This document shows positions 1 through 64,000 of a stretch of 64,000 bases of DNA, piece after piece. The DNA is from Alkalicoccus halolimnae (lineage in GTDB: Bacteria > Bacillota > Bacilli > Bacillales > Salisediminibacteriaceae). The translations under genes were made by a program, and so were the position numbers. Every line of letters begins with the position of its first letter. Positions within the stretch are counted from its first letter, which is position 1. Below the pieces are notes generated by a model, which ran no database searches, was not told the origin of the DNA, and saw nothing but the letters and a program-made list of their open reading frames with translations. The stretch is from NCBI RefSeq assembly GCF_008014775.2, contig NZ_CP144914.1:682001-746000 (forward strand), given 5' to 3'.

Positions 1-1
1 G

Positions 2-82
2 GCTTATGTAGAAGGCAAACACGAATTTGTCAGAGAACTGGAGTGCCGCGCGATCCGCTGGTACAATCAAAATTCGAAATAG
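2..82 (+). CDS. C-terminal end of an unidentified protein (partial)
   Basis: An open frame enters from the left edge and ends at a TAG at 80-82. It encodes the last 26 residues of a protein ending in ...CRAIRWYNQNSK. The tail is too short to assign a family. It lies 25 bp upstream of the next gene on the same strand, so the two could share a transcript. Confidence 0.5.
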   Translation, partial: AYVEGKHEFVRELECRAIRWYNQNSK

Positions 83-107
83 CTCATATTGAAAGGAATG
101 TGATCAT

Positions 108-752
108 ATGAAAGTATTTGTAGTAGGTGCAAACGGACAGATAGGGCAGCAGGTTGTGGAGAAACTGCATAAAAGCGAACAGCATGAGCCTGTAGCGATG
201 GTACGAAAAGAAGAGCAGGCCCAGAAGTTCCGCAAAGACGGTGTAGAAGCGGTTGTTGCAGACTTGGAAGGCACAGTCGACGAGATTGCAGAAGCTGCCA
301 AGGGATGCGATGCCGTCGTTTTCACAGCAGGTTCCGGAGGCAGTACCGGTCCTGATAAAACACTGCTTATCGATCTCGACGGCGCTGTGAAAACGGTGGA
401 AGCTGCCGGGAAAGCCGGTATCGGCCGATTTATTCAAGTGAGTGCGATTCAGGCTCACAACCGTAAAAACTGGAGCGAAAAGATCCGCCACTATTTTGCG
501 GCAAAACACTATGCGGACCGGGAATTGATGAAAAGCGGATTGAACTATACGATTATCCGTCCGGGCGGCCTGCTTAATGAACCGGGCACCGGCAAAGTAA
601 AAGCAGCAGAAAACCTCGAGAGGGCTTCCATTCCGCGGGAAGACGTTGCTTCTACAATCGTGGCAGCGCTCGATGAAGAAAAAACGTACGAAAAAGGCTT
701 CGACCTTATTTCAGGCGACATGACCCCGGAAGAAGCGCTGAAGCAGCTTTAA
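108..752 (+). CDS. NAD(P)-binding atypical SDR/NmrA-like reductase, YhfK-like
   Basis: The 214-residue protein is a single Rossmann domain of the atypical short-chain dehydrogenase (NmrA/YwnB/YhfK) type. The glycine-rich dinucleotide motif is at the N-terminus (G7, G10 and G13), and a conserved YTIIRPGGL segment follows near residue 147. Length and composition fit B. subtilis YhfK, a NAD(P)H-binding protein of unknown substrate. It is presumably cytosolic. The ATG at 108 follows a GAAAGGAATG ribosome binding site. A strong terminator follows about 90 bp downstream, so the transcript ends here. The family is confident; the reaction is not known. Confidence 0.85.
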   Translation: MKVFVVGANGQIGQQVVEKLHKSEQHEPVAMVRKEEQAQKFRKDGVEAVVADLEGTVDEIAEAAKGCDAVVFTAGSGGSTGPDKTLLIDLDGAVKTVEAAGKAGIGRFIQVSAIQAHNRKNWSEKIRHYFAAKHYADRELMKSGLNYTIIRPGGLLNEPGTGKVKAAENLERASIPREDVASTIVAALDEEKTYEKGFDLISGDMTPEEALKQL

Positions 753-840
753 AAGATTCGAAGTCTGAATAAGTAGGAATATAGTGCACGGTTATGAAAG
801 AATTTTAAAATAGAGACGGGTCATAAACCCCGTAAATGAG

Positions 841-875
841 AAACGCTCCCCGCTATAAGAGGGGAGCGTTTCTTT
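841..875 (+). terminator. Rho-independent terminator
   Basis: An 11-bp perfect stem (841-851 with 861-871) with a 9-nt loop is followed by TCTTT. It closes the YhfK-like gene and also lies downstream of the convergent antiporter gene. Confidence 0.85.
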
Positions 876-932
876 ATAAAGAGAGGGTTTAAAATATTTT
901 TGTATTCCGTTAAAAAAAGCAAGGTTCGTATT

Positions 933-2252
933 TTATTCAAATTTACTCTTACGCACCATTCTCTGCGTAATCAGCCAGCTGTAAAGCAGTGTCACAACAG
1001 GCGAGAGCCATAGAAAAACGGCGGCCGGAAGATAATAGAGAACCGGAACCCCGAGGATGGTACTGCAGAGAATTGCGAGCAGGCTCCACGGGACCATTCC
1101 GGCAAATACTACGGTGGAATCAGCGAGCGTGCGGGCAAGCAGCCTTTTCTGAAAATGTTTCTCCCAGTGGGGAAGCAGGGCGCGTCCGGTTAAAAGAATA
1201 GGAAACGATTGATTCGGGGAAAGAAGCGAGACTCCGCCGGCTACACCGATCGTCTGGGCCGTGTTTTTCGTCAGCGACGTCGTGTTTGTGAAGACTCTTT
1301 CCAGAAACGGCTGCAGCATCCCTGTTTCCTCAATGATTTGACAGTAGGCTCCGACAATCAAAATGAAAATGACGAATGGGAGCATGTCGACAAGGCCGTT
1401 TAAGGACTCAACTCCCCAGAAGGCTCCCTGGATCCATTCCAGAGGACCGCTCCCGCGCAGAAGCAGAATGACTCCGGCAGCGGCAATCGCAGTGAGAAAG
1501 CTCGTTTTCATTTCCTTACCGAGAAAAATCATGACAAGAAGCAGTAAAGGCGGTATAAGAGAAATCGAAGCAGAACTCCAGCTGACAGCTTCTACGGCAG
1601 TTATTGCTCCGTTCCCATCCGCCGTCAGCAGGTCAATGAAAAAGAAAACTCCTGCCGTCGCGGAGACGGTGATCAGCATCGTTGGCGTAATCGTGCGCAG
1701 GTGTTCACGGATACTCAGCTCCGTTGAAAATGCAAGCAGCTGAAACGAGCTGGAAAGCGGAGAGGAGCGGTCCCCAACGAATGCGCCGGAAACAAGGGCC
1801 CCGGCAATAAGTACGTCCGGCATTCCAAGTGTAAGTCCTGCACTCATCAGCGGAATGCCGACAATACTCAGGGAACCGACGGCGGAACCAACAGTAAAAG
1901 ACATAAGACCTGTGATCAGAAAAGCGAGTGTGAGAAAGTGTTCACGGGAGAGAAACGTCAGGAACAATGTATTTAAATCTTCAATCGTTCCGGCCATGCC
2001 CCATGTCGGCAGAAGAATTCCGATAAAAACGAGGAGCCAGGCGACGTTACGGTTGCGGTGGAGCCCTTTTTTGACTGCTTTATACAGGTCGTTCCAGGAA
2101 ACCTGCTTTCGTTTCGTTATAATACCGAGTGTCAGCAGGCCGGGAATAATCGCCGCCGCGAGAGGGAAGCCACCGGCAATGGCGGACATCAGCGGCAGGA
2201 GCGTGGCGGCAAAGACAAGGATAACTTCTATGTAGGAAAAGGATCGGTTCAT
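933..2252 (-). CDS. NhaC-family Na+/H+ antiporter
   Basis: A 439-residue, very hydrophobic protein with about 10-12 predicted membrane segments. The NhaC-type core is seen around residues 110-190 (SFTVGSAVGSLSIVGIPL and GAFVGDRSSPLSSS), and a second half repeats this architecture (GVSLLSPNQSFPILL). The family exchanges cytoplasmic Na+ for protons and supports growth in salt or at alkaline pH. The start ATG at 2252 has a GGAGTGA ribosome binding site. The gene is monocistronic and converges on the terminator at 841-875. Substrate (Na+ rather than, for example, malate/lactate exchange in MleN-type relatives) is inferred from the family only. Confidence 0.85.
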   Translation of the reverse strand: MNRSFSYIEVILVFAATLLPLMSAIAGGFPLAAAIIPGLLTLGIITKRKQVSWNDLYKAVKKGLHRNRNVAWLLVFIGILLPTWGMAGTIEDLNTLFLTFLSREHFLTLAFLITGLMSFTVGSAVGSLSIVGIPLMSAGLTLGMPDVLIAGALVSGAFVGDRSSPLSSSFQLLAFSTELSIREHLRTITPTMLITVSATAGVFFFIDLLTADGNGAITAVEAVSWSSASISLIPPLLLLVMIFLGKEMKTSFLTAIAAAGVILLLRGSGPLEWIQGAFWGVESLNGLVDMLPFVIFILIVGAYCQIIEETGMLQPFLERVFTNTTSLTKNTAQTIGVAGGVSLLSPNQSFPILLTGRALLPHWEKHFQKRLLARTLADSTVVFAGMVPWSLLAILCSTILGVPVLYYLPAAVFLWLSPVVTLLYSWLITQRMVRKSKFE

Positions 2253-2386
2253 CTGGCATCACTCCGAAAATATTGTAGCACACAATATAAGGAGACGTCC
2301 TTTCCAGTTATATGATACAGTGATCCATATTGTAAGCGTTCCTCTTTAAATTGAAAGAACAATGCAGATAGAAAAAGCGCCGGAAT

Positions 2387-2833
2387 TCAGCCGTACTTTT
2401 TCTGATGCTCTTTTTTCATTTTAAGATATTCTTCGTCTTCGCGGACTTTTATCCACTTCTCCTCGAAAATTCTTGCCGACTCTGCCTTTTCTTCGTTAAT
2501 CTGCCGCTCCTTTATATTCCCTTCCTTGTCGTATTTCTTCCCTCCTTTATAATTGGCGTAGCGGCGTGAGCGTGTGTACCCCATCTGGATAAATTTCCGG
2601 GCCATATCCATTCCGACAAAATCGTTGTTCTGTTTATATTCTTCAAACATTGCGTAGATTTTTTCGGATGATTCCTTTGCGATGTCCGGGGTTTTGAATC
2701 TCCAGTGGGGCAGGATTTCACTCTTGTAGGGTTCCACCATAAGCACTCCCTGCTCACCGCGGCCGACCCGGTATTTTTCAGGCTGTTCGCGGAAATTTAT
2801 ATTCTTAAAATCTTCGTCGTAATTAAAAGCCAT
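2387..2833 (-). CDS. DUF4385 family protein
   Basis: The 148-residue, highly charged soluble protein has the sequence pattern of DUF4385, including an early NYDEDFKNINFREQPEKYRV segment, LPHWRFKTP and MARKFIQMGYTRSRRYANY. The C-terminus is a lysine/glutamate-rich helix. The function of the family is unknown; it may bind nucleic acid given its basic, aromatic core, but that is a guess. The gene stands alone, with repeats upstream. Confidence 0.8.
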   Translation of the reverse strand: MAFNYDEDFKNINFREQPEKYRVGRGEQGVLMVEPYKSEILPHWRFKTPDIAKESSEKIYAMFEEYKQNNDFVGMDMARKFIQMGYTRSRRYANYKGGKKYDKEGNIKERQINEEKAESARIFEEKWIKVREDEEYLKMKKEHQKKYG

Positions 2834-2934
2834 CCGGAAACGCTCCCTTCTTTTTTCAACCTATACCCCGCACGTAAGCAGCATCAAACTCATCAGCATC
2901 AAAGAAGCTGTAGGACCACAACTGATGAACTATC

Positions 2935-3120
2935 GTTTTACTCACGCAAGTATACAGGAGGGCTGCCTTCGCCTCCTGATGGACGCTTTCCGGAGGGGCC
3001 GGACTCAGCTAATTTCTTCCTCCCAAAGCTCGTAAGAAATGGATCTTCGTCTCGTCCTTCATCCTCCCGGAGTCGCCATCTACGGCTCCTGCAGCCGGCT
3101 TTCTGTAAATAGAAGAAGGG
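2935..3120 (-). repeat. Module B repeat, inverted copy, diverged
   Basis: Read on the minus strand this carries the module B core: a GGCGACTCCGG-like start, GGATCC-like middle, AGCTGAGTCCGGCC and the GGAAAGCGTCC end. It lies in the 680-bp gap between the DUF4385 gene and rlmA. No coding region is supported in this gap. Confidence 0.7.
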
Positions 3121-3227
3121 CTGGAAGCTCTTTTGACAGCAATCTCAGAAAGGTCTTCATACTAAAACGTCCTTATTTGAATACAGTACAACCTATTCTT
3201 GAAAAATAGTAATGATTGAAACAGAAG

Positions 3228-3345
3228 GCGGTGACTCCTGTGGGATCAGCGCCGTCTGAAAATCCATTCTGACGGAGTCAGAATTAGTTGAAGGGCAGCC
3301 CCACGGAAAGCGTCCGCCTGTGTGGAAATCATTCCTCTAATTTGA
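3228..3345 (+). repeat. Variant C of the module B repeat
   Basis: The segment starts GGCGGTGACTCCTGTGGGATCAG and ends GGAAAGCGTCCGCCTG. It is closely related to 13225-13350 and has the same start/end pairing as module B, but a different middle (GTCTGAAAATCCATTCTGACG). Confidence 0.65.
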
Positions 3346-3579
3346 AAAGGAACATAAAGTAGTGTTTTATGAAATTGAGTCAATTGTATATTGATTTTCA
3401 ATATCTGGTGGATTTATCCTGTGCAGTTCTAAGTAACTTCGAAGGGAGGGAAGCTGAAGGCTTTCTCGGCAGCATACGAAAAACAAACAAACGATCCAGC
3501 ACAAAGAAAAAACGGTAGTTTGGAGAAGGAGATTTCTGCAATAATAGAAGAACAGATATGGAGAGAGGAAGTGGCGGCC

Positions 3580-4410
3580 ATGCGCTCGAAAAGAGAAATC
3601 AGAGCGGATTTAATGAAACAAGGGTCCCCGTTTTTGAGGTGTCCTTACTGCTGCAATGCGCTGAATATAGAAGAAGATAAAAGACTTGTCTGCGATCAGG
3701 GTCATACGTTTGACCTTGCTAAACAAGGGCATGTGCATCTCACGAAAAAGCCTGCTTCCTCCAACTACAGCGGGGCACTTTTTACAGCCCGGGAGGAAGT
3801 TATAAGAGGAGGCATGTACGATCCGCTGCACGAGATACTGAGCGGTCTCGTTCCACACGAAGAGGCACGGGTACTGGACGCAGGATGCGGAGAAGGGTCC
3901 CATCTGTCGGCGGTCCATGAAAGAAAACGAATATTTGGAGCGGGCGCCGATCTTGCAAAAGCAGGCATTGAGCAGGCGGCAAAAAGGGAAGCGGAACTGC
4001 TCTGGTTTGTTGCCGATCTGGCTGAAGCTCCATTTCAGGATGAAAGCTTTGACGTTATTTTCAATATTTTTTCACCGGCCAATTATCAGGAGTTTCGAAG
4101 GCTCGTAAAAAAAGGCGGAAAGGTAATTAAGGTCATTCCGGGGACGGGGTACCTTCAGGAGATCCGCGAACTTACAGGAGAAGCAGCCTACGATAATAAA
4201 GAAGTCATCGAAGGTTTCACAGCACAATTTCCGGAAGCAGAAAGGCAGACAGCAGTCTATACGTTTGAACTTCCGGAAAAAATGCGGCGGCCATTGCTGC
4301 AAATGACGCCGTTGACTTGGAAATACGCTGGAGACGAAAAAATGAAAGAGTGGGAAGAGAAGCTGAGAAAAATTACCGTTGAAGTGGAAGTTTTAATCGG
4401 GGTAGTATAA
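3580..4410 (+). CDS. rlmA: 23S rRNA (guanine-N1)-methyltransferase, RlmA family
   Basis: A 276-residue protein with an N-terminal zinc finger (Cys21, Cys24, Cys38, His42) followed by a class I SAM methyltransferase fold with motif I VLDAGCGEGSHL near residue 108. This is the RlmA layout; members methylate N1 of G745 (Gram-negative type) or G748 (TlrB type) in 23S rRNA. The specific guanine cannot be told from sequence. The ATG at 3580 is chosen because GAGAGAGGAAG lies just upstream; an in-frame TTG at 3520 would add 20 residues but has no ribosome binding site. Confidence 0.85.
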   Translation: MRSKREIRADLMKQGSPFLRCPYCCNALNIEEDKRLVCDQGHTFDLAKQGHVHLTKKPASSNYSGALFTAREEVIRGGMYDPLHEILSGLVPHEEARVLDAGCGEGSHLSAVHERKRIFGAGADLAKAGIEQAAKREAELLWFVADLAEAPFQDESFDVIFNIFSPANYQEFRRLVKKGGKVIKVIPGTGYLQEIRELTGEAAYDNKEVIEGFTAQFPEAERQTAVYTFELPEKMRRPLLQMTPLTWKYAGDEKMKEWEEKLRKITVEVEVLIGVV

Positions 4411-4429
4411 GATCATTTTTTCGAAGGCT

Positions 4430-4795
4430 CTGTTAAAGCTCCGTGTTGTTATTGGATTGCCCGCGGCTCCTTTTTCTTCGCCTGCCGCGGAAAAAGCCTT
4501 CCGCTCTCCCTCCCTTGCGTCCGGGAGGATCTTCCTGCTTTCTTTTTCCGCAGGCGTCTTGAAAAATCGCCTTGGCACTGGTTTTTACCTTGGTATCTTC
4601 TTGATTCAACCAGGAGGCTTTCTGTATGGGAGAATTAAAACGAAGCGGAAACCGGCGGACGCCAGTGGAAGAAGGAGATTGAAAGATCCCGCAGGGCGTT
4701 AGCCTGAGGAAGTTGGAAATCTCCTCCACGGCAGGGCTGCCGGTTTGAAGCGAAGTTTTCTTATATATCAACAACAGAACAGAGCTTTTTCGAAA
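4430..4795 (-). repeat. Module A repeat, full copy (inverted)
   Basis: On the minus strand this runs from a TGTTGATATATAAGAAAACTTCG start, through GGAGGAGATTTCC and CCTGCGGGATC, to CAACACGGAGCTTTAACAGAG. It is the most complete uninterrupted module A here and shows the unoccupied form of the site into which the IS element at 32404 inserted (equivalent point near 4715-4720). Confidence 0.75.
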
Positions 4796-4812
4796 GGCTT
4801 TGGCCTCAGTCG

Positions 4813-4845
4813 AAAAAGCCCCGCTTCCTCTGAAGGAGCGGGGAA
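4813..4845 (-). terminator. Terminator of the glutathione peroxidase gene
   Basis: Minus-strand stem CCCCGCTCCT / AGGAAGCGGGG with one bulge, followed by a CTTTTTC tract. Confidence 0.75.
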
Positions 4846-4885
4846 AGTGTTCTAATATGGAGGGCTTAAGAAAAACGTTCTGCCA

Positions 4886-5368
4886 TTATTTAAGCAGCGA
4901 ATCAATATCCTCACGAATCTTGTCCGGGGATGTATTTGGACCGTAGCGCTTTAAGACGTTTCCATCCTCATCGACGAGGAATTTTGTGAAGTTCCACTTG
5001 ATCTCTGAGCCGATCGTACCAGATTTTTCCGATTTTAAATGCTTGTAAAGAGGATGGGCTTCCTTTCCGTTTACATTAATTTTTTTCATCAGAGGAAAGG
5101 TTACGCCGAAGTTTATTTCGCAGGTCGAGCTCATTTCTTCATCAGAGACAGGTTCCTGATTCATGAACTGATTGCTTGGGAAACCGAGAACTTTCACCCC
5201 GTGATCTTTGTAATCCTGATACAGGGATTCCAGACTTTTAAACTGGGGAGCGAGCCCGCACTTCGTAGCCGTATTCACGATTACGAGAATATTCCCTTTG
5301 TATTCGTTAAGAGAAACGGGCTTCCCTTCCGATTTTTCCACTTCAAAATCATGTACTGTAGTCAACAT
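4886..5368 (-). CDS. Glutathione peroxidase family thiol peroxidase
   Basis: The 160-residue protein matches the GPx family over its full length. The peroxidatic position is cysteine (Cys37 in NTATKCGL), not selenocysteine. The glutamine of FPSNQF and the tryptophan-asparagine of KWNFTKFLVD complete the usual catalytic tetrad. In Bacillus such proteins (BsaA type) reduce hydroperoxides using thioredoxin or bacillithiol-linked reductants rather than glutathione; this is family knowledge. Start ATG has an AAGGAGGCG ribosome binding site. It is monocistronic with its own terminator. Confidence 0.9.
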   Translation of the reverse strand: MLTTVHDFEVEKSEGKPVSLNEYKGNILVIVNTATKCGLAPQFKSLESLYQDYKDHGVKVLGFPSNQFMNQEPVSDEEMSSTCEINFGVTFPLMKKINVNGKEAHPLYKHLKSEKSGTIGSEIKWNFTKFLVDEDGNVLKRYGPNTSPDKIREDIDSLLK

Positions 5369-5502
5369 TAACGCCTCCTTCTGTGTATGTCCTTTTATTA
5401 TAAGCAGATCGGAGATAGAAAATAAAAATATCAGCCTATTGGCAGAGGGAAAACTTCATGTTTAAATAAGAATAATTTCGATTAACTGAAGGAGGATCAT
5501 CG

Positions 5503-6036
5503 ATGATTTTATCAGACCAGGATATTCGTGCTTATTTAGAGGAGAATAAACTGCATATTTCCCCGCTCGAAAAACACCAGATTCAACCGGCTTCCGTGGA
5601 TTTAACTCTCGGTACCGAGTTTCGCAGGATGAAAGAAGAAGGCGCCGCTATGCTTTCACTGGATAGGCCGGTAGAGGAAGAAACGTTTGATCAGGAAAAA
5701 ATCGTGCTCCCTCCAAAATCCTTTCTGCTTGCAACAACAGAGCAGCATATTGAACTCCCCGATAACCTTTCTGCCTTTGTGGAGGGCAGAAGCAGCATCG
5801 GCAGAATGGGCTTATTTATTCAAAATGCAGGCTGGGTGGATCCCGGATTTAAAGGACAGATTACGCTTGAATTGTTTAATGCGAATCATCTTCCAATTGA
5901 AATTACATCCGGAAGAAGAATCTGCCAGCTTGTTTTCGCAGAAATGAAATCGTCAGCAGAAGAGCCTTATAACGGTAAGTATCAGCATCAAAAAGGAGCC
6001 GTCGGCACGAAAATTTACGAAGACGAGGAAATCTGA
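5503..6036 (+). CDS. dcd: dCTP deaminase
   Basis: The 177-residue enzyme carries the Dcd signature [25 protein letters not shown] and the following GQITLELFN segment with the catalytic glutamate. Dcd converts dCTP to dUTP, feeding dTMP synthesis; some members also hydrolyse the dUTP. The length and the EGRSS motif alone do not settle mono- versus bifunctionality. The start ATG follows GAAGGAGGATC. It lies upstream of the zinc-regulated zagA but is separated from it by a palindromic operator. Confidence 0.92.
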
Positions 6037-6061
6037 CTTTGACACAGGGGACCTTACAGCA

Positions 6062-6108
6062 TATAATCATTTATAAATCGTAATTATTACGATTTATAAA
6101 TGATTATA
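6062..6108. promoter_or_regulatory. Zur operator inside a 47-bp perfect palindrome
   Basis: Positions 6062-6084 and 6086-6108 are exact reverse complements about a single T at 6085. The centre, TCGTAATTATTACGA at 6078-6092, is the 7-1-7 Fur-family core as known for B. subtilis Zur. It ends 11 bp before the zagA start, so bound repressor would cover the promoter/start region. Expression under zinc starvation is the expected consequence. Confidence 0.88.
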
Positions 6109-6119
6109 CGGAGGGTGAC

Positions 6120-7313
6120 ATGATGGAGAAAATTCCAGTTACAGTACTGAGTGGTTATTTAGGGGCCGGCAAAACGACGATGCTGAATCACCTGCTCGCG
6201 AACAGGGAAGGGATGCGCATTGCTGTGATAGTCAATGACATGAGCGAAATTAATGTCGACGCAGCACTCGTAGAGCAGGGAGGGTTTAAACGGACCGAGG
6301 AGAAGCTCGTGGAAATGTCGAATGGGTGCATCTGCTGTACACTCCGGGAAGATCTGCTTGTGGAAGTGAAAACCCTTATTGAGCAGGGGAATATTGATCA
6401 TATCGTCATTGAGTCAACGGGTATCAGTGAGCCGGTTCCAGTCGCGCAGACCTTCTCCTATATTGACGAGGAAACAGGAATTGACCTGACAGAGCTCTGC
6501 TTTATAAACAATATGGTTACGGTCGTGGACGTCTATCGGTTCTGGGATGACTTCAAATCGGGAGAAACTCTCGTTGACCGTGCACAGGGCGCGGATGAGG
6601 CGGACGAGAGGGATATCGTCGATCTGCTTGTCGACCAGATCGAGTTTTGCAGCGTGCTCGTATTAAACAAAACAGACATGATAAAGGCAGAAGACCTCTT
6701 CGAAGTAGAGGACGTTTTAAGAAAGCTGCAGCCTTCTGCGGAAGTTCTGCGTACGAATTTTGGCAAAGTTGAACCGGCCCAGATATTAAACAAGACCCGC
6801 TTCGATTTTGAGGAAGCTAGCATGTCGGCCGGCTGGATAAAAGAACTTCAGGAAGCCGATCATACTCCGGAAACAGAAGAGTATAATATTTCAAGTTTTG
6901 TGTACCGGCGGCGCCGGCCGTTTCACCCGGAACGCCTGTTTGACTGGCTTCATCAGCTGCCGGAAGAAATCGTCCGCATGAAAGGAATCGTCTGGAGTGC
7001 TTCCCATAACGACTATGCCGTCTCGCTCTCCCAGGCAGGCCCTTCTGTTTATATTCATCCTGTCGCATACTGGGCAGCGGCACTGGCTGTGGAAGAACAG
7101 AATCTCTATTTGGAAGAAAACGAAGAACTGCGCGAAGACTGGGAAGAAGAAACCGGAGATCGAAAAAATGAATTTGTCGTGATCGGCATTCGTCTGGATA
7201 AGGACAAGCTCGAGAAGCAGCTTGATGCATGTCTTCTTACAGAGGAGGAGTATAACGGGGACTGGAGCCGGTTTTCCAATCCTTTTGAAGAAGAGGCAGG
7301 CTCCCCCGTCTAA
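6120..7313 (+). CDS. zagA: COG0523 GTPase, zinc-responsive metallochaperone ZagA (YciC)
   Basis: A 397-residue CobW/COG0523 protein with P-loop GYLGAGKTT (residues 12-20), the metal-binding GCICC motif (Cys70, Cys72, Cys73), an NKTD guanine-specificity motif and a CobW C-terminal domain. B. subtilis ZagA/YciC has the same length and delivers zinc to client enzymes such as folate synthesis GTP cyclohydrolase during zinc limitation. A Zur box directly upstream fits this assignment. Two ATGs in tandem (6120, 6123) share the GGAGGG ribosome binding site. The C-terminal half is acidic. A long hairpin follows the stop. Confidence 0.92.
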
Positions 7314-7331
7314 AAAGATAAAATTTTCCGC

Positions 7332-7378
7332 ATCAAAACAGCTTCTTTCCACAAAAATGGGAAAGAAGCTGTTTTGAT
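7332..7378 (+). terminator. Long stem-loop after zagA
   Basis: A 19-bp perfect stem (7332-7350 with 7360-7378). No long T tract follows, so it may act as a transcript end or a stabilising hairpin. Confidence 0.6.
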
Positions 7379-7479
7379 TAACGCAGGTGAAAACACGATT
7401 ACTATAAGCTCAATACATGATTTCGTAGAAAGTGAGTCCTCTTCCGAATCAGAGCAGCCTTGTATTTAAACAGTAGACT

Positions 7480-7640
7480 ACCTTAAAAATAAAGTAGATA
7501 GATATGTTGAACTTAATAATTCGTTTCCTCTTCTGTAAACGACCGCTTTCGTTTCCATGGGGACGCTTTCCGGGCGGGCCGGCCTCAGCTAATCCCTTCC
7601 TCCCTTCTGTCGGGCGGGATGGATCTTCGGCTTATCCTTT
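7480..7640 (-). repeat. Module B repeat, inverted, 3' part only
   Basis: The minus strand contains the module B core from GGATCC-like sequence through GGCCGGCCCGCCCGGAAAGCGTCCCCATGGAAACGAAAGC to the distal CTACTTTATTTTTAAGG tail. It directly abuts the 3' end of the redoxin gene. Confidence 0.75.
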
Positions 7641-8325
7641 AACCCATTATGGTTTCACGTTCTTCGACCAGTTTCTTTCTCTGCCAGGCTGTATCAATTT
7701 CCGGTGTGAATTTCTCAGGGTAGCGGATGTGCCAGCGCTGCTTGCGGATGATAAAGTCATATGGATCGTAGCGCAGCGCTTCATCGAGAAGCATAAGGGC
7801 TGCTCCTTCTGCTCCGCTGTGCAGAAGCTCCATCGCTTCTTTATACCGCTGCTGGGAGATCGAGCGGAATTCAGGTGCTACCGCTTCCTGATGGGAAGGG
7901 AGCGCTTCTGGAAATTCCCCGGCGAGCAGTTTTTCGAGAAGCTGGTAATGATCCGGATTGAGAATCGAAAACCCTTCCTGGGCCCAGCGGATAATTCCTT
8001 CCTTATCGAGAAAAATCACCGCCGGTACAGTCCGGAATTGAAATCTAATAGGCAGTGTTCTCGCCGCATCAATGACACACGTAAACGTACCGTTTTCTAC
8101 AAATGGCTTAACTGCAGAAGCACCTTGAATGTCCACTGCCGCTGCAACGACATCTACTTCCTTGTTTTCCATGAACTGCTGCCACACGGGCAGCTGATCC
8201 CGGCATCGTCACCAGGAACCCCACACAAAGATGACCTGCGGCCGGTTGTGATCCTCATTAGGAATACTTCGATTTCCCCCGTAGATATCGGGAAGTGTCA
8301 CGCTGTTCATTTTTTCATTAAGCAT
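7639..8325 (-). CDS. Thioredoxin-like redoxin with in-frame TGA at the catalytic cysteine (candidate selenoprotein)
   Basis: Reading from ATG 8325 (ribosome binding site AAAGGAG, 8-nt spacing) gives 38 residues ending VIFVWGSW, then TGA (8211-8209), then RCRDQLPVWQQF and a further 182 residues in the same frame to the stop at 7639. In TlpA-like redoxins the residue after this tryptophan is the catalytic cysteine, so TGA stands exactly where Cys is expected. A hairpin with a 6-bp stem GCTGCC/GGCAGC and loop CGTGT lies 14 nt after the TGA, with the loop about 21 nt away and G in its first two bases, as bacterial SECIS elements require. The rest holds a cis-Pro (RTVPAVIFLD) and a C-terminal helical region. 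The full product would be 228 residues with Sec39. The alternative is a nonsense mutation, leaving either a 38-residue peptide or a product restarted at GTG 8187. No sel genes lie in this window. Confidence 0.7.
8178..8194 (-). promoter_or_regulatory. Candidate bacterial SECIS hairpin
   Basis: On the minus strand, GCTGCC (8194-8189), loop CGTGT, GGCAGC (8183-8178). It starts 14 nt after the TGA at 8211-8209, within the coding sequence, which is the position used by SelB-dependent SECIS elements. Confidence 0.45.
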
Positions 8326-8413
8326 AGAATGCGCTCCTTTAGCTTTTACATGATAAAGTAAACGTAAACATAGGGTTTTCATTCAGCTTACCTAAAGTAA
8401 GGGAGGGAAGGAA

Positions 8414-8962
8414 ATGCGTCAAGTGGACCATTTTTGGGAGGATGTTCATGATCGGCTTTTAAAAATGATTCAGTCAAAAGTATCAAATCGGGAAGACGCA
8501 AAAGATATTCTTCACAACGTCTACATTAAAATGCAGGAACGGATTGATCAGCTTCGCGATGAAGAAAAATTGGAGTCGTGGCTGTTTCAGCTTACCCGGA
8601 ATACGATTATTGATTATTATCGGGTCCGCCGGCTTCATGCTCCTCTGGAAGAAGAGGAGCTTTTGGAAGAAACGGACGATCCGATGGAAAATTACAATCC
8701 GGAAGTGGCCGCAGCCCTGGCCCGCTACCTTACTCAGCTCCCGCCTGAATATGAAGAGGCGCTGCGCCTGTACGATATCGAAGGATGGAAACATAAGCAG
8801 ATAGCGGAACATCTGGGGATCTCCATATCCGGTTCGAAAACAAGGGTGCAGAGAGGGAGGCAGAAATTAAAGAAGCTCCTGCTCGACTGCTGTGCCGTAA
8901 AACTTGATGCATATGGAAATGCCATTGATTACTATAAAAATCCTCCTAATATGCGACCATAA
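8414..8962 (+). CDS. sigZ: ECF-type RNA polymerase sigma factor SigZ
   Basis: The 182-residue protein has sigma-70 region 2 (residues about 10-75, with AKDILHNVYIKMQERI and WLFQLTRNTIIDYYR) and region 4 (residues about 105-155, with LPPEYEEALRLYDIEGWKHKQIAEHLGIS and SGSKTRVQRGRQKLKKLL). The C-terminal DCCAVKLDAYGNAIDY matches the SigZ subfamily. It directs RNA polymerase to an alternative promoter class; its regulon is poorly defined. No anti-sigma gene is adjacent. The two cysteines of DCC could be a redox or metal sensor, which is inference. The start at 8414 has a GGGAGGGAAGG ribosome binding site. It is divergent from the redoxin gene and upstream of a flavoprotein. Confidence 0.9.
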   Translation: MRQVDHFWEDVHDRLLKMIQSKVSNREDAKDILHNVYIKMQERIDQLRDEEKLESWLFQLTRNTIIDYYRVRRLHAPLEEEELLEETDDPMENYNPEVAAALARYLTQLPPEYEEALRLYDIEGWKHKQIAEHLGISISGSKTRVQRGRQKLKKLLLDCCAVKLDAYGNAIDYYKNPPNMRP

Positions 8963-9001
8963 ACGTCCTGCTTCGTCTACCGGAGTGAAGGGCGTTTTTT
9001 C
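8961..9001 (+). terminator. Terminator after sigZ
   Basis: Imperfect stem AAACGtCC..CTTC / GAAGGGCGTTT with a TTTTTT tract at 8995-9000. It lies between sigZ and the flavoprotein gene, so the latter may have its own promoter or rely on read-through. Confidence 0.65.
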
Positions 9002-9037
9002 CTGTCCTGAAAAAGATGATAAGAAAGGATGAGAGTA

Positions 9038-10303
9038 ATGAATACAAAGCTTCCCATCGCAATTATAGGAGCAGGACCGATTGGGCTGGCGGCCGCGGCT
9101 CATGCCGTATCCAGAGGAGAACGGGTGACTGTAATAGAAGCAGGGACGACAGTAGGAGCGAACATCCGGGAATGGGAACACGTCCGCTTATTTTCCGGGT
9201 GGGAGTATAACATGGATAAAACTGCAGAAAGGCTGCTGGAGAAAACAGACTGGGTAAAGCCGGCGGGGGACATTCATCCGACCGGAGAAGATCTTTACCG
9301 GCAGTACTTGCTGCCCCTGTCACAGACTGATGAGCTGAGGGATTCTATTATGCTGGAAACGAAGCTTATTGCAGCTGGAAGATCCGGCGTGGATAAAGTG
9401 GGCGACGATCGGGAAGAAAGACCGTTCATGCTGCATATAAAGACTAAATCGGGAAGGAAAACGATTCTGGCAAAAGCCGTCATCGATTCCACAGGCACCT
9501 GGAATCAGCCGAATCCGATCGGCAGCGGAGGTATCGAAGCACCCGGAGAAGAGGAAGCATCCTTCTTTATTCAAAAGAATATCCCTGACATCCTGGGGAG
9601 GGAAAGGCGGAGATACATTGATAAAAAAACAGCTGTCATCGGAAACGGGCATTCAGCAATTCATGCCGTGCTGGCCCTGGCGGAACTTAAAAAGGAGCAT
9701 TCCGCAACGGAAATCCACTGGTTTATCCGAGGCAGCGCTCCCCGTTACGGCGGTGGAAAAGCCGATGCCCTGCCTGAAAGAGGAGCGCTCGGCCTGGAAG
9801 TGAAAGCACTGGTGGAAAACGGGGATATCTGCCTTCATACAAATTTCCGTACCGAAGAGGTGGATTGTTCGGAAAACACCGTCTCGCTTGCAGCTGAAGA
9901 CGGCAGAGTATTTGGAGAATTTCAGAATGTGGTCGCGAATACTGGAGCCAGGCCCGACTTTTCCATTACGAGAGAGCTTCGGACATCTACGGATGCAAAA
10001 CTGGAAAGCGTACCGGCGCTCGCACCGCTGATCGATCCAAATATCCACAGCTGCGGCACGGTCCGGCCCCACGGAGAAAAAGAGCTGCGTCAGCCGGAGC
10101 GTAATTTTTATATCGTCGGAGCTAAAAGCTATGGACGGGCACCGACGTTTTTACTCGCTGTCGGATATGAGCAGGTCCGCTCGGTCATTGCTTACCTTAC
10201 CGGTGATAAGGAAGGGGCGGAAAAAACCGGGCTGCATCTTCCGGAAACGGGTGTCTGCTCCTCCAGCAGCCTGCAGATTCCTCTGCAGACGTCCTGCTGC
10301 TGA
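9038..10303 (+). CDS. FAD/NAD(P)-binding flavoprotein oxidoreductase with Cys-rich C-terminus
   Basis: A 421-residue flavoprotein with an N-terminal dinucleotide motif (IAIIGAGPIGLAAAAHA), a second nucleotide-binding motif in the middle (TAVIGNGHSAIHAVLAL) and a GARPD segment near residue 310. This two-Rossmann layout is that of the flavin-containing monooxygenase/thioredoxin-reductase-like superfamily. The C-terminus ends in ...ETGVCSSSSLQIPLQTSCC, putting three cysteines in the last 20 residues, which could bind a thiophilic metal or metalloid or carry a redox pair. Similar Cys-tailed flavoproteins occur in arsenic-related loci as far as I recall, but nothing arsenic-specific lies here. ATG 9038 is chosen over 9029 because the latter lies inside the AAGAAAGGATG ribosome binding site. 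Confidence 0.75.
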   Translation: MNTKLPIAIIGAGPIGLAAAAHAVSRGERVTVIEAGTTVGANIREWEHVRLFSGWEYNMDKTAERLLEKTDWVKPAGDIHPTGEDLYRQYLLPLSQTDELRDSIMLETKLIAAGRSGVDKVGDDREERPFMLHIKTKSGRKTILAKAVIDSTGTWNQPNPIGSGGIEAPGEEEASFFIQKNIPDILGRERRRYIDKKTAVIGNGHSAIHAVLALAELKKEHSATEIHWFIRGSAPRYGGGKADALPERGALGLEVKALVENGDICLHTNFRTEEVDCSENTVSLAAEDGRVFGEFQNVVANTGARPDFSITRELRTSTDAKLESVPALAPLIDPNIHSCGTVRPHGEKELRQPERNFYIVGAKSYGRAPTFLLAVGYEQVRSVIAYLTGDKEGAEKTGLHLPETGVCSSSSLQIPLQTSCC

Positions 10304-10589
10304 CTGACAGTGGCATATTCTGAAAGAAAGCACTTCCTATGGTATGAAAACAGAACCAGGGCATAATGCAATCCAATAAATAAAAAAGCCCCCTCTTCGT
10401 TTAAAAGGGCAGTGTGTAAACAAATATTTCTTTACAGGGTGAATTTTCCGGTCTTCTGTATTAACTATATAAATTGAACTTAATATTTATATAGATAGAA
10501 GGTATGACGAAGAAAGCGGTCTTCCCTATCGAAAGAAAGAAGGGTGTTATCTTTTTGAACGAAAGAGCGTTTTGGCCGGAATAACTGAA

Positions 10590-10800
10590 AAGGAGGACAG
10601 GCCGGTGCAGTGCTCATGGGGCGGCTCCGGGGCGAAGTTAGGTCGAGTCGAAGATCCATCCCGCCCGATCTTAGGGAGGAAGGGATTAGCTGAGGCCGGC
10701 CCTGCGCTCCCACGGAAACGAAATCAGCTGAGTCCGTCCCCTCGGGAAAGCGTCCGTCTGAAACGGAGGTCATTTACCTTATTCGTTTATTTTATAGATT
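10590..10800 (+). repeat. Module B repeat copy
   Basis: Contains GTGCTCATGGGGCGGCTCCGGGGCG, GAAGATCCATCCCGCCCG, GGGATTAGCTGAGGCCGGCC and a CGGGAAAGCGTCCGTCTG end. The end resembles variant C. Part of the 780-bp gene-free gap 10304-11080. Confidence 0.8.
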
Positions 10801-10849
10801 GTCTTCTATTATGAAATTAATTTACGTAACAGGACTTTGTCTAAAGTAT

Positions 10850-10933
10850 GGAGGCTTGTCCCATAACGATATGGGCACAGTTTCGCACGGACAAAAGCCA
10901 GTTAGCCAAATCCCAGTCTAACTGGCTTTTTTA
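10850..10933 (+). ncRNA. Candidate structured RNA ending in an intrinsic terminator
   Basis: GGCTTGTCC (10852-10860) can pair with GGACAA..GCC (10889-10899), enclosing a small hairpin CCATA-ACGA-TATGG and a GCAC-rich joining region. The 3' strand of this outer helix overlaps the 5' arm of a strong terminator (AAAAGCCAGTTAG at 10893-10905 with 10918-10930, then TTTTTT). The two structures are mutually exclusive, as in riboswitch leaders, yet no gene follows on this strand. I could not match it to a known class. Confidence 0.4.
10893..10933 (+). terminator. Intrinsic terminator
   Basis: A 13-bp perfect stem, AAAAGCCAGTTAG with CTAACTGGCTTTT, followed by T residues. Confidence 0.85.
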
Positions 10934-10962
10934 ACATCTTGCCCGGCTCCGCGCGTGCTTTC

Positions 10963-11000
10963 GAGGCTGTCTCGATATAACTTTTGAGACAGCCTCTTTT
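10963..11000 (+). terminator. Second tandem terminator
   Basis: An 11-bp perfect stem GAGGCTGTCTC (10963-10973) with GAGACAGCCTC (10986-10996) and a TTTT tract. It follows the previous terminator by 30 bp. Confidence 0.8.
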
Positions 11001-11037
11001 CACTGTACGGTCAAAGTCCGTTCAGCTGTATGGAATG

Positions 11038-11075
11038 AAAAAAAGCCTTCCGGCGCCCGGAAGCGCCGGAAGGCT
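11038..11075 (-). terminator. Terminator of hmp
   Basis: On the minus strand, a 13-bp GC-rich stem (11075-11063 with 11056-11044) followed by TTTTTT. Confidence 0.9.
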
Positions 11076-11080
11076 CATGA

Positions 11081-12262
11081 TTATTTGTTTTCGACGAGGG
11101 TCATTGTCGGGCCGAAGAATTCATAGGAAATCTGATTCGATGAAATACCGAGATCTTTCAGCATATCGTATACCGACTGCATAAACAGTTCCGGTCCGCA
11201 TAAATAGTATTCCGCCTGCTCCTGTGGCAGGAAGGATGCCAGCGCTTCGGGGGTTAAGCGCCCCTTAAAGTCACCGGCGTCGATGTTCTCCGGCTCTTCG
11301 TAACAGACGATGTGGCGGATGTGGCTGTCTTCTTTTAACACATGAATTTCTTCTGCGAGTCCATGTACATTTTCGTTACGGACGGCCTGTACAAACGTAA
11401 CCGGACGCTCCGGCTGACTTTCGCGGACGCGCTTATACATGCTGAGAAGCGGAGTGACACCGACTCCTCCGCTGATAAGAATAAGCGGTGAATGAGCTTC
11501 TTTTACGGTGAAATCTCCCGCCGGAGCACTGATGTAGATGCTGTCCTCTGCATTAACCTGATCATGAAGATAGTTGGAAACAATTCCTTCAGGATTATTT
11601 TCCCGCTTCACGCTGATGCGGTAATGATTTTTTCCTGGAGCATCGGATAAGGAATACTGGCGGATATGACGGTACTTTTCTCCCGGAATACTTGCTTCGA
11701 TGCTGATATACTGTCCGGGCTGAAACAGAGGCAGAGGACCGCCGTCTGCCGGAGAAAAATAAAAGGAATAAATTTCATCACTTTCTCTTACTTTGCTGCT
11801 TACCTTCATTTCCCGGAATCCATCCCATCCGGCCTGCTCGTACATTTCTTTTTCCACCTGGATAAAGACATCAGCTATGATTCCGTATGCGGCCCCCCAT
11901 GCTTCAATTACCGGGTCATCCGAGTTCAGTCCGAGCTCATCCTGCATGGCCTGCAGCAGATATTCACCCACGATAGGATAGTGCTCTTCTTTCACACCGA
12001 TGCTGCGGTGTTTGTGAGCGATCTGCTTTACTACCGGCAGAATTGATTCCAGATTTTCAATATTTGAGGCTGCCTGATACAAGGAATATGCAAGCGCTTT
12101 CGGCTGATCGCCTGTTTCTTGATTTACATGGTTAAATAAATTAAGCAGTTCCGGGTGGTCGTTGAAAAGCTGCCTGTAAAAACGGGTGGTAACCTTTACA
12201 CCGTGCTCTTCCAATACGGGAACCGTGGATGTGATGACAGTCATCTGCTCATTCGTTAACAT
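11081..12262 (-). CDS. hmp: Flavohaemoprotein, nitric oxide dioxygenase
   Basis: The 393-residue protein has an N-terminal globin domain (about 1-140; proximal histidine region QIAHKHRSIGV), an FAD-binding domain with RQYSLSD and an NAD-binding domain with GGVGVTPLLSMY. This is full-length Hmp, which oxidises NO to nitrate with O2 and NAD(P)H in the cytosol. ATG 12262 is chosen because AAAGGAGGGG lies just upstream. It is divergent from nsrR, the NO-sensing repressor, so control by NsrR is expected. Confidence 0.95.
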   Translation of the reverse strand: MLTNEQMTVITSTVPVLEEHGVKVTTRFYRQLFNDHPELLNLFNHVNQETGDQPKALAYSLYQAASNIENLESILPVVKQIAHKHRSIGVKEEHYPIVGEYLLQAMQDELGLNSDDPVIEAWGAAYGIIADVFIQVEKEMYEQAGWDGFREMKVSSKVRESDEIYSFYFSPADGGPLPLFQPGQYISIEASIPGEKYRHIRQYSLSDAPGKNHYRISVKRENNPEGIVSNYLHDQVNAEDSIYISAPAGDFTVKEAHSPLILISGGVGVTPLLSMYKRVRESQPERPVTFVQAVRNENVHGLAEEIHVLKEDSHIRHIVCYEEPENIDAGDFKGRLTPEALASFLPQEQAEYYLCGPELFMQSVYDMLKDLGISSNQISYEFFGPTMTLVENK

Positions 12263-12311
12263 GAATACCCCTCCTTTAGTCTTACTATATTGAATCATGT
12301 TGGAAATAATA

Positions 12312-12334
12312 AAGCAATATATAAAATGAATCTT
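12312..12334 (-). promoter_or_regulatory. Possible NsrR operator in the hmp-nsrR gap
   Basis: On the minus strand AAGATTCATTT-T-ATATATTGCTT. The first half matches the known NsrR half-site AANATGCATTT at all but one position; the second half is degenerate. Placement between hmp and nsrR supports it, the sequence match alone is weak. Confidence 0.35.
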
Positions 12335-12419
12335 TAACGGAATGTTCACATATTCAAATCTCAACAGAATCTCACTCTACTGTGCTAAAATAAAGAATAG
12401 AGAACGAGGGGGTCTTCAG

Positions 12420-12848
12420 ATGCATTTAACACAATATACGGATTACTCGCTAAGAGTGCTCATGTATACAGCAGTAAAACAGGAAAAAGAGCTTTCACAG
12501 ATCAGGGAGATATCCGAGGCTTACCTCATCTCCAAAAATCATCTGATGAAAGTCGTTTATCAGCTAGGCAAGCTTGGCTATATTGAGACAGTCCGCGGCA
12601 GAAACGGCGGTATCCGCCTTTTGAAACGACCGGAAGAAATTAATATTGGCAAGGTTGTCAGGGAGACGGAAGATAATTTTCATATCGTGGAGTGTTTTGA
12701 CTCGGAACGAAATCAATGCCCTATCACGTCAGTATGTAAGCTTCAGTTTGCTCTCGGCGACGCCCTTCAGGCGTATTTAAAAGTACTTGATCAATACACG
12801 CTCGCTGATATAACTAAAAACAAGGAAGAACTGGCCGCACTTTTATAA
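12420..12848 (+). CDS. nsrR: Rrf2-family nitric oxide-sensing repressor NsrR
   Basis: The 142-residue protein has the Rrf2 winged-helix N-terminus (MHLTQYTDYSLRVLMYTA, SKNHLMKVVYQLGKLGYIETVRGRNGGIRL) and the three iron-sulfur cysteines Cys92, Cys100 and Cys106. In NsrR this 4Fe-4S cluster reacts with NO, relieving repression of genes such as hmp, which is its divergent neighbour. ATG 12420 follows GAGGGGG. A terminator hairpin overlaps the 3' end of the gene. Confidence 0.92.
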   Translation: MHLTQYTDYSLRVLMYTAVKQEKELSQIREISEAYLISKNHLMKVVYQLGKLGYIETVRGRNGGIRLLKRPEEINIGKVVRETEDNFHIVECFDSERNQCPITSVCKLQFALGDALQAYLKVLDQYTLADITKNKEELAALL

Positions 12849-12862
12849 ACTGCGGCTTTTTT
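12834..12862 (+). terminator. Terminator overlapping the end of nsrR
   Basis: Stem GCCGCA (12834-12839) with TGCGGC (12851-12856), followed by TTTTTT. The 5' arm is inside the last codons of nsrR. Confidence 0.75.
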
Positions 12863-12914
12863 AAATAGCGTCGCATGAACATAATACAAACGAGAATTGA
12901 AAAACAACGCAGAG

Positions 12915-13170
12915 CTTAAACCAAGAACCGCATGCAGAAGCCTTGGGCCATGAGGCATGAAAATGGACTTTTACAGGAATGGAACTTCTCTTCTATACAG
13001 ATTGAATCAATGATGTTCAAGAATGAGGTTTCTTTATTATAAGACGGTTTTTTTTACCGTGAGCTGCAGTGGACATGGGGCGACTCCGGCCCGCCCGGAA
13101 AGCGTCCCCATGGAAACGAAAGCACACGTTCACCGATTTTCTACTTTATTTTCAAGGTAGCCTTATTTTT
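12915..13170 (+). repeat. Module B repeat copy with internal deletion
   Basis: Begins GCATGCAGAAGCCTTGGGCCATGAGGCATGAAAATGG, continues to GTGGACATGGGGCGACTCCGG and jumps directly to CCCGCCCGGAAAGCGTCCCCATGG, ending CTACTTTATTTTCAAGG. The middle 90 bp of the core are absent. Confidence 0.8.
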
Positions 13171-13224
13171 AAAGCAGACTTAGAATTAAGTGAATAAATG
13201 GTCTTATTTAAAAGGAAAATTGAA

Positions 13225-13350
13225 ATGGAAGACGGCGACTCTGCCGGGATCAGCGCAGTCTGAAAATCCATTCTGACGAAGCTTTGCGGAGGAAGAATTA
13301 GTTGAAGACAAGCCCCGCAGAAAGCGTCCGTCTGAAATGAAAATCACTTA
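13225..13350 (+). repeat. Variant C repeat
   Basis: GGCGACTCTGCCGGGATCAG ... CATTCTGACG ... CCCCGCAGAAAGCGTCCGTCTGAAATG. Same type as 3228-3345 and placed directly after a module B copy. Confidence 0.65.
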
Positions 13351-13442
13351 CAATTATCGGATATTTTATAACAAAAAGTAATTAGGAAATTAGCTCATAT
13401 TATGAAATTTATTCAGCTCGAAAAGAGAGGAGGACAGGGAAT

Positions 13443-14942
13443 TTGTTTGAAACAGTACAGTCGGATACGTTTGTATTATTATCAGCTCTTATATTGATAA
13501 GCGGTGTCTTTGCAGCTAAATTTTCAAACCGGATCGGCCTTCCTTCCCTCGTCCTGTTTATCCTCGTAGGAATGGCACTGGGCAGCGACGGACTGGGGAT
13601 TATCCCTTTTGACAGTCCCGAATTTGCGCAGGTCGTCGGGATATTTGCCCTCGTTATCATCCTTTTTGAAGGTGGTCTGCAGACGAAATTCTCCACGGTT
13701 CGTTCCGTGGCTCTTCCGGCCGTTTCCCTTGCCACCTTTGGAGTACTGATAACTTCCGCTGTCGTAGGTTTTACAGCCTTTCTTATTTTTGATATTACCC
13801 TTCTGCAGGCATTCCTGCTCGGCGCCATTGTCGGCTCCACGGATGCTGCCGCAGTATTTGCGGCTTTAAAAGAAAGGAATATCAAAGCGAAGATGGGAGC
13901 GACGCTGGAGGCGGAATCAGGCACGAACGATCCAATGGCCGTGTTTTTGACGATCAGCTTTATCGAGCTGATTGTCGTACCGGAAACATCACTTCTGGGA
14001 CTTGTACCTTCCTTTTTCTGGCAGATGGGTATTGGACTTTTGATGGGCTATGGGATCGGGAAACTGGCATCTCTTTCCATTAACAGAATTAATCTTGAAT
14101 CGAGTGGCCTGTACCCGATATTTTCGGTGGCATTTGCGCTTCTTACGTATGGAGCAGCCTCTTCTATTGGAGCAAGCGGGTTCCTTGCTGTTTATGCGGC
14201 GGCGCTGGTGATCGGAAATACAGAACTTACGTATCGTTACTCTATCTTTCAGTTTAACGAAGGTTTTGCCTGGATGTCGCAGATACTTATGTTCATTCTT
14301 CTCGGACTGCTCGTCTTCCCGGCGGAACTTTTCCAGTGGGAGGTAATCGGAGGCGGACTGCTGCTTTCTGTTGTTCTTATATTAGTGGCGAGACCGGCTG
14401 CCGTCTTTTTGACAACGATGGGAATGGGCTACCGGTGGAATGAGAAATTGTTTATTTCCTGGGCCGGTCTGCGTGGAGCGGTGCCGATTATCCTGGCAAC
14501 CTTCCCGATCGTGGCCGGTGTTGAGGGCAGTATCTTTTTCTTTAATGTTGTCTTCTTTATCGTCCTCACGTCAGCACTTGTGCAGGGGACGTCTATTTCC
14601 TGGGTGGCGAAAAAACTTGATCTGACCGGGCCGAGGAAAAATACGCCGCACCACTCCATTGAACTGATTTCGATGGGGAAGGCAAACGCAGAAATGGTCC
14701 AGTTTAATGTTGATAACGACGCAGCGATCGCAGGGAAAAAACTTAAGGATATTTCATTCCCGCAGAAAGCAAATATCAGCGCGATCGTAAGGGAAGAAAA
14801 ACTGATTACTCCATATGGGGAAACGGAAATCAGGGCAGGGGACTTCCTCTATATCCTCGTCTCCACCAAACACGAAAAAGAATTGAAAAAAGTTCTTGAA
14901 GCGAAACGGTACCCGTTCACTTCTTCAGGTCCGGCTGAATAA
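13443..14942 (+). CDS. Potassium/proton antiporter, NhaP2/CvrA type
   Basis: A 499-residue protein with about 12-13 membrane segments of the CPA1 exchanger fold (SRIGLPSLVLFILVG-like start, LLGAIVGSTDAAAVF, GTNDPMAVFLT, SWAGLRGAVPIILATFPIV), then a cytosolic RCK_C/TrkA_C domain at residues about 400-490. This is the layout of NhaP2/CvrA K+/H+ antiporters. The start is TTG 13443, supported by GAGAGGAGG with 9-nt spacing. It is likely to export K+ when osmolarity or pH changes; the ion is inferred from the RCK domain. Confidence 0.85.
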   Translation: MFETVQSDTFVLLSALILISGVFAAKFSNRIGLPSLVLFILVGMALGSDGLGIIPFDSPEFAQVVGIFALVIILFEGGLQTKFSTVRSVALPAVSLATFGVLITSAVVGFTAFLIFDITLLQAFLLGAIVGSTDAAAVFAALKERNIKAKMGATLEAESGTNDPMAVFLTISFIELIVVPETSLLGLVPSFFWQMGIGLLMGYGIGKLASLSINRINLESSGLYPIFSVAFALLTYGAASSIGASGFLAVYAAALVIGNTELTYRYSIFQFNEGFAWMSQILMFILLGLLVFPAELFQWEVIGGGLLLSVVLILVARPAAVFLTTMGMGYRWNEKLFISWAGLRGAVPIILATFPIVAGVEGSIFFFNVVFFIVLTSALVQGTSISWVAKKLDLTGPRKNTPHHSIELISMGKANAEMVQFNVDNDAAIAGKKLKDISFPQKANISAIVREEKLITPYGETEIRAGDFLYILVSTKHEKELKKVLEAKRYPFTSSGPAE

Positions 14943-15019
14943 TCAGCCGGGCTTATTTTACTTTTGAGCGATGCTTAATATATACTCAACGCGAAGACAA
15001 CTTCTAAGGAGGATGCATA

Positions 15020-15559
15020 ATGAGCGGACAACGAGGGATGGTTTTAGTTCACACCGGAAATGGAAAAGGGAAAACAACTTCCGCATTGGGAATCGCACTG
15101 CGAAGTGTCGGACGGGGGATGAGTGTACATATACTTCAGTTTATTAAATCCCCGGAGCGGACGTACGGAGAGGAACTGGCTTTAAAAAAACTCGGTGTGG
15201 AAATGAAGCAGCTCGGCATCGGCTTTACATGGACAAAGACGCCGGAAGAACACCGCAGAGCACTCGAAAAGGGGTGGCCGCAGGCAAAAGAAGCACTGCT
15301 GAGCGGGAAATATGACGTTGTGATCTGGGATGAACTGAACAATGCTTTGGCAATAGATAAGTTCCCGGTAGACGATGTTCTGCCTATCGCCGACGTGATT
15401 GAAACGATCCGCAAAAAGCCGGAGCACGTGCATCTCATTATAACCGGGCGCGGCGCGAAGCAGGAAATTAAAGACGAAGCGGACCTCGTTTCCGTTATCG
15501 ATGTCGAAAAGCATTACTACGATGAAGGAATACCAGCTATCAAAGGTATTGAATTTTAA
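15020..15559 (+). CDS. cobO: Cob(I)yrinic acid a,c-diamide adenosyltransferase
   Basis: The 179-residue CobA/CobO/BtuR-type enzyme has the P-loop HTGNGKGKTTSALG (residues 11-24) and the DELNNAL motif near residue 110. It transfers the adenosyl group of ATP to the cobalt of corrinoids. Start ATG follows AAGGAGG. Its TAA shares an A with the ATG of cobQ, indicating translational coupling. Confidence 0.93.
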   Translation: MSGQRGMVLVHTGNGKGKTTSALGIALRSVGRGMSVHILQFIKSPERTYGEELALKKLGVEMKQLGIGFTWTKTPEEHRRALEKGWPQAKEALLSGKYDVVIWDELNNALAIDKFPVDDVLPIADVIETIRKKPEHVHLIITGRGAKQEIKDEADLVSVIDVEKHYYDEGIPAIKGIEF

Positions 15560-17055
15560 TGAAGGCGCTGCCTGTAATGATTCAGGGAACGCATTCTGAT
15601 GCTGGGAAAAGTATGACAGCGGCTGCTTTATGCCGGATTTTTGCGGAAGACGGCTGGAAAACGGCTCCCTTTAAATCGCAGAATATGGCACTGAATTCCT
15701 ACATCACAAAAGATGGGAAAGAGATTGGCAGAGCGCAGGGGGTGCAGGCAGAAGCGGCGGGAATCGAAGCAACGACGGACATGAACCCTATATTAATAAA
15801 ACCGTCGGCAGAAGCGAGCGCACAGATTGTCGTTCACGGCAGGCCGCTGCGGACGATGCAGGCCGGTGAATACCGGCAGGATTACTACGAAACCGGCCTG
15901 AAGGTGATTGAGCAGGCCTACAGAAACCTGGAAAACAATTACGAAAGAATCGTCATTGAAGGGGCGGGAAGCCCGGCAGAGATCAACTTAAATGACCGCG
16001 AACTCGTAAATATGAAAGTCGCGGAAATAGCGGACTCCCCGGTTATTCTCGTGAGTGACATCGACCGCGGCGGCGTTTTCGCGAGCATCGTCGGGACGCT
16101 GCAGCTTTTAACAGAGCAGGAGCGCCGGCGCGTCGCGGGGATTATTATCAACAAGTTCCGGGGAGACATTTCCCTTCTCGAACCGGGAATGGACTGGCTG
16201 GAAAGCTACACGGGAAAGCCGGTGTTCGGAGTGCTTCCGTATATAGAAGACCTGGCGCTGGAAGAGGAGGACTCGCTCGGGTTATCAAAGTATGAGTCAG
16301 CCGGGAGCGGAGAGGAAATTGATATTGCTGTCATTTCCTATCCGCGTATTTCCAATTATACCGATGTGGACCCTCTCGTCCATGAACCGGACTGCCGCGT
16401 ACGTTTCGTGCGCAGCGCATCCGATCTGGGCGAACCGGATCTGATCATTCTCCCAGGAAGCAAATCAACGACGGCTGATCTGACTTATCTCAGGGAAAAA
16501 GGGTTTCCGGATAAGCTGCAAAAACTCCAGAATAAAACTAGAATTGTTGGAATCTGCGGAGGCTTTCAGATGCTTGGCCACACGATAGCGGATCCTGAAG
16601 GGGTGGAATCTACGGAACGGGAGACGTCGGGTTTAAGCTTTTTTCCTACGATGTACACCCAGCTTTCCCGTGAAAAAGTAACCGTTCACGCCGCCGGAAA
16701 ACTGCATCTTGACGGAAAGAGCATCGACGTAAAAGGATACGAAATTCATATGGGACTGACGGAGCATCAGGAAAACCCCTGGATAGAAAAAGCAGACGGC
16801 ACTTTTGACGGCATACGGAATGGACATACAGCCGGAAGCTATTTCCACGGCTTGTTTCATAACGATGAATGGAGACATGCTTATTTGAACGGGATACGAA
16901 AAGAAAAAAATCTTCCGTCTATAGAGCGTCCGCAGTTCGGTACTATACGGGAGAACTCATTTCAAAAACTGGCAGCAGCATTCCGGGAGCATATTGATAT
17001 GGAGAAATTAGAAGCAGCGATGCTGCATCACCGAGAGGAGCTTTGCGATGAGTAA
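15559..17055 (+). CDS. cobQ: Cobyric acid synthase
   Basis: The 498-residue protein has the N-terminal ATP-binding domain of the BioD/CobQ type (MIQGTHSDAGKSMTAAALCRIF) and a C-terminal glutamine amidotransferase domain with the nucleophile in VGICGGFQMLG and a histidine in SYFHGLFHNDEW. It amidates four side chains of adenosylcobyrinic a,c-diamide. Length is normal. It overlaps cobO by one base and cobT by 8 bases. Confidence 0.95.
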   Translation: MKALPVMIQGTHSDAGKSMTAAALCRIFAEDGWKTAPFKSQNMALNSYITKDGKEIGRAQGVQAEAAGIEATTDMNPILIKPSAEASAQIVVHGRPLRTMQAGEYRQDYYETGLKVIEQAYRNLENNYERIVIEGAGSPAEINLNDRELVNMKVAEIADSPVILVSDIDRGGVFASIVGTLQLLTEQERRRVAGIIINKFRGDISLLEPGMDWLESYTGKPVFGVLPYIEDLALEEEDSLGLSKYESAGSGEEIDIAVISYPRISNYTDVDPLVHEPDCRVRFVRSASDLGEPDLIILPGSKSTTADLTYLREKGFPDKLQKLQNKTRIVGICGGFQMLGHTIADPEGVESTERETSGLSFFPTMYTQLSREKVTVHAAGKLHLDGKSIDVKGYEIHMGLTEHQENPWIEKADGTFDGIRNGHTAGSYFHGLFHNDEWRHAYLNGIRKEKNLPSIERPQFGTIRENSFQKLAAAFREHIDMEKLEAAMLHHREELCDE

Positions 17056-18079
17056 GTGGAGAAAGGCAGCAGAAGAGGTGCCGTCCGTCCGAAAAGAGGA
17101 AATGGAAAAGATGACGGCCTATATGGACACGCTGACGAAGCCGCAGGGGAGCCTCGGACGTCTCGAAGAACTGGCCGTTAAGCTTGCAGGCATACAGGGG
17201 AAGCCGGACGTTTCTCGGCCGGCAGTACTTGTTTTCGCAGGAGATCACGGAGTGACAGCGGAAGGGGTTTCCCTTTATGGAAAAGAAGTAACGCAGCTCA
17301 TGGTACATAATTTCGTGCAGGGAGGAGCGGCGATCAACGTCCTTGCCGAAGAAATTGGAGCGTCCGTAACCGTGACGGATGTCGGGGTGGCCGGGGATAC
17401 GCTTTTCGGATCTGTGGATGCGAAAGTGAAGCAGGGGACGGGAAACATTGCCAGGGAGGCTGCTATGACTACCGGCGAAGCATCTCTGGCGATAGACGCA
17501 GGTATCGAAGCTTCTGAGAGAGCGATAGCCCAGGGTGCGAATCTGATTATTCCAGGTGAAATGGGAATAGGCAACACGACAGCAACCAGTGCGCTGCTTG
17601 CGGCATGGACCGGGGCTTCTCCGGAAGAAGTAACAGGCAGCGGCACCGGTGTGACAGGGGAACAGCTGCAGTTGAAACAGGAAGTGATCGGTATGGCACT
17701 GGAGCGGGCTTCCTGGGAATCGACGCTGGAAGCTTTCGCAGAGATCGGAGGACTGGAGATTGCAGCAATGAGCGGAGCGATGATAGAAGCGGCGAAGAAC
17801 CGGACCCCGGTCCTGATAGACGGCTTTATCGCTTCAATAGCAGCAATGGGAGCGGTCCGTCTTGCTCCTTTCACAGCCGATTATTTCATTTTCGGCCATC
17901 TTTCAGCTGAAGCGGGGCATAAACTGGCTCTTGAGACCCTTAAAGCTGAGCCGCTTTTGGAACTGAAGATGAGGCTCGGAGAAGGCACGGGAGCAGCGGC
18001 TGCTTATCCGCTCGTTTCCATGGCAGCAGCGATTGCCGACAGAATGGCCACGTTTGCCGATCTCGGTATAAAACAATAA
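17048..18079 (+). CDS. cobT: Nicotinate-nucleotide-dimethylbenzimidazole phosphoribosyltransferase
   Basis: The 343-residue CobT has the family landmarks KPQGSLGRLEELA, VFAGDHGVTAEGVS, GGAAINVLA, EMGIGNTTATSALLAAW and the C-terminal LRLGEGTGAAAAYPL-like catalytic segment (RLGEGTGAAAAYPL). It makes alpha-ribazole phosphate for the lower cobalamin ligand. It is the third gene of cobO-cobQ-cobT and overlaps cobQ. Confidence 0.95.
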   Translation: MSKWRKAAEEVPSVRKEEMEKMTAYMDTLTKPQGSLGRLEELAVKLAGIQGKPDVSRPAVLVFAGDHGVTAEGVSLYGKEVTQLMVHNFVQGGAAINVLAEEIGASVTVTDVGVAGDTLFGSVDAKVKQGTGNIAREAAMTTGEASLAIDAGIEASERAIAQGANLIIPGEMGIGNTTATSALLAAWTGASPEEVTGSGTGVTGEQLQLKQEVIGMALERASWESTLEAFAEIGGLEIAAMSGAMIEAAKNRTPVLIDGFIASIAAMGAVRLAPFTADYFIFGHLSAEAGHKLALETLKAEPLLELKMRLGEGTGAAAAYPLVSMAAAIADRMATFADLGIKQ

Positions 18080-18135
18080 TGTGAGAAGTCCTTTCCTTTA
18101 ACGGACGCCTGTACTATAATGGAAACAACAAGAAA

Positions 18136-18316
18136 GCGTAACACTCGTCAGCAAACAGGTGTCGGCCAAGCCGATGAAAAGGGAAACCGGTGAAAGACCG
18201 GTACGGACCCGCCACTGTAAGCGAGGAGGCGAATCTTTATAGTCCACTGTGCCTGAAACGGCCCGGGAAGGAGAGATTCGCTGATGATCCGCAAGTCAGG
18301 AGACCTGCCTGTTTGT
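18136..18316 (+). promoter_or_regulatory. Cobalamin riboswitch
   Basis: The conserved landmarks appear in order: AAAAGGGAAACCGGTG, CGGACCCGCCACTGTAA, CGGGAAGG and the B12 box AAGTCAGGAGACCTGCC. Helix P1 pairs AAACAGGT (about 18153-18160) with ACCTG..CCTGTTT (about 18303-18314). It precedes btuF, so it should lower transport gene expression when adenosylcobalamin is plentiful. Confidence 0.95.
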
Positions 18317-18369
18317 TTTTTAAACACCTTCGGGAACAAAAGGATGTTTAAAGTGCAGACGCAGGAACC

Positions 18370-18448
18370 CCGGATGGACACTTGCCGCCGGGCGCCTCCC
18401 TATGCATTTTAACAGAGCGCGATCCTTTTCGAGGGGTGGCGTTTTTTT
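18370..18448 (+). terminator. Expression platform of the B12 riboswitch
   Basis: CCCCGG/CCGGG pairing around 18368-18392 and an imperfect hairpin CGC-GATCC / GAGGGG-TGGCG followed by TTTTTTT at 18442-18448, just before the btuF ribosome binding site. Confidence 0.55.
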
Positions 18449-18481
18449 GTGTGCACATAAATTTGGAAGGGGAGAAAAAAC

Positions 18482-19555
18482 ATGAAAAAATATCAGGGGC
18501 TTATCGTCCTTTCAACGGCTGTCATGCTTACAGCCTGTGGAAGCGGAGAAAATGAAGCAGGGAATAATAACGCTAACGAGGAAGCGGCTGAAAATGCCGG
18601 TGCAGAGAAAACGAACGAAAATGAGGAAGCTGCTGCTGAAGAAAATAATGAAGAGAACGCAGGGAGCACCGACAGCGACGATAACAGCGGAGAAAATGCC
18701 GAAGCGTCCGGAGAGTTTCCTGTGACGATCACCGATCATGCCGGCGAAGAAGTGACTATCGAAGAAGAGCCGGAATCAATCATTACGTTGCAGCCAAGCG
18801 ACACGGAGACTTTGTTTGAACTTGGTGCGGGTGACCGGCTTGTCGGAGTATCCGAATACTGCAATTATCCGGAGGAAGCATTGGAAATTGAAAATGTGGG
18901 CGCCCAGGATATGGATGCAGAACGCATTCTCTCTCTTAATCCGGATCTGATATTCGTCAGCGGTTATCATCACAGCAGCCACGCGGATATTCTTGACCAG
19001 TACCGCGAAGCAGGAATAAATGTGGTCGTCGTTGAAGGTCCCGAATCGTTTGAAGCTACATACGAAACGATTGAAATGCTCGGAGAAGCGACAGGAACGA
19101 CGGAAGAAGCCGAAGCAACAGTTACAGAAATGAAAGAAGGCATGACAGCATTAGCAGAGCAGTCAGAATCGATAGAAGAAGAGGACCGGAAAAAAGTCTG
19201 GGTGGAAGTAGCTCCGTCTCCGGACATTTTTACAACAGGTCAGGGAACTTTTATGAATGAAATGCTGGAAACAATCAACGCCGAAAATGCCGCGGCCGAC
19301 TTTGAAGGCTGGGCAAGTGTCACCGAAGAAGAAATTGTTACGCTTGAACCTGATACGATCGTCACGACATACGGCTATTACGTCGATGATCCTACCGCAG
19401 AAATTACGGAGCGTGACGGCTGGGATTCCGTACCTGCGGTCGAAAATGAAGATATTTATAATGTTGACAGCGATACCGTAACCCGCTCCGGACCGAGACT
19501 GGTTGAAGGGGCGGAAGAACTTGCCGAAGCGGTTTATCCGGATGTTTTCGAATAA
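18482..19555 (+). CDS. btuF: Corrinoid ABC transporter substrate-binding lipoprotein
   Basis: The 357-residue protein has a lipoprotein signal peptide with lipobox LTAC (Cys19), a linker of about 60 residues rich in E, N and A, and a periplasmic-binding-protein domain (FPVTITDHAGEEVTIEEEPESIITLQPSDTETLFELG) of the BtuF/FhuD class. The B12 riboswitch upstream and the btuC-btuD-cbiZ genes downstream make a corrinoid ligand far more likely than a siderophore. It would be anchored to the outer face of the membrane. Confidence 0.88.
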   Translation: MKKYQGLIVLSTAVMLTACGSGENEAGNNNANEEAAENAGAEKTNENEEAAAEENNEENAGSTDSDDNSGENAEASGEFPVTITDHAGEEVTIEEEPESIITLQPSDTETLFELGAGDRLVGVSEYCNYPEEALEIENVGAQDMDAERILSLNPDLIFVSGYHHSSHADILDQYREAGINVVVVEGPESFEATYETIEMLGEATGTTEEAEATVTEMKEGMTALAEQSESIEEEDRKKVWVEVAPSPDIFTTGQGTFMNEMLETINAENAAADFEGWASVTEEEIVTLEPDTIVTTYGYYVDDPTAEITERDGWDSVPAVENEDIYNVDSDTVTRSGPRLVEGAEELAEAVYPDVFE

Positions 19556-20588
19556 AACCTGGCTTTATTATGCGGGAAGTCTCCTGCTTCTTCTCGGGGC
19601 CGTCACGTTTGGGCTCTTTTACTCCAGTGTGACAGTGCCGGTTTCTCAGATAATGCAGATTCTGTATGCAAAAACATTCGGCCTTGAGCTTCCGGCAGAG
19701 CTTCCTGCCAACCAGGCTGCGATTATCTGGGATATTCGGCTCCCGCGCGTGCTTCTTGCTTTATTTGTAGGAGCATCGCTTGCACTTGCAGGCGCCGCCT
19801 TTCAGGGTCTGCTGCGAAATCCGCTTGCCGATCCTTATACGATCGGAGTTTCTTCAGGGGCGGCACTCGGAGCTGTTTTTGTTATCTTCTTTCAATTTAC
19901 GATTGCAGGACTGGGAGGTTTTACTCTTCCAGTTGTTGCGATCCTATCCGGCTTCCTGACATTGATGGTTGTTTTCGGACTCGTCCGCTTAAGCAGCCGC
20001 AGTATGGCTATCGAAACGATTATTCTTGCAGGCATTATTACAAGCGCCTTTATCGGCTCGATTGTTTCACTTATTATTTCCCTTGGAGATCAGAACGAGA
20101 TGACCCAGATTATCTACTGGCTCTACGGAAGCGTCGGCATGCGGGGTTGGAGCTTTGTGCAGCTGATCATTCCGTTTACGATCGCCGGAGTTCTTCTTCT
20201 GCTGACCCGTTACCGGGAACTGAACGCTCTCGCACTCGGGGAGGAAGCCGCCGGCCATATCGGAGTGAACGTTAAGCGCGGCAAAATCTTCATTTTGGGA
20301 GGTGCCTCCCTTTTAACCGGGGCAGCGGTAGCTGTTTCGGGGACAATCGGCTTTGTGGGCCTGGTAATTCCTCACCTCGTCCGGCTGATAACGGGACCCG
20401 ACCACCGGCATGTCCTGCCTTTATCCATGATCGTAGGAGGAGCTTTTCTCATATCGGCGGACATTCTGGCGAGAAGCATCATCGCTCCGCAAGAACTGCC
20501 GATCGGCGTCATTACCGCGCTGATAGGTGCTCCTATATTTGCGCTGCTGCTGATTCGAAATCGGATAGGAAAGGGGAAAGCTATATGA
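19542..20588 (+). CDS. btuC: Corrinoid ABC transporter permease
   Basis: A FecCD/BtuC-type permease of about 348 residues with the family motifs RLPRVLLALFVGASLALAGAAFQGLLRNPLADPYTIGVSSGAALGA and GFVGLVIPHLVR. Ten membrane segments are expected. The ATG at 19542 overlaps the btuF end by 14 bp; an in-frame TTG at 19503 would lengthen the N-terminus. It overlaps the downstream ATPase by 4 bp. Membrane part of the BtuFCD importer. Confidence 0.9.
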   Translation: MFSNKTWLYYAGSLLLLLGAVTFGLFYSSVTVPVSQIMQILYAKTFGLELPAELPANQAAIIWDIRLPRVLLALFVGASLALAGAAFQGLLRNPLADPYTIGVSSGAALGAVFVIFFQFTIAGLGGFTLPVVAILSGFLTLMVVFGLVRLSSRSMAIETIILAGIITSAFIGSIVSLIISLGDQNEMTQIIYWLYGSVGMRGWSFVQLIIPFTIAGVLLLLTRYRELNALALGEEAAGHIGVNVKRGKIFILGGASLLTGAAVAVSGTIGFVGLVIPHLVRLITGPDHRHVLPLSMIVGGAFLISADILARSIIAPQELPIGVITALIGAPIFALLLIRNRIGKGKAI

Positions 20589-22057
20589 TAACAATTGAAA
20601 ATATAACTGGTGGATACAGCAAAAAACCAGTGATCGACCAGGTTTCCCTCGAAGTGGATACGGGTGAATTTTTTGGGCTTCTCGGTCCGAATGGAAGTGG
20701 AAAGACGACACTGTTCAAGCTGATGAGCGGCGGACTGCCAGTAATGGACGGCACCGTGTTTTTAAACGGGAAATCCGTCCTGCACATGTCCCAGCTCGAA
20801 CGGGCGCGTCATATAGCGGTTCTTTCCCAGGAAACGAACGTTTCCTTTGATTTCACAGTAGAAGAGATCGTCCGGCTCGGCCGCTATGCTTTTCAGAAAG
20901 GACTGTTTAAAACCCTCAGTGGTCGGGATAAAGAGCTGATCGATGAGGTCATGGAAATTACTTCAATCACCTGTTATCGGCATCAGCCTTTCCACATGCT
21001 GAGCGGCGGGGAAAAGCAGCGCGTTCTCCTTGCTAAAGCACTCGTCCAGGAGCCGGAAGTGCTGCTTTTGGATGAGCCGACGAACCATCTTGATATTAAA
21101 CATACATTCGATCTGCTTGACGTTCTGAAAAGGTGGCAGGAAGAACGCAAACTGACCATATTTGCGATTCTCCATGATTTAAATATAGCTGCCCTCTACT
21201 GTGACCGCGTAGGCATTCTTCACGAAGGCAGGCTCACGAACGTCGGTTCTGTGGATGTTTTAAGGAAGCGGAGCGAGCTGGCAGAAATTTACGGAGTCGA
21301 AACGTGGACGCAGCCTCACCCGACTCTCGCAAGGCCGCAGCTGCTTATGAATCCGCATAAAAAGAAGCAGGAGCCGCTTTCGCTGCTCGAGGACTATTCA
21401 TTGGAGCAGACAGAGGACGCGATAAGACTCTCTTTTCCGCAGCAGCTTCGGACAATCTCCAACGGTGTGGCAGGAGAAGGTATTCAATGGATGAAGCACT
21501 TTGTCAATTTCCACGTTGACAAACAATACGACAGCCGTACACCGAAAGAAGACGCGGAGCAGTGGCTCTTAAAACGGGGGCTGCCGGTAGAACAGTCGAT
21601 CGGAATGATGACCGCCGTCCACCTGGAAAATGCCGTTATGAAAGAAGAGATTATTCACGGCAGTGCGATGCTTGTTCTCGTCACTGCAGGAACAGGAAAC
21701 GCCGTGGATATAACGTGCCGGAGCACGGAAACGGCGGGAGAAAAAATCGGAACGATCAACACCTTCGTTTTTGCAGATGCCCATTTGACAGACGGAGCTC
21801 TCGTGAATGCATGCATGTCAGCGACTGAAGCAAAAGTAAAAGCGCTCCACGATGAAATGATCCGGGATCCAGTAAGCGGAACGATGGCAACGAGCACTTC
21901 CACGGACAGTCTTGTCATTGGTGTCACCCAGCAGGGAACGCGGACCCCTTACGCAGGTTCCGGTACTGCGGTCGGGAGCGGAATCGGCCAGCTCGTTTAC
22001 GAAGCAACGAAAGAAGCGCTGCAGATGGACCGCAGCTGGAAGGAAGCCCGCCCGTGA
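20585..22057 (+). CDS. BtuD ABC ATPase fused to CbiZ adenosylcobinamide amidohydrolase
   Basis: The 490-residue protein joins two activities. Residues 1-250 are an ABC ATPase with Walker A GPNGSGKTT (34-42), signature LSGGEKQR and Walker B VLLLDEPTNHLD. Residues about 285-490 match CbiZ (GEGIQWMKHFVNFHVDKQY, TAGTGNAVDITC, TINTFVFADAHLTDGALVNA, VIGVTQQGTRTPYAGSGT). CbiZ removes the aminopropanol arm of imported adenosylcobinamide, giving adenosylcobyric acid for CbiB. The fusion couples import to remodelling. Similar fusions are known from some alkaliphilic Bacillus. The gene sits in an overlapping run btuF-btuC-btuD/cbiZ-cbiB. Confidence 0.92.
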   Translation: MITIENITGGYSKKPVIDQVSLEVDTGEFFGLLGPNGSGKTTLFKLMSGGLPVMDGTVFLNGKSVLHMSQLERARHIAVLSQETNVSFDFTVEEIVRLGRYAFQKGLFKTLSGRDKELIDEVMEITSITCYRHQPFHMLSGGEKQRVLLAKALVQEPEVLLLDEPTNHLDIKHTFDLLDVLKRWQEERKLTIFAILHDLNIAALYCDRVGILHEGRLTNVGSVDVLRKRSELAEIYGVETWTQPHPTLARPQLLMNPHKKKQEPLSLLEDYSLEQTEDAIRLSFPQQLRTISNGVAGEGIQWMKHFVNFHVDKQYDSRTPKEDAEQWLLKRGLPVEQSIGMMTAVHLENAVMKEEIIHGSAMLVLVTAGTGNAVDITCRSTETAGEKIGTINTFVFADAHLTDGALVNACMSATEAKVKALHDEMIRDPVSGTMATSTSTDSLVIGVTQQGTRTPYAGSGTAVGSGIGQLVYEATKEALQMDRSWKEARP

Positions 22058-23037
22058 TCTTTTATACGACGGGCTTTTTGCTCGTTTCCGCCGTCCTTGT
22101 CGATTTAGCAGTTGGAGACCCCCGCAGAATCCCACACCCGGTGGTGATGATGGGGAAGTGTACTGCACGGCTCACAGCCCGCTGGAATGTGGGCTCGGAA
22201 CGGGAAAAAAAGCTGCGGGGCACATTACTCGTTTTCTGTATCGTCGGTAGTGTATGGGCGGCCTCGGCCACCCTTCTCGCTGTCCTGGCTTTTATACATC
22301 CGCTCCTGGCAGCGGCGGCAGGCGTATGGCTGACGTCAACAACTATAGCGGTGAAAGGCTTGAAAGAGGCAGCAGAAGCGGTCCGAAAACCGCTTGAGGA
22401 AAAGAATCTTTCCGGCGCCCGGAACTCGCTTTCGATGATCGTCGGCCGTGATACAGAAAAATTGGAGGAATCAGAAGTAGTCCGGGGCACAGTGGAAACG
22501 GTAGCCGAAAACACGGTGGATGGAGTGACGGCCCCGCTGTTTTGGGCACTGATCGGGGGCGCACCGCTTGCTCTTGCTTACCGGGCTGTGAACACGCTCG
22601 ATTCCATGGTCGGATATAAAAATGAGGAATTTTCGTCATTTGGCTGGGCGGGGGCCCGTCTTGATGATCTGGCAAGCTGGCTTCCGGCAAGGTTGACTGC
22701 TGCGGCGATGCTGGCAGGCGCCTTTTTTGTTCCCCATTCCCAAAAAAGGACTGGACTCCGTGTACTTCTCCGGGATGCCGGAAAGCACCCAAGTCCGAAC
22801 AGCGGGTGGACAGAAGCTTTAACGGCAGGTCTGCTCGGAGTGAAACTCGGTGGAATTAACTATTACAAAGGAATACGGTCCGAACGCGCAGAAATGGGGG
22901 AAGGGACGCGACCTCTTAAAGCAGATGATATTTCCCGCTCGGTTCAATATTTATACGCTGCTGCTATCATATTCACTTTACTTTGCGCTGCCGCAGCAAT
23001 AACTACCGGCTGGCAGATACCATTCGCTGGAAGATAA
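22054..23037 (+). CDS. cbiB: Adenosylcobinamide-phosphate synthase
   Basis: The 327-residue integral membrane protein matches CbiB/CobD: LAVGDPRRIPHPVVMMGK near the start, LSMIVGRDTEKLEESEVVRGTVETVAENTVDGVTAPLFWALIGGAP, and NTLDSMVGYKNEEFSSFGWAGARLDDL. It condenses adenosylcobyric acid with aminopropanol phosphate. The GTG start at 22054 overlaps the preceding gene by 4 bp. Confidence 0.94.
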   Translation: MIFYTTGFLLVSAVLVDLAVGDPRRIPHPVVMMGKCTARLTARWNVGSEREKKLRGTLLVFCIVGSVWAASATLLAVLAFIHPLLAAAAGVWLTSTTIAVKGLKEAAEAVRKPLEEKNLSGARNSLSMIVGRDTEKLEESEVVRGTVETVAENTVDGVTAPLFWALIGGAPLALAYRAVNTLDSMVGYKNEEFSSFGWAGARLDDLASWLPARLTAAAMLAGAFFVPHSQKRTGLRVLLRDAGKHPSPNSGWTEALTAGLLGVKLGGINYYKGIRSERAEMGEGTRPLKADDISRSVQYLYAAAIIFTLLCAAAAITTGWQIPFAGR

Positions 23038-23094
23038 AAGAGCTTATAAAAACTCAGCATCTGATAATATCAGCTGCTTTTATTGAGAAAAATT

Positions 23095-23475
23095 TACTCC
23101 TGCCCCCTCCGTGGAGATCTTCTTCTTCCACTGACCTTCGTCGGTTTCCGCTTCGTTTTTCTTCACGGAAAGAGAAGTTCTTCTGTTTTTTATTTCGTAA
23201 AACCGGTGCCAAGGCGAACAACACGGAGCTTGAACAGAGTCACTCATGCAAAAGCCTTGCGCCATGCGGCATGAAAATGGACTTCTACAGGAATGGAACT
23301 TCATCTATACAGGTAGGGTCAAAGTTGTTCAAACGGGAGTCATCTTTATTAGAAGACAGATGCTGCTCTGTCTTTTTACCGTAAGCTGTAGTGGACATGG
23401 GGCGACTCCGGCCCGCCCGGAAAGCGTCCCCATGGAAACGAAAGCTGCGATTAAACAAAACATAAACTGAAAAAT
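23095..23475 (+). repeat. Module A (shortened) plus module B repeat inside the cobalamin cluster
   Basis: 23095-23245 carries pieces of module A (CCGTGGAGATCTTC, CTTCCACTG, GGTTTCCGCTTCG, GTGCCAAGGCGA, CAACACGGAGCTTGAACAGAG). 23246-23475 carries module B with the same 90-bp middle deletion as the copy at 12915. It separates cbiB from cobD by 520 bp. Confidence 0.8.
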
Positions 23476-23561
23476 AAAGTTGACCTTATGTAAAACAGCT
23501 TCAAAAGAAAGCAAAGCAGCAGCGTAAAAAAAGCCGATAATGGTACAAAGGAGGATTTTGA

Positions 23562-24626
23562 ATGAAATGGCCGGATCATGGCGGACAGCCTCATCTGCTG
23601 CAGAAGCAGCTACATATGAAAACGGACGAACTGCTTGATTTCAGCGCCAATATTAACCCCCTCGGACCGCCGGAATGGCTGGAAGAAAAAGCAGCGTCCG
23701 CGCTGAAGCGAATGCACCTCTACCCGGACCCGGACTATCCCGAAGCAGTCCACGCCATTGCAGCGGCGGAAGGAGTGGAGAGAGAAAACGTTCTTTTGAC
23801 TAACGGAGGCGCAGAGGCTATTTTTCTGGCTTCCCGCCTGATAAGCGGAAAAAAGGCCGTCATTATCGAACCGGCTTTCAACGAATACAGCCGCGCCTGT
23901 TTTCATTACGCGACGGAAGTAGAAAGGTTTTTTTATAAAGAAGATTTCACTTTCCCGATAGAAGAAGTGATCAAGGCAGTTCCAAATGCTTCAGCGGTAT
24001 TTATCTGCCGGCCGCATAACCCTTCCGGGACGGTCATGCCGGAAACGGAAGTGCACAGGCTGGCGGAAGAAGCATCCAAACATCATACCTACCTTTTCAT
24101 CGACGAAGCCTTTATTGATTTTCTTCCGGAAGAAAAGCTGACATCGTTCATTGCTGATTATCGATTTGTCGTGCTTCTCCGTTCTTTTACAAAAATCTTT
24201 GCCGTCCCCGGACTGCGCTGCGGGTGTGTCATCGCCGATGCGGAAGTAATCGCAGAATTGAAAGGATATCAGCTTCCATGGAGCGTCAACGCTGTAAGTG
24301 AAGCCGTGATTCCTCCGATGATGGAAGATGAGGCATTCATCGATCAAACGATCACCTGGCTGAGAAATGAGCTTCGCTGGATCGACGGGCAGCTTTCGGA
24401 AAAAAGGTGGTATCGAAGCGGTTCCCGGGTGAACTTTTATCTGCTTGCAGACAAAACGATGGGAGATCAGGAACCGCTCCTCCGCTGGCTGATGAAAAAA
24501 GGAATCGCTGTCCGGCATACCTACAGTTTCAGCGGGGTGGATGGAAGAGCGGTACGTACTGCTGTAAGAAGCCGGAAAGAAAACGAAAAACTTGTCGAAG
24601 CTCTGAAAAGCTGGGAAGATTTATGA
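23562..24626 (+). CDS. cobD: Threonine-phosphate decarboxylase
   Basis: A 354-residue class I/II fold PLP enzyme of the CobD type: LLDFSANINPLGPPEW, CRPHNPSGTVM, LFIDEAFIDF and the PLP-lysine motif SFTKIFAVPGLRCG. It makes (R)-1-aminopropan-2-ol phosphate, the substrate of CbiB. Histidinol-phosphate aminotransferase is the close alternative, but the cobalamin context and the DFSANINPLGPP start favour CobD. ATG follows AAAGGAGG. Confidence 0.9.
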   Translation: MKWPDHGGQPHLLQKQLHMKTDELLDFSANINPLGPPEWLEEKAASALKRMHLYPDPDYPEAVHAIAAAEGVERENVLLTNGGAEAIFLASRLISGKKAVIIEPAFNEYSRACFHYATEVERFFYKEDFTFPIEEVIKAVPNASAVFICRPHNPSGTVMPETEVHRLAEEASKHHTYLFIDEAFIDFLPEEKLTSFIADYRFVVLLRSFTKIFAVPGLRCGCVIADAEVIAELKGYQLPWSVNAVSEAVIPPMMEDEAFIDQTITWLRNELRWIDGQLSEKRWYRSGSRVNFYLLADKTMGDQEPLLRWLMKKGIAVRHTYSFSGVDGRAVRTAVRSRKENEKLVEALKSWEDL

Positions 24627-25141
24627 TGATTACTTTTATATCTGGAGGAGCACGATCCGGGAAGAGCAGTTTTGCTGAAAAGCAGGTGCTTGCAAAAAGC
24701 AGCGCCCCTATTTTTGCAGCGACCGGAAGACGCAGCGATCAGGAAATGGCAGAGCGTATTGATCGTCATCAGCAGGACCGCCCTAATTCTTTCATAACGA
24801 AAGAGCCGGGGTTTCACGTGAAAAAAGTTTTTCAGGAAACGGATCACCATGGTGTGATACTCGTGGACTGCCTCACTGTCTGGCTGGGCGAGGCGTTATT
24901 TCGACAGCAGATGACCGTGGAAAAGGTGGAAAGCGAAGTGCGTGGGTGGCTCGATATTATAAAAACAAAGAATCTCGACGTCACCTTCGTCTCAAATGAT
25001 ATTAACGAAGGGGGACTTCCTCCCGGGACGGAAAACTACGTCCGCACCCTCGAGGAGGTACATAGAACAATTATTAAACAGGCGGATACGGTCGTGCAGG
25101 TTCGTGCCGGAATCCCGTTTGTCTGGAAAGGAGGGCTGTAA
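24623..25141 (+). CDS. cobU: Adenosylcobinamide kinase / guanylyltransferase
   Basis: The 172-residue protein has the CobU P-loop SGGARSGKSSFAE and the histidine in ERIDRHQQDRP that carries the guanylyl group in characterised CobU. The middle reads FVSNDINEGGLPPGTENYVRTLEEVHRTI, differing from the NEVGxGIVP motif of enteric CobU, though typical C-terminal residues follow. The ATG at 24623 overlaps the cobD stop codon. A second, short CobU homologue lies at 26427. Kinase and GMP-transferase roles are expected. Confidence 0.88.
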   Translation: MMITFISGGARSGKSSFAEKQVLAKSSAPIFAATGRRSDQEMAERIDRHQQDRPNSFITKEPGFHVKKVFQETDHHGVILVDCLTVWLGEALFRQQMTVEKVESEVRGWLDIIKTKNLDVTFVSNDINEGGLPPGTENYVRTLEEVHRTIIKQADTVVQVRAGIPFVWKGGL

Positions 25142-25903
25142 ATGAAAAACGCGTCAGCCGGTTTCCTTCTGTCGATGCAGTTTCTGACAAGAATCCCTGT
25201 GCCGGTGGAAGTTCCCTGGAATGCGCAGACAAGCCGCTGGGCGCTTAGGGCTTATCCTCTTATCGGGCTTCTTATTGGCCTTATCCCAGTCCTTTTCGTA
25301 TGGATGGAGGTCTCTTTCTCTCCGCTCGTTCAGGCGATGATGATCGTGACTTTTTTTGTGTGGATCAGCGGCGGGCTGCACCTTGACGGCTGGATGGACG
25401 TCTTTGATGCAGCAGGTTCCAATGCTCCTTTGGACAAAAAATGGGAGATTATGAAAGATCCCCACGTAGGCAGTTTCGGAATTGCAGCACTTTTATTTCT
25501 GCTCGGCTGGAAAGTAGTGCTCGTTCACGAACTGCTCGTGCAGGAGGCTTCTCCGCTGATTTTCATGATTTATCCTGCTCTGGCGCGCTGGAAAGCAGCT
25601 GTTCTGCTAACCGTTGTGCCCGCCGCGAAGCCGTCAGGTCTGGCGCATACATGGCAGAAGCATATTACCGGAAAGGATGCCTTTTTAGCCGGGGTGCCTT
25701 TTGCAGCTGCTTTTATTTTTTCGGGCTCCTTTCTGTTTATATGGGCGGCTTTCGGAGCCGGAATATTCCTCGTGCTTTATCGATTATGGATCTTAAAACA
25801 TTTTAAGGGCATCAACGGAGACCTCGCAGGAGCTTCGATTGAAGGAGGAGAATTATGGACACTGTTCATTCTTTGGATCTTTATCTCGTCCGGCATGGTA
25901 TAA
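25142..25903 (+). CDS. cobS: Adenosylcobinamide-GDP ribazoletransferase (cobalamin synthase)
   Basis: The 253-residue membrane enzyme has FLLSMQFLTRIPVPVEV at the N-terminus and the metal-binding GGLHLDGWMDVFDAAGS motif near residue 80, followed by KDPHVGSFG. It joins the lower ligand to adenosylcobinamide-GDP in the membrane. The ATG immediately follows the cobU stop. Confidence 0.93.
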   Translation: MKNASAGFLLSMQFLTRIPVPVEVPWNAQTSRWALRAYPLIGLLIGLIPVLFVWMEVSFSPLVQAMMIVTFFVWISGGLHLDGWMDVFDAAGSNAPLDKKWEIMKDPHVGSFGIAALLFLLGWKVVLVHELLVQEASPLIFMIYPALARWKAAVLLTVVPAAKPSGLAHTWQKHITGKDAFLAGVPFAAAFIFSGSFLFIWAAFGAGIFLVLYRLWILKHFKGINGDLAGASIEGGELWTLFILWIFISSGMV

Positions 25904-26475
25904 CGAAAGCAAACCAGGAAAAGCGTTATGTCGGCTGGACCGATGTCTCTCTTGCAGAAGAGGCACCAGCTCAGCTGGAAGATCTCCGCCGGCTGACAGA
26001 GGATTCCGACTGGGAGCATATCGCTGCAAGTGACCTGAAGCGGTGCAGGGAGACGGCGGATATAATCGTGCCTGATCGTTCCTATAAAACAGAGGCACGG
26101 CTGCGGGAAATGGATTTTGGGAGCTGGGAAATGAAAACCTATAATCAGCTCCAGAACGATCCCCGCTATAGAAAATGGATTGGAAACGTGGAGAAGGAAT
26201 CTCCGGAAAATGGGGAAACGATCCAGGCTTTCCGGGAACGGGTTGATGGCTGGCTCACCGATTTTCTAAGTACGTATCCGAAAGGGCGGGTGCTCGTTAT
26301 TACACACGGAGGGGTTATCAGACAGCTTCTTTTGTCAATGCGGGCGGTCGAAACGTTCTGGGAAAGAGCTATACCGCACGGAAAAGCGATGCTGCTCCGA
26401 CTGGAGTTTAGAGAGGAGAGCTGGACATGCATGTCGTTATCGGTGGTGCCTTCGCCGGAAAAAGAGACTATGTAA
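25855..26475 (+). CDS. cobC: Alpha-ribazole phosphatase-type histidine phosphatase
   Basis: A 206-residue histidine phosphatase with YLVRHGITKANQEKRYVGWTD at the N-terminus, SDLKRCRETADII and VLVITHGGVIRQLL. The position within the cobalamin operon argues for dephosphorylation of alpha-ribazole 5'-phosphate or cobalamin phosphate. It overlaps cobS by 49 bp, with GAAGGAGGAG before its ATG, and overlaps the next gene. Confidence 0.85.
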   Translation: MDTVHSLDLYLVRHGITKANQEKRYVGWTDVSLAEEAPAQLEDLRRLTEDSDWEHIAASDLKRCRETADIIVPDRSYKTEARLREMDFGSWEMKTYNQLQNDPRYRKWIGNVEKESPENGETIQAFRERVDGWLTDFLSTYPKGRVLVITHGGVIRQLLLSMRAVETFWERAIPHGKAMLLRLEFREESWTCMSLSVVPSPEKETM

Positions 26476-26792
26476 ACCGCCTGTACCCGGAAGCGGAATG
26501 GATCCCGCCCGGGACGAATTATACACCTGAAAGGGTGGAAACCGTAATTTTCGGGATAGAAAACTGGCTGCAACAAGGCCGTACGAGCCAGGATTTCTGG
26601 AAGTGGCTGCATCTGCTGCAGGCAGCGGACGTCGTTCTGATTATAGAAGAGATGGGACAGGGAATTGTACCGGCAGATGCAGGGGAACGGCACGTCCGGG
26701 ATGAAAACGGCTGGCTTTCCCAGCGCGCCGTAAGAGAAGCAGCGACAGTGGATTATTTGTGGCACGGGCTCGTAAAGCGCTGGAAAGGATAA
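26427..26792 (+). CDS. Short CobU homologue
   Basis: A 121-residue protein with a P-loop-like GGAFAGKRDY start and a C-terminal EEMGQGIVPADAGERHVRDENGWLSQ segment that resembles the NEVGxGIVP...FRDxxGxxNQ region of classical CobU. The central region with the guanylylated histidine is missing. It may be a partner or modified activity that complements the CobU at 24623, whose own equivalent motif is altered. It overlaps cobC by 49 bp and ends the cobalamin cluster. Confidence 0.7.
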   Translation: MHVVIGGAFAGKRDYVNRLYPEAEWIPPGTNYTPERVETVIFGIENWLQQGRTSQDFWKWLHLLQAADVVLIIEEMGQGIVPADAGERHVRDENGWLSQRAVREAATVDYLWHGLVKRWKG

Positions 26793-26867
26793 AATATTGA
26801 AAACCATCTGTACTCTTTTCCGTTTTTCCGTGTACAATTTACTGGAGAGACGAAGGAGGAAATTTAT

Positions 26868-27035
26868 ATGCTGGCATATGCTGCACTCGTATTAATTATC
26901 TGGCTCATTCTGTTCGCATTGCTGAGGGCTACCGTATTTATTACTAAACGTACATGGAAACAGGATCTGAGACTTACATTTTTTCAGGCAGTTCTGTTAA
27001 CGATTCTCCTGCTTATAATGGTTCAATTTACGTAA
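26868..27035 (+). CDS. Small membrane protein, 55 residues
   Basis: ATG 26868 follows a perfect GAAGGAGGAAA ribosome binding site. The product has two hydrophobic helices (residues 3-26 and 38-53) joined by a basic loop TKRTWKQD. I do not recognise the family. It sits between the cobalamin cluster and luxS. Confidence 0.6.
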
Positions 27036-27127
27036 CCATTGGTGTCAGCAGGGCTTCTCCCTTCATGTTGATGAAAAGGCATGTTAATATGAAAACACTA
27101 TATGAATATAGAAGGAGGTTTTCAGAA

Positions 27128-27595
27128 GTGGCAGAAAAAATGAATGTCGAAAGTTTCAACCTTGATCATACAAAGGTGGAAGCTCCTTACGTACGGCTTG
27201 CTGGAAAAGTGGAAGGATCAAAGGATACGATTTACAAATATGATCTGCGGATCTGTCAGCCTAACGAAGAGCATATGGACATGCCTAGCCTGCATTCCCT
27301 CGAGCATATGATGGCGGAATTCAGCCGTAACCACCATGACCACATTGTCGATGTATCCCCGATGGGATGCCAGACCGGTTTTTATTTAAGTCTCATTAAC
27401 GATGACAATTATGATGAGGTACTCGAGCTTGTTGAGCAGACGCTGCGCGATGTTCTGGAAGCAACAGAAGTTCCTGCCTGCAATGAAGTGCAGTGTGGAT
27501 GGGCTGCTTCGCATTCCCTCGACGGAGCGAAAGAAATTGCTTCAGCGATGCTTGCGAGAAGAAGCGATTGGACAAACGTATTTAAAGAAGTGTAG
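27128..27595 (+). CDS. luxS: S-ribosylhomocysteine lyase
   Basis: The 155-residue protein has the LuxS metal site His56, His60 (HSLEH) and Cys123 (VQCGWA), the catalytic Cys81 (MGCQTGFY) and Glu59. It cleaves S-ribosylhomocysteine to homocysteine and the precursor of autoinducer-2, linking the methyl cycle to the methionine genes at the far end of the window. GTG 27128 is chosen because GGAGG lies 9 nt upstream; the next ATG (27140) would be too far. Confidence 0.93.
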
Positions 27596-27602
27596 CAGGG
27601 CT

Positions 27603-27631
27603 CCCGGTGATGGTCGATCACCGGGTTTTTA
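27603..27631 (+). terminator. Terminator of luxS
   Basis: 8-bp stem CCCGGTGA (27603-27610) with TCACCGGG (27618-27625), then TTTTT. Confidence 0.85.
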
Positions 27632-27688
27632 TATTTTAAGGGCAAAATGAAAACAAAAAGGAAACAAGGAAAGAGGAGAGGGTAGATC

Positions 27689-28414
27689 ATGAAAACAGCT
27701 GTATTTGCACACAGGGGATATTCCAGTAAATATCCTGAAAATACGATGCTGGCTTTTCGTAAAGCAGTAGAAGCCGGAGCTGAAGGAATCGAATTGGATA
27801 TTCAATTAACTCAGGACAGGGAGCTGGCCGTCATTCACGACAGTACTCTGGATCGGACAACAGACGGAAGCGGCCTTGTCCGGGAAAAAACGTTAAAGGA
27901 ACTCAACAGGTATTCCGCAGGCAGCTTGGTGAATCCACTGTACCGGGAAGAAAAAGTTCCCTCATTGGAAGAAGTGCTGCGCTGGGCTCAGAAAAAAGAA
28001 CTGACCTTGAATATTGAGCTGAAGCATGACCCGGAAGACAGGGAAATTATCGCAGAAGAACTGCTGCGGCTGCTGCAGGTTCTTCCTCAAAAAAACTCCA
28101 CGATCGTCTCATCCTTTGACCATGAAGCCCTTGCGTATATAAAAGAATCAGAGGAGCATATCGTAACCGCGGCCCTATCTTTAGGATTATTAATCGACAC
28201 TGCCGCCTATCTGAAAAAGTACAATATAGAAGGATTTCATTACTATTATCCAATGCTTTCATCAAAAGATGTGAAGAAGCTGCTTCACCATGGGGTGAAA
28301 ATGCGGCCTTTTACAGTTAACGATGCGGAAAGTTTAAAAGAATGCTACCAATCAGGATGTACTGCTGTCATCACAGACGATCCGCACAGAGCATTAATAC
28401 TGCGAAATCGATAA
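27689..28414 (+). CDS. Glycerophosphodiester phosphodiesterase
   Basis: A 241-residue GDPD-family protein: VFAHRGYSSKYPENTMLAF, GIELDIQLTQDRELAVIHDSTLDRTTDGSG, LNIELK and the C-terminal VNDAESLKECYQSGCTAVITDDP. It hydrolyses glycerophosphodiesters to glycerol 3-phosphate and an alcohol. No signal peptide, so cytosolic, UgpQ-like. Own ribosome binding site GAGGAGAGGG. Confidence 0.9.
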   Translation: MKTAVFAHRGYSSKYPENTMLAFRKAVEAGAEGIELDIQLTQDRELAVIHDSTLDRTTDGSGLVREKTLKELNRYSAGSLVNPLYREEKVPSLEEVLRWAQKKELTLNIELKHDPEDREIIAEELLRLLQVLPQKNSTIVSSFDHEALAYIKESEEHIVTAALSLGLLIDTAAYLKKYNIEGFHYYYPMLSSKDVKKLLHHGVKMRPFTVNDAESLKECYQSGCTAVITDDPHRALILRNR

Positions 28415-28490
28415 ATTCTTCGGAAAGCGTCCCCATGGAAACGAAAGCGTACGTTGATCGCTTATCTCTTTTATTTTCAAGGCAGCCATA
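28415..28490 (+). repeat. Tail fragment of module B
   Basis: Only the end is left: CGGAAAGCGTCCCCATGGAAACGAAAGC, CGCTTATCT and TTTATTTTCAAGGCAGCC. It touches the stop codon of the preceding gene. Confidence 0.75.
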
Positions 28491-28655
28491 AATAAAGCGC
28501 TGGTAAAGTTCGTTAAGAAAAGGTAACTAAAACAGCGTGAAATCAGTATCTGATTCTGTGAAAAAAGCAGCAAAATTTTAAGTGTTTTCAGCTTAATTCC
28601 CCTTGTATTAGGGAATATTACCTTAGCAGTGGAGTGAAACAGGGAGGCGGACGGA

Positions 28656-29651
28656 ATGACAGCTAAGAAAAACATCCTTGCAGGCGCAGCCGTAAGCATT
28701 ATCTGGCTTTTTTCAGCAGAAATAACGATAGTAGAAATTGCGTTTACGCTTTCTTTTTTAGTATTGATTCCGCTGCTGTTACATATCGCAGTCCCTGGCA
28801 ATCCTGATCTGCAGGCGGAACGATGGCTGGCATGGCTATCCCAAAGGTCTCTGCCAGCTGGAATTTTTGGAGTTGCATCGGTAACATTTGATTCTCTCGT
28901 CCTGTCTGTTTTATGTGCCATTGTATGGATGATTTTTACGATGGCTGTTGCAGCATGCGGAGCCGTACGTTTATACAAAATTGGTATCTTTCCTGCGGAG
29001 GAAACGATAATTAATATAGGTCTTTTATTTGCCGGAGTGGGAGGGATGTGGCTGCTGCTTTCGGAGGCAGGTATCCATCGCCTTCTTCCATACGATGAAG
29101 TGACGATGTCTCTGACAGCGGTTCACTATCATTATTCTGCTGTGGTCGTCCCCATATTAACAGGAGCATTCGGGCGCCTTCTTGTATCCGTGAATACATT
29201 CCCGGGAAAACCGTACCAGGTTTTGGCTGCAGGTACTGCCTTTGGTTCCCCGCTGATTGCACTCGGTGTTATTCAGGGGCCGCCGATGGAAGTCGTCTAT
29301 GTGGCTGTGTATGCGTCACTCTTATACTGGCTCAGTGCATGGTGGCTGTTTACGATGCCAAAAATGACGTGGCGGGTACGAGCATGTATCGTGACTTCTT
29401 CTTTATCCCTTATGATATCGATGGGGGTCACTACGCTATATGTTATCGGCATAGCACTGGATACGACAATTATTTCTGCAGGGATGATGTTTTACTGGCA
29501 CGGAGGAGTGAATGCTGTTGGTTTTTCCCTGTTTGGGGTACTTGGCTGGTATCTGCTCGGCTCTCTGCCTAAAAGGGCAGGGACAGATAAAGGAGCCGAA
29601 GCACTCTCCGGCAGGGCAGCTCAATCAGAAAGGAGGGAAAGAAGTGAATAA
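28656..29651 (+). CDS. YndJ family membrane protein
   Basis: A 331-residue membrane protein with about 8-9 hydrophobic segments that matches the YndJ family of Bacillus, with the conserved VHYHYSAVVVPILTGAFGR segment near residue 155. The function is unknown. The start has GGGAGGCGG upstream. Its end overlaps the ubiX start by 8 bp, so the two are probably cotranscribed. Confidence 0.8.
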   Translation: MTAKKNILAGAAVSIIWLFSAEITIVEIAFTLSFLVLIPLLLHIAVPGNPDLQAERWLAWLSQRSLPAGIFGVASVTFDSLVLSVLCAIVWMIFTMAVAACGAVRLYKIGIFPAEETIINIGLLFAGVGGMWLLLSEAGIHRLLPYDEVTMSLTAVHYHYSAVVVPILTGAFGRLLVSVNTFPGKPYQVLAAGTAFGSPLIALGVIQGPPMEVVYVAVYASLLYWLSAWWLFTMPKMTWRVRACIVTSSLSLMISMGVTTLYVIGIALDTTIISAGMMFYWHGGVNAVGFSLFGVLGWYLLGSLPKRAGTDKGAEALSGRAAQSERRERSE

Positions 29652-30204
29652 ACGCATTATAGTCGGAATTTCGGGTTCAACCGGTCCAATTTATGGAATC
29701 CGCCTGCTGGAAGCTTTAAAAAATACGCCGGTGGAAACTCACGTCATAATCAGCGAATGGGCTGAAAAAACAATACAAATTGAAACAGACTACACAACTG
29801 CCGAAGTGAGAGCGCTTGCTGATTTCGTCCATCCACCGAAAAATCAGGCGGCTAAAATATCAAGCGGTTCTTTTCAGACAGATGCCATGGTGATCGTGCC
29901 GTGCAGTATGAAAACACTCAGTTCTGTCGCCCACGGTTTTGCGGATAACCTCATATCCAGGGCAGCTGACGTAATATTGAAAGAAAAGCGCCAGCTGATT
30001 ATGGTACCGAGAGAAACGCCGCTTCACGACATTCATCTTGAAAACATGCTGAAACTATCCAGGATGGGCGTTGTTATGATGCCTCCGATGCCGGCTTTTT
30101 ACAATAAACCGGAGACGATCGATGACATCGTCAACCATACCGTTTCAAGACTGCTTGACCAACTGGGTATTGATAACGACCTTGTCGGAAGGTGGCTTCA
30201 GTAA
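29644..30204 (+). CDS. ubiX: UbiX-family flavin prenyltransferase
   Basis: A 186-residue flavoprotein with the UbiX/Pad1 pattern: IIVGISGSTGPIYGIRLLEAL, IVPCSMKTLSSVAHGFADNLISRAADV, LIMVPRETPLHDIHLENMLKLSRMG and PPMPAFYNKPET. The family makes prenylated FMN for UbiD-type decarboxylases (BsdB/YclB in Bacillus). No UbiD partner is adjacent. GTG 29644 follows AAAGGAGGG. Confidence 0.88.
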   Translation: MNKRIIVGISGSTGPIYGIRLLEALKNTPVETHVIISEWAEKTIQIETDYTTAEVRALADFVHPPKNQAAKISSGSFQTDAMVIVPCSMKTLSSVAHGFADNLISRAADVILKEKRQLIMVPRETPLHDIHLENMLKLSRMGVVMMPPMPAFYNKPETIDDIVNHTVSRLLDQLGIDNDLVGRWLQ

Positions 30205-30376
30205 TATGTGAACAAAGTCTGCTGAATGAGGAGGATAATCAGGGACTTTTATGTAATAATGGAAAGAGAAAGGCAGTGTCCATCAATTGCTTCTTTGACT
30301 TATCAGCGGAAGCAGATAACCGGAATTTGTCTGAAGTCCGGCAGAAGTATATATTAATTTTGAAAGGGTGGTATGG

Positions 30377-31783
30377 ATGAGTGTACAGGATACGCAGAAT
30401 TTAATTACAGAAATGATGCAGCGTCTGGAGGAAGATGAGAACTTTATTACAGAAGAAAGCGGGGAAGCAAGAAAACGATTTTTTGAATCCGGGACAGAAA
30501 TCCTCACTACAACGGATAAAATTGTTAAAAGTTACATACGAGTTCCAAGGGACAGCAGAGAAATCGAAAGAATACCGGCCTACCGGGTACAGCATAATAA
30601 CATTGCCGGATTTTATAAAGGCGGTATTCGATTCAGCGAGGTTGTTAATGAAGAGGAAGTAGAAAACCTGGCTATTTTAATGACATTGAAAAATGCGCTT
30701 CATGACCTTCCTTATGGGGGCGCAAAAGGGGGAGTCGTGGTTCATCCAAACCATTACTCCGACCGGGAACTGAACATGATCGCCAAAAAGTACGTGCAGC
30801 GGTTTTCACCGGATCTCGGCCCCACTCACGATATTCCTGCTCCGGACATGGGTACGAATGCCCAGACTATGGACTGGATGGTCGGGGAATACAAAACGAT
30901 CAACCCCGGAGAGAATTACATGGGAGCCTTCACCGGAAAAAGTGTTGATAATGGCGGTGCGAAAGGGAGACGGGAGGCTACCGGAAGAGGAGTTTATCAC
31001 AGCTATAAATGGCTCGTACACGAATGGGCAAAATCGGTAACAAACGAAAATAACGTGGCAGATGGGGTTTACCGCAAGCAGTGGCGCACGCTCCGCGAAC
31101 TGGTGGAAAAAGAAGAAAACGGAGAGCCGATCACGGTGGCGGTTCAGGGTTTTGGTAACGTCGGCAGCGTTGCAGCAGAAATGGCTTATAAATGTAAGGA
31201 TCTCACACACCGTATTACAGCAGTGAGCGATCATCAGGTTACGCTTCGTAATCTTCAGGGACTGGATATACCGACGCTGATTGAATACCAGTTAAAACAC
31301 CGCGAACTCCCTGCTAAACAGGAACTGCTGAATGAGCTTGGGGTGGAAGCGGAAATTCTCGGCCGGGATGCACTCGTCACGCAGGAAGTTGATGTAATGA
31401 TCTTTGCAGCCATTGAAGATCAGATTGTTGGTAGTAATAAAGATAAAGTATCTGCAAAAGTAATGGTGGAAGGTGCCAATGCCCCTATCGATCAGGAAGC
31501 AGACCGTTACCTGCATGAACAGGGTAAAGTGGTCATCCCGGATATTCTGGCGAACGCCGGTGGTGTTATGGTTTCCTATATTGAGTGGAAGCAGGATCGG
31601 ATTACAGAATTGTACAGTGAAGAAGAAGTCCTGGGGGATATGCTCAAACATATGGAACAAAGCTGTGAAAAAGTTTTTGTTTCTTATTTTACCGAAGGAT
31701 TATCAAGTATCCGGAATACGTGCTACATGCATTCGTTAAAAAGATTATTCAAGCTTCTCTATCGCCACGGAAAATTATTTTAA
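30377..31783 (+). CDS. Glu/Leu/Phe/Val dehydrogenase, probably glutamate dehydrogenase
   Basis: A 468-residue dehydrogenase with the substrate and catalytic region LPYGGAKGGVVVHP and PDMGTNAQTMDWM, and the dinucleotide domain VAVQGFGNVGSVAAE. It is about 40 residues longer than Bacillus RocG/GudB; extra sequence lies around residues 215-250 (HEWAKSVTNENNVADGVYRKQWRTLRELVEKEEN region) just before the NAD domain. It would interconvert glutamate and 2-oxoglutarate. ATG 30377 is preferred over GTG 30368, which lies in the ribosome binding site AAAGGGTGG. Confidence 0.85.
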   Translation: MSVQDTQNLITEMMQRLEEDENFITEESGEARKRFFESGTEILTTTDKIVKSYIRVPRDSREIERIPAYRVQHNNIAGFYKGGIRFSEVVNEEEVENLAILMTLKNALHDLPYGGAKGGVVVHPNHYSDRELNMIAKKYVQRFSPDLGPTHDIPAPDMGTNAQTMDWMVGEYKTINPGENYMGAFTGKSVDNGGAKGRREATGRGVYHSYKWLVHEWAKSVTNENNVADGVYRKQWRTLRELVEKEENGEPITVAVQGFGNVGSVAAEMAYKCKDLTHRITAVSDHQVTLRNLQGLDIPTLIEYQLKHRELPAKQELLNELGVEAEILGRDALVTQEVDVMIFAAIEDQIVGSNKDKVSAKVMVEGANAPIDQEADRYLHEQGKVVIPDILANAGGVMVSYIEWKQDRITELYSEEEVLGDMLKHMEQSCEKVFVSYFTEGLSSIRNTCYMHSLKRLFKLLYRHGKLF

Positions 31784-31789
31784 GTTTTT

Positions 31790-31822
31790 AACCCGGAAGG
31801 CTGCTGCTTTCCGGGCTTTTTT
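31790..31822 (+). terminator. Terminator of the glutamate dehydrogenase gene
   Basis: CCCGGAA (31792-31798) with TTCCGGG (31809-31815) and a TTTTTT tract; it overlaps the region before the convergent VOC gene. Confidence 0.85.
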
Positions 31823-31826
31823 AATG

Positions 31827-32231
31827 TTATTGATTGTGCGGAGAGTCCTCATCGGGCTGCAGGAATTCTACTTTATTCCCGTCGGGATCACTTGTCCAGC
31901 ACTGTTCATTTTTGCCGATGCCCCGTTTAGGTTGAACGTCAAGCGTCCATCCATTGGAAGTCAGGTGATCGGCCGTTTTCTGCACGCTGTCAACGAGCAG
32001 GCAGATATGATGAGGGCCAATTTCTTCAGGTTCAGGCTTGTGACTGGTGGAACCTCCGTAAAACAATTCAATATACTGTTTCGGAGCTATTTTTACGTAT
32101 TCTATCCATGGCTCCCCGTTTTCCTTAGCGGCACTGAATGCATGCTCCAGACCAAGAACACCGCAGTAGAATTGAAGCGATTTCTCCATGTTTTTTACTG
32201 TGAAAGCTGCATGGGCAAGACCTTTAATCAT
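31827..32231 (-). CDS. VOC (glyoxalase/dioxygenase) family protein
   Basis: The 134-residue protein is a single vicinal-oxygen-chelate domain with the paired motifs LAHAAFTVKNMEKSLQFYCGVLGL and PHHICLLVDSVQ, and metal ligands expected at His7, Glu54, His74 and Glu near residue 121 (NKVEFLQP). This resembles lactoylglutathione-lyase-type proteins, but the substrate cannot be deduced. AAGGAGG precedes the ATG. Confidence 0.82.
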   Translation of the reverse strand: MIKGLAHAAFTVKNMEKSLQFYCGVLGLEHAFSAAKENGEPWIEYVKIAPKQYIELFYGGSTSHKPEPEEIGPHHICLLVDSVQKTADHLTSNGWTLDVQPKRGIGKNEQCWTSDPDGNKVEFLQPDEDSPHNQ

Positions 32232-32334
32232 AAACGCATACCTCCTTATCGAATGTGTCCCTCATTATATCGTTCTGCTCGTTTTAGATACAGCCCCAAT
32301 TCTCGAATTTCGGCCTTCTTCAGAAAGCGCTGTT

Positions 32335-32403
32335 AAAACATTCTGTTGTTGATAAATACAGAAAACTCCGCTTCGGCCTGCCGTGGAGGAGATTTCCAGC
32401 TTC
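32335..32403 (+). repeat. Module A repeat, left part, interrupted by the IS element
   Basis: TTCTGTTGTTGATAAATACAGAAAACTCCGC through GGAGGAGATTTCCAGCTTCC. It continues at 34037 after the insertion. Confidence 0.85.
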
Positions 32404-32559
32404 CTGATATGAACGAAACTGTCAAGAGAAGAACTCCCTTTGCCATTGGTATTACATTTTGCCCGACTTAAAGAACCAAAGCCTTTCGGCTTCTTTTTCA
32501 AGTTTTCGTGTTCTTTCGGATCGCTTGAATTCCTCCTCTTTTCTTTCGGCGTGCCCGTA

Positions 32560-32720
32560 AAGGTAAGCACACGGCACGAAGGCAAAAATAGTGGCGACGG
32601 TTCGCACTCTGATATCCGTGGGTTCTCACATGGTCTCTTTCCGGATTAAGGACGTTTCCACTAACTCGGGACGTGCGTTCATCCGGTGAAGCCGGACTAG
32701 CACAGAGGAAGCACGTGGAT
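32560..32720 (-). ncRNA. Candidate bridge RNA region of the IS1111 element
   Basis: On the transposase strand, an internal loop closed by ACGTGC/GCACGT (32716-32711 with 32676-32671) and topped by the hairpin TCCGG-CTTCA-CCGGA contains GCTTCCTC (32712-32705) on its 5' side and CCCGAG (32670-32665) on its 3' side. The first equals the left target plus CT core; the second is the complement of the CT core plus right target CTCGGG. Further 3', ATATCAG (32615-32609) is the complement of the element's left end CTGATAT. These are the relations expected for left-target, right-target and right-donor guides. The RNA ends are not defined. Confidence 0.65.
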
Positions 32721-32795
32721 GTTCCTTACCGGTCTTTCCCCTTTGCCTTCGAGCCCTGGGCTCATCTATCGGGTGTATTTCCGAGAAGAAACGCA

Positions 32796-33920
32796 TTACA
32801 TTTGGTCACTGGCGGGTGGCAACGGGTCGATTTCTCGAGAGATCGCCCAGATGAAACCAAGGAGTTCCCGAGCGACGGCAGTAACGGCTTTGTGACTTTC
32901 TTTTCCTTTGGAGAGCAAGCGGTAAAATTTTTTATGAAGCCGGTTTTGCGCTTTCCAGGAGATCAACTGCACTGCGGGAGAACTGCCAACTTGTCGCTTT
33001 TTCAAGTCTCCCTTGACCGCCGGGGAATAGCGGTAACTCCACCCTGCCTCCACCAACAAACGACGTATATGCCGATTGCCGGTTTTCGTAATGCCTCCCT
33101 GATTCCGCCGTTCTCCGCTCGAGTATTCGGAGGGGACGAGGCCAGCGTATGCCATCAATTGTCCGGGAGTGCGGAACCGATGAAAGGACCCAATTTCTGC
33201 GACAATTCCGATGGCTGTAATGAGTGCCACCCCTTTGAGGCATTGAAGTGCCTGAATCATGGAGGCGTGCACACCTTGGATCGACTGGGTATAGATTTCG
33301 TCTTCCAGCCGTTGCACGCGTAGTTCCATTTCCTTGAGCTGATGGTAATATTCCCGGAAAACGACCCGCAGGGTATCCTGAGAGAACTTCAGTGTATCTA
33401 ACCACTCTCTGTATTTTTTCGTTTGGCGCTTTACGCCTTGCGGCGGTCGAAGCTCGTGGCGCAGGAGAAACTTGCTCAACCTTTGACGGGCCCGAAGTTC
33501 ATCTTCTTTTGCATCTTCCCGGCAACGCACCAGATCGCGCAGTGCTTCATCTGCTTCCGTCGGCACGTAAATCGAGGTTAACTCTCCGGCACGATACAGC
33601 TGTGCGAGCCGAAGCGCATCCCGACGATCTGTTTTCACCCGCTCACCCGGTCGTTGGGGAATGAGAGAGGGGGCGATAATGTCACAAGAGATACCGAGAG
33701 AGAGTAGCAGCCGATACAATGGATAGCCCGTAGGACCGGCTTCATAACAGACACGCAGACGATCCGATGGACCGAGTTTACGCATCAACTTTCGAACATT
33801 TTCTACCGTATGCGGGATGGTGCCCCAAAAGCGAGGAGCATCTCGACCTGCATCGGCGATCGCAACAGCAATCGTGTTCTTGGAGACGTCCAGACCAACA
33901 AATTTTGTGGTATCATTCAT
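32796..33920 (-). CDS. IS110-family DEDD transposase (recombinase)
   Basis: The 374-residue protein has the RuvC-like DEDD domain at the N-terminus (VGLDVSKNT with Asp10, CYEAGPTG with Glu59-60, TDRRDALRLA) and the C-terminal Tnp domain with the serine-containing PGQLMAYAGLVPSEYSSGE region and a GNRHIRRLLVEAGW segment. Length is normal and there is no frameshift, so it is probably active. It would catalyse RNA-guided excision and insertion through a circular intermediate. Its start has GGAGCC upstream. Confidence 0.93.
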   Translation of the reverse strand: MNDTTKFVGLDVSKNTIAVAIADAGRDAPRFWGTIPHTVENVRKLMRKLGPSDRLRVCYEAGPTGYPLYRLLLSLGISCDIIAPSLIPQRPGERVKTDRRDALRLAQLYRAGELTSIYVPTEADEALRDLVRCREDAKEDELRARQRLSKFLLRHELRPPQGVKRQTKKYREWLDTLKFSQDTLRVVFREYYHQLKEMELRVQRLEDEIYTQSIQGVHASMIQALQCLKGVALITAIGIVAEIGSFHRFRTPGQLMAYAGLVPSEYSSGERRNQGGITKTGNRHIRRLLVEAGWSYRYSPAVKGDLKKRQVGSSPAVQLISWKAQNRLHKKFYRLLSKGKESHKAVTAVARELLGFIWAISREIDPLPPASDQM

Positions 33921-34036
33921 GATAAGCTGGCTCCTTTCGTAATGTAGCTCTGATGGGATAAGAGGTTCTTACAGATCTCTATACCCGATTAACCTACGTA
34001 TTTACGGATAGGGTGCCAGTTTCGTTCATGATAACT

Positions 34037-34250
34037 CGGGCTTACGCCCTGCGGGATCTTCCAATCTCCTTCTTCCACTGGCGTCCGCCGGTTTCCGCTT
34101 CGTTGTAATTTTCCACTACAGAAAGCCTGCTGGTTGAATCAAGAAGGTGCCAAGGCGATTTTTCAAGACGCCTGCGGAAAAAGAAAGCAGGAAGATCCTC
34201 CCGGACGACAGGCCCTCCAATAACAACAGGGAGCTTTAACAGAGCCTATC
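34037..34250 (+). repeat. Module A repeat, right part after the IS element
   Basis: CGGGCTTACGCCCTGCGGGATC, CTTCCACTGGCGTCCGCCGG, GGTTGAATCAAGAAGGTGCCAAGG and AACAGGGAGCTTTAACAGAGCC. It completes the copy begun at 32335. Confidence 0.85.
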
Positions 34251-34254
34251 TTTA

Positions 34255-34570
34255 ACAAAGGCACTCATACAAAATCCTTGTACCATGAGGCATGAAAATG
34301 TCCTTCTATAGGAATGGAGCTTTCCCTTTATACAGCAGGAATGAATAATTGTCAAACGGAATCTTCGTTATTAGAAGGCAGCTGCTGTACTGTCTTTTTT
34401 ACCGTAATCTGTAGTGGAGATGGGGCGGCTCCCGGGCGATGAAGGACGAGTCCCACTCCGCCTGACGAAAGGGAGGACGGAATCAGCTGAGGCCGGCCCG
34501 CCCGGAGAGTCCCGATAGAAGCGGAGGCGCACGCTTATCGCTTATCTACTTTATTTTCAAGGCAGCCTTT
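34255..34570 (+). repeat. Module B repeat, full copy
   Basis: Starts ACTCATACAAAATCCTTGTACCATGAGGCATG directly after module A, contains ATGGGGCGGCTCCCGGGCGATGAAGGACGAG and ends CGGAGAGTCCCGATAG ... CTACTTTATTTTCAAGGCAGCC. Confidence 0.85.
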
Positions 34571-34648
34571 AAGAAAGAAATATTGTTTTCAAATTGAATG
34601 ATGAGGGTAAACTGCATAATGTAAGGTAAAAAGAAAGGTGTGGCATTC

Positions 34649-34732
34649 ATGCGGAAAATACGAAAGCTGATTTTTATAGGACAGATGATCGTCATGGCGT
34701 GGCAGCTGATAAAAAAGTTTTTGAAAAAATAA
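34649..34732 (+). CDS. Small cationic membrane peptide, 27 residues
   Basis: ATG 34649 has AAGAAAGGTG upstream. The product (MRKIRKLIFIGQMIVMAWQL then IKKFLKK) is one hydrophobic helix between basic ends. No family is recognised; it could be a genuine microprotein or a chance frame. Confidence 0.35.
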   Translation: MRKIRKLIFIGQMIVMAWQLIKKFLKK

Positions 34733-34765
34733 ATAGCTTTATTCTAAACAAGGAGAGTAGATAAA

Positions 34766-35275
34766 ATGAGTAAAATTGCATGTGTAATGACAAATATGTT
34801 TGAAGATTCGGAGTACACTTCTCCATTGGAGGCCTTTAAAAAGGATGGTCATAAAGTAACCGTTATTGGAGACGAAAAAGGAAAAGAAATAACGGGTAAA
34901 AACGGAGAAGCAAAAGCGGAGACTGACCTGGGAATTGCCGATGCCAGCCCGGAGGATTATGATGCTTTATTTATTCCGGGAGGTTTTTCTCCGGACATGC
35001 TGCGTGCTGATGAAAGGTTTGTAGAGTTTTCGAAGCATTTCATGCTGAAGGAGAAGCCGGTTTTCGCTATCTGTCACGGGCCTCAGCTTTTAATTACCGC
35101 AGATGTTCTCCGCGGCCGTAAACTGACAGGGTTTAAGTCTATTTTAATGGATCTGCGCCATGCAGGAGCCAACGTTTATGATGAAGAAGTAGTGGTCTGT
35201 GATAATCTTGTTACGAGCAGAACTCCCCACGATCTGGAAGCATTTAACCGGGAAAGCCTGGCTCAGTTAAATTAA
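34766..35275 (+). CDS. DJ-1/PfpI family protein (general stress type)
   Basis: A 169-residue type 1 glutamine amidotransferase-like protein with the nucleophile elbow AICHGPQLL (Cys103, His104) and GGFSPDMLR. It resembles YfkM/YraA of Bacillus, general stress proteins linked to repair of glycated or damaged proteins. The exact reaction is debated in the family. It is monocistronic with a terminator. Confidence 0.87.
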   Translation: MSKIACVMTNMFEDSEYTSPLEAFKKDGHKVTVIGDEKGKEITGKNGEAKAETDLGIADASPEDYDALFIPGGFSPDMLRADERFVEFSKHFMLKEKPVFAICHGPQLLITADVLRGRKLTGFKSILMDLRHAGANVYDEEVVVCDNLVTSRTPHDLEAFNRESLAQLN

Positions 35276-35313
35276 AGGCCTGGAAATTCATAATTAAAAA
35301 AGACCACTCATCA

Positions 35314-35356
35314 AGCAGCCCCGCCGGAATACTCTTTTCCGATGGGGCTGCTTTTA
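35314..35356 (+). terminator. Terminator of the PfpI gene
   Basis: AGCAGCCCC (35314-35322) with GGGGCTGCT (35344-35352), then TTTTA; an inner CGGAA/TTCCG pair extends it. Confidence 0.85.
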
Positions 35357-35369
35357 CAGCGGACGGGTT

Positions 35370-35660
35370 TAACAGAGACACTCATGCGCCGCACTATCAT
35401 GGATGAAAACGACCCTCTACAGGAAAGGGATTTACTCTTTATACAGGCGGAAGGATGTTCAATAAGGTGGATCTTTATTGGAAGGAAGCTCCTGCTCTGC
35501 CTTTATAACTGTATATACGCTGCAGGGGACATGGGTCGACTCCCGGGGCGATAAAGGACGATTACCACTCCGCCCGACCCGGCCAAAGGGAGTACGGAAG
35601 TAGCTGAGTCCGGCCCTGAGCCGGAATTTATCGCTTATCTACTGTATTTTCAAGGCAGCT
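35370..35660 (+). repeat. Module B repeat copy
   Basis: GAGACACTCATGCGCCGCACTATCATGGATGAAAACG to CATGGGTCGACTCCCGGGGCGATAAAGGACG, then CTACTGTATTTTCAAGGCAGC. The GGAAAGCGTCC end has been lost. Confidence 0.75.
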
Positions 35661-35681
35661 GAAAAAAGGAGGAGACAGACT

Positions 35682-37055
35682 ATGAAAGCAGACATTGTAT
35701 GGATTCATGCCTATGTTCTTCCTATGACAGGGAAGTATGGAGATTTAACAGCGGATGGGGCAGTGGCTGTTAAAGGAGAATATATCGTAAAAACAGGGCC
35801 GACAGACGAAGTAATGAGAGAAGTGCAGGCAGAAGAAGTCGTTGATGCTTCCGGAATGCTGCTTATGCCGGGGCTGATCGATGCCCATATTCATACGAGC
35901 TGTGCGATCGCGCGTGGCACGGCACAGGACATGGATCACTGGATGCAGAAGGGCCTCTGGCCGTGGATGCAGCATATGACGCTGGAGGATGCCCGGGCAG
36001 GGTCTGAATTAAATATTATTGAAGGAGTAAAAGCGGGAACGACGACATTCGGCGACTACAATGCTGATATGGATCAGCTGCTCAGCCGCTATGCTTCCAT
36101 CGGAGTGAGGGTTGCTGCTGCGGAAATGGTAAACGAAATTCCAAAAAATATCGGAGATCTGCCTGTCGAAGATATGTACCCTTTTGATTCTTCCATAGGA
36201 GAGAAAAAGCTTCAGGCCAACATCAAGCTTTATGAAAAATGGCACGGAGCGGAAGACGGGCGTATATCTGTTATGTTCGGGCCGCAGGGGCCTGACATGT
36301 TGAGCCTCGATTTACTTAGACAGACGAAAAGAGAAGCAGAACGTTTCAATACGAAAATTCATATGCACGTCTGTCAGGGGGACAGAGAAATATTTCAGCT
36401 TGAAAAACGTTACGGAAAACGTTCTATTCCCTTTTTGGAAGAAGAGAACTTTTTAAATGAACGGCTGGTTGCAGTACATTTGACGGAAGCGACACAGCAG
36501 GAGACAAAAAAGACCGCCGAAAGCGGGGCTGCCATGATAAACTGCTCAGGAAGCATCGGTATTATTGACGGAATTGTACCGCCTCTGGAAATGTTTACAC
36601 AATGCGGAGGCAGGGCAGCTTTAGGATCGGATCAAGTCCCCGGCAATAACAGCAGCAACATGTTTAATGAAATGAAATTCGCTGCGATCCTTAATAAAGT
36701 AAAAGCGAAGGACCCGAAAGTTTTTCCGGCTATAAAAGCGCTGCGCATGGCGACGATTGATGCAGCTGCCGTCCTCGGTCTGGATCAGAAAATCGGCTCG
36801 CTGGAAGCCGGCAAAAAAGCAGATATGCTTGTTATAGATACGCGGAAACCTGCCTTAACTCCGGTTCTAATGCACCCTGTGGAAAATATTATTGCCAACC
36901 TTGTATACGCAGCCAGAGGGGAAGAAGTCCGCGATGTTCTGGTAGATGGAAAATACATTATGAAAAATAGAGAACTGCTGAATGTACGCGAAGAAAACAC
37001 AGTTCAGGAAGTGCAGCAGCGGGCAGAAAAGCTTGCTGAAAGAATAAGGACATAA
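35682..37055 (+). CDS. Amidohydrolase family (chlorohydrolase/adenosine-derivative deaminase-like)
   Basis: A 457-residue metal-dependent amidohydrolase with His69-x-His71 (GLIDAHIHTS), a histidine in KIHMHVCQG, VAVHLTEA and the aspartate of ALGSDQVPG. This arrangement is that of the AtzF/TrzN/SAH-deaminase branch. The substrate could be methylthioadenosine, S-adenosylhomocysteine, guanine-like or another aminohydrolase substrate; nothing in the neighbourhood decides. AAAGGAGGAG precedes the ATG. A bidirectional terminator separates it from the OsmC gene. Confidence 0.82.
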   Translation: MKADIVWIHAYVLPMTGKYGDLTADGAVAVKGEYIVKTGPTDEVMREVQAEEVVDASGMLLMPGLIDAHIHTSCAIARGTAQDMDHWMQKGLWPWMQHMTLEDARAGSELNIIEGVKAGTTTFGDYNADMDQLLSRYASIGVRVAAAEMVNEIPKNIGDLPVEDMYPFDSSIGEKKLQANIKLYEKWHGAEDGRISVMFGPQGPDMLSLDLLRQTKREAERFNTKIHMHVCQGDREIFQLEKRYGKRSIPFLEEENFLNERLVAVHLTEATQQETKKTAESGAAMINCSGSIGIIDGIVPPLEMFTQCGGRAALGSDQVPGNNSSNMFNEMKFAAILNKVKAKDPKVFPAIKALRMATIDAAAVLGLDQKIGSLEAGKKADMLVIDTRKPALTPVLMHPVENIIANLVYAARGEEVRDVLVDGKYIMKNRELLNVREENTVQEVQQRAEKLAERIRT

Positions 37056-37057
37056 AA

Positions 37058-37097
37058 AGAGGAGCTGTTCCACGGAAATGATGGAACAGCTCCTTTA
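37058..37097. terminator. Bidirectional terminator
   Basis: A 12-bp perfect stem GGAGCTGTTCCA (37061-37072) with TGGAACAGCTCC (37082-37093), serving the converging amidohydrolase and OsmC genes. Confidence 0.85.
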
Positions 37098-37100
37098 TCT

Positions 37101-37541
37101 TTACGCTTTTTCCCAGGTTGCATTCAATTCTACATTTGCTGCTTCCAGAGTAGTATAAACAGGGCAGCGGGCATCCGTTTTTTCCTTAAGTTCCTGAATC
37201 CGCTCATCTGTTTCGTCTGTAGTGACTTTGGCATTGATGTCCACTTTCTGGAAATAAGGTCTTACATCAGCTGTACCCATTAATCCTCGTGGATCAAGTT
37301 CGCCGTGAATATCGAAAGAGATGCTTTTCAGGTCGAAATCCATCTCTTTTGCGACCATATTCGCGATCACGTTCTCACACCCTGCAAGAGAAGCGAGCAT
37401 ATTACCCAGTGGGTCCGGTCCTTTGTTGGTGCCTCCCATATTTTCAGGTTCATCAATAGTAATCGAGTGTCCATTTGCGTTCAGGTCAGCTGTCATATTT
37501 TCCGTACTGCCCTGTACACGGAACGTCATTTTATTATCCAT
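37101..37541 (-). CDS. OsmC family protein
   Basis: The 146-residue OsmC/Ohr-fold protein has the two redox cysteines in LAGCENVIANMV and DARCPVYTTL. The family reduces organic hydroperoxides through a Cys pair using lipoylated or other thiol reductants; this branch (YhfA-like, with NLxGGxNxGPxP-type MGGTNKGPDPLGN) is less characterised than Ohr. AAGGAGGAAG precedes the ATG. Confidence 0.85.
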   Translation of the reverse strand: MDNKMTFRVQGSTENMTADLNANGHSITIDEPENMGGTNKGPDPLGNMLASLAGCENVIANMVAKEMDFDLKSISFDIHGELDPRGLMGTADVRPYFQKVDINAKVTTDETDERIQELKEKTDARCPVYTTLEAANVELNATWEKA

Positions 37542-37837
37542 AGTATCTTCCTCCTTAGATGTTTCTCTCCCCTGCTATTACCTTTCTTAGCGTTTATTAA
37601 ACTGTCAAAGGCTTATAAAAAATCTTATTAAGACTTTTCGCCGGTCAAACCAGAGAAATGATTATTTATTCAGGGGCGACTTCTCCTCTTTTTTTCTATG
37701 CCAAACGCGGGGATTTATATCTGAAGCTGATTCGGCAGAAATGCCGCCTTTCATTTCAATAACACGGGCACCTTGAGTTTTCTCCGGCCTTCCCCTAAAA
37801 TGTAGTACGTTCGTTAATTTTTCAGAAGAAAGTTGGA

Positions 37838-38449
37838 ATGAAAGTGTGGGAGACACTGAACGTTATAGGAACAATAGCTTTCGCTTTGAGCGGGGTCAAC
37901 GTCGCTCTGGAGGAGCGATATGACTTAATGGGTGTTTATATACTCGGGTTCATAACTGCTTTTGGAGGAGGAGCTGTAAGGAATCTGCTTATAGGTGTGC
38001 CGGTATCGGAGCTTTGGGAGCAGGGGGCACTGTTTACAGTTGCTTTTCTCGTGATGACCTTTGCTTTCGTTTTTCCGAGGATGGTTCGTTGGACGCTGCT
38101 GAGAAGAGGAATTTTCTTTGATTCTATCGGTCTCGGCGCTTTCTCCGTACAGGGAGCACTTTATGCGCAGTCAATGGGACTGCCGTTAAGTGCAGCGATA
38201 GCAGCGGCTGCTCTCACAGGTACGGGAGGCGGCATGATCAGAGATGTTCTCGCGGGCCGCAAACCGCTGTTTCTGCAGAAGGAAATTTACATTGCCTGGA
38301 CCGTTATTCCCGGTGTTGTAGTAGGGCTGGGGTGGCTTACATCTCCCCTGGAACTGCTTCTCGTAGTAGCAGCCGTTGTTACGTTAAGACTATGTTCCGT
38401 TTATTACGGCTGGTCTCTTCCGAGCAGACTGCCGGAAAGAAGTATATAA
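37838..38449 (+). CDS. TRIC/UPF0126 family cation channel protein
   Basis: A 203-residue protein with seven hydrophobic segments in two repeated glycine-rich halves (VYILGFITAFGGGAVRNLLIG and AALTGTGGGMIRDVLAGRKP), the hallmark of prokaryotic trimeric intracellular cation channels (YvgT in B. subtilis). It probably conducts K+ or other monovalent cations across the cytoplasmic membrane. The ribosome binding site is modest (AGAAAGTTGGA). Nothing else is supported in the 300-bp gap upstream (37542-37837). Confidence 0.85.
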   Translation: MKVWETLNVIGTIAFALSGVNVALEERYDLMGVYILGFITAFGGGAVRNLLIGVPVSELWEQGALFTVAFLVMTFAFVFPRMVRWTLLRRGIFFDSIGLGAFSVQGALYAQSMGLPLSAAIAAAALTGTGGGMIRDVLAGRKPLFLQKEIYIAWTVIPGVVVGLGWLTSPLELLLVVAAVVTLRLCSVYYGWSLPSRLPERSI

Positions 38450-38466
38450 ACGGTCATTCAGACATA

Positions 38467-38503
38467 AAAAAGAGCTCCGACCCAATGGGGAGGAGCTCTT
38501 TTT
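38467..38503. terminator. Bidirectional terminator
   Basis: AAAAGAGCTCC with GGAGCTCTTTTT between two converging genes. Confidence 0.85.
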
Positions 38504-38513
38504 ATAAACCTTA

Positions 38514-38858
38514 TTACAGCGCCATGCCGTCCGGCGCGTTTGTTACAACAACAACGACTTTGCCCTGGTCGAGCTTTTCTTCCAGTTCATTAGCCATGTC
38601 TTTAGAAAAGCCGACTTCTTCAAATTTAGCACGAAGCTCGTCGCCTTTTTTGCGGAAAATGTTTTTAGCAGATGTGCCGAAATTCATATCGTCCGCACCG
38701 ACAGTATTTGCATCAGCATTGTCTGCGACGCGCTCTGTACGGTCATCATCGTGGGTTAAAATATAAATATCATCTTCGCTGACACCTTTTTCCTTGATTC
38801 CCGTAACAGCGTCTACTACTTCCTGATCATTATAAAACTCTTTGTACAATGGTTGCAT
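38514..38858 (-). CDS. General stress protein 17M-like (YflT domain)
   Basis: A 114-residue protein made of one YflT/GsmA-type domain (GIKEKGVSEDDIYILTHDDDRTERVADNADANTVG, LEEKLDQGKVVVVV). In Bacillus these are SigB-controlled general stress proteins of unknown function. It is acidic and soluble. GGAGGAATG precedes the ATG. Confidence 0.85.
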   Translation of the reverse strand: MQPLYKEFYNDQEVVDAVTGIKEKGVSEDDIYILTHDDDRTERVADNADANTVGADDMNFGTSAKNIFRKKGDELRAKFEEVGFSKDMANELEEKLDQGKVVVVVTNAPDGMAL

Positions 38859-38984
38859 ATTGAGTCATTCCTCCAGTTCAGATTTAAAAAAATCCAGGCT
38901 CACAGCTGTGAGCCTCTCACTCTCATATTTACCATTCTGGGCCATTATTCAAACCTCTTTTTTAAAAATAGGTCTTTTAAAGTC

Positions 38985-39080
38985 CAGTGTTGATAAATGT
39001 GGAAGACTCCGCTGCTGCTCTGCCTTGGAGGAGATTTCCAGCTTAACCGGACCTGCGACCTGCGCCGATGAGGTATGTCT
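38985..39080 (+). repeat. Module A fragment
   Basis: TGTTGATAAATGTGGAAGACTCCGC ... CTTGGAGGAGATTTCCAGCTTAACCGG. Only the 5' quarter of module A is present, next to the DUF1836 gene end. Confidence 0.65.
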
Positions 39081-39093
39081 TAACAGTTATGCT

Positions 39094-39648
39094 TCAGGGC
39101 AGCGTGTCGATTAATTTTTCTGCTGCTCTTCGGTACAAATTGCTCTGGTGGATAAAGCTGAGAATGAGGAGCACCTGTTTTACATAAGGATCGTTTATGT
39201 GTGCTTCCAGCTCATGTTCGAGCCGGTCTGCCTGATCTTTCATCCGGGTTTTTGTAGCTTCGGTGTTCTGCTCCGCAATAGAAATATAATCTCTGTAAAG
39301 GGTGCGCACCGATTCGAGATTTTCAGGATCGGTTAAATCAGCCTGGTCAAGCGTTTGTTTAATATCCTTCAGGGAGAGAGCACCCTTCATTTCGTAGATT
39401 AAACTGATAACCATCACATGGTCTTTCGTATAGCGTTTATTTTTACTGGGAAATAAAAGGCCGCTTTTCGCATAGTTGTTGATCATTGTTTTCGTCATGA
39501 TTTTTTCTTTTTCTTCTCTTTTTAATTCTTTAAATGTCAGTTCAAAAAGCTGGATGACCTGATCCATATATAAATCGAGATCGGGGAGCTGCTCTACCTG
39601 TACGTGCCGGTCCAGCTTCAAGTCTTTCAGCGTATCATCAAGTGCCAT
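39094..39648 (-). CDS. DUF1836 domain protein (MerR-like)
   Basis: A 184-residue protein with a MerR-like DNA-binding region (MTKTMINNYAKSGLLFPSKNKRYTKDHVMVISLIYEMKGALSLKDIKQTL) typical of DUF1836, followed by a helical C-terminus. It is probably a transcription regulator of unknown target. ATG 39648 is used because the perfect AGGAGGTGAT lies 8 nt upstream; the GTG within that site is not a start. It is divergent from the hemolysin III gene. Confidence 0.82.
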   Translation of the reverse strand: MALDDTLKDLKLDRHVQVEQLPDLDLYMDQVIQLFELTFKELKREEKEKIMTKTMINNYAKSGLLFPSKNKRYTKDHVMVISLIYEMKGALSLKDIKQTLDQADLTDPENLESVRTLYRDYISIAEQNTEATKTRMKDQADRLEHELEAHINDPYVKQVLLILSFIHQSNLYRRAAEKLIDTLP

Positions 39649-39836
39649 GGGTATCACCTCCTGTACCCAGTATACCTTTTCACATCCGCCCTGTTAATGC
39701 CGGCTTCCTGGAAACATTGAGTTCTATTGCCGGAATAGGTAAACAGGAAACCGAAGAGTATAAACTGGAATAATATTTCTCTGTGTGATATCATGTAGTT
39801 ATTATAACTACGTAACAAAGTATCGAAGGAGGGCGT

Positions 39837-40475
39837 ATGAGTACCCATACATTCACTAAAAAAGAGGAAGTAGCTAATTCCGTTACACATGGAATCGGAA
39901 TCCTGATAAGCATTGCTGCTATGATCATTTTGATCGCAGAAGCTTCGGCATTCGGAAGTACGGTTCACATCGTCAGTTTTTCCTTATTCGGAGGTTCTAT
40001 GCTGCTGCTCTATACGTCCTCAACGCTCCTTCACGCACTGCCGGCAGGAAAGGTAAAGGACATTTTTGAAATCATGGATCACGCGTCCATTTATTTCTTT
40101 ATAGCAGGCTCCTATACGCCGTTTTTATTTATAGCTGTTCAGGGATGGCTCGGATGGACATTATTCGGAGTAGTCTGGGGAGGCGCGGTCCTTGGTACGA
40201 TATTAAAATGCTTTTTCGTGAAGAAGTACATGTTTATTTCCACGCTCGGTTACATCGTTCTCGGGTGGCAGATGGTATTTGCATGGGGGGCGATTACGGA
40301 AGCGCTGCCCCCTGCAGGGTTAACCTACCTTATAGCCGGAGGTATTTTCTATACCGTTGGTGCAGTTTTTTACATGTGGAGAGGGTTCATCTACCACCAT
40401 GCGGTCTGGCATCTCTTTGTACTTGCTGGGACGGTCGCTCATATTATTTCTGTATTTACACTGCTTCATATCTAA
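39837..40475 (+). CDS. Hemolysin III / PAQR family membrane protein
   Basis: A 212-residue protein with seven membrane segments and the conserved metal-binding residues of the PAQR/HlyIII family: EEVANSVTHGIGI, STLLHAL..., MDHASIYFFIAGSYTP and the C-terminal HHAVWHLFVLAGTVAH histidines. YplQ is the B. subtilis equivalent. Function in bacteria is uncertain (membrane fluidity or lipid hydrolase roles have been proposed). Confidence 0.88.
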   Translation: MSTHTFTKKEEVANSVTHGIGILISIAAMIILIAEASAFGSTVHIVSFSLFGGSMLLLYTSSTLLHALPAGKVKDIFEIMDHASIYFFIAGSYTPFLFIAVQGWLGWTLFGVVWGGAVLGTILKCFFVKKYMFISTLGYIVLGWQMVFAWGAITEALPPAGLTYLIAGGIFYTVGAVFYMWRGFIYHHAVWHLFVLAGTVAHIISVFTLLHI

Positions 40476-40484
40476 ACGTCCGCT

Positions 40485-40660
40485 TATTCCATTACAGACG
40501 GCGTCCAGGAGGATCTTCCTGCTTTCTTTTTCCGCAGGCGTCTCTGCCCTGGCACTGGTTTCTACCTTGGTACTTTCTTGATTCCACCAGCGGGCTTTCT
40601 GTACTGGTAAATCACAACGAAGCGAAGTTTTCTGTATGTATCAACAACAGATTTGGCTCT
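40485..40660 (-). repeat. Module A repeat, shortened, inverted
   Basis: GGAGGATCTTCCTGCTTTCTTTTTCCGCAGGCGTCT, GCACTGGTTTCTACCTTGGTA, TTGATTCCACCAG and GAAGCGAAGTTTTCTGTATGTATCAACAAC. The GGAGGAGATTTCC part is deleted. Confidence 0.75.
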
Positions 40661-40814
40661 TACGAACTTTTGAAGGAAATAAACTATATCTGACAAAAAA
40701 CTAATTTACCCCTTGAAACTTCTTCCGTTTAAGCCAGGCCCACCAGCTTTTAAAGTAAAGTTATCTTCTGTCATCGTAAGCCGGAAAGCCAAGTCCCCCT
40801 TTTTCACGTAAGAG

Positions 40815-41145
40815 CCACAGATTTTAACAGAGACCCTCATGCAGGATTGCTGCACCATGAGGCATGAAAATGGCCTTCTATAGAAAGGGAATTTATCCTC
40901 TATACAGACGGAAGGAGGTCAGAAGGGGGCTTGTTTATTTAGAAGGCAGCTCCTGCTCTGTCTTTTTACCGTAAGCTGGAGGGCACATGGGGCGACTCCG
41001 GGGCGATGAAGGACGGGCCGAAGATACATCCCTCCCGACCGCAGGGAAGAAGGGATTAGCTGAGGCCGGCCCGCCCGGAAAGCGTCCCCATGGAAACGAA
41101 AGCGCACGTTCATTGCTTAAATACTTTATTTTCAAGGCAGCTTTT
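40815..41145 (+). repeat. Module B repeat, complete copy
   Basis: Best preserved copy here: ACCCTCATGCAGGATTGCTGCACCATGAGGCATG, GGCACATGGGGCGACTCCGGGGCGATGAAGGACG, GCTGAGGCCGGCCCGCCCGGAAAGCGTCCCCATGGAAACGAAAGC, ATACTTTATTTTCAAGGCAGC. The core ends CATGGGG and CCCCATG can pair. Confidence 0.85.
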
Positions 41146-41323
41146 TTTATAGGAAAAACCTGTATGTAGTAAGCTTGTTTTCGCAGAAAAGTCTTTCTTT
41201 TTGTTCAAATGCTGGAGCTGAAGAAGGTAACACCGGAAAGGCGACTCTTCGAAAGTGGAAACAGCCAACTGTCTACTTATATAGGAAGAATTACTTTGTA
41301 AACAGCCTGACAAAAAAGCAGCC

Positions 41324-42133
41324 TCAGCTGCTTTTTTTCTGCTTTCGGGCAACAGAAGCCTCTTTTTTCATAGCATTAATCTCTCCTCCGAGAAGAATCA
41401 TGAGTGAAGTCAGGTGAAACCATACCATTAATGCAATAACCGTTCCGATCGTCCCGTATGTTGCAGAAAAGTCAGCAAACCCGCTTACGAACGCTGAGAA
41501 ACCCCAGGACACAAGCTGCCATCCTGTCGTGGCAAAAATCGCACCGACATAAACGTCCTTAAAACGGAGCCTCATGCTCGGTCCGATCCAGTAGAGCAGA
41601 AGAAACACGGCAAACAAAATGGTGGAACTGATGAGCCAGCGGAGAAGGTCGACATCAAAAAGGATAATTTCAAGCTGAAGCCAGTCGCGTACGTGGATCC
41701 CGACAACCTGGAATATGAGAGCGAGAATTACTACGAAAAACATCGCGGTCGTAAGTGCAATGGCAATCAGCCTTCCGACCAGCAGACCGCGGTTTTCTGT
41801 AATATTATAGGCCAGATTCAGAGACTGAAGAATTGAGTTTAAAGCGAGAGAGGCCGTCCATAATGTAAACAGAGCACCGATGGAAAGAAGACCGACCTGG
41901 CTTTCCGCTGTAATGACGTTCCACTGATCTTCGATAACTTCCAGCACACCGGGAGGGACATAAGTGTTCTGCAGCAATACGTAGACATCTACGAAAGTGA
42001 ATGGGAGGTAGGCAAGCAGACTGACAATGACGAGCAGGAACGGGAAAATAGAAAGCAGGAGAAAATAAGCGCACTGGGCACCAAGATTAATCAGTTCGTG
42101 ATCGCGGAACCTGCGTCCAAATTCCTTTATCAT
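41324..42133 (-). CDS. YihY/BrkB family membrane protein
   Basis: A protein of about 269 residues with six membrane segments and the YihY (once RNase BN) pattern: LGAQCAYFLLLSIFPFLLVIVSLL, LFTLWTASLALNSILQSLNLAYN and WHLTSLMILLGGEINA-like end (WFHLTSLMILLGGEINAM). YfkH is the B. subtilis match. The molecular function is unknown; older RNase labels are not reliable. ATG 42133 follows AGAGGGAGC; an upstream ATG (42166) overlaps the end of the patB-like gene. Confidence 0.85.
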   Translation of the reverse strand: MIKEFGRRFRDHELINLGAQCAYFLLLSIFPFLLVIVSLLAYLPFTFVDVYVLLQNTYVPPGVLEVIEDQWNVITAESQVGLLSIGALFTLWTASLALNSILQSLNLAYNITENRGLLVGRLIAIALTTAMFFVVILALIFQVVGIHVRDWLQLEIILFDVDLLRWLISSTILFAVFLLLYWIGPSMRLRFKDVYVGAIFATTGWQLVSWGFSAFVSGFADFSATYGTIGTVIALMVWFHLTSLMILLGGEINAMKKEASVARKQKKSS

Positions 42134-42152
42134 TCTGCTCCCTCTTTTCTTA

Positions 42153-43331
42153 TTAACGGTGCTCATCCTTTAATGCCCTTTTTAATCGCTCCAGACCTTC
42201 CTGCACGGTCTCTTTCGGACAGGCGATATTCATGCGCATAAAGCCGCTTCCGCCTTCTCCAAAGCTCGTTCCCGGATTCATAGCCAGCTTCCCGGTTTCC
42301 AACAGCTTTTTATTTAGAGCAGTATCGCTCAGTCCAGTTTCCCGGCAGTCGATCCAGAGAAGGTAGGTCGCTTCCGGTTTGAAAATTTTCACGTGAGGCA
42401 GTTCTTCTTTGAGGAAGGATTCGACAAGCTGAACGTTTTCCTCCAAATAAACGAGAAGCTCTTCCAGCCAGGCTTCTCCCTCTTCGTAAGCTGCTTCCAT
42501 TGCTAAAATACCGAACGTATTTAAGGTGAAAAATCCGTTCTTTTTGTCGAGTTTTTCAATTTTTTTACGAAACTCCTCGTTTTCAGTGATAACGGCTGAA
42601 GCCTGCAGGCCGGCGAGGTTAAAGGTTTTACTTGGTGCAATTAATGTAATTGTCTGCTTTGATATTTCTGGTGAGAGGGAAGCAGCAGGAATCTGCTTGT
42701 GCGGCTTAAATACAAGATCACCGTGGATTTCGTCGGAAACTAGAATCACATTGTATTTGACGCACAGCGTTCCAATTTGTTCGAGCTCTTCCTTTGTCCA
42801 GACTCTTCCAACCGGGTTATGCGGATGGCAGAGAAGCATCATTTTCACTCCCCCGGCCAGAGCATCTTCCAAAGCTGTGAAATCGATACGGTAAGTGTCT
42901 CCACTTTCCTGGAGCGGGCAGTTAACCAGTTCCCGGTTATTTTCTTTCACCATCGAAAAGAAGGGAGGATAGACGGGAGACTGAACGAGCACTTTTTCTC
43001 CAGGCTCGGTCAGCGCCTGGACCGCTTTGGCAATGGAAGGCACCACCCCGTGGCTGAACTGAATCCAGTCAGCGTCAATGTTCCATCCCTGTCTGCGGAG
43101 TACCCATTCCTGAATCTGTTTTTTTACGTGCTCGTCGATATAAGTATAGCCGTAGATACCGTGATCAGCCCGCCGGCTGATGGACCTTGTGACAGCTTCA
43201 GGCGGATAAAAATCCATATCAGCCACCCACATAGGCAGCACCTGCTCATCGGTTTTAAATACTTCCTTAGTCCGGTCCCATTTAACCGAGTATGTATTTG
43301 TACGATTTATGTTTTCCTGAAAAAATTGCAT
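42153..43331 (-). CDS. MalY/PatB family PLP-dependent C-S lyase/aminotransferase
   Basis: A 392-residue fold type I PLP enzyme with VLPMWVADMDFYPPEAV, CHPHNPVGRVWTKEEL, VSDEIHGDL and the PLP lysine in SKTFNLAGLQAS. These match the MalY/PatB group of cystathionine beta-lyase-like enzymes. The true in vivo substrate is unclear; a dedicated metC lies at 60155. The start ATG 43331 has AAGGATGG upstream. Confidence 0.85.
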   Translation of the reverse strand: MQFFQENINRTNTYSVKWDRTKEVFKTDEQVLPMWVADMDFYPPEAVTRSISRRADHGIYGYTYIDEHVKKQIQEWVLRRQGWNIDADWIQFSHGVVPSIAKAVQALTEPGEKVLVQSPVYPPFFSMVKENNRELVNCPLQESGDTYRIDFTALEDALAGGVKMMLLCHPHNPVGRVWTKEELEQIGTLCVKYNVILVSDEIHGDLVFKPHKQIPAASLSPEISKQTITLIAPSKTFNLAGLQASAVITENEEFRKKIEKLDKKNGFFTLNTFGILAMEAAYEEGEAWLEELLVYLEENVQLVESFLKEELPHVKIFKPEATYLLWIDCRETGLSDTALNKKLLETGKLAMNPGTSFGEGGSGFMRMNIACPKETVQEGLERLKRALKDEHR

Positions 43332-43443
43332 GTCCAGCACCATCCTTGTAAGAATATGATCTGATTCTATTATACAGAAACAGCGGAGAAGGTGCGCGGA
43401 TTGCGCATAATTATGCTAAAATGGCAGAATCGGAGGTGAAGGT

Positions 43444-43605
43444 ATGGAGTGGATAAATGCCATTTATCAAGCGGCAGCTTTTCTTATAGTTATAACGATC
43501 CCAGCCCTTATTGTATATGGCTTTATTTTGATAAGACGGAGAAAGAGTCAGCTGAAACATCTCCAGGAACGTATGAATGATTTGGAAAAAAGGCTGGATA
43601 GGTAA
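43444..43605 (+). CDS. Small membrane protein, 53 residues
   Basis: ATG 43444 sits behind a near-perfect GGAGGTGA. The product has one membrane helix (residues 8-30) followed by a basic, heptad-like helix RRRKSQLKHLQERMNDLEKRL, suggesting a membrane-anchored coiled coil. No family is recognised. It lies divergent from the patB-like gene and 28 bp upstream of another small membrane protein. Confidence 0.65.
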   Translation: MEWINAIYQAAAFLIVITIPALIVYGFILIRRRKSQLKHLQERMNDLEKRLDR

Positions 43606-43632
43606 AAATAATGAGGCCTGGAGGCGGAGCAA

Positions 43633-43974
43633 GTGGAATCTTTTCGATGGTTCATAGAATTTTCAAAACTGATATTTATACTATTTATTATAATGTTCGC
43701 CTACACATTGATAAATGCTTTTCTGCTGGAGGCGGCAGGGGGATTTGAAGTTCTTTCAGAATCCGGCTATGCGACGATTTTTTTCTTGTTGCAGACAGGG
43801 GGAATTCTCGCTTTAATGACTGTTTATTACCGAAACAGGCTGCAGCCGCATTCCCGGCTGAAACTGCTGGCGCAGGAGCCGCTTTCCAAAGCATGGACAC
43901 GCAGGCTCTCAGCAGCTGGCATGGCTGCTATTGCGGCATCTTACGTAATTCTTCTCCTTGTGGCACTGGGATAG
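43633..43974 (+). CDS. Hypothetical membrane protein, 113 residues
   Basis: GTG 43633 has GGAGGCGGAG upstream. The product has three hydrophobic segments (about 10-32, 43-64 and 92-112). I do not recognise the family. With the 53-residue gene upstream it may form a two-gene operon. Confidence 0.6.
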   Translation: MESFRWFIEFSKLIFILFIIMFAYTLINAFLLEAAGGFEVLSESGYATIFFLLQTGGILALMTVYYRNRLQPHSRLKLLAQEPLSKAWTRRLSAAGMAAIAASYVILLLVALG

Positions 43975-43989
43975 AAAAAAGACAAAAAA

Positions 43990-44225
43990 AAGAGCCCACT
44001 TCATAAGGGACTCAACCATTAACCTTTACTTTCCTGCTTCCCAAAGGGAAATCAGTAACAATCTTCGATTTTGAATCGTTGGAACGGAGCTGTAAAGGCG
44101 GCTATTCCGTGTGATTAATACGGATTAGATACTCAACGCATTTTGTACTGGAGAACGTGGGAAAAATCTGGCACGTTCCGACGGCACGGAATTAAAATGG
44201 CTGAGCCTCTTATGAAGTGGTGTCA
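43990..44225. repeat. Possible remnant of an insertion sequence bounded by inverted repeats
   Basis: CACTTCATAAGGGACTCA (43997-44014) and TGAGCCTCTTATGAAGTG (44202-44219) are inverted copies with two mismatches. Read on the minus strand the left part ends in a frame resembling a transposase C-terminus (DFPLGKQESKG then stop). There is no usable coding sequence. Confidence 0.35.
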
Positions 44226-44449
44226 TTATTATAATACCCTGGATATTGAATATTAAACATATTTACCGCATAAAAGTCCCGTATTCAATCAAAGCTTTGG
44301 AATTAAGATGCAGGCAGTGAACGGTTTTCAGAAGCCTGTTCTTTTTTTACAAGTTTTTGAATTCAGTGATTTTTCACGTTTACCTACTATGAAAAATAAA
44401 ACGCTGCTTTCTATTTTGTAAGGTAAAAGCTTTCACTGCTGTTATTATA

Positions 44450-44555
44450 GGGAACTCCAATTCAGCTCAGCTGTGGAGAAGGCCTCGGGGGATGTAAGGA
44501 CGAGTCGAAGATTCATTCCCTCCCGGAAAACACCCCCATGGAAACCAAAACGGCT
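44450..44555 (+). repeat. Module B repeat, degenerate core
   Basis: AGGCCTCGGGGGATGTAAGGACGAGTCGAAGATTCATTCCCTCCCGG and ACACCCCCATGGAAACCAAAAC. The preceding and following DNA to 45397 contains no supportable gene apart from a doubtful frame at 45017. Confidence 0.6.
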
Positions 44556-45016
44556 GTTTACAGAAAGGGAAACTAATTGTAATGAAATATTTTTAAAATA
44601 TTTAGAATATTAAGTTTATAAATATTTCAGAAGGGTATATAAACAGTAATTCAATAATACAGATTCACATCACAGGAAACTCAGCCATCGCGTTGAGGCC
44701 ATATCTTAATTTTGCAGAAAGCTGAAGAACAGCAGGATAATAAAACTTTTAAGTGATTAAAAGAAAATATCCTGATAGTTACCAAACTCTCAGTAAATTC
44801 TTAAAGGCAGAATGAAAAGCAAAGGAAAATCAAATGAATGATAAGAAATTGGAAAAGGATCAACTTCAAAATTTCTTTACATTTATTTTCCTGAGTGATG
44901 AGATGTGGAGTGCAGCTGAGGCTGATTGTTAAGCTGAAAGTAAGCAACTTAAATGGTGAATGCTTACAGCGGAAATTTAACAATGACAGCCAAGAAATGG
45001 TTGAGTTCCCTATGCT

Positions 45017-45376
45017 GTGAATCTTTTTGCTCTCTTGTTTTTTAAAAGCAGGAGATTTTTATTGTGGATTATTTTAACTGCAGCAGGGAAACTGATTCTG
45101 CGATATATTTACGAAAAAGTCCTTTTGCTGCAGGGGCCGCGAATTCTTTTGAAAAAAGTGTTTCTTTACTGGAAGGGAGAAACGACTTCTTCTGAAGGTG
45201 TCCCATCAACAGCAGAAGATGCGGCAAACAACGCTTTTCAGGACGCTGGTGTGCACCCGGAAAACTCCGGAGCGAAGGTCCGTGCGTTCTATATTCAGGG
45301 CAGCCTATGGAAAAGAAAGATAACCGATTGCAATATAGGATGGACCACAGAGAAGTGGAAAAAATCCATCTCGTGA
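45017..45376 (+). CDS. Doubtful 119-residue frame
   Basis: The frame opens at a GTG without a ribosome binding site and shows a hydrophobic start followed by an ordinary polar region (GETTSSEGVPSTAEDAANN). No family is recognised. It lies in the long AT-rich gap 43975-45397 and may be chance or decayed sequence. Confidence 0.2.
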   Translation: MNLFALLFFKSRRFLLWIILTAAGKLILRYIYEKVLLLQGPRILLKKVFLYWKGETTSSEGVPSTAEDAANNAFQDAGVHPENSGAKVRAFYIQGSLWKRKITDCNIGWTTEKWKKSIS

Positions 45377-45397
45377 TAAGGGAACAGGAGGCTGGGT

Positions 45398-45922
45398 ATG
45401 AAACGTGAAGTATATTTATTTATTGCTATGAGTCTGGACGGCTATATCGCTACAAAGGAGGAGTCTTTGGAATGGCTGTTTCGAAATGAAGGAAAAGAAG
45501 ACAATGGATATGAAAAGTTTTTAGAGAAAATAGATAAAATAGTGATGGGAAGGAAAACGTTTGACTGGGTAATGAAAGAAACGAAGGGAGAGTTCCCATA
45601 TAAGGATATGGATTGTTATGTATTTACAAGAAAAGCGAAGGATCCAGCTGGCAATATAACGTTCGTCCAGGATGATCCGGCCGATTATATAAAAAAATTA
45701 GCGGAAGAAGGGAATGTCTGGGTCGTAGGCGGGGGAAAACTGATTCTTCCTTTACTTGAAAAACGTGTTATCGATGAGATACAGATAGCGGTTGCGCCCG
45801 TCCTGCTCGGTGATGGAATCCCTTTGTTTCAGAAGGGAGCTTACGAAATGGATCTGGAGTTGTTAGGAGTAAGACAGTTTGATCACTTTGCCGAGATGCG
45901 TTACCGGTTTAAAAGTAAATAA
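45398..45922 (+). CDS. Dihydrofolate reductase-fold protein (YyaP/RibD C-terminal type)
   Basis: The 174-residue protein has the RibD_C/DHFR-like pattern: LFIAMSLDGYIATKEESLEWL, KIVMGRKTFDWV, VWVVGGGKLILPLL and EIQIAVAPVLLGDGIPLF. It would bind NADPH; it is not expected to be the housekeeping FolA. YyaP-like proteins have no settled role. A terminator follows. Confidence 0.85.
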   Translation: MKREVYLFIAMSLDGYIATKEESLEWLFRNEGKEDNGYEKFLEKIDKIVMGRKTFDWVMKETKGEFPYKDMDCYVFTRKAKDPAGNITFVQDDPADYIKKLAEEGNVWVVGGGKLILPLLEKRVIDEIQIAVAPVLLGDGIPLFQKGAYEMDLELLGVRQFDHFAEMRYRFKSK

Positions 45923-45984
45923 GAAGCACCCTGCTGGCGATCGGTGAATTGGCCGGAACACTCCAGAAAAAAATCGTACAGATA

Positions 45985-46030
45985 AAAAGGCAGAAGACAC
46001 CTGCATACAGCCGGTGTCTTCTGCCTTTTA
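45985..46030 (+). terminator. Terminator
   Basis: A 17-bp perfect stem AAAAGGCAGAAGACACC (45985-46001) with its complement at 46013-46029. Confidence 0.9.
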
Positions 46031-46089
46031 TGAATGAAACTTCTATTCAGTGAAACCTGCGGAAAAGCCGCAGGCACTCCAATAACAAC

Positions 46090-46350
46090 ACAGAGATTTA
46101 ACAGAGACACTCATGCAAAAGCCCTGCACCATGATGGATGTAAATGGCCTTTTACAGGAATGGAACTTCCCCTCTAAGCAGGTGGAATGAAGGATGGTCA
46201 GAAGGGGTTTTCTTTATTGGAAGGCAGATGCTGCTTTGTCCTTTTACCGTAAGCTCTTGGGATTAGCTGAGGCCGGCCTGCCCGGAAAGTGCCCCCCTGG
46301 GAAACAAAAGCGTCCCTTTTTCACTTATCAAATTTATTTTCAAGGCAGTT
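46090..46350 (+). repeat. Module B repeat with core deletion
   Basis: Starts AACAACACAGAGATTTAACAGAGACACTCATGC (end of module A plus start of B), runs to CCGTAAGCTC, then skips to TTGGGATTAGCTGAGGCCGGCCTGCCCGGAAAGTGCCCCCC and ends TTATTTTCAAGGCAG. Confidence 0.8.
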
Positions 46351-47318
46351 TAAGAATTAAACCTGGATATAATCGCTTCTGCTGTGTGGAAGCCGGAGAG
46401 GGCAGCACTTTCAATTCTTGTTTTCCCGCTTTCATCCTCTTTTGTTAAAAAGCTGTCCCCGGCAACATATATCGGGTAGTCATCGAGCTGCAAATACGGT
46501 TGATTATACGTGTGAAGGGCTTCAGAGAATTTCCACCTTTTCAGCTGGGAAGATTTAATTCGGGCTTCTCTCAAATAGGGAGTAGCAGCTTCCTGAAGAG
46601 CCGTCAGTACTTCCTCATCGGATTTTTCGAAATGATTTGTACTCCAGTCACCGGTCATATAAACAGATAACAGAGGGACAGGGGAGATGCCTTTCTGATC
46701 ATTCGCTGCTATTTTGTCGACACCCGGAGGCAGATCTTCATCGACGATGCCGTGAGTGCCGATTTCAAAAGCTTCTTCGAGTTCAAAGAGGCCTACGAAG
46801 CAGGGACGAAAAGAGCCTGCAGCTAAAGCTGCCTTTGTAGTGTCATTTAAATGTAAGGCTGAGTTCTCGATCAACTCAAGTGCCTGAGGAACCGGAGGCG
46901 TAATGACAGCGGCATCAGCGAAATAAAGCTCCCCATCTTCTGAAGCAAGCGTTACACTCTGCTTATCTGCCTCGATGCGGATAATTTTTTCCTGAAGAAT
47001 CATATCGAGGTTTTCAGCGAGCACTTTTGCAAAGCCATTCATGCCGTCAACACCGGTATAGCGGGGATAGCGTCCGCCGAACCAGTGTTTGACAATGCCC
47101 TGTTCAAGCCAGGAATCTGTATATTTCTGCATTGTTTCTGAGCGGACGGTAAAGAACTGTGCGCCATGGTCGGCCTGCCCGCGGTTTATTCTGCGGGTAG
47201 CCATGCGCCCTCCGACACTGCGGCTTTTTTCTATAATAAACGGGGAGTGCCCGAGTTCTTTCAGTCGACCTGCGGCAAAAATTCCTGCCATTCCTCCACC
47301 TATAATTGCAATCTGCAT
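46350..47318 (-). CDS. Renalase-like FAD-dependent oxidoreductase
   Basis: A 322-residue flavoprotein with the FAD motif IAIIGGGMAGIFAAGRL, the GGRMATRR loop after the second strand and DHGAQFFTVRS, as in bacterial renalase-type amine oxidase-like proteins. Bacterial renalases oxidise isomeric (2- or 6-) dihydro-NAD(P); applying that here is inference. It stands alone, with AGAGGTG before the ATG. Confidence 0.8.
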   Translation of the reverse strand: MQIAIIGGGMAGIFAAGRLKELGHSPFIIEKSRSVGGRMATRRINRGQADHGAQFFTVRSETMQKYTDSWLEQGIVKHWFGGRYPRYTGVDGMNGFAKVLAENLDMILQEKIIRIEADKQSVTLASEDGELYFADAAVITPPVPQALELIENSALHLNDTTKAALAAGSFRPCFVGLFELEEAFEIGTHGIVDEDLPPGVDKIAANDQKGISPVPLLSVYMTGDWSTNHFEKSDEEVLTALQEAATPYLREARIKSSQLKRWKFSEALHTYNQPYLQLDDYPIYVAGDSFLTKEDESGKTRIESAALSGFHTAEAIISRFNS

Positions 47319-47329
47319 GAAACAGCACC

Positions 47330-47750
47330 TCTTTTCTAATAGTTATGTTCCATTGTAGTTAATTATCAGCTGAAACGCATTCTTTTTGTATTATTAATTT
47401 CAGGCCAGCCTTCATTATAAATTTCGCTCCGGTTCCGCCGTTTCTTCCCGGGAACAGCTCCTATAAAGTGCGGAGCGGGAGGGGGAAAATTAGAATGTTG
47501 ACTGGAAATAGGAGAATTGACAGGCGAATTAACAGCACCGGGAGGAATTGGCAGAAATTTCGGCTGAATCAGAAGAACTTTCCTGTCGATCATAAGAGCT
47601 TTCCCCTACATTAACAGAACTGCACGTCGAATTAAACGAACCTCTGCTCAGGTTCCAGGTTAAGTGCAAATGTCCCGTACGTGTTCTCTGAGAACGACTT
47701 CCTGTATACAGCTTTCTCTGAGAAAAATCTGTAGTGGAAGTGACTTTCCC
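47330..47750. other. Gene-free gap with degenerate short tandem pattern
   Basis: No supported gene. On the minus strand about 21-bp units recur near 47530-47610: AAAGCTCTTATGATCGACAGG, AAAGTTCTTCTGATTCAGCCG, then AAATTTCTGCCAATTCCTCCC. Short frames across it have no ribosome binding site. Confidence 0.4.
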
Positions 47751-47753
47751 GGA

Positions 47754-47790
47754 AAAAAAGCTGCCGGGACGAATCATCCCGGCAGCTTTT
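47754..47790 (-). terminator. Terminator of the pgs operon
   Basis: On the minus strand AAAAGCTGCCGGGA pairs with TCCCGGCAGCTTTTT, just after the ggt stop codon. Confidence 0.85.
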
Positions 47791-47796
47791 CTTGAT

Positions 47797-49608
47797 TTAT
47801 TCCTCAGTTTCAATCTGCCAGGCACCGTTACGGCGCGGATCACCGCCACCGTACATGCCTGTCGTGTTGCCGTTTTCGTCAAGAGTAATACCAAGGCCCT
47901 GAATACCGCCGTAGAAAAGTTCCGAATCATTTCCTACAACTGAGTAGCCCATATCGCGGAGCGACTGTGCTGTTTCTTCAGGGAAATCACTGTCTTCTAC
48001 GTAAGTTACATCATTTTCATTATAAAAACGAGGATGTCGAATCGCTTCCTGAAGTGTCAAAGGCTCCCCATTGTCATTGAGTCCGTATTGATAGCGCATC
48101 ACTGTCTGATAAACCATAGCCGGGATGCGGCGTCCGCCTGGAGAACCTACTCCAAGAACCGGTTTACCCTGTTCTTCAAAGATCATCGGTGACACGAACG
48201 TACGAGGTCGTTTTCCAGGAGCATAGCCGTTTAAAGCTGATGCGTCATCACCAGAAAAGTTGTTCATCTGGTTATTCAGGAAGATACCATCGACGTGGAC
48301 GCCGGAGCCGTAGAATTCACCAAGAGAGTGCGTAGCGGAAACCATGCGGCCTTCCTGATCGACAATGACGAAGTGTGTCGTATTCCGGGAATCGGTTTCT
48401 TCAGCCGGGCTGTCAAACAACTCTTCGTCGGCATCTGTAATTTCCGCAGAAGAAATTCTTTCAAACATAACGTCTATTGCTTCGTCCTGCGTCAGACGTT
48501 CATGATCAATGTCGTGGAAAGCTGGGTCTGCCAGCGTATCCAGTCGGTAAGAATAAGCAGAGCTTGTCATTTCGTTAATAAGGTGCATGTAAGTGTCCTG
48601 GTGGTCTGGATCATTTACCAGTTCTTCAAGCGTGCCTTCTCCGCCAATCAGCTCCTGCAGATAGCCGCCCTGCTCAAGCCGGTCGGCCATTTGCAGGGCC
48701 TGTACTGCTACTGCACCAGAAGATGGGGAAGGGCCGCCGTGGACGATCTGATCGCCAATTTCGGCACTGACAGGATCACGTACATCGGCATTGTATGACA
48801 TAAAATCTTCTTCAGTAAAATCTGTTTCTTCAGCAATGGAAGCGGCGATTTCACCTTCGTAAAATCCGGACGCGCCTTCTTCCTGAATAATGCGAAGAGT
48901 ATTAGCAAGGTCGGGCTGAACGAGTGTTTCGTTAATTTCAAGCGTTTGACCTTCCGGATAGAAACGTTCCTGGTTTTCCGGACTCAGATCGAGCCGGCGG
49001 ACTGCACTTCCTGTAGTCCGGTTGAAAACTTCCCCGACCTGAAAGCCCTCTTCTGCCGTTTCGATTGCATCGGTCATTAAGTCTTCCCAGGCAAGGGTTC
49101 CATAGTCGTTATAAATTGTTTCCATGCCTTTAACAAGTCCCGGAACGGCAGCCCCGTTGGCAGGCCACATACCGCTTTCCGGAGCCGATTCACGGTAGTC
49201 ATAGCTCATAATACCGTCTTCCGGGTCGTGAAGCAGCATAACACCGCCTCCGCCGATTCCGGATCCGTAAGGCTCGACTACATTCAGCATAAAGGAAACG
49301 GCGACTGCAGCATCTACTGCGTTTCCGCCTTCTTCCATAATCTGCATGCCTACATCGGCAGCGAGTGGATGTATAGCACTTACTCCATAAACATTAACGG
49401 ATGCTTCCTGGGTGCCGTCTTCACTTTCTTCGGTGTTGGAAGGATCGACTTCAACAGAATCAACCTGGCGATCCTGGAAGTCCGCTCCGGAATAAGGTTC
49501 GCGGAACGGATCAAACTCATCTGCAAAGTATAAGTTCCATGCCAGCAGGCCGACGAAGATGACCGCCGCGGAAATATGGGTCCATTTTAAGTACGGTTTG
49601 TAATTCAT
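47797..49608 (-). CDS. ggt: Gamma-glutamyltransferase of the poly-gamma-glutamate operon (CapD/PgsD/Ggt-like)
   Basis: A 603-residue protein with an N-terminal membrane anchor (residues 11-28) and a GGT domain (GGNAVDAAVAVSFMLNVVEPYGSGIGGGGVML). The autocleavage site is Thr410 in RNTTHFVIVDQEGRMVSATHSLGEFYGSG, giving large and small subunits. In pgs/cap operons such enzymes hydrolyse poly-gamma-glutamate or anchor it to peptidoglycan. Its ATG overlaps the pgsA stop (ATGA). Anchoring versus release cannot be decided from sequence. Confidence 0.9.
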   Translation of the reverse strand: MNYKPYLKWTHISAAVIFVGLLAWNLYFADEFDPFREPYSGADFQDRQVDSVEVDPSNTEESEDGTQEASVNVYGVSAIHPLAADVGMQIMEEGGNAVDAAVAVSFMLNVVEPYGSGIGGGGVMLLHDPEDGIMSYDYRESAPESGMWPANGAAVPGLVKGMETIYNDYGTLAWEDLMTDAIETAEEGFQVGEVFNRTTGSAVRRLDLSPENQERFYPEGQTLEINETLVQPDLANTLRIIQEEGASGFYEGEIAASIAEETDFTEEDFMSYNADVRDPVSAEIGDQIVHGGPSPSSGAVAVQALQMADRLEQGGYLQELIGGEGTLEELVNDPDHQDTYMHLINEMTSSAYSYRLDTLADPAFHDIDHERLTQDEAIDVMFERISSAEITDADEELFDSPAEETDSRNTTHFVIVDQEGRMVSATHSLGEFYGSGVHVDGIFLNNQMNNFSGDDASALNGYAPGKRPRTFVSPMIFEEQGKPVLGVGSPGGRRIPAMVYQTVMRYQYGLNDNGEPLTLQEAIRHPRFYNENDVTYVEDSDFPEETAQSLRDMGYSVVGNDSELFYGGIQGLGITLDENGNTTGMYGGGDPRRNGAWQIETEE

Positions 49609-50954
49609 GACGTCGTATCTACTCCTTCCATAATTCCCGCAGCATCAAGATCAATTTTGAGACGTCCATTTTCGACATCCCAGTAATCAGAATCTATTTC
49701 TTTTCGAAGCGTCCGGAAAATGCGGAAATCCTGGTAAGATTTTAAAACACCAGCTGTTTCGCGCGGCATGGATTCACTGATGGAGAGAGGAACAAAAGAG
49801 ACTTCTTTCGAACCGTCTTCCAGAAAATCAAGCTGGGCCATAGCCGATTCTTTCGTACGGGACCATCCCTGGTCGAAAACAAAGTTTCCGAGGCTGTTCA
49901 TGACGAGGGAGCGGTGGCCGTCTCTTCCTTCGACAATGGATATCGGCTCGAGTACGTGGGAGTGGTGGCCGATAATCATATCGGCGCCATAATTGGTCAT
50001 GTAGCGTGCGAGCTCTTCCTGACGCTCATTAAATCCCACCTGGTACTCAGCGCCCCAGTGAGTGTGAACCATGAGGACGTCAACCCCGAGTCCGCCGTCT
50101 TCCAGAGGAGCTTTTGCATCAAGCAGACGCTGTCTGAGTTCCGGAAGGTGGACATCGCTCGTAAAGACGCCGCCTACGTAATCAGAAGCACTGAAGCCAC
50201 GGACAAAAACATCGGTAAAACCGATAATCCCAAATCGGACACCTGCTTCGTTTTCAAAAGTTTCCACCCGGGAAGCATCCAGCGCTTCCCGTTCTGAACC
50301 ATCAGAGTTTTCGACCGGCTCGGGCTCGCTGAATTCTTCAGAAGCTTCTTCTTCTGATAAATACTCCTGCCTGTCCGGATAAGGATCAATGCCAAGAGCA
50401 TCTCCGATACCAAGAAGTTCAAGGTTTGTTTGAGCACCGTGTTCAAGCGTCTGCTGAAGTGACAGGTCGCCATAGTCCAGCGCGTGGTTGTTCGCCACAG
50501 AAATGGAGTCAAATCCTGCCGCTTCGACAGCAGCAAGGGAATCGGGCTGGGCGTAAAAATGAATATTTTTATTGTGCAGCTCTGCATCTTCAATCTGTGC
50601 TTCTATTTCCGGATCCTCATCGTCAATGACGGGATTCTCAAAATTTCCTGTTACATAGTCCGAGTCGTCCAGAAAGGGCCGGACATAATTGAAAACGCGG
50701 TCGATATTCTCTCCGCTCTGATTAGCAGCGTCGAGGACGTGACGCCCCATCATCATATCCCCGACCATCGTCATCCGGTAGTCGACGTTATCTTCGCGTG
50801 TTTCTTCCGGCACTTCACCAGGAATAAACATGCTGTATCCGAAAAATGGAATGGCAATGACAGCGAAAACGATGAGGGAATCGCGGAGAGCTGTTTTTTT
50901 ATGCTTGATCTGCATGAGCTTCATGCGTTCTTGAAACGTATATTTTCGCTCCAT
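49605..50954 (-). CDS. pgsA: Poly-gamma-glutamate synthesis protein PgsA/CapA
   Basis: A 449-residue protein with one N-terminal membrane segment (about residues 26-45) and an extracellular metallophosphatase-like CapA domain: MTMVGDMMMGRHV, SVANNHALDYGDLSL, GIIGFTDVF and MVHTHWGAEY...MIIGHHSHVLEP. It is needed for polymer export/synthesis with PgsB and PgsC. The acidic insertion EEEASEEFSEPEPVENSDGS fits a salt-adapted extracellular domain. Confidence 0.93.
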   Translation of the reverse strand: MERKYTFQERMKLMQIKHKKTALRDSLIVFAVIAIPFFGYSMFIPGEVPEETREDNVDYRMTMVGDMMMGRHVLDAANQSGENIDRVFNYVRPFLDDSDYVTGNFENPVIDDEDPEIEAQIEDAELHNKNIHFYAQPDSLAAVEAAGFDSISVANNHALDYGDLSLQQTLEHGAQTNLELLGIGDALGIDPYPDRQEYLSEEEASEEFSEPEPVENSDGSEREALDASRVETFENEAGVRFGIIGFTDVFVRGFSASDYVGGVFTSDVHLPELRQRLLDAKAPLEDGGLGVDVLMVHTHWGAEYQVGFNERQEELARYMTNYGADMIIGHHSHVLEPISIVEGRDGHRSLVMNSLGNFVFDQGWSRTKESAMAQLDFLEDGSKEVSFVPLSISESMPRETAGVLKSYQDFRIFRTLRKEIDSDYWDVENGRLKIDLDAAGIMEGVDTTS

Positions 50955-50973
50955 AATAAATGTTCACCTGCTC

Positions 50974-51423
50974 CTAAAATAAATGATAAACAGTAATAAT
51001 CACGAACGTTGCGAAAGCAATGATAAAGGTGGATGAGAACGTCGGCAGAATCCCCTGTTTCTGAATCGAGTTGGCAATTAAGCCGGGGACAATAACCCCG
51101 ATTCCTCTCAGCTCGAATATCTCAAACCCTACCAGTGGATAGGAAAAGTCCGTTGCCATCTTAAGTAATATACCGACAGCCAGCATGGCTCCGAATTTAC
51201 GGCGGCCATAAAGAACAGTCAACCGGCCCAATACCTGTGTCACAATTAAGTATGTCAAAATGCTGATAGCAGCGACGACAACTAAGTACATGATCTGGTC
51301 AAATACGAGGGCAAGGTATCCCGGGACGACAAGACCCGCGGGTACAATTCCTGTTTTTTCTGCATACAGCAGAGACAATAAAACTCCAATAACAATCGCG
51401 ATGTATAAGTCAGTACCAAACAA
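50974..51423 (-). CDS. pgsC: Poly-gamma-glutamate synthesis protein PgsC/CapC
   Basis: The 149-residue membrane protein has four to five hydrophobic segments and the PgsC pattern LYAEKTGIVPAGLVVPGYLALVFDQI and LRGIGVIVPGLIANSIQKQGILPT. It forms the membrane complex with PgsB. The start codon is TTG at 51423, supported by AAGGAG 10 nt upstream. Confidence 0.93.
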   Translation of the reverse strand: MFGTDLYIAIVIGVLLSLLYAEKTGIVPAGLVVPGYLALVFDQIMYLVVVAAISILTYLIVTQVLGRLTVLYGRRKFGAMLAVGILLKMATDFSYPLVGFEIFELRGIGVIVPGLIANSIQKQGILPTFSSTFIIAFATFVIITVYHLF

Positions 51424-51505
51424 GCTCAGCCAGCTCCTTCATAAAATGTTTTTAATTCATGTCATATCTTACATATTCAAGAAAAAGAACCCTGAACATG
51501 GAGAG

Positions 51506-51534
51506 GAGACTGTTCCACGTTAAAGGAACAGTCT
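51506..51534 (-). terminator. Hairpin between pgsB and pgsC
   Basis: An 11-bp perfect stem GAGACTGTTCC (51506-51516) with GGAACAGTCTC (51524-51534) in the 124-bp gap between pgsB and pgsC. No T tract follows on the operon strand, so it looks like an mRNA processing or stabilising hairpin, or a weak attenuator. Confidence 0.5.
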
Positions 51535-51547
51535 CGCTCGAACTCCC

Positions 51548-52816
51548 TTAATGCTGCTGTGCGAGCAGCCTTTCCCGGCTGGCCGATTTTTTCGGCACGA
51601 AATCCCGGGCTTTGATCTTTTCAGGCATATCACGCTGACGTTTCTTATCGAGCTTTTCGATTTCATCAGCAATTTCCTGGCCTCCGCCGTGGATATTGCC
51701 AATTCCATAAAGCAGAGTCTGCTCAGGCAGTCCCTGAATCGTTTTAATAATTTCACTTGTACTTTCTTTTTCCAGGTTAATCAGCTTGGAAGCAGGCAGT
51801 TTTCCTTCTTCATAAGCTTTGACAATTGGAGAAACACTTTTACCGACAAGAATAAGGGTATCCATTTCCATGTTCGGAAGAACTTCTTCAGCAAACTGGA
51901 TGGAACGGTCGACCCGGTCATCACGGCAGTTCATGATAATTGCCTTGTGCTTCGAATCATAGTTTGAATCGAGTATTTTGTTCCAGATGTTCATTGTGGA
52001 AGTTGCATCATTTGCTGCAAATCCGTTAAAGAAAAAGCTCGGATCTTTTGCTTCGCCGAAGGTATGGATCCGCATAGCACCCGGATCTACAGGGGCATTA
52101 AGCATGCCGCGCATAGCTGTTTCACGGTCAATTCCGAGAATATCTGCAACAGCGATACCAATAGCAGCATTTTCTGCAAACATCATGTAAGGGAACTGCT
52201 GTAAATATTCCTCTTCAATACCTTCCGTGGAGAAAAAGACTACTTCTGTATTCCGGTTGGCAGCCAGTCTGCGGAAATATCTGGAGTATTTTGTGTCCGG
52301 CATGACGACATAGCCGTCTTTTGGAATCGTTCGTCCAAAAGCCTCTGCAATTTGATCGAGGGAAGGACCCATTACATCGAGGTGGTCTTCGACGATATTC
52401 GTAATAACCGTAATGTGCGGCTTCACGAAACTTTCTTCGAATACCTTTTGATATTCAGGGTTTACTGCCATACATTCAGCGACAAACGTATCGACACTTC
52501 GGCGTGCCACCTGCTCCGTAACAATTTTCTGTTCGGAAATGTTAGCACCCTGAAGGCTCCGCATGATCGGTTCTTCCTCGTCCTTATCCCAATAAAACAG
52601 GCGGGGGGAAGTGCCGGTCGTTTTTCCGGCCGTTCGCTGTCCGGCTTCTTTGGAAATTCCCATTAAAAGACGGGTAACCGTGGATTTACCCCGGATTCCA
52701 TTTACAAGGATACGAGTGTCAACCCTGTCGATATTGCGATCCAGCTTTCGTTTCTCCCGGATGCCAATGTAAAGGGCAGGGATGGCGAGCAGACTCAAGT
52801 AAATAAATTCGTGCAT
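51548..52816 (-). CDS. pgsB: Poly-gamma-glutamate synthase PgsB/CapB
   Basis: The 422-residue Mur ligase-like enzyme has an N-terminal membrane segment and the ATP-binding loop VNGIRGKSTVTRLL (residues 38-51), TGTSPRLFYWD, ECMAVNPEYQ and NCRDDRVDRS. It polymerises glutamate through gamma-amide bonds. First gene of pgsB-pgsC-pgsA-ggt on the minus strand. AGGAGGTAAC precedes the ATG. The 260-bp gap upstream is AT-rich; no regulator is visible in it. Confidence 0.95.
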   Translation of the reverse strand: MHEFIYLSLLAIPALYIGIREKRKLDRNIDRVDTRILVNGIRGKSTVTRLLMGISKEAGQRTAGKTTGTSPRLFYWDKDEEEPIMRSLQGANISEQKIVTEQVARRSVDTFVAECMAVNPEYQKVFEESFVKPHITVITNIVEDHLDVMGPSLDQIAEAFGRTIPKDGYVVMPDTKYSRYFRRLAANRNTEVVFFSTEGIEEEYLQQFPYMMFAENAAIGIAVADILGIDRETAMRGMLNAPVDPGAMRIHTFGEAKDPSFFFNGFAANDATSTMNIWNKILDSNYDSKHKAIIMNCRDDRVDRSIQFAEEVLPNMEMDTLILVGKSVSPIVKAYEEGKLPASKLINLEKESTSEIIKTIQGLPEQTLLYGIGNIHGGGQEIADEIEKLDKKRQRDMPEKIKARDFVPKKSASRERLLAQQH

Positions 52817-53080
52817 ATTCAGTTACCTCCTGTTTTTCTCGTTCAGCTTATTTTTTTGTGTGCAATACTGTATTTTCTATATGATTACCCCATTATTTTC
52901 AATTTTAATCTTTTTGCACCATTAGATATTATAACAGATCCATCGCGTAAAAGTAAGAGGAAGCGAACTTTCACAGAACGATCATTATTCCAATTATACA
53001 CCTATACTGATACACTGAAACTGAAATAATGCAGAGGAAAATAAAAAAGTATCAAATAAAGTTAAAAAAGGAGACCGGTT

Positions 53081-53710
53081 ATGGCTTCAATACTTATCAT
53101 GACGGCGGTAGAAAAGGAACGTGAAGCAGTTTTGAAAGGGCTGGGAGATTTCCCTCCCGCAAAAACCGCCTTGTGTGGCTTTGGCCCCGTGGAGTCGGCG
53201 GTCAGGGCCTCAGCAATGCTTGCTTCCTGTAAGCCGGATCTGCTTGTCAACGCGGGGATAGCCGGCGCAATTCCGGGAAGAGCAGCTGTAGGAGAGACAG
53301 TTATCGGTGAAGAAAGTATTCTTGCAGATCTGGGCGCGGAATCACCTGAGGGCTTTTTAAGTGTGAAAGATCTCGGTTTTGGGACAGACAGGTGGTTCTC
53401 GCCTGAAGCCGGGAAAGTCATATCCCATTATACAAGGGGTAATGTCCATAAAGGGCAGATCCTTACATTGTCCACCGTGACAGGTACAGAATTAACTTTG
53501 GAAGAACTTAAAAAACGCTACCCGCATGCCCTGGCGGAAGCAATGGAGGGAGCGGGGGCCGCGGCCGCCGCGGCTTTTCACGGGGTTCCATTTCTGGAGA
53601 TGCGCACGATTTCCAACCTTGCAGGACCTCGGGACCGGGGTGGCTGGGAACTCGATAAAGCACTGGAAGCACTAACCGATTCGATTCGTACTTTAAAGGA
53701 GGCTTTTTAA
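53081..53710 (+). CDS. mqnB: Futalosine hydrolase
   Basis: A 209-residue nucleosidase of the MTAN/PNP fold: ILIMTAVEKEREAVL, LLVNAGIAGAI and the substrate motif AEAMEGAGAAAAAAFHGVPFLEMRTISN. MqnB removes hypoxanthine from futalosine. The downstream mqnD, overlapping by one base, fixes the assignment over general MTA/SAH nucleosidase. GGAGACCGGTT lies before the ATG. Confidence 0.92.
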   Translation: MASILIMTAVEKEREAVLKGLGDFPPAKTALCGFGPVESAVRASAMLASCKPDLLVNAGIAGAIPGRAAVGETVIGEESILADLGAESPEGFLSVKDLGFGTDRWFSPEAGKVISHYTRGNVHKGQILTLSTVTGTELTLEELKKRYPHALAEAMEGAGAAAAAAFHGVPFLEMRTISNLAGPRDRGGWELDKALEALTDSIRTLKEAF

Positions 53711-54564
53711 TGAAAATTGCATTTTCCCCCTGCCCGAATGATACTTTTATCTTTCACGGGCTCGTCCATGGAAACGTTCCTGGAGCAGAAGAAACAGAGG
53801 TGACGTACGCTGATATCGACCAAACAAACGGGTGGGCAGCAGAGGAAAAGGGGCCGGAAGTCATGAAAATTTCTTTTGCCGCTTTTCCCTACGTTGCTGA
53901 AAATTACCAGCTTATTCAGTGCGGCGGTGCTCTCGGACGCGGATGTGGTCCGCTTCTGCTGACAAAAGAAAACCAGACAGCTGCAGACCTTCAAGGGAAA
54001 ACAGTGGCAGTACCGAGTGAACGATCCACGGCTTATATGCTTTTCCGGCTCTGGCAGGCTCAGCAGCTTCCGGGTGAGAAGACGGCCATTCAGGTCATGC
54101 CTTTTGATGAAATTATGCCAGCTGTAAAAGACGGCAGGGTAGAAGCCGGACTCGTCATTCACGAAGCGCGGTTTACTTATGAAAAATACGGATTAAATAA
54201 GCTCGTAGACCTTGGGGACTGGTGGGAGGAAGATACAGGCGCCCCAATTCCGCTCGGCGCGATTGTTGCTAAAAACGAAGTGGACGGGGAAAAGCTTGCT
54301 GCATCGATACGGACTTCTTTAATGCAGGCTTGGGAAAATCCTGAAAAAACAACGGACTACGTCATGTCCCACGCGCAGGAGATGGCTCCGGAAGTAGCGG
54401 AATCGCACATTGAGCTTTACGTGAATGAATATTCTATGGCACTTGGTGGGAAAGGAAGACATGCAGTCGAATCACTGCTTTCCCGCGCAGCGGAAGAAGG
54501 ACTCGTACCGGAAGTGAACTGGGAAAAGGTGTGGAGTAAAGAAAGCAAAGACCGGCAGTTATAA
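53710..54564 (+). CDS. mqnD: 1,4-dihydroxy-6-naphthoate synthase
   Basis: The 284-residue protein has the MqnD N-terminus MKIAFSPCPNDTFIFHGLVHG, the KISFAAFPYVAENYQLIQCGGALGRGCGPLL segment and the catalytic histidine in GLVIHEARFTYEKYGL. It converts cyclic dehypoxanthinylfutalosine to 1,4-dihydroxy-6-naphthoate. With mqnB it shows that this organism uses, at least in part, the futalosine route to menaquinone. MqnA, MqnC and MqnE are not in the window. Confidence 0.94.
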   Translation: MKIAFSPCPNDTFIFHGLVHGNVPGAEETEVTYADIDQTNGWAAEEKGPEVMKISFAAFPYVAENYQLIQCGGALGRGCGPLLLTKENQTAADLQGKTVAVPSERSTAYMLFRLWQAQQLPGEKTAIQVMPFDEIMPAVKDGRVEAGLVIHEARFTYEKYGLNKLVDLGDWWEEDTGAPIPLGAIVAKNEVDGEKLAASIRTSLMQAWENPEKTTDYVMSHAQEMAPEVAESHIELYVNEYSMALGGKGRHAVESLLSRAAEEGLVPEVNWEKVWSKESKDRQL

Positions 54565-54602
54565 AAAAGTTCGGCAGGGAATTCCTGTCGAACTTTTTTA
54601 TA
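54564..54602. terminator. Terminator after mqnD
   Basis: AAAAAAGTTCGGCAGG with CCTGTCGAACTTTTTT, strong on both strands. Confidence 0.9.
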
Positions 54603-54749
54603 ACTGACAATGATACTCCAGCGCTACGGATTCAAAGCCTCATTCAGGGACCAATTTCAGAATCGTTGCTATATTTAATCGTGAAATGTTTAATTTCCAG
54701 GGAAATCAGGAATTACTTCCATATAATCATAATTAGAGGAGGAATCAGG

Positions 54750-55079
54750 ATGAATGAAATGCAGAAAGATGAACTGACGAAAGCTCTGCACGACTGTATG
54801 GAAGCATGTAATCACTGCTATGATGCCTGTCTCGAAGAAGAAGATGTTAAAATGATGTCAGCATGTATCCGTCTGGACCGGGAGTGTGCGGACTTTTGTG
54901 GTTTTGTTGAACAGGCTGTTTCAAGGGATACGCCCTTTTTAGAAGAGCTCCTGAATGTTTGTGCAACGATATGTAAAGCCTGTGCAGATGAGTGCCGCGG
55001 ACACAGCCACGACCATTGCCAGCACTGTGCACAAATGTGCGACAAGTGCGCAGAAGTGTGCGCCTCGTTTACTGCTTAA
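54750..55079 (+). CDS. Four-helix-bundle copper-storage-like cysteine-rich protein
   Basis: A 109-residue protein with 15 cysteines spaced as CxxCxxxC along helices (DCMEACNHCYDACLEEED, MSACIRLDRECADFCGF, VCATICKACADECRGHSHDHCQHCAQMCDKCAEVCASF). This is the DUF326/Csp3 family, cytosolic four-helix bundles that store many Cu(I) ions on cysteines. ATG 54750 follows AGAGGAGGAA. It could equally sequester other thiophilic metals. No copper regulator is adjacent. Confidence 0.85.
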   Translation: MNEMQKDELTKALHDCMEACNHCYDACLEEEDVKMMSACIRLDRECADFCGFVEQAVSRDTPFLEELLNVCATICKACADECRGHSHDHCQHCAQMCDKCAEVCASFTA

Positions 55080-55093
55080 TCCATACAGTGAAG

Positions 55094-55121
55094 AAAGGGC
55101 AGCTTTGAGGCTGCCCTTTTT
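55094..55121. terminator. Bidirectional terminator
   Basis: AAAGGGCAGC (55094-55103) with GCTGCCCTTT (55110-55119), between the converging copper-protein and thiW genes; it overlaps the last thiW codon. Confidence 0.85.
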
Positions 55122-55611
55122 ACTGCGGTTTTTCTCTGCTCCAGTTGGGTTTCCACCGGCTTAAAATCAGCAGTGCCAGGGCCGCTCCGGCAGCGCTGCT
55201 GATAAAGAATCCCGGTAAAAAAGCAAGCACTGCAGCAGCTTCCCCGAGAAAGAACTGTACGATCGGAACAGCTATAATAGACCCGATAAGAGCTGTTCCG
55301 ATGATTTCTCCGAGGGCGGCCATCCCGTTTTTCTTTTTCCAACGGTAGAATAACCCTGCCAGCAGAGCTCCGATCATACCACCCGGGAAAGCCAGAATAG
55401 TACCAAGACCCAACATGTTTCGCAGCAGCCCGATTACAAAGGCGATCATTACTGCAGGACCGGGTCCAAGAAGTACTGCGGCAAGGACGTTTACGGCATG
55501 CTGCACCGGATAGGCGCGGGCAATACCGGCAGGAAACCACACGAATGCCGCTCCCACAATACCGATGGCAGTAAACATCGCCATAATAGTTAATTTTTTT
55601 GTTTGATTCAT
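55120..55611 (-). CDS. thiW: ECF transporter S component ThiW
   Basis: The 163-residue membrane protein has five to six hydrophobic segments and the ThiW pattern ARAYPVQHAVNVLAAVLLGPGPAVMIAFVIGLLRN. ThiW is the substrate-binding S component for a thiamine precursor (probably the thiazole) and works with a shared ECF energising module not present here. No THI-box riboswitch can be seen upstream. Start ATG follows GGGGGGATG. Confidence 0.88.
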   Translation of the reverse strand: MNQTKKLTIMAMFTAIGIVGAAFVWFPAGIARAYPVQHAVNVLAAVLLGPGPAVMIAFVIGLLRNMLGLGTILAFPGGMIGALLAGLFYRWKKKNGMAALGEIIGTALIGSIIAVPIVQFFLGEAAAVLAFLPGFFISSAAGAALALLILSRWKPNWSREKPQ

Positions 55612-55732
55612 GTCATCCCCCCTTTTGAAAATTTTTTGTTTACTTTTTAAAAGGCTGTCTTCATCGGCGCATTCCAGTTTCTACGATGTTCATTCTGACT
55701 AAAACTTAACATATTTTCCAGCGAAGATAAAA

Positions 55733-55763
55733 AAACCTCCTGAAGATATCTCAGGAGGTTTCA
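55733..55763 (-). terminator. Terminator of the sortase gene
   Basis: AACCTCCTGA / TCAGGAGGTT stem with TTTTTTT on the minus strand. Confidence 0.85.
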
Positions 55764-55787
55764 AAATTATAAGGGGACATCTTTTTT

Positions 55788-56534
55788 TTATAACATTTCT
55801 GTAAAAACAACAAGTCTTTCACGGTGCGTTCCGGCATTCCGGTCAAACTCCCCGGTACACGTAATAAGGTTCAGGTTCCTGGAAGAAGAAGAACCAAATA
55901 CTGTATCAATTGGTGCGTCATCATAGGGGTAGGTTTCTTTATGAGTCACCACAAAGACAAGCTCTTCTCCCGATTCGTCCATTACCTTTATTTCGTCTCC
56001 GCTTTCAAGCTCTTTAAGGTCATAAAAAACAGCGGGTCCTTCACGGTCATCGACGTGACCGGCCAATACGGAATTACCTTGGGCTCCCGGTTTTGTTCCG
56101 GGTTCAAACCACCCGATATCATCACCATTATCAGGAACTGCCATGGCTCCGTCAGGCTCAAGACCCATGTTGTCAATCGGGGCATCAACTCCGATAGCAG
56201 GTATGACAAGGCGGGCAGGTTCCATCCCTCTTGACGTACTGCCGTATACGGGTTCAATCGGATCGGCAGAAGCTGGTTCATCGGAGGAAGAGTTCCCTGG
56301 TTCGTTATCCTGCTCTGAACTATCGGGGTCTTCCTGTGCCATTTGAATTGGTTCGACATCTTCCGTTTCTTCTGCCTGAGCACTTTCCATCTGCTGTTCA
56401 TTATCTTCCGTGTCTAAGCGTCCCTCTTCAGCGCTACAGGCAGTGAAGAGGACCGTAGAGAAGATAAGAATCAGTTTATGCTTGAACTGCAAACTTTTTA
56501 CGAAAGAGAATAGCTGCACCAAGTCCACCTGCAA
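55788..56534 (-). CDS. Class F-type sortase with lipoprotein-like N-terminus
   Basis: A protein of up to 248 residues. The C-terminal half is a sortase domain with His160 (LAGHVDD), Cys226 (LITCTGEFD) and Arg238/240 (HRERLVV). The N-terminus has a short hydrophobic segment ending in a lipobox-like LFTAC (Cys33), followed by a long acidic linker to residue 100. That suggests lipid anchoring rather than the usual membrane helix. No ATG is available; TTG 56534, GTG 56519 or TTG 56492 could start, and translation is probably coupled to the upstream gene, which it overlaps by up to 59 bp. Confidence 0.85.
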   Translation of the reverse strand: MQVDLVQLFSFVKSLQFKHKLILIFSTVLFTACSAEEGRLDTEDNEQQMESAQAEETEDVEPIQMAQEDPDSSEQDNEPGNSSSDEPASADPIEPVYGSTSRGMEPARLVIPAIGVDAPIDNMGLEPDGAMAVPDNGDDIGWFEPGTKPGAQGNSVLAGHVDDREGPAVFYDLKELESGDEIKVMDESGEELVFVVTHKETYPYDDAPIDTVFGSSSSRNLNLITCTGEFDRNAGTHRERLVVFTEML

Positions 56535-57297
56535 GCAGGATCAATGTCAGAGGCAGTAAATTGCTTGACTGGGAAGCTCCGCCCATACCAGTTGCTGGCA
56601 TTTCGTCCGGAGTGGAGTGGGCGTCATCTGCTACAACGACAACTTCAAGCTCATCCGCATCGGCACCTACAGCATAGACAGAGTAAGCAGTATCCGCTGC
56701 AAGCTCTGTACCAGAAAGGTCAAGCACAGCATCTTCTGTACCAGCAGCCCGGATTTCAAGGTCATAAGTGTCCGGGTCAAGCTCGAGGTAGTCAGTTACT
56801 GCAAAGAATTCAGCGCCTTCAAATAAGGAATCGCCGTCTACAAGACCAACATCAACTGCAGGAGCTCCAGGAGACATATGTCCAACACGAACCTTTGTCA
56901 TTCCTTCAGCTACGGAGTTGTCGTCAGCAAAAGGTTGAAGAGTAAGGTTCTCAAGAGTATCCGTGGCAGCTACTGTATAATACGCGCCGCCTTCTACTGT
57001 AAGCGTTTCTTCAATAACAGGATCACCTTCGCCGTCTTCTCCAGCAGGGAAGATAGCTACTTCATGGTCACCGGCAGGCAGTTCAAGGTAATCAGTAATA
57101 TCCTTGAAAGCAGCGCCTTCAACAGCAGCATCCCCGTTTACGTATACGTCAACTTCGGGTGCGTCAGGAGAAGCGTGGAGCACTCTTACCATAGCATTTT
57201 CGTCTTCTTCATGGCCGTCAGCAAAAGCCGGGGTGCCTACTAAACCGAAAACCAGTAACGTGATGAGGGCATAGATCATAACCTTCAAACTCTTCAA
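56476..57297 (-). CDS. Cell-wall DUF4397 protein with sorting signal, likely sortase substrate
   Basis: A 273-residue secreted protein: signal peptide ending VGTPAFA (residues 1-26), two DUF4397 repeats (VRVLHASPDAPEVDVYVNG and VRVGHMSPGAPAVDVGLVDG), then MPATG, a hydrophobic stretch and the basic tail FRKKF, a complete cell-wall sorting signal. The adjacent sortase should cleave it. It is strongly acidic outside the signal, as in halophile surface proteins. TTG 57297 is chosen; the ATG at 57306 abuts the AAAAGGAG site with no spacing. Confidence 0.87.
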   Translation of the reverse strand: MKSLKVMIYALITLLVFGLVGTPAFADGHEEDENAMVRVLHASPDAPEVDVYVNGDAAVEGAAFKDITDYLELPAGDHEVAIFPAGEDGEGDPVIEETLTVEGGAYYTVAATDTLENLTLQPFADDNSVAEGMTKVRVGHMSPGAPAVDVGLVDGDSLFEGAEFFAVTDYLELDPDTYDLEIRAAGTEDAVLDLSGTELAADTAYSVYAVGADADELEVVVVADDAHSTPDEMPATGMGGASQSSNLLPLTLILLAGGLGAAILFRKKFAVQA

Positions 57298-57326
57298 CAA
57301 AATCATCTCCTTTTAAATTTTATGAA

Positions 57327-57375
57327 TGTACACTGCTTGTACAAGTATGTACTAGAAGTGTACAACCATTGTATA
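57327..57375 (-). promoter_or_regulatory. Helically phased array of TGTACA hexamers
   Basis: TGTACA or one-mismatch versions start at 57327, 57338, 57348, 57359 and 57370, that is every 10-11 bp, on one face of the helix, just upstream of the DUF4397-sortase operon. Two more lie at 57564 and 57577. This looks like a cooperative operator. The cognate factor is unknown. Confidence 0.6.
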
Positions 57376-57654
57376 GTATCTATACCTCCATTGCAAAAAG
57401 AATAAACATAAAATTTTTAAAAATTCTCACTACTTTTGAAAATAATAGTGGAGCACCTTGTCATTTAAAGGAAAAAGGGCTAAAGTACTTTTGAAAATTA
57501 AGTAAATAGTAGTGCGACTGGAAAGAACAGGATAAAGCTGTTAAAAGCAGTTTTCACTCCAAGTGTACACTGGCCTTGTACAATCCTTTAATTAATGGAA
57601 AGTTCCTTTAGAAAGTCATTTTCATTCATCGTCGTGCAGCGTTCCTGCCTAAGT

Positions 57655-57980
57655 GTCTCTGTTAAAGTCTCTTGTTGATATATATAAGAAAACTTCGTTT
57701 CAGCTCTGCCGTGGAGGAGATCTCCGGGTGGGCTGCACCCTGCGGGAAACCTCCTTCTTCCACGGGCATGTTTCCGCTTCGTTTTTATTCTCCGATACAG
57801 AAAGCCTGCTGGTTGAATCAAGAAGATACCAAGGTAAAAACCAGTGCCAGGGCAGAGACGCCTGCGGAAAAAGAAAGCGGGAAGATCCTCCCGGACGTCA
57901 GAGGGAGAGCTGAAGGCTTTCTCCGCGGCAGGCGGAGGAGCCGCAGGTACTCCAAAAACAACACGGAGCTTTAACAGAGA
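57655..57980 (+). repeat. Module A repeat, full copy
   Basis: TTGTTGATATATATAAGAAAACTTCG, GCCGTGGAGGAGATCTCC, CCTGCGGGAAACC, GGTTGAATCAAGAAGATACCAAGG and AACAACACGGAGCTTTAACAGAGAC. It leads straight into module B. Confidence 0.85.
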
Positions 57981-58330
57981 CACTCATGCAAAAACCTTGC
58001 ACTATGAAGGATGAAAATGCCCTTTTACAGGAATGGAATTTCCCATCTATAAAGATGGTATGAATGGTTTTCAAGAAGGGATTTCCTTTAATTAGATGGC
58101 AGATACTTCTGTATCTTTTTACCGTAAGCTGTAGGGTACATGGGGCGACTCCGGGGCGATGAAGGACGAGCTGAAGATCCATTCCGTCCGACCAAAGGGA
58201 GGACGGAATTAGCTGAAGCCGGCCCGCCCGGAAAGCGTCCCCATGGAAACGAAAGCGGCTGTTTAAAGAAGCGTAAACTAAAAATGGTGTTACAAATATA
58301 ATAGATGTTTTATTTTCAAGGCAGCCTTTT
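57980..58330 (+). repeat. Module B repeat, full copy
   Basis: CACTCATGCAAAAACCTTGCACTATGAAGG, GGTACATGGGGCGACTCCGGGGCGATGAAGGACGAG, GCCGGCCCGCCCGGAAAGCGTCCCCATGG and TTTTATTTTCAAGGCAGCC. Confidence 0.85.
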
Positions 58331-58439
58331 TTTAAAAGAATAGATTATTCGGGATTCTAAAAAGGGATCCTTCGGTAAGAAGCCCTTCTCAGATTGCTAT
58401 CAAAAGAGCTGTTGGCTGGTCTTTTATTTACAAAAAAAC

Positions 58440-58560
58440 GACTGAATAAGCCGGGAATGGCGACTCCAGCAATATAAAGGACGATACGAAGAGCCATTTC
58501 TTACGACCTGTGGGAGGAAGAATTTAGCTGCGTCCGTCCATGCGCCCATCGGCAGTCGGA
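58440..58560 (+). repeat. Degenerate variant of module B/C
   Basis: GGGAATGGCGACTCCAGCAATATAAAGGACGATACGAAGAGCC and GGGAGGAAGAATTTAGCTGCGTCCGTCC follow the order of the repeat core with many changes. Confidence 0.5.
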
Positions 58561-58780
58561 TGCAGCTTCCCTGTAGGGCGCGGATGACCGGACTTTTCGT
58601 TAACTATTACTTTTTCAGCAGCCTACTCTTACGTTCGCAATGTTTGGCTCTCCTTCCTTATAAGATAGAAATCTTTCCAGGAAACAAAATAATTAACACT
58701 CTTACTTCAAAACGTTGCAAAGACAGGTTATTTTCGTTAGAATATAATAACGTGCAATAATCAAATATTCAGACGTTTTA

Positions 58781-58883
58781 TTCTTATCAAGAGAGACTGA
58801 GGGACAGGCCCGATGACGTTTCAGCAACCAGCCTAACGGCAAGGTGCTAATTCCTGCAGGGAGAGCCCCCTGTAAGATAAGAA
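58781..58883 (+). promoter_or_regulatory. SAM-I (S-box) riboswitch
   Basis: P1 TTCTTATC pairs with GATAAGAA; between them stand AGAGAGACTGAGGGA, GGCCCGATGACGTTTCAGCAACC, and CACGGTGCTAATTCC-like AAGGTGCTAATTCCTGCAG. It precedes metI-metC-yitJ-metH, which should be shut off when S-adenosylmethionine is abundant. Confidence 0.95.
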
Positions 58884-58938
58884 GATAGATCAGCGAATCT
58901 TCTTCTTTATCTTTTGGATAAGGGGGGAGTTTTTTTAA
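58863..58938 (+). terminator. S-box expression-platform terminator
   Basis: CCCCCT..GATAAGAAGAT can pair with ATCTTCTT..TTTATC..GGGGGG and is followed by TTTTTTT at about 58931-58937. Formation competes with the aptamer P1 helix. Confidence 0.75.
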
Positions 58939-59026
58939 TATGTGGACATGTTCATGCGCCTGGTTTTCCACAAATCAGCTGCTGCACACATCGTCCCTTT
59001 ATAATGGAAGGGAAAGGGATCTATTT

Positions 59027-60151
59027 ATGGCAGAAGAAAAACGTACATTAGAAACACAACTCGTGCAGGCAGGAAACAGGAGGGATCATGTTACCGGATC
59101 CGTTAACGCTCCCGTTTATTTTTCAACAGCCTATCGGCATGAAGGGATCGGCCAATCGACAGGATATGATTATTCAAGAACCGGGAACCCGACACGCGCT
59201 ATTCTGGAAGAGACGATCGCCGATCTTGAAGGCGGAGCCCGCGGACTCGCCTGTGCCTCAGGGATGGCTGCAATCCAGACGGTTCTCTCCCTTTTCAGGC
59301 AGGGAGACGAAATTATCGCTACAAGCGATTTATACGGCGGCACTTACCGTCTTTTTGAAAACGGCTGGACGCACTGGGGGCTGACGTTCCACTATGCAGA
59401 GCCGCTTGATATAGAAACCTTTGAAGCAAAAATTAACGATTCCACTAAAGCGCTGTTTATTGAAACACCGACCAATCCGCTTATGCAGGAAGCTGATATC
59501 ACGGCTTTTGCCGCTCTTGCTAAAAAGCACGATCTGCTTTTAATCGTGGACAATACGTTCTACACCCCGGTCATCCAGCGTCCTTTCGATGAAGGCGCAG
59601 ATATCATCATTCACAGTGCATCCAAGTATTTATCGGGTCACAATGATGTTATTGCCGGACTCGTCGTCGCAAAAGATGAAAAAATCGGCGAAGATCTTTT
59701 CTACTTTCACAATAGTATAGGCGCTGTTTTATCTCCGCTTGATTCATGGCTCGTCATAAGAGGGATGAAAACACTGCAGCTCCGTATGGACAAGCACGAA
59801 GAGAATGCCAGAAAAGTAGCTGATTACCTTGAAAATCAGCCTCTCTGTACAGAAGTAATCTACCCCGGACGAGGAGGCATGCTCTCTTTTAGAGTAGAAG
59901 ACGAGCATCTTGTTAATCCAATTTTACAGGGTCTGCGTATTATTTCATTTGCAGAAAGCCTTGGCGGAGTAGAGAGCTTAATGACTTACCCGGCTACTCA
60001 GACGCATGCGGACGTACCGGAAGAAGTAAGAATGCAGCTCGGAGTCTGTAACAGACTGCTCCGTTTTTCTGTAGGCATTGAATCCGCAGATGATCTGATT
60101 AAAGATTTAGATGAAGCGTTTGAACATGCGCTGGCAGAAAGGAAGGCTTAA
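59027..60151 (+). CDS. metI: Cystathionine gamma-synthase / O-acetylhomoserine thiolyase
   Basis: A 374-residue Cys/Met-metabolism PLP enzyme: PVYFSTAYRHEGIGQSTGYDYSRTGNPTRAILEETIADLEGG, DNTFYTPVIQRPFDEGADIIIHSASKYLSGHNDVIAG (PLP lysine in SASKYL). Order before metC and S-box control match B. subtilis MetI, which makes cystathionine (or homocysteine directly). ATG 59027 follows GGAAGGGAAAGGG. Confidence 0.9.
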   Translation: MAEEKRTLETQLVQAGNRRDHVTGSVNAPVYFSTAYRHEGIGQSTGYDYSRTGNPTRAILEETIADLEGGARGLACASGMAAIQTVLSLFRQGDEIIATSDLYGGTYRLFENGWTHWGLTFHYAEPLDIETFEAKINDSTKALFIETPTNPLMQEADITAFAALAKKHDLLLIVDNTFYTPVIQRPFDEGADIIIHSASKYLSGHNDVIAGLVVAKDEKIGEDLFYFHNSIGAVLSPLDSWLVIRGMKTLQLRMDKHEENARKVADYLENQPLCTEVIYPGRGGMLSFRVEDEHLVNPILQGLRIISFAESLGGVESLMTYPATQTHADVPEEVRMQLGVCNRLLRFSVGIESADDLIKDLDEAFEHALAERKA

Positions 60152-60154
60152 TTT

Positions 60155-61318
60155 ATGACATTTTCCAAACAAACCTCTTTGCTTCACTCCAAACATAAAA
60201 TAGACCCGAATACAGGGGCAGTCAGTGTCCCTGTCCAGCACGCTTCGACCTTTGACCAGCCGGATATTGAACAGTTTGGCAGATATGATTACGCCCGCTC
60301 CGGCAATCCGACGCGCGAGGCACTGGAAGAAATTATCGCCGATCTGGAAAACGGCTCCCACGGGTTTGCCTTTGCCTCGGGGATGGCGGCGATTTCAACG
60401 ACGTTTATGATGCTTTCCTCCGGTGATCATCTCGTGATCACGGATGATGTTTATGGAGGCACGTTCCGGCTTACGACAAAAGTTCTGCACCGCCAGGGCA
60501 TTGAACACACGTTTGTCGATATGACGGATCCTCAGGCTGTAGAAGAAGCCGTGCAGCCGAATACGAAAATGATCTTTATGGAAACACCGTCGAATCCAAC
60601 AATGAAAATCACTCCAATTAAACAAATTGTAGACATCGCCAAAAAACACGGCTGTCTTACAGCGCTTGATAACACCTTTATGACACCCGTTCTCCAGCGT
60701 CCGATTGACCTCGGAGTGGATATCGTCGTTCACAGCGCGACGAAATTTATCGGCGGTCACAGTGACGTTGTTGCCGGACTTGCCGTTGTGAATGATGAAA
60801 CTCTCGCAGGAGAGATGAAATTTCTGCAGAACAGTTTCGGAGCGATTCTTGGACCGCAGGACTGCTGGCTTATTATGAGAGGACTGAAGACTCTTCATAC
60901 TCGCATGGAAGCTTCTTCTCTTTCGGCAGCAAAACTTGCTGAATGGCTCCTGGAACAGCCGGAAGTGGAACACGTGTACTATCCGGGGCTTCCTGAACAC
61001 CCGGGTTATAAGATCAACCAGGAGCAGTCAGAAGGTGCAGGGGCGGTGCTGTCATTCCGGCTTCATGATAAAGAAGCGGTCAGAACCTTTGTTCAGGCTG
61101 TGGAAATACCGGTCTTTGCCGTAAGCCTTGGAGCAGTAGAGTCGATCCTCTCTTATCCACCGACCATGTCCCATGCGGCGATGTCCGATGAGGAACGAGA
61201 TGCCCGGGGCATTACAGATGGAATTCTCCGTCTTTCTGTCGGTCTTGAAAAAACGGAAGATATTATGAAAGATTTTGCTTCCGCCTTCAAGCAGATCGGC
61301 GTGAAGGAGGAAAAGTAA
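60155..61318 (+). CDS. metC: Cystathionine beta-lyase
   Basis: A 387-residue paralogue of the preceding enzyme with GRYDYARSGNPTREALEEIIADLENG and the PLP lysine in VVHSATKFIGGHSDVVAGL. The position second in a metI-metC pair supports conversion of cystathionine to homocysteine. It starts 3 bp after metI and its stop overlaps the next start by one base. Confidence 0.9.
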   Translation: MTFSKQTSLLHSKHKIDPNTGAVSVPVQHASTFDQPDIEQFGRYDYARSGNPTREALEEIIADLENGSHGFAFASGMAAISTTFMMLSSGDHLVITDDVYGGTFRLTTKVLHRQGIEHTFVDMTDPQAVEEAVQPNTKMIFMETPSNPTMKITPIKQIVDIAKKHGCLTALDNTFMTPVLQRPIDLGVDIVVHSATKFIGGHSDVVAGLAVVNDETLAGEMKFLQNSFGAILGPQDCWLIMRGLKTLHTRMEASSLSAAKLAEWLLEQPEVEHVYYPGLPEHPGYKINQEQSEGAGAVLSFRLHDKEAVRTFVQAVEIPVFAVSLGAVESILSYPPTMSHAAMSDEERDARGITDGILRLSVGLEKTEDIMKDFASAFKQIGVKEEK

Positions 61319-63159
61319 TGGATTTAAAAGAGCATCTGAAAAACGGTATCATCGTCGGCGACGGTGCCATGGGTACCTACCTCTATCAGAAAGGGGTCCA
61401 GGGCTGTTTCGAAGAATTGAACCTGTCAGACCCGGAACAGATTAAACATATCCATGAGCTGTACATTAACGCTGGAGCAGACATTATCCAGACAAATACC
61501 TATGCTGCAAACAGCAGCAAGCTCGCCCGTTACCAGCTCGGCGACTGTGTAAAAGAAATTAACGAAAAAGCCGTGGATATTGCGCGCGAAGCTGCGGCGG
61601 GAAAAGCGTTTGTCGCAGCGACGATCGGCGGGGTGGCGACGATGCACCAGGAAAAAATGCCGTTGGAAGAACGTCTGGAAAGCTTGAAAGAGCAGACAGA
61701 CGTCCTGCTTGCTGCAGACGTGGACGGATTTTTGCTGGAAACATTTTATGATTTTGAAGAGCTGAAGGAAATTCTTCACTATCTGCGCAGCAAAACAGAA
61801 AAACCGATCATCGCCCAGGCCACGCTTGGGGATATCGGGGTGCTTCATACCGGAATGCATCTGCAGGAAGCACTGGAACAATTGGAAGAAATTGGAGCGG
61901 ATGTTGCCGGCGTAAACTGCCGTATGGGTCCTTATCACATGCTGCAGTCGCTGGAAGAAGTTTCGCTGCTGGAGAAAGCCGGAATCAGCGTCTACCCGAA
62001 TGCAAGTCTTCCCAACGTCCGGGACGGGCGGTTTTCCTATCAGTCCAACCCGACCTATTTTGGAGATATGACAAAAGCATTAGTGGAAGAAGGAGCTGTT
62101 CTTATTGGCGGCTGCTGCGGGACAACGCCGGATCACATTAGAGAAATTCGGGCTGCCATTGAGCGTGACAACCTTACACCGGTCAAGCAGAAGCAGGTGC
62201 GTACGAAAGCACGGCATCCCTTTGTGGAAGCGGAACCTCAGCTGCCGAAGCTGACAGACCTGAACGAAGGGGAAAAATCCGTTATCGTTGAGCTGGATCC
62301 GCCAAAAGCGCTTTCCGGAGTTCCTTCCTTTATGGAAGGAGCCAGAGCGCTGACAGACTCAGGCGTGAATGCCGTTACACTTGCGGATAACTCTCTGGCA
62401 TCCGCAAGAATTGATAATCTCGCCCTCGGCACGAAAATTAAAGATGCCGGAGCGAGACCGCTGCTCCACGTAGCCTGCAGAGACCGAAACATCATCGGTC
62501 TTCAGTCTCATCTGCTTGGCATGCATGAACTTGGTATCCGCGACATTTTAGCGATTACAGGGGATCCTGCAAAAGTAGGAGACTTCCCGGGAGCTACTTC
62601 CGTTTACGATATGTCCTCCATGGACTTGATCCGCCTGATCAAACAGCTGAATCAGGGCCAGTCTTTTTCCGGTAAGGATCTCGGGGCCAAAACTTCCTTT
62701 ACTGTAGGTGCTGCTTTTAATGCGAACGCGCGCAGACTTGACCGGGAAGTGCAGCGTCTGGAGAAGAAAGTCGAAGCCGGAGCGGATTACTTTATGAGCC
62801 AGCCTGTATACAGTTCAGAGCGGATTGAAGAAATAGCCGAAGCAGTCAAGCATCTCCCGGTTCCGGTTTATATCGGCATCATGCCTCTTGTGAGCAGTCG
62901 AAACGCCGAATTCCTTCATCACGAAGTGCCGGGTATTAAATTAACCGATGAAGTGAGAGAACAGATGAGAAGTCTTTCCGGGGATCGGGAAGCCAGTGAA
63001 AAAGAAGGAATCCGCCTCGCGACAGAGCTGATCGATACTGCGATGAAGCACTTCTCGACGATTTATCTGATTACTCCGTTCTTACGCTACAATATTACCG
63101 AAACGCTGACCCGGCATATCCGCGCCCAGGAAAAGAGAACTGCAGGAAGCCGCGGGTAG
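61318..63159 (+). CDS. yitJ: Bifunctional homocysteine S-methyltransferase / 5,10-methylenetetrahydrofolate reductase (YitJ)
   Basis: A 613-residue fusion. Residues 1 to about 290 form a homocysteine methyltransferase domain (GDGAMGTYLYQKG, zinc cysteines in LIGGCCGTTPDHI). Residues about 320-610 are MetF-like (VELDPPKALSG, ILAITGDPAK, TSFTVGAAFNANARRLDREVQRLEKKVEAGADYFMSQPVY). It supplies methyltetrahydrofolate for methionine synthesis, and may remethylate homocysteine. It belongs to the S-box operon before metH. Confidence 0.93.
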   Translation: MDLKEHLKNGIIVGDGAMGTYLYQKGVQGCFEELNLSDPEQIKHIHELYINAGADIIQTNTYAANSSKLARYQLGDCVKEINEKAVDIAREAAAGKAFVAATIGGVATMHQEKMPLEERLESLKEQTDVLLAADVDGFLLETFYDFEELKEILHYLRSKTEKPIIAQATLGDIGVLHTGMHLQEALEQLEEIGADVAGVNCRMGPYHMLQSLEEVSLLEKAGISVYPNASLPNVRDGRFSYQSNPTYFGDMTKALVEEGAVLIGGCCGTTPDHIREIRAAIERDNLTPVKQKQVRTKARHPFVEAEPQLPKLTDLNEGEKSVIVELDPPKALSGVPSFMEGARALTDSGVNAVTLADNSLASARIDNLALGTKIKDAGARPLLHVACRDRNIIGLQSHLLGMHELGIRDILAITGDPAKVGDFPGATSVYDMSSMDLIRLIKQLNQGQSFSGKDLGAKTSFTVGAAFNANARRLDREVQRLEKKVEAGADYFMSQPVYSSERIEEIAEAVKHLPVPVYIGIMPLVSSRNAEFLHHEVPGIKLTDEVREQMRSLSGDREASEKEGIRLATELIDTAMKHFSTIYLITPFLRYNITETLTRHIRAQEKRTAGSRG

Positions 63160-63187
63160 TGAATGCAGGAAGGAAGGGAAAACGAGC

Positions 63188-64000
63188 ATGACATTATTTG
63201 AAAAAGAACTGCAGTCCCGTATCCTGCTGCTCGATGGAGCGATGGGGACGATGCTGCAGGACGCAGATCTCTCTCCGGAAGATTTCGGTGGAGAGGAATA
63301 TGACGGGTGTAATGAATACCTGAACCTCGTCTCTCCGGATGTAATACGAACTATATACCGGGCTTATCTGGAGGCCGGGTCCGATATTATTGAAACAAAT
63401 ACGTTCGGGGCAACCTCCATTGTTCTTGCCGATTATGATCTTCAGGACGAAGCATATGAAATCAACGTCCGCGCCGCGGAAATTGCAGCGGAAGAAGCAA
63501 AGAAATTTTCCACACCGGAAAAGCCCCGCTTCGTTGCAGGAGCGATGGGTCCGACGACAAAATCTCTTTCTGTTACAGGGGGTACCACATTTGAAGAGCT
63601 CGCCGATACGTACTATGAGCAGGTCAGGGGCCTCGTCGATGGAGGGGCCGATCTGCTTTTAATGGAAACGAGCCAGGACATGCGTAACGTCAAAGCGGCT
63701 TACACAGCGATTGAACGGGCGGAAACGGAGTCCGGAAAGCGGATGCCTCTTATTATTTCCGGAACGATTGAACCGATGGGGACAACCCTTGCCGGACAGA
63801 GTATCGAGGCATTTTATATTTCCCTTGAACATATGAAGCCTACGGTTGTCGGACTTAACTGTGCAACGGGGCCTGAATTCATGCAGGATCACCTCCGCTC
63901 ATTGTCCGATCTTTCGACGACTTACGTCCACTGTTACCCGAACGCGGGGCTTCCGGACGAAGAAGGCCACTACCACGAATCACCAGCTATGCTTGCACAG
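63188..64000 (+). CDS. metH: Cobalamin-dependent methionine synthase (partial, N-terminus)
   Basis: The frame is open from ATG 63188 to the window end, 271 residues. It begins LFEKELQSRILLLDGAMGTMLQDADLSPEDFGG and contains DIIETNTFGATSIVLADYDL, VAGAMGPTTKSLSVTGGTTFEEL and VVGLNCATGPEFM, the homocysteine-binding domain of MetH. The folate and B12 domains would lie beyond the window. It is the cobalamin consumer that explains the salvage cluster at 15-27 kb. Confidence 0.93.
   Translation, partial: MTLFEKELQSRILLLDGAMGTMLQDADLSPEDFGGEEYDGCNEYLNLVSPDVIRTIYRAYLEAGSDIIETNTFGATSIVLADYDLQDEAYEINVRAAEIAAEEAKKFSTPEKPRFVAGAMGPTTKSLSVTGGTTFEELADTYYEQVRGLVDGGADLLLMETSQDMRNVKAAYTAIERAETESGKRMPLIISGTIEPMGTTLAGQSIEAFYISLEHMKPTVVGLNCATGPEFMQDHLRSLSDLSTTYVHCYPNAGLPDEEGHYHESPAMLAQ

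Follow-up and report, generated by a model that had tools for sequence, protein, structure and literature searches.

The window analysed here is a stretch of 64,000 nt from Alkalicoccus halolimnae (GCF_008014775.2, NZ_CP144914.1, positions 682,001-746,000 of the forward strand), and all gene positions are given in its numbering. On the minus strand, at 7639..8325, lies a predicted selenoprotein gene of 228 codons in which, judged from the frame and from homologues, the TGA at codon 39 would be read as selenocysteine. The frame opens with an ATG at 8325 and closes with a TAA at 7639, and its sole internal stop is the TGA at 8211-8209, in the context VIFVWGSW-U-RCRDQLPVWQQ; the original prediction had described it as continuous but for this one codon between VIFVWGSW and RCRDQLPVW, and re-reading of the sequence gave the same result. 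Both the frame and the homologue column mark the TGA (8209..8211, minus strand) as the predicted selenocysteine nucleophile, and codon 41, a TGC at 8203..8205, is the predicted resolving cysteine of a U-R-C motif. A Shine-Dalgarno-like AAGGAG (8334..8339) can be read 8 nt before the ATG, and a SECIS-like hairpin (8178..8194) lies just downstream of the TGA, both likewise on the minus strand; neither a consensus promoter nor a terminator was found at the gene. The encoded protein comprises a thioredoxin-fold (AhpC-TSA/redoxin) domain at about residues 4-134 (7924..8316), assigned from a profile match and the predicted structure, and a C-terminal helical, TPR-like part at about residues 151-227 (7645..7875), which contains IRKQRW and RYPEKF and is assigned from TPR matches in relatives and from the structure model. 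On the plus strand a 285-codon open frame (7504-8361) spans the whole gene, and several homologues are likewise overlain by an antisense frame; these frames are probably a by-product of codon use.

Between the TGA and the TAA there are 189 sense codons. An earlier count, which described them as looking fully maintained, had put them at 180. In 31 other match rows from 397 order-level genomes, identity to the post-TGA part is 40-45% over most of its length, so this part of the frame is not a chance ORF. The mechanical gene caller lists only a 182-codon ORF from a GTG at 8187, which is what would remain of a gene split by a nonsense mutation if anything at all were made from it. That ORF starts past the catalytic residues, however, and the TGA is common to a paralogue in the host genome and to all 53 loci from named genomes, against which a split gene is a very improbable reading. 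Because the paralogue and the 53 loci carry TGA at this position, a sequencing base error is also very unlikely, and nonsense mutation and sequencing error were both rejected as explanations of the codon.

The paralogue (G000:C1:969767-970516) has its TGA at the same column, so that with the window excluded all 54 distinct homologous loci (the 53 and the paralogue) share it. The 53 loci are mostly from Bacillota, with others from Chloroflexota, two Poribacteria, a Rubrobacter MAG, an unplaced MAG and one alphaproteobacterial MAG. The starting set comprised 62 loci, among them ten with S or H in QLP and one short frame, all eleven with TGA, and one C-terminal remnant (L038); the 54 distinct loci leave out this remnant and seven repeats of the same places. 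Two of the 53 loci (L080 and L092) are partial. The scan was seeded by two patterns, one of which stops before the TGA codon, and Cys forms were therefore findable by it. In Neobacillus terrae (L051, 4001-4900) the TGA is accompanied by a second in-frame stop, a TAA 102 codons further on, in a frame that is otherwise conserved; this is either a broken copy or a base error.

Within the family, a match at E 1e-20 was obtained in eight of 35 genomes, and in seven of these a TGA lies inside it. The eighth (G031) holds the remnant, which consists of the C-terminal helical part alone (G031:C1:2292265-2292651), in a genome that keeps selA and selB. At the level of the order, 30 of the 397 genomes have a match at E 1e-20, giving 32 rows (two from the host) with one TGA inside each match, the codon being counted within the match and not read row by row at the column itself. 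Remoter relatives, at E 1e-7 to 1e-4 within the genus, carry CxxC and are ordinary Cys proteins.

A single-sequence protein search found nothing but the window's own fragment. Searched with a profile, public proteins yielded 320 matches, and the figures that follow are from the 120 of these that were listed. The motif is absent from 109 of the 120, and those inspected start just after the TGA position or later, so the catalytic part of these genes is missed by mechanical gene calling. The remaining 11 among the matches listed cover the column, with Trp in nine and Cys in two; the nine Trp proteins are probably the work of gene callers that read TGA as Trp. The two Cys forms, P0008 (WASWCRC) and P0011 (WASWCTC), have the same CxC spacing. 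When the trait column was masked, a quick tree put P0008 inside a Bacillota Sec clade (SH-aLRT 85 for a group of four and 98 for a group of seven), a placement that comes from a short metagenome contig and a short tree search, with two of the clade rows of the Trp kind; it suggests a Sec-to-Cys change. The residue 39 column is thus occupied by TGA, or by Cys in two proteins, in keeping with the original prediction, in which the TGA of a candidate selenoprotein replaces a nucleophilic cysteine.

A search for selA, selB, selC and selD in the host genome, a single contig of 3,694,897 bases, found all of them: selA (445.5 bits), selB (377.9 bits; cut-off 242.25), selD (406.3 bits; cut-off 125) and a tRNA-Sec with a TCA anticodon (61.1 bits) are clustered within about 6 kb. 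The selD gene (10219-11289 of locus L010, or G000:C1:1970218-1971288) has an in-frame TGA of its own, in KAG-U-GCK (L010:10279-10281), and is itself likely to encode a selenoprotein, so the genome has at least one further gene that looks Sec-encoding besides the paralogue. The mechanical gene caller starts selD late, at a TTG.

SelA was also present in 30 of the 32 homologue genomes searched, which account for 32 of the 53 loci. One of the two genomes without it, the MAG G053, has SelB and tRNA-Sec over the cut-off; in the other, Alicyclobacillus sp. ALC3 (G050), the search returned no SelA match and neither SelB nor tRNA-Sec over the cut-off. Despite this, ALC3 carries a TGA redoxin with a hairpin and a CGPEGC tail (L073, 3977-4747), which may be an orphan selenoprotein gene, mark a recent loss of decoding or have its codon read in another way; the case means that the redoxin gene can exist without decoding machinery that is found.

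At five of the 53 loci (Paenisporosarcina, Terrihalobacillus, two Planomicrobium and Gracilibacillus) the gene lies directly after selB-selA on the same strand. All ten of the selB and selA neighbours there match TIGR00475 or TIGR00474, nine over the cut-off; the Gracilibacillus selB, cut by the end of the locus, scores 172 bits against a cut-off of 242. Six loci were scanned for tRNAs, and both Planomicrobium selB-selA loci contain a tRNA-Sec. A soluble redoxin that lacks CxxC and stands behind selB-selA in four genera is plausibly a sel-dependent housekeeping or antioxidant enzyme. The phylogenetic profile is weak, since selA, present in all eight family genomes with a homologue or remnant, occurs in 28 of the 35 family genomes anyway.

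We also considered that the TGA might be read by means other than tRNA-Sec, through suppression or as Trp, with the Sec machinery serving other genes. The nine Trp rows and the ALC3 gene could be taken in this sense. The Trp rows, however, are most simply explained by callers translating TGA as Trp, and the Cys in two other proteins, the conserved hairpin and the position of the gene right behind selB-selA in five loci all speak for selenocysteine, leaving a non-Sec reading with hardly any credit.

The hairpin was identified from sequence, folding and conservation. Its arms on the minus strand are GCTGCC (8194-8189) and GGCAGC (8183-8178), closing a 6-bp stem around the loop CGTGT (8188-8184); it starts 14 nt past the TGA and the loop lies 20 nt past it. 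These positions agree with the original prediction of a 6-bp hairpin 14 nt downstream of the TGA with its loop at bSECIS distance. The isolated hairpin has a folding energy of -10.9 kcal/mol. Checked by hand, it fits the bSECIS model as set out in a figure legend, which asks for a loop of 3-9 nt, a stem of 4-16 bp, a G in the first two loop positions, a spacing of 16-37 nt and an MFE of at most -7.5 kcal/mol (PMC13188914, Fig 2 legend): the loop is 5 nt, the stem 6 bp and the spacing 20 nt, and G stands at loop position 2, with U next, as the model in that legend requires.

Taken alone, the hairpin is weak evidence, because the residues QLPVWQ favour it. When the residues were held fixed, 28% of 20,000 synonymous recodings yielded a Watson-Crick-only 6-bp bSECIS-like hairpin, and 36% did so with G-U allowed. 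The 56-nt stretch surrounding it is not unusually stable (z -0.70), and on these two grounds, the 28% and the z value, we rejected the hairpin alone as proof of selenocysteine. Such a hairpin accompanies 36 of the 2,089 TGA trinucleotides (1.7%) in any frame on both strands of the window. An Rfam scan of 8100-8340 with E up to 10 gave no match.

We then turned to constraint at the RNA level across 55 loci (window and paralogue included), which comprise 51 distinct sequences. The Leu codon of QLP[GV]WQ is CTG or TTG in all 51, whereas elsewhere in these genes CTG and TTG make up 34% of Leu codons. The first base of this codon covaries with the third base of the second Gln codon (C-G 42, T-A 5, T-G 4 and C-A 0; Fisher 5e-5, relatedness ignored). 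Over the six stem positions 283 of 306 cells are paired, a figure that none of 5,000 column shuffles reaches (mean 266.7, best 275); like the codon test, the shuffle test takes no account of kinship among the sequences. The outermost pair forms in just 28 of the 51 sequences, and the 5-bp core stem is present in the predicted 45-nt fold of 40 of them. It is this conservation across homologues, and not the hairpin by itself, that raises the predicted SECIS above chance.

Given the decoding machinery in the host and the TGA or Cys in homologues, we consider it very probable (roughly 95%) that the window gene is a genuine selenoprotein gene, as the original prediction had proposed. UGA 39 would be recoded by SelB with Sec-tRNA, guided by the hairpin just downstream, to give a 228-residue, presumably soluble protein with a thioredoxin/redoxin domain and a TPR-like helical tail.

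The AlphaFold model of this protein has a mean pLDDT of 94.0, and its thioredoxin fold matches ResA, StoA and DsbE, with the helical tail outside the matches; the tail is called TPR-like from profile matches in relatives only. Both the window copy (26.5 bits) and the paralogue (57.3 bits) score over the gathering score of 26 for PF00578 (AhpC-TSA). The redoxin domain begins at residue 3-4, after MLNEKMN, and by sequence reading the protein has no hydrophobic N-terminus and neither an export signal nor a membrane anchor of the ResA/TlpA kind. In the mechanism that we propose, the selenolate of U39, just before helix 40-54, would attack a disulfide or hydroperoxide, and C41 would resolve the intermediate as a U39-C41 selenenylsulfide, which a cellular low-molecular-weight thiol or the thioredoxin system may then re-reduce; the helical tail may serve to dock a partner. 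With some reservation we favour a cytosolic enzyme that uses U39-C41 as a thiol-disulfide or peroxide reductase; any particular substrate we would name only with low confidence.

Next to the window gene lies a divergent pair of genes (8414-10303). One product scores 184.5 bits as a SigZ sigma factor (cut-off 168.65) and has two adjacent cysteines within its last 30 residues; the other is a flavoprotein that is weakly YpdA-like (51 bits; cut-off 340) and ends in TSCC. Possibly the two form a thiol-stress unit beside the selenoprotein gene. Conservation of this pair beside homologues was not found among the clusters listed, in which the sole partner of the sigma factor is a generic ECF-like frame in L090. 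Near homologues, proteins that are OsmC-like by eye occur in four loci (the one tested had no NCBIfam match at E 1e-20), and one flavoprotein cluster is found in three genomes (L042 1076-1453, L064 2283-3368 and L071 2620-3696). The L071 flavoprotein matches TIGR03169 (Nterm_to_SelD), a type found fused to SelD, with 278.8 bits against a cut-off of 310, and is a possible functional partner. Since the OsmC-like proteins and flavoproteins recur in a few loci only, we draw no pathway from them.

The window copy is strongly diverged. At 2.3 changes per column, where the median is 0.21, its branch exceeds that of every other Bacillota row; only outside Bacillota do comparable or longer branches occur (L088, 3.95; L083, 1.99). 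In 29 other Bacillota rows 77 columns reach a conservation of at least 95%, and the window copy keeps 51 of these and has changed 26, whereas for each of the 29, omitted one at a time, the share kept of its own conserved set is 94% or more. Retained are W35, S37-W38-U39-R40-C41-R42, P101, IRKQRW and PEKF; lost are the N and G after P101 and the CGP[DE]GC tail, the C-terminal cysteine pair of most relatives. With the loss of this pair the window copy has probably changed its partner or recycling route. No match more than 45% identical to it was found in the 397 order-level genomes. The tree puts the copy among Bacillota. Two alternatives, one holding the other Bacillota together with the window copy outside (p-AU 0.455) and one in which the Alkalicoccus copies form a group that includes it (p-AU 0.167), were not rejected, so that the copy may have been duplicated inside the genus or gained from elsewhere.

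The long branch, the 26 changed columns, the missing cysteine tail and the want of any closer relative in the order are also what would be seen if the gene were an old duplicate on which selection has relaxed, still decodable in principle but with little or no function, its work being done by the intact paralogue. Set against this, the frame is still open over all the codons past the TGA, the core motifs listed above are intact, the SECIS pairing is preserved and the structure model is confident, and we regard a relaxed duplicate as improbable. The reading we prefer is that the window copy is, on the sequence evidence, a diverged relative of the Bacillota 'URC' redoxin that has kept its predicted Sec, SECIS and core motifs. 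As a more tentative proposal, which may or may not hold, Sec would be the normal state of the Bacillota URC redoxins and Cys a rare late reversion, and the window copy would be a fast-evolving second copy with changed partners in which UGA and SECIS are under selection. If this were true, the pattern in these redoxins would run opposite to that in most selenoenzymes and to the counts tabulated for the UGC family in the GOS study, and the new job of the window copy would also need selenium. The two copies in one genome permit a direct comparison.

The ResA, StoA and DsbE (CcmG) proteins are exported or membrane-anchored. Like these thiol-disulfide oxidoreductases of the ResA/TlpA type, the window protein has a thioredoxin fold, but where they have a CxxC active site its U-R-C is one residue shorter. 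The best family match, over the redoxin domain, is to NCBIfam NF041054 (WAxxUGC_long, ResA-like), a model of 354 positions in which the match starts near position 85 and whose C-terminal part also matches the paralogue. At 69.3 bits the window protein falls short of the 300-bit cut-off, as do five relatives (120.6-178 bits), and its WGSWURC has the spacing of WAxxUGC and differs from it at G36 and R40.

Selenoproteins with a comparable active site are known. 'Prx-like (UGC-containing)' selenoproteins appear in Table 2 of the GOS study, with 46 Sec and 855 Cys forms (PMC2398784), and a table in a 2026 review has a 'UGC-containing TlpA disulfide reductase family protein' (PMC13188914). As far as these tables describe them, such proteins resemble the window gene product in having Sec in the U-x-C of a thioredoxin-fold AhpC-TSA/TlpA protein (PMC13188914, PMC2398784). 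The original prediction was right that this spacing is one shorter than CxxC, and wrong in thinking it unusual for this gene, as it is family-wide and known in 'UGC' selenoproteins. Two differences are apparent from the same tables: the motif there is U-G-C where the window gene has U-R-C (PMC13188914, PMC2398784), and Cys forms outnumber Sec forms in GOS (PMC2398784), while few of the close relatives that we found have Cys. Given the 855 Cys forms tabulated, the excess of Sec applies to these close relatives and not to the wider family. Among the 54 distinct homologous loci the motif is U-R-C in 42, U-K-C in one, U-G-C in five, U-A-C in five and U-V-C in one; with the window, U-R-C is found in 43 of 55 loci, mostly from Bacillota and also in L075, L076 and L078. 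In the accessible portions of the literature searched we identified no paper naming a U-R-C branch or a tail-less copy, and none joining Alkalicoccus, or WAxxUGC, with selenoproteins. The window gene is thus related to a known kind of selenoprotein and works like it. What is new is the U-R-C branch, mainly of Bacillota, whose scored members lie below the NF041054 cut-off, and, within that branch, a lone and very divergent copy that has dispensed with the CGP[DE]GC tail and kept its predicted Sec and SECIS.
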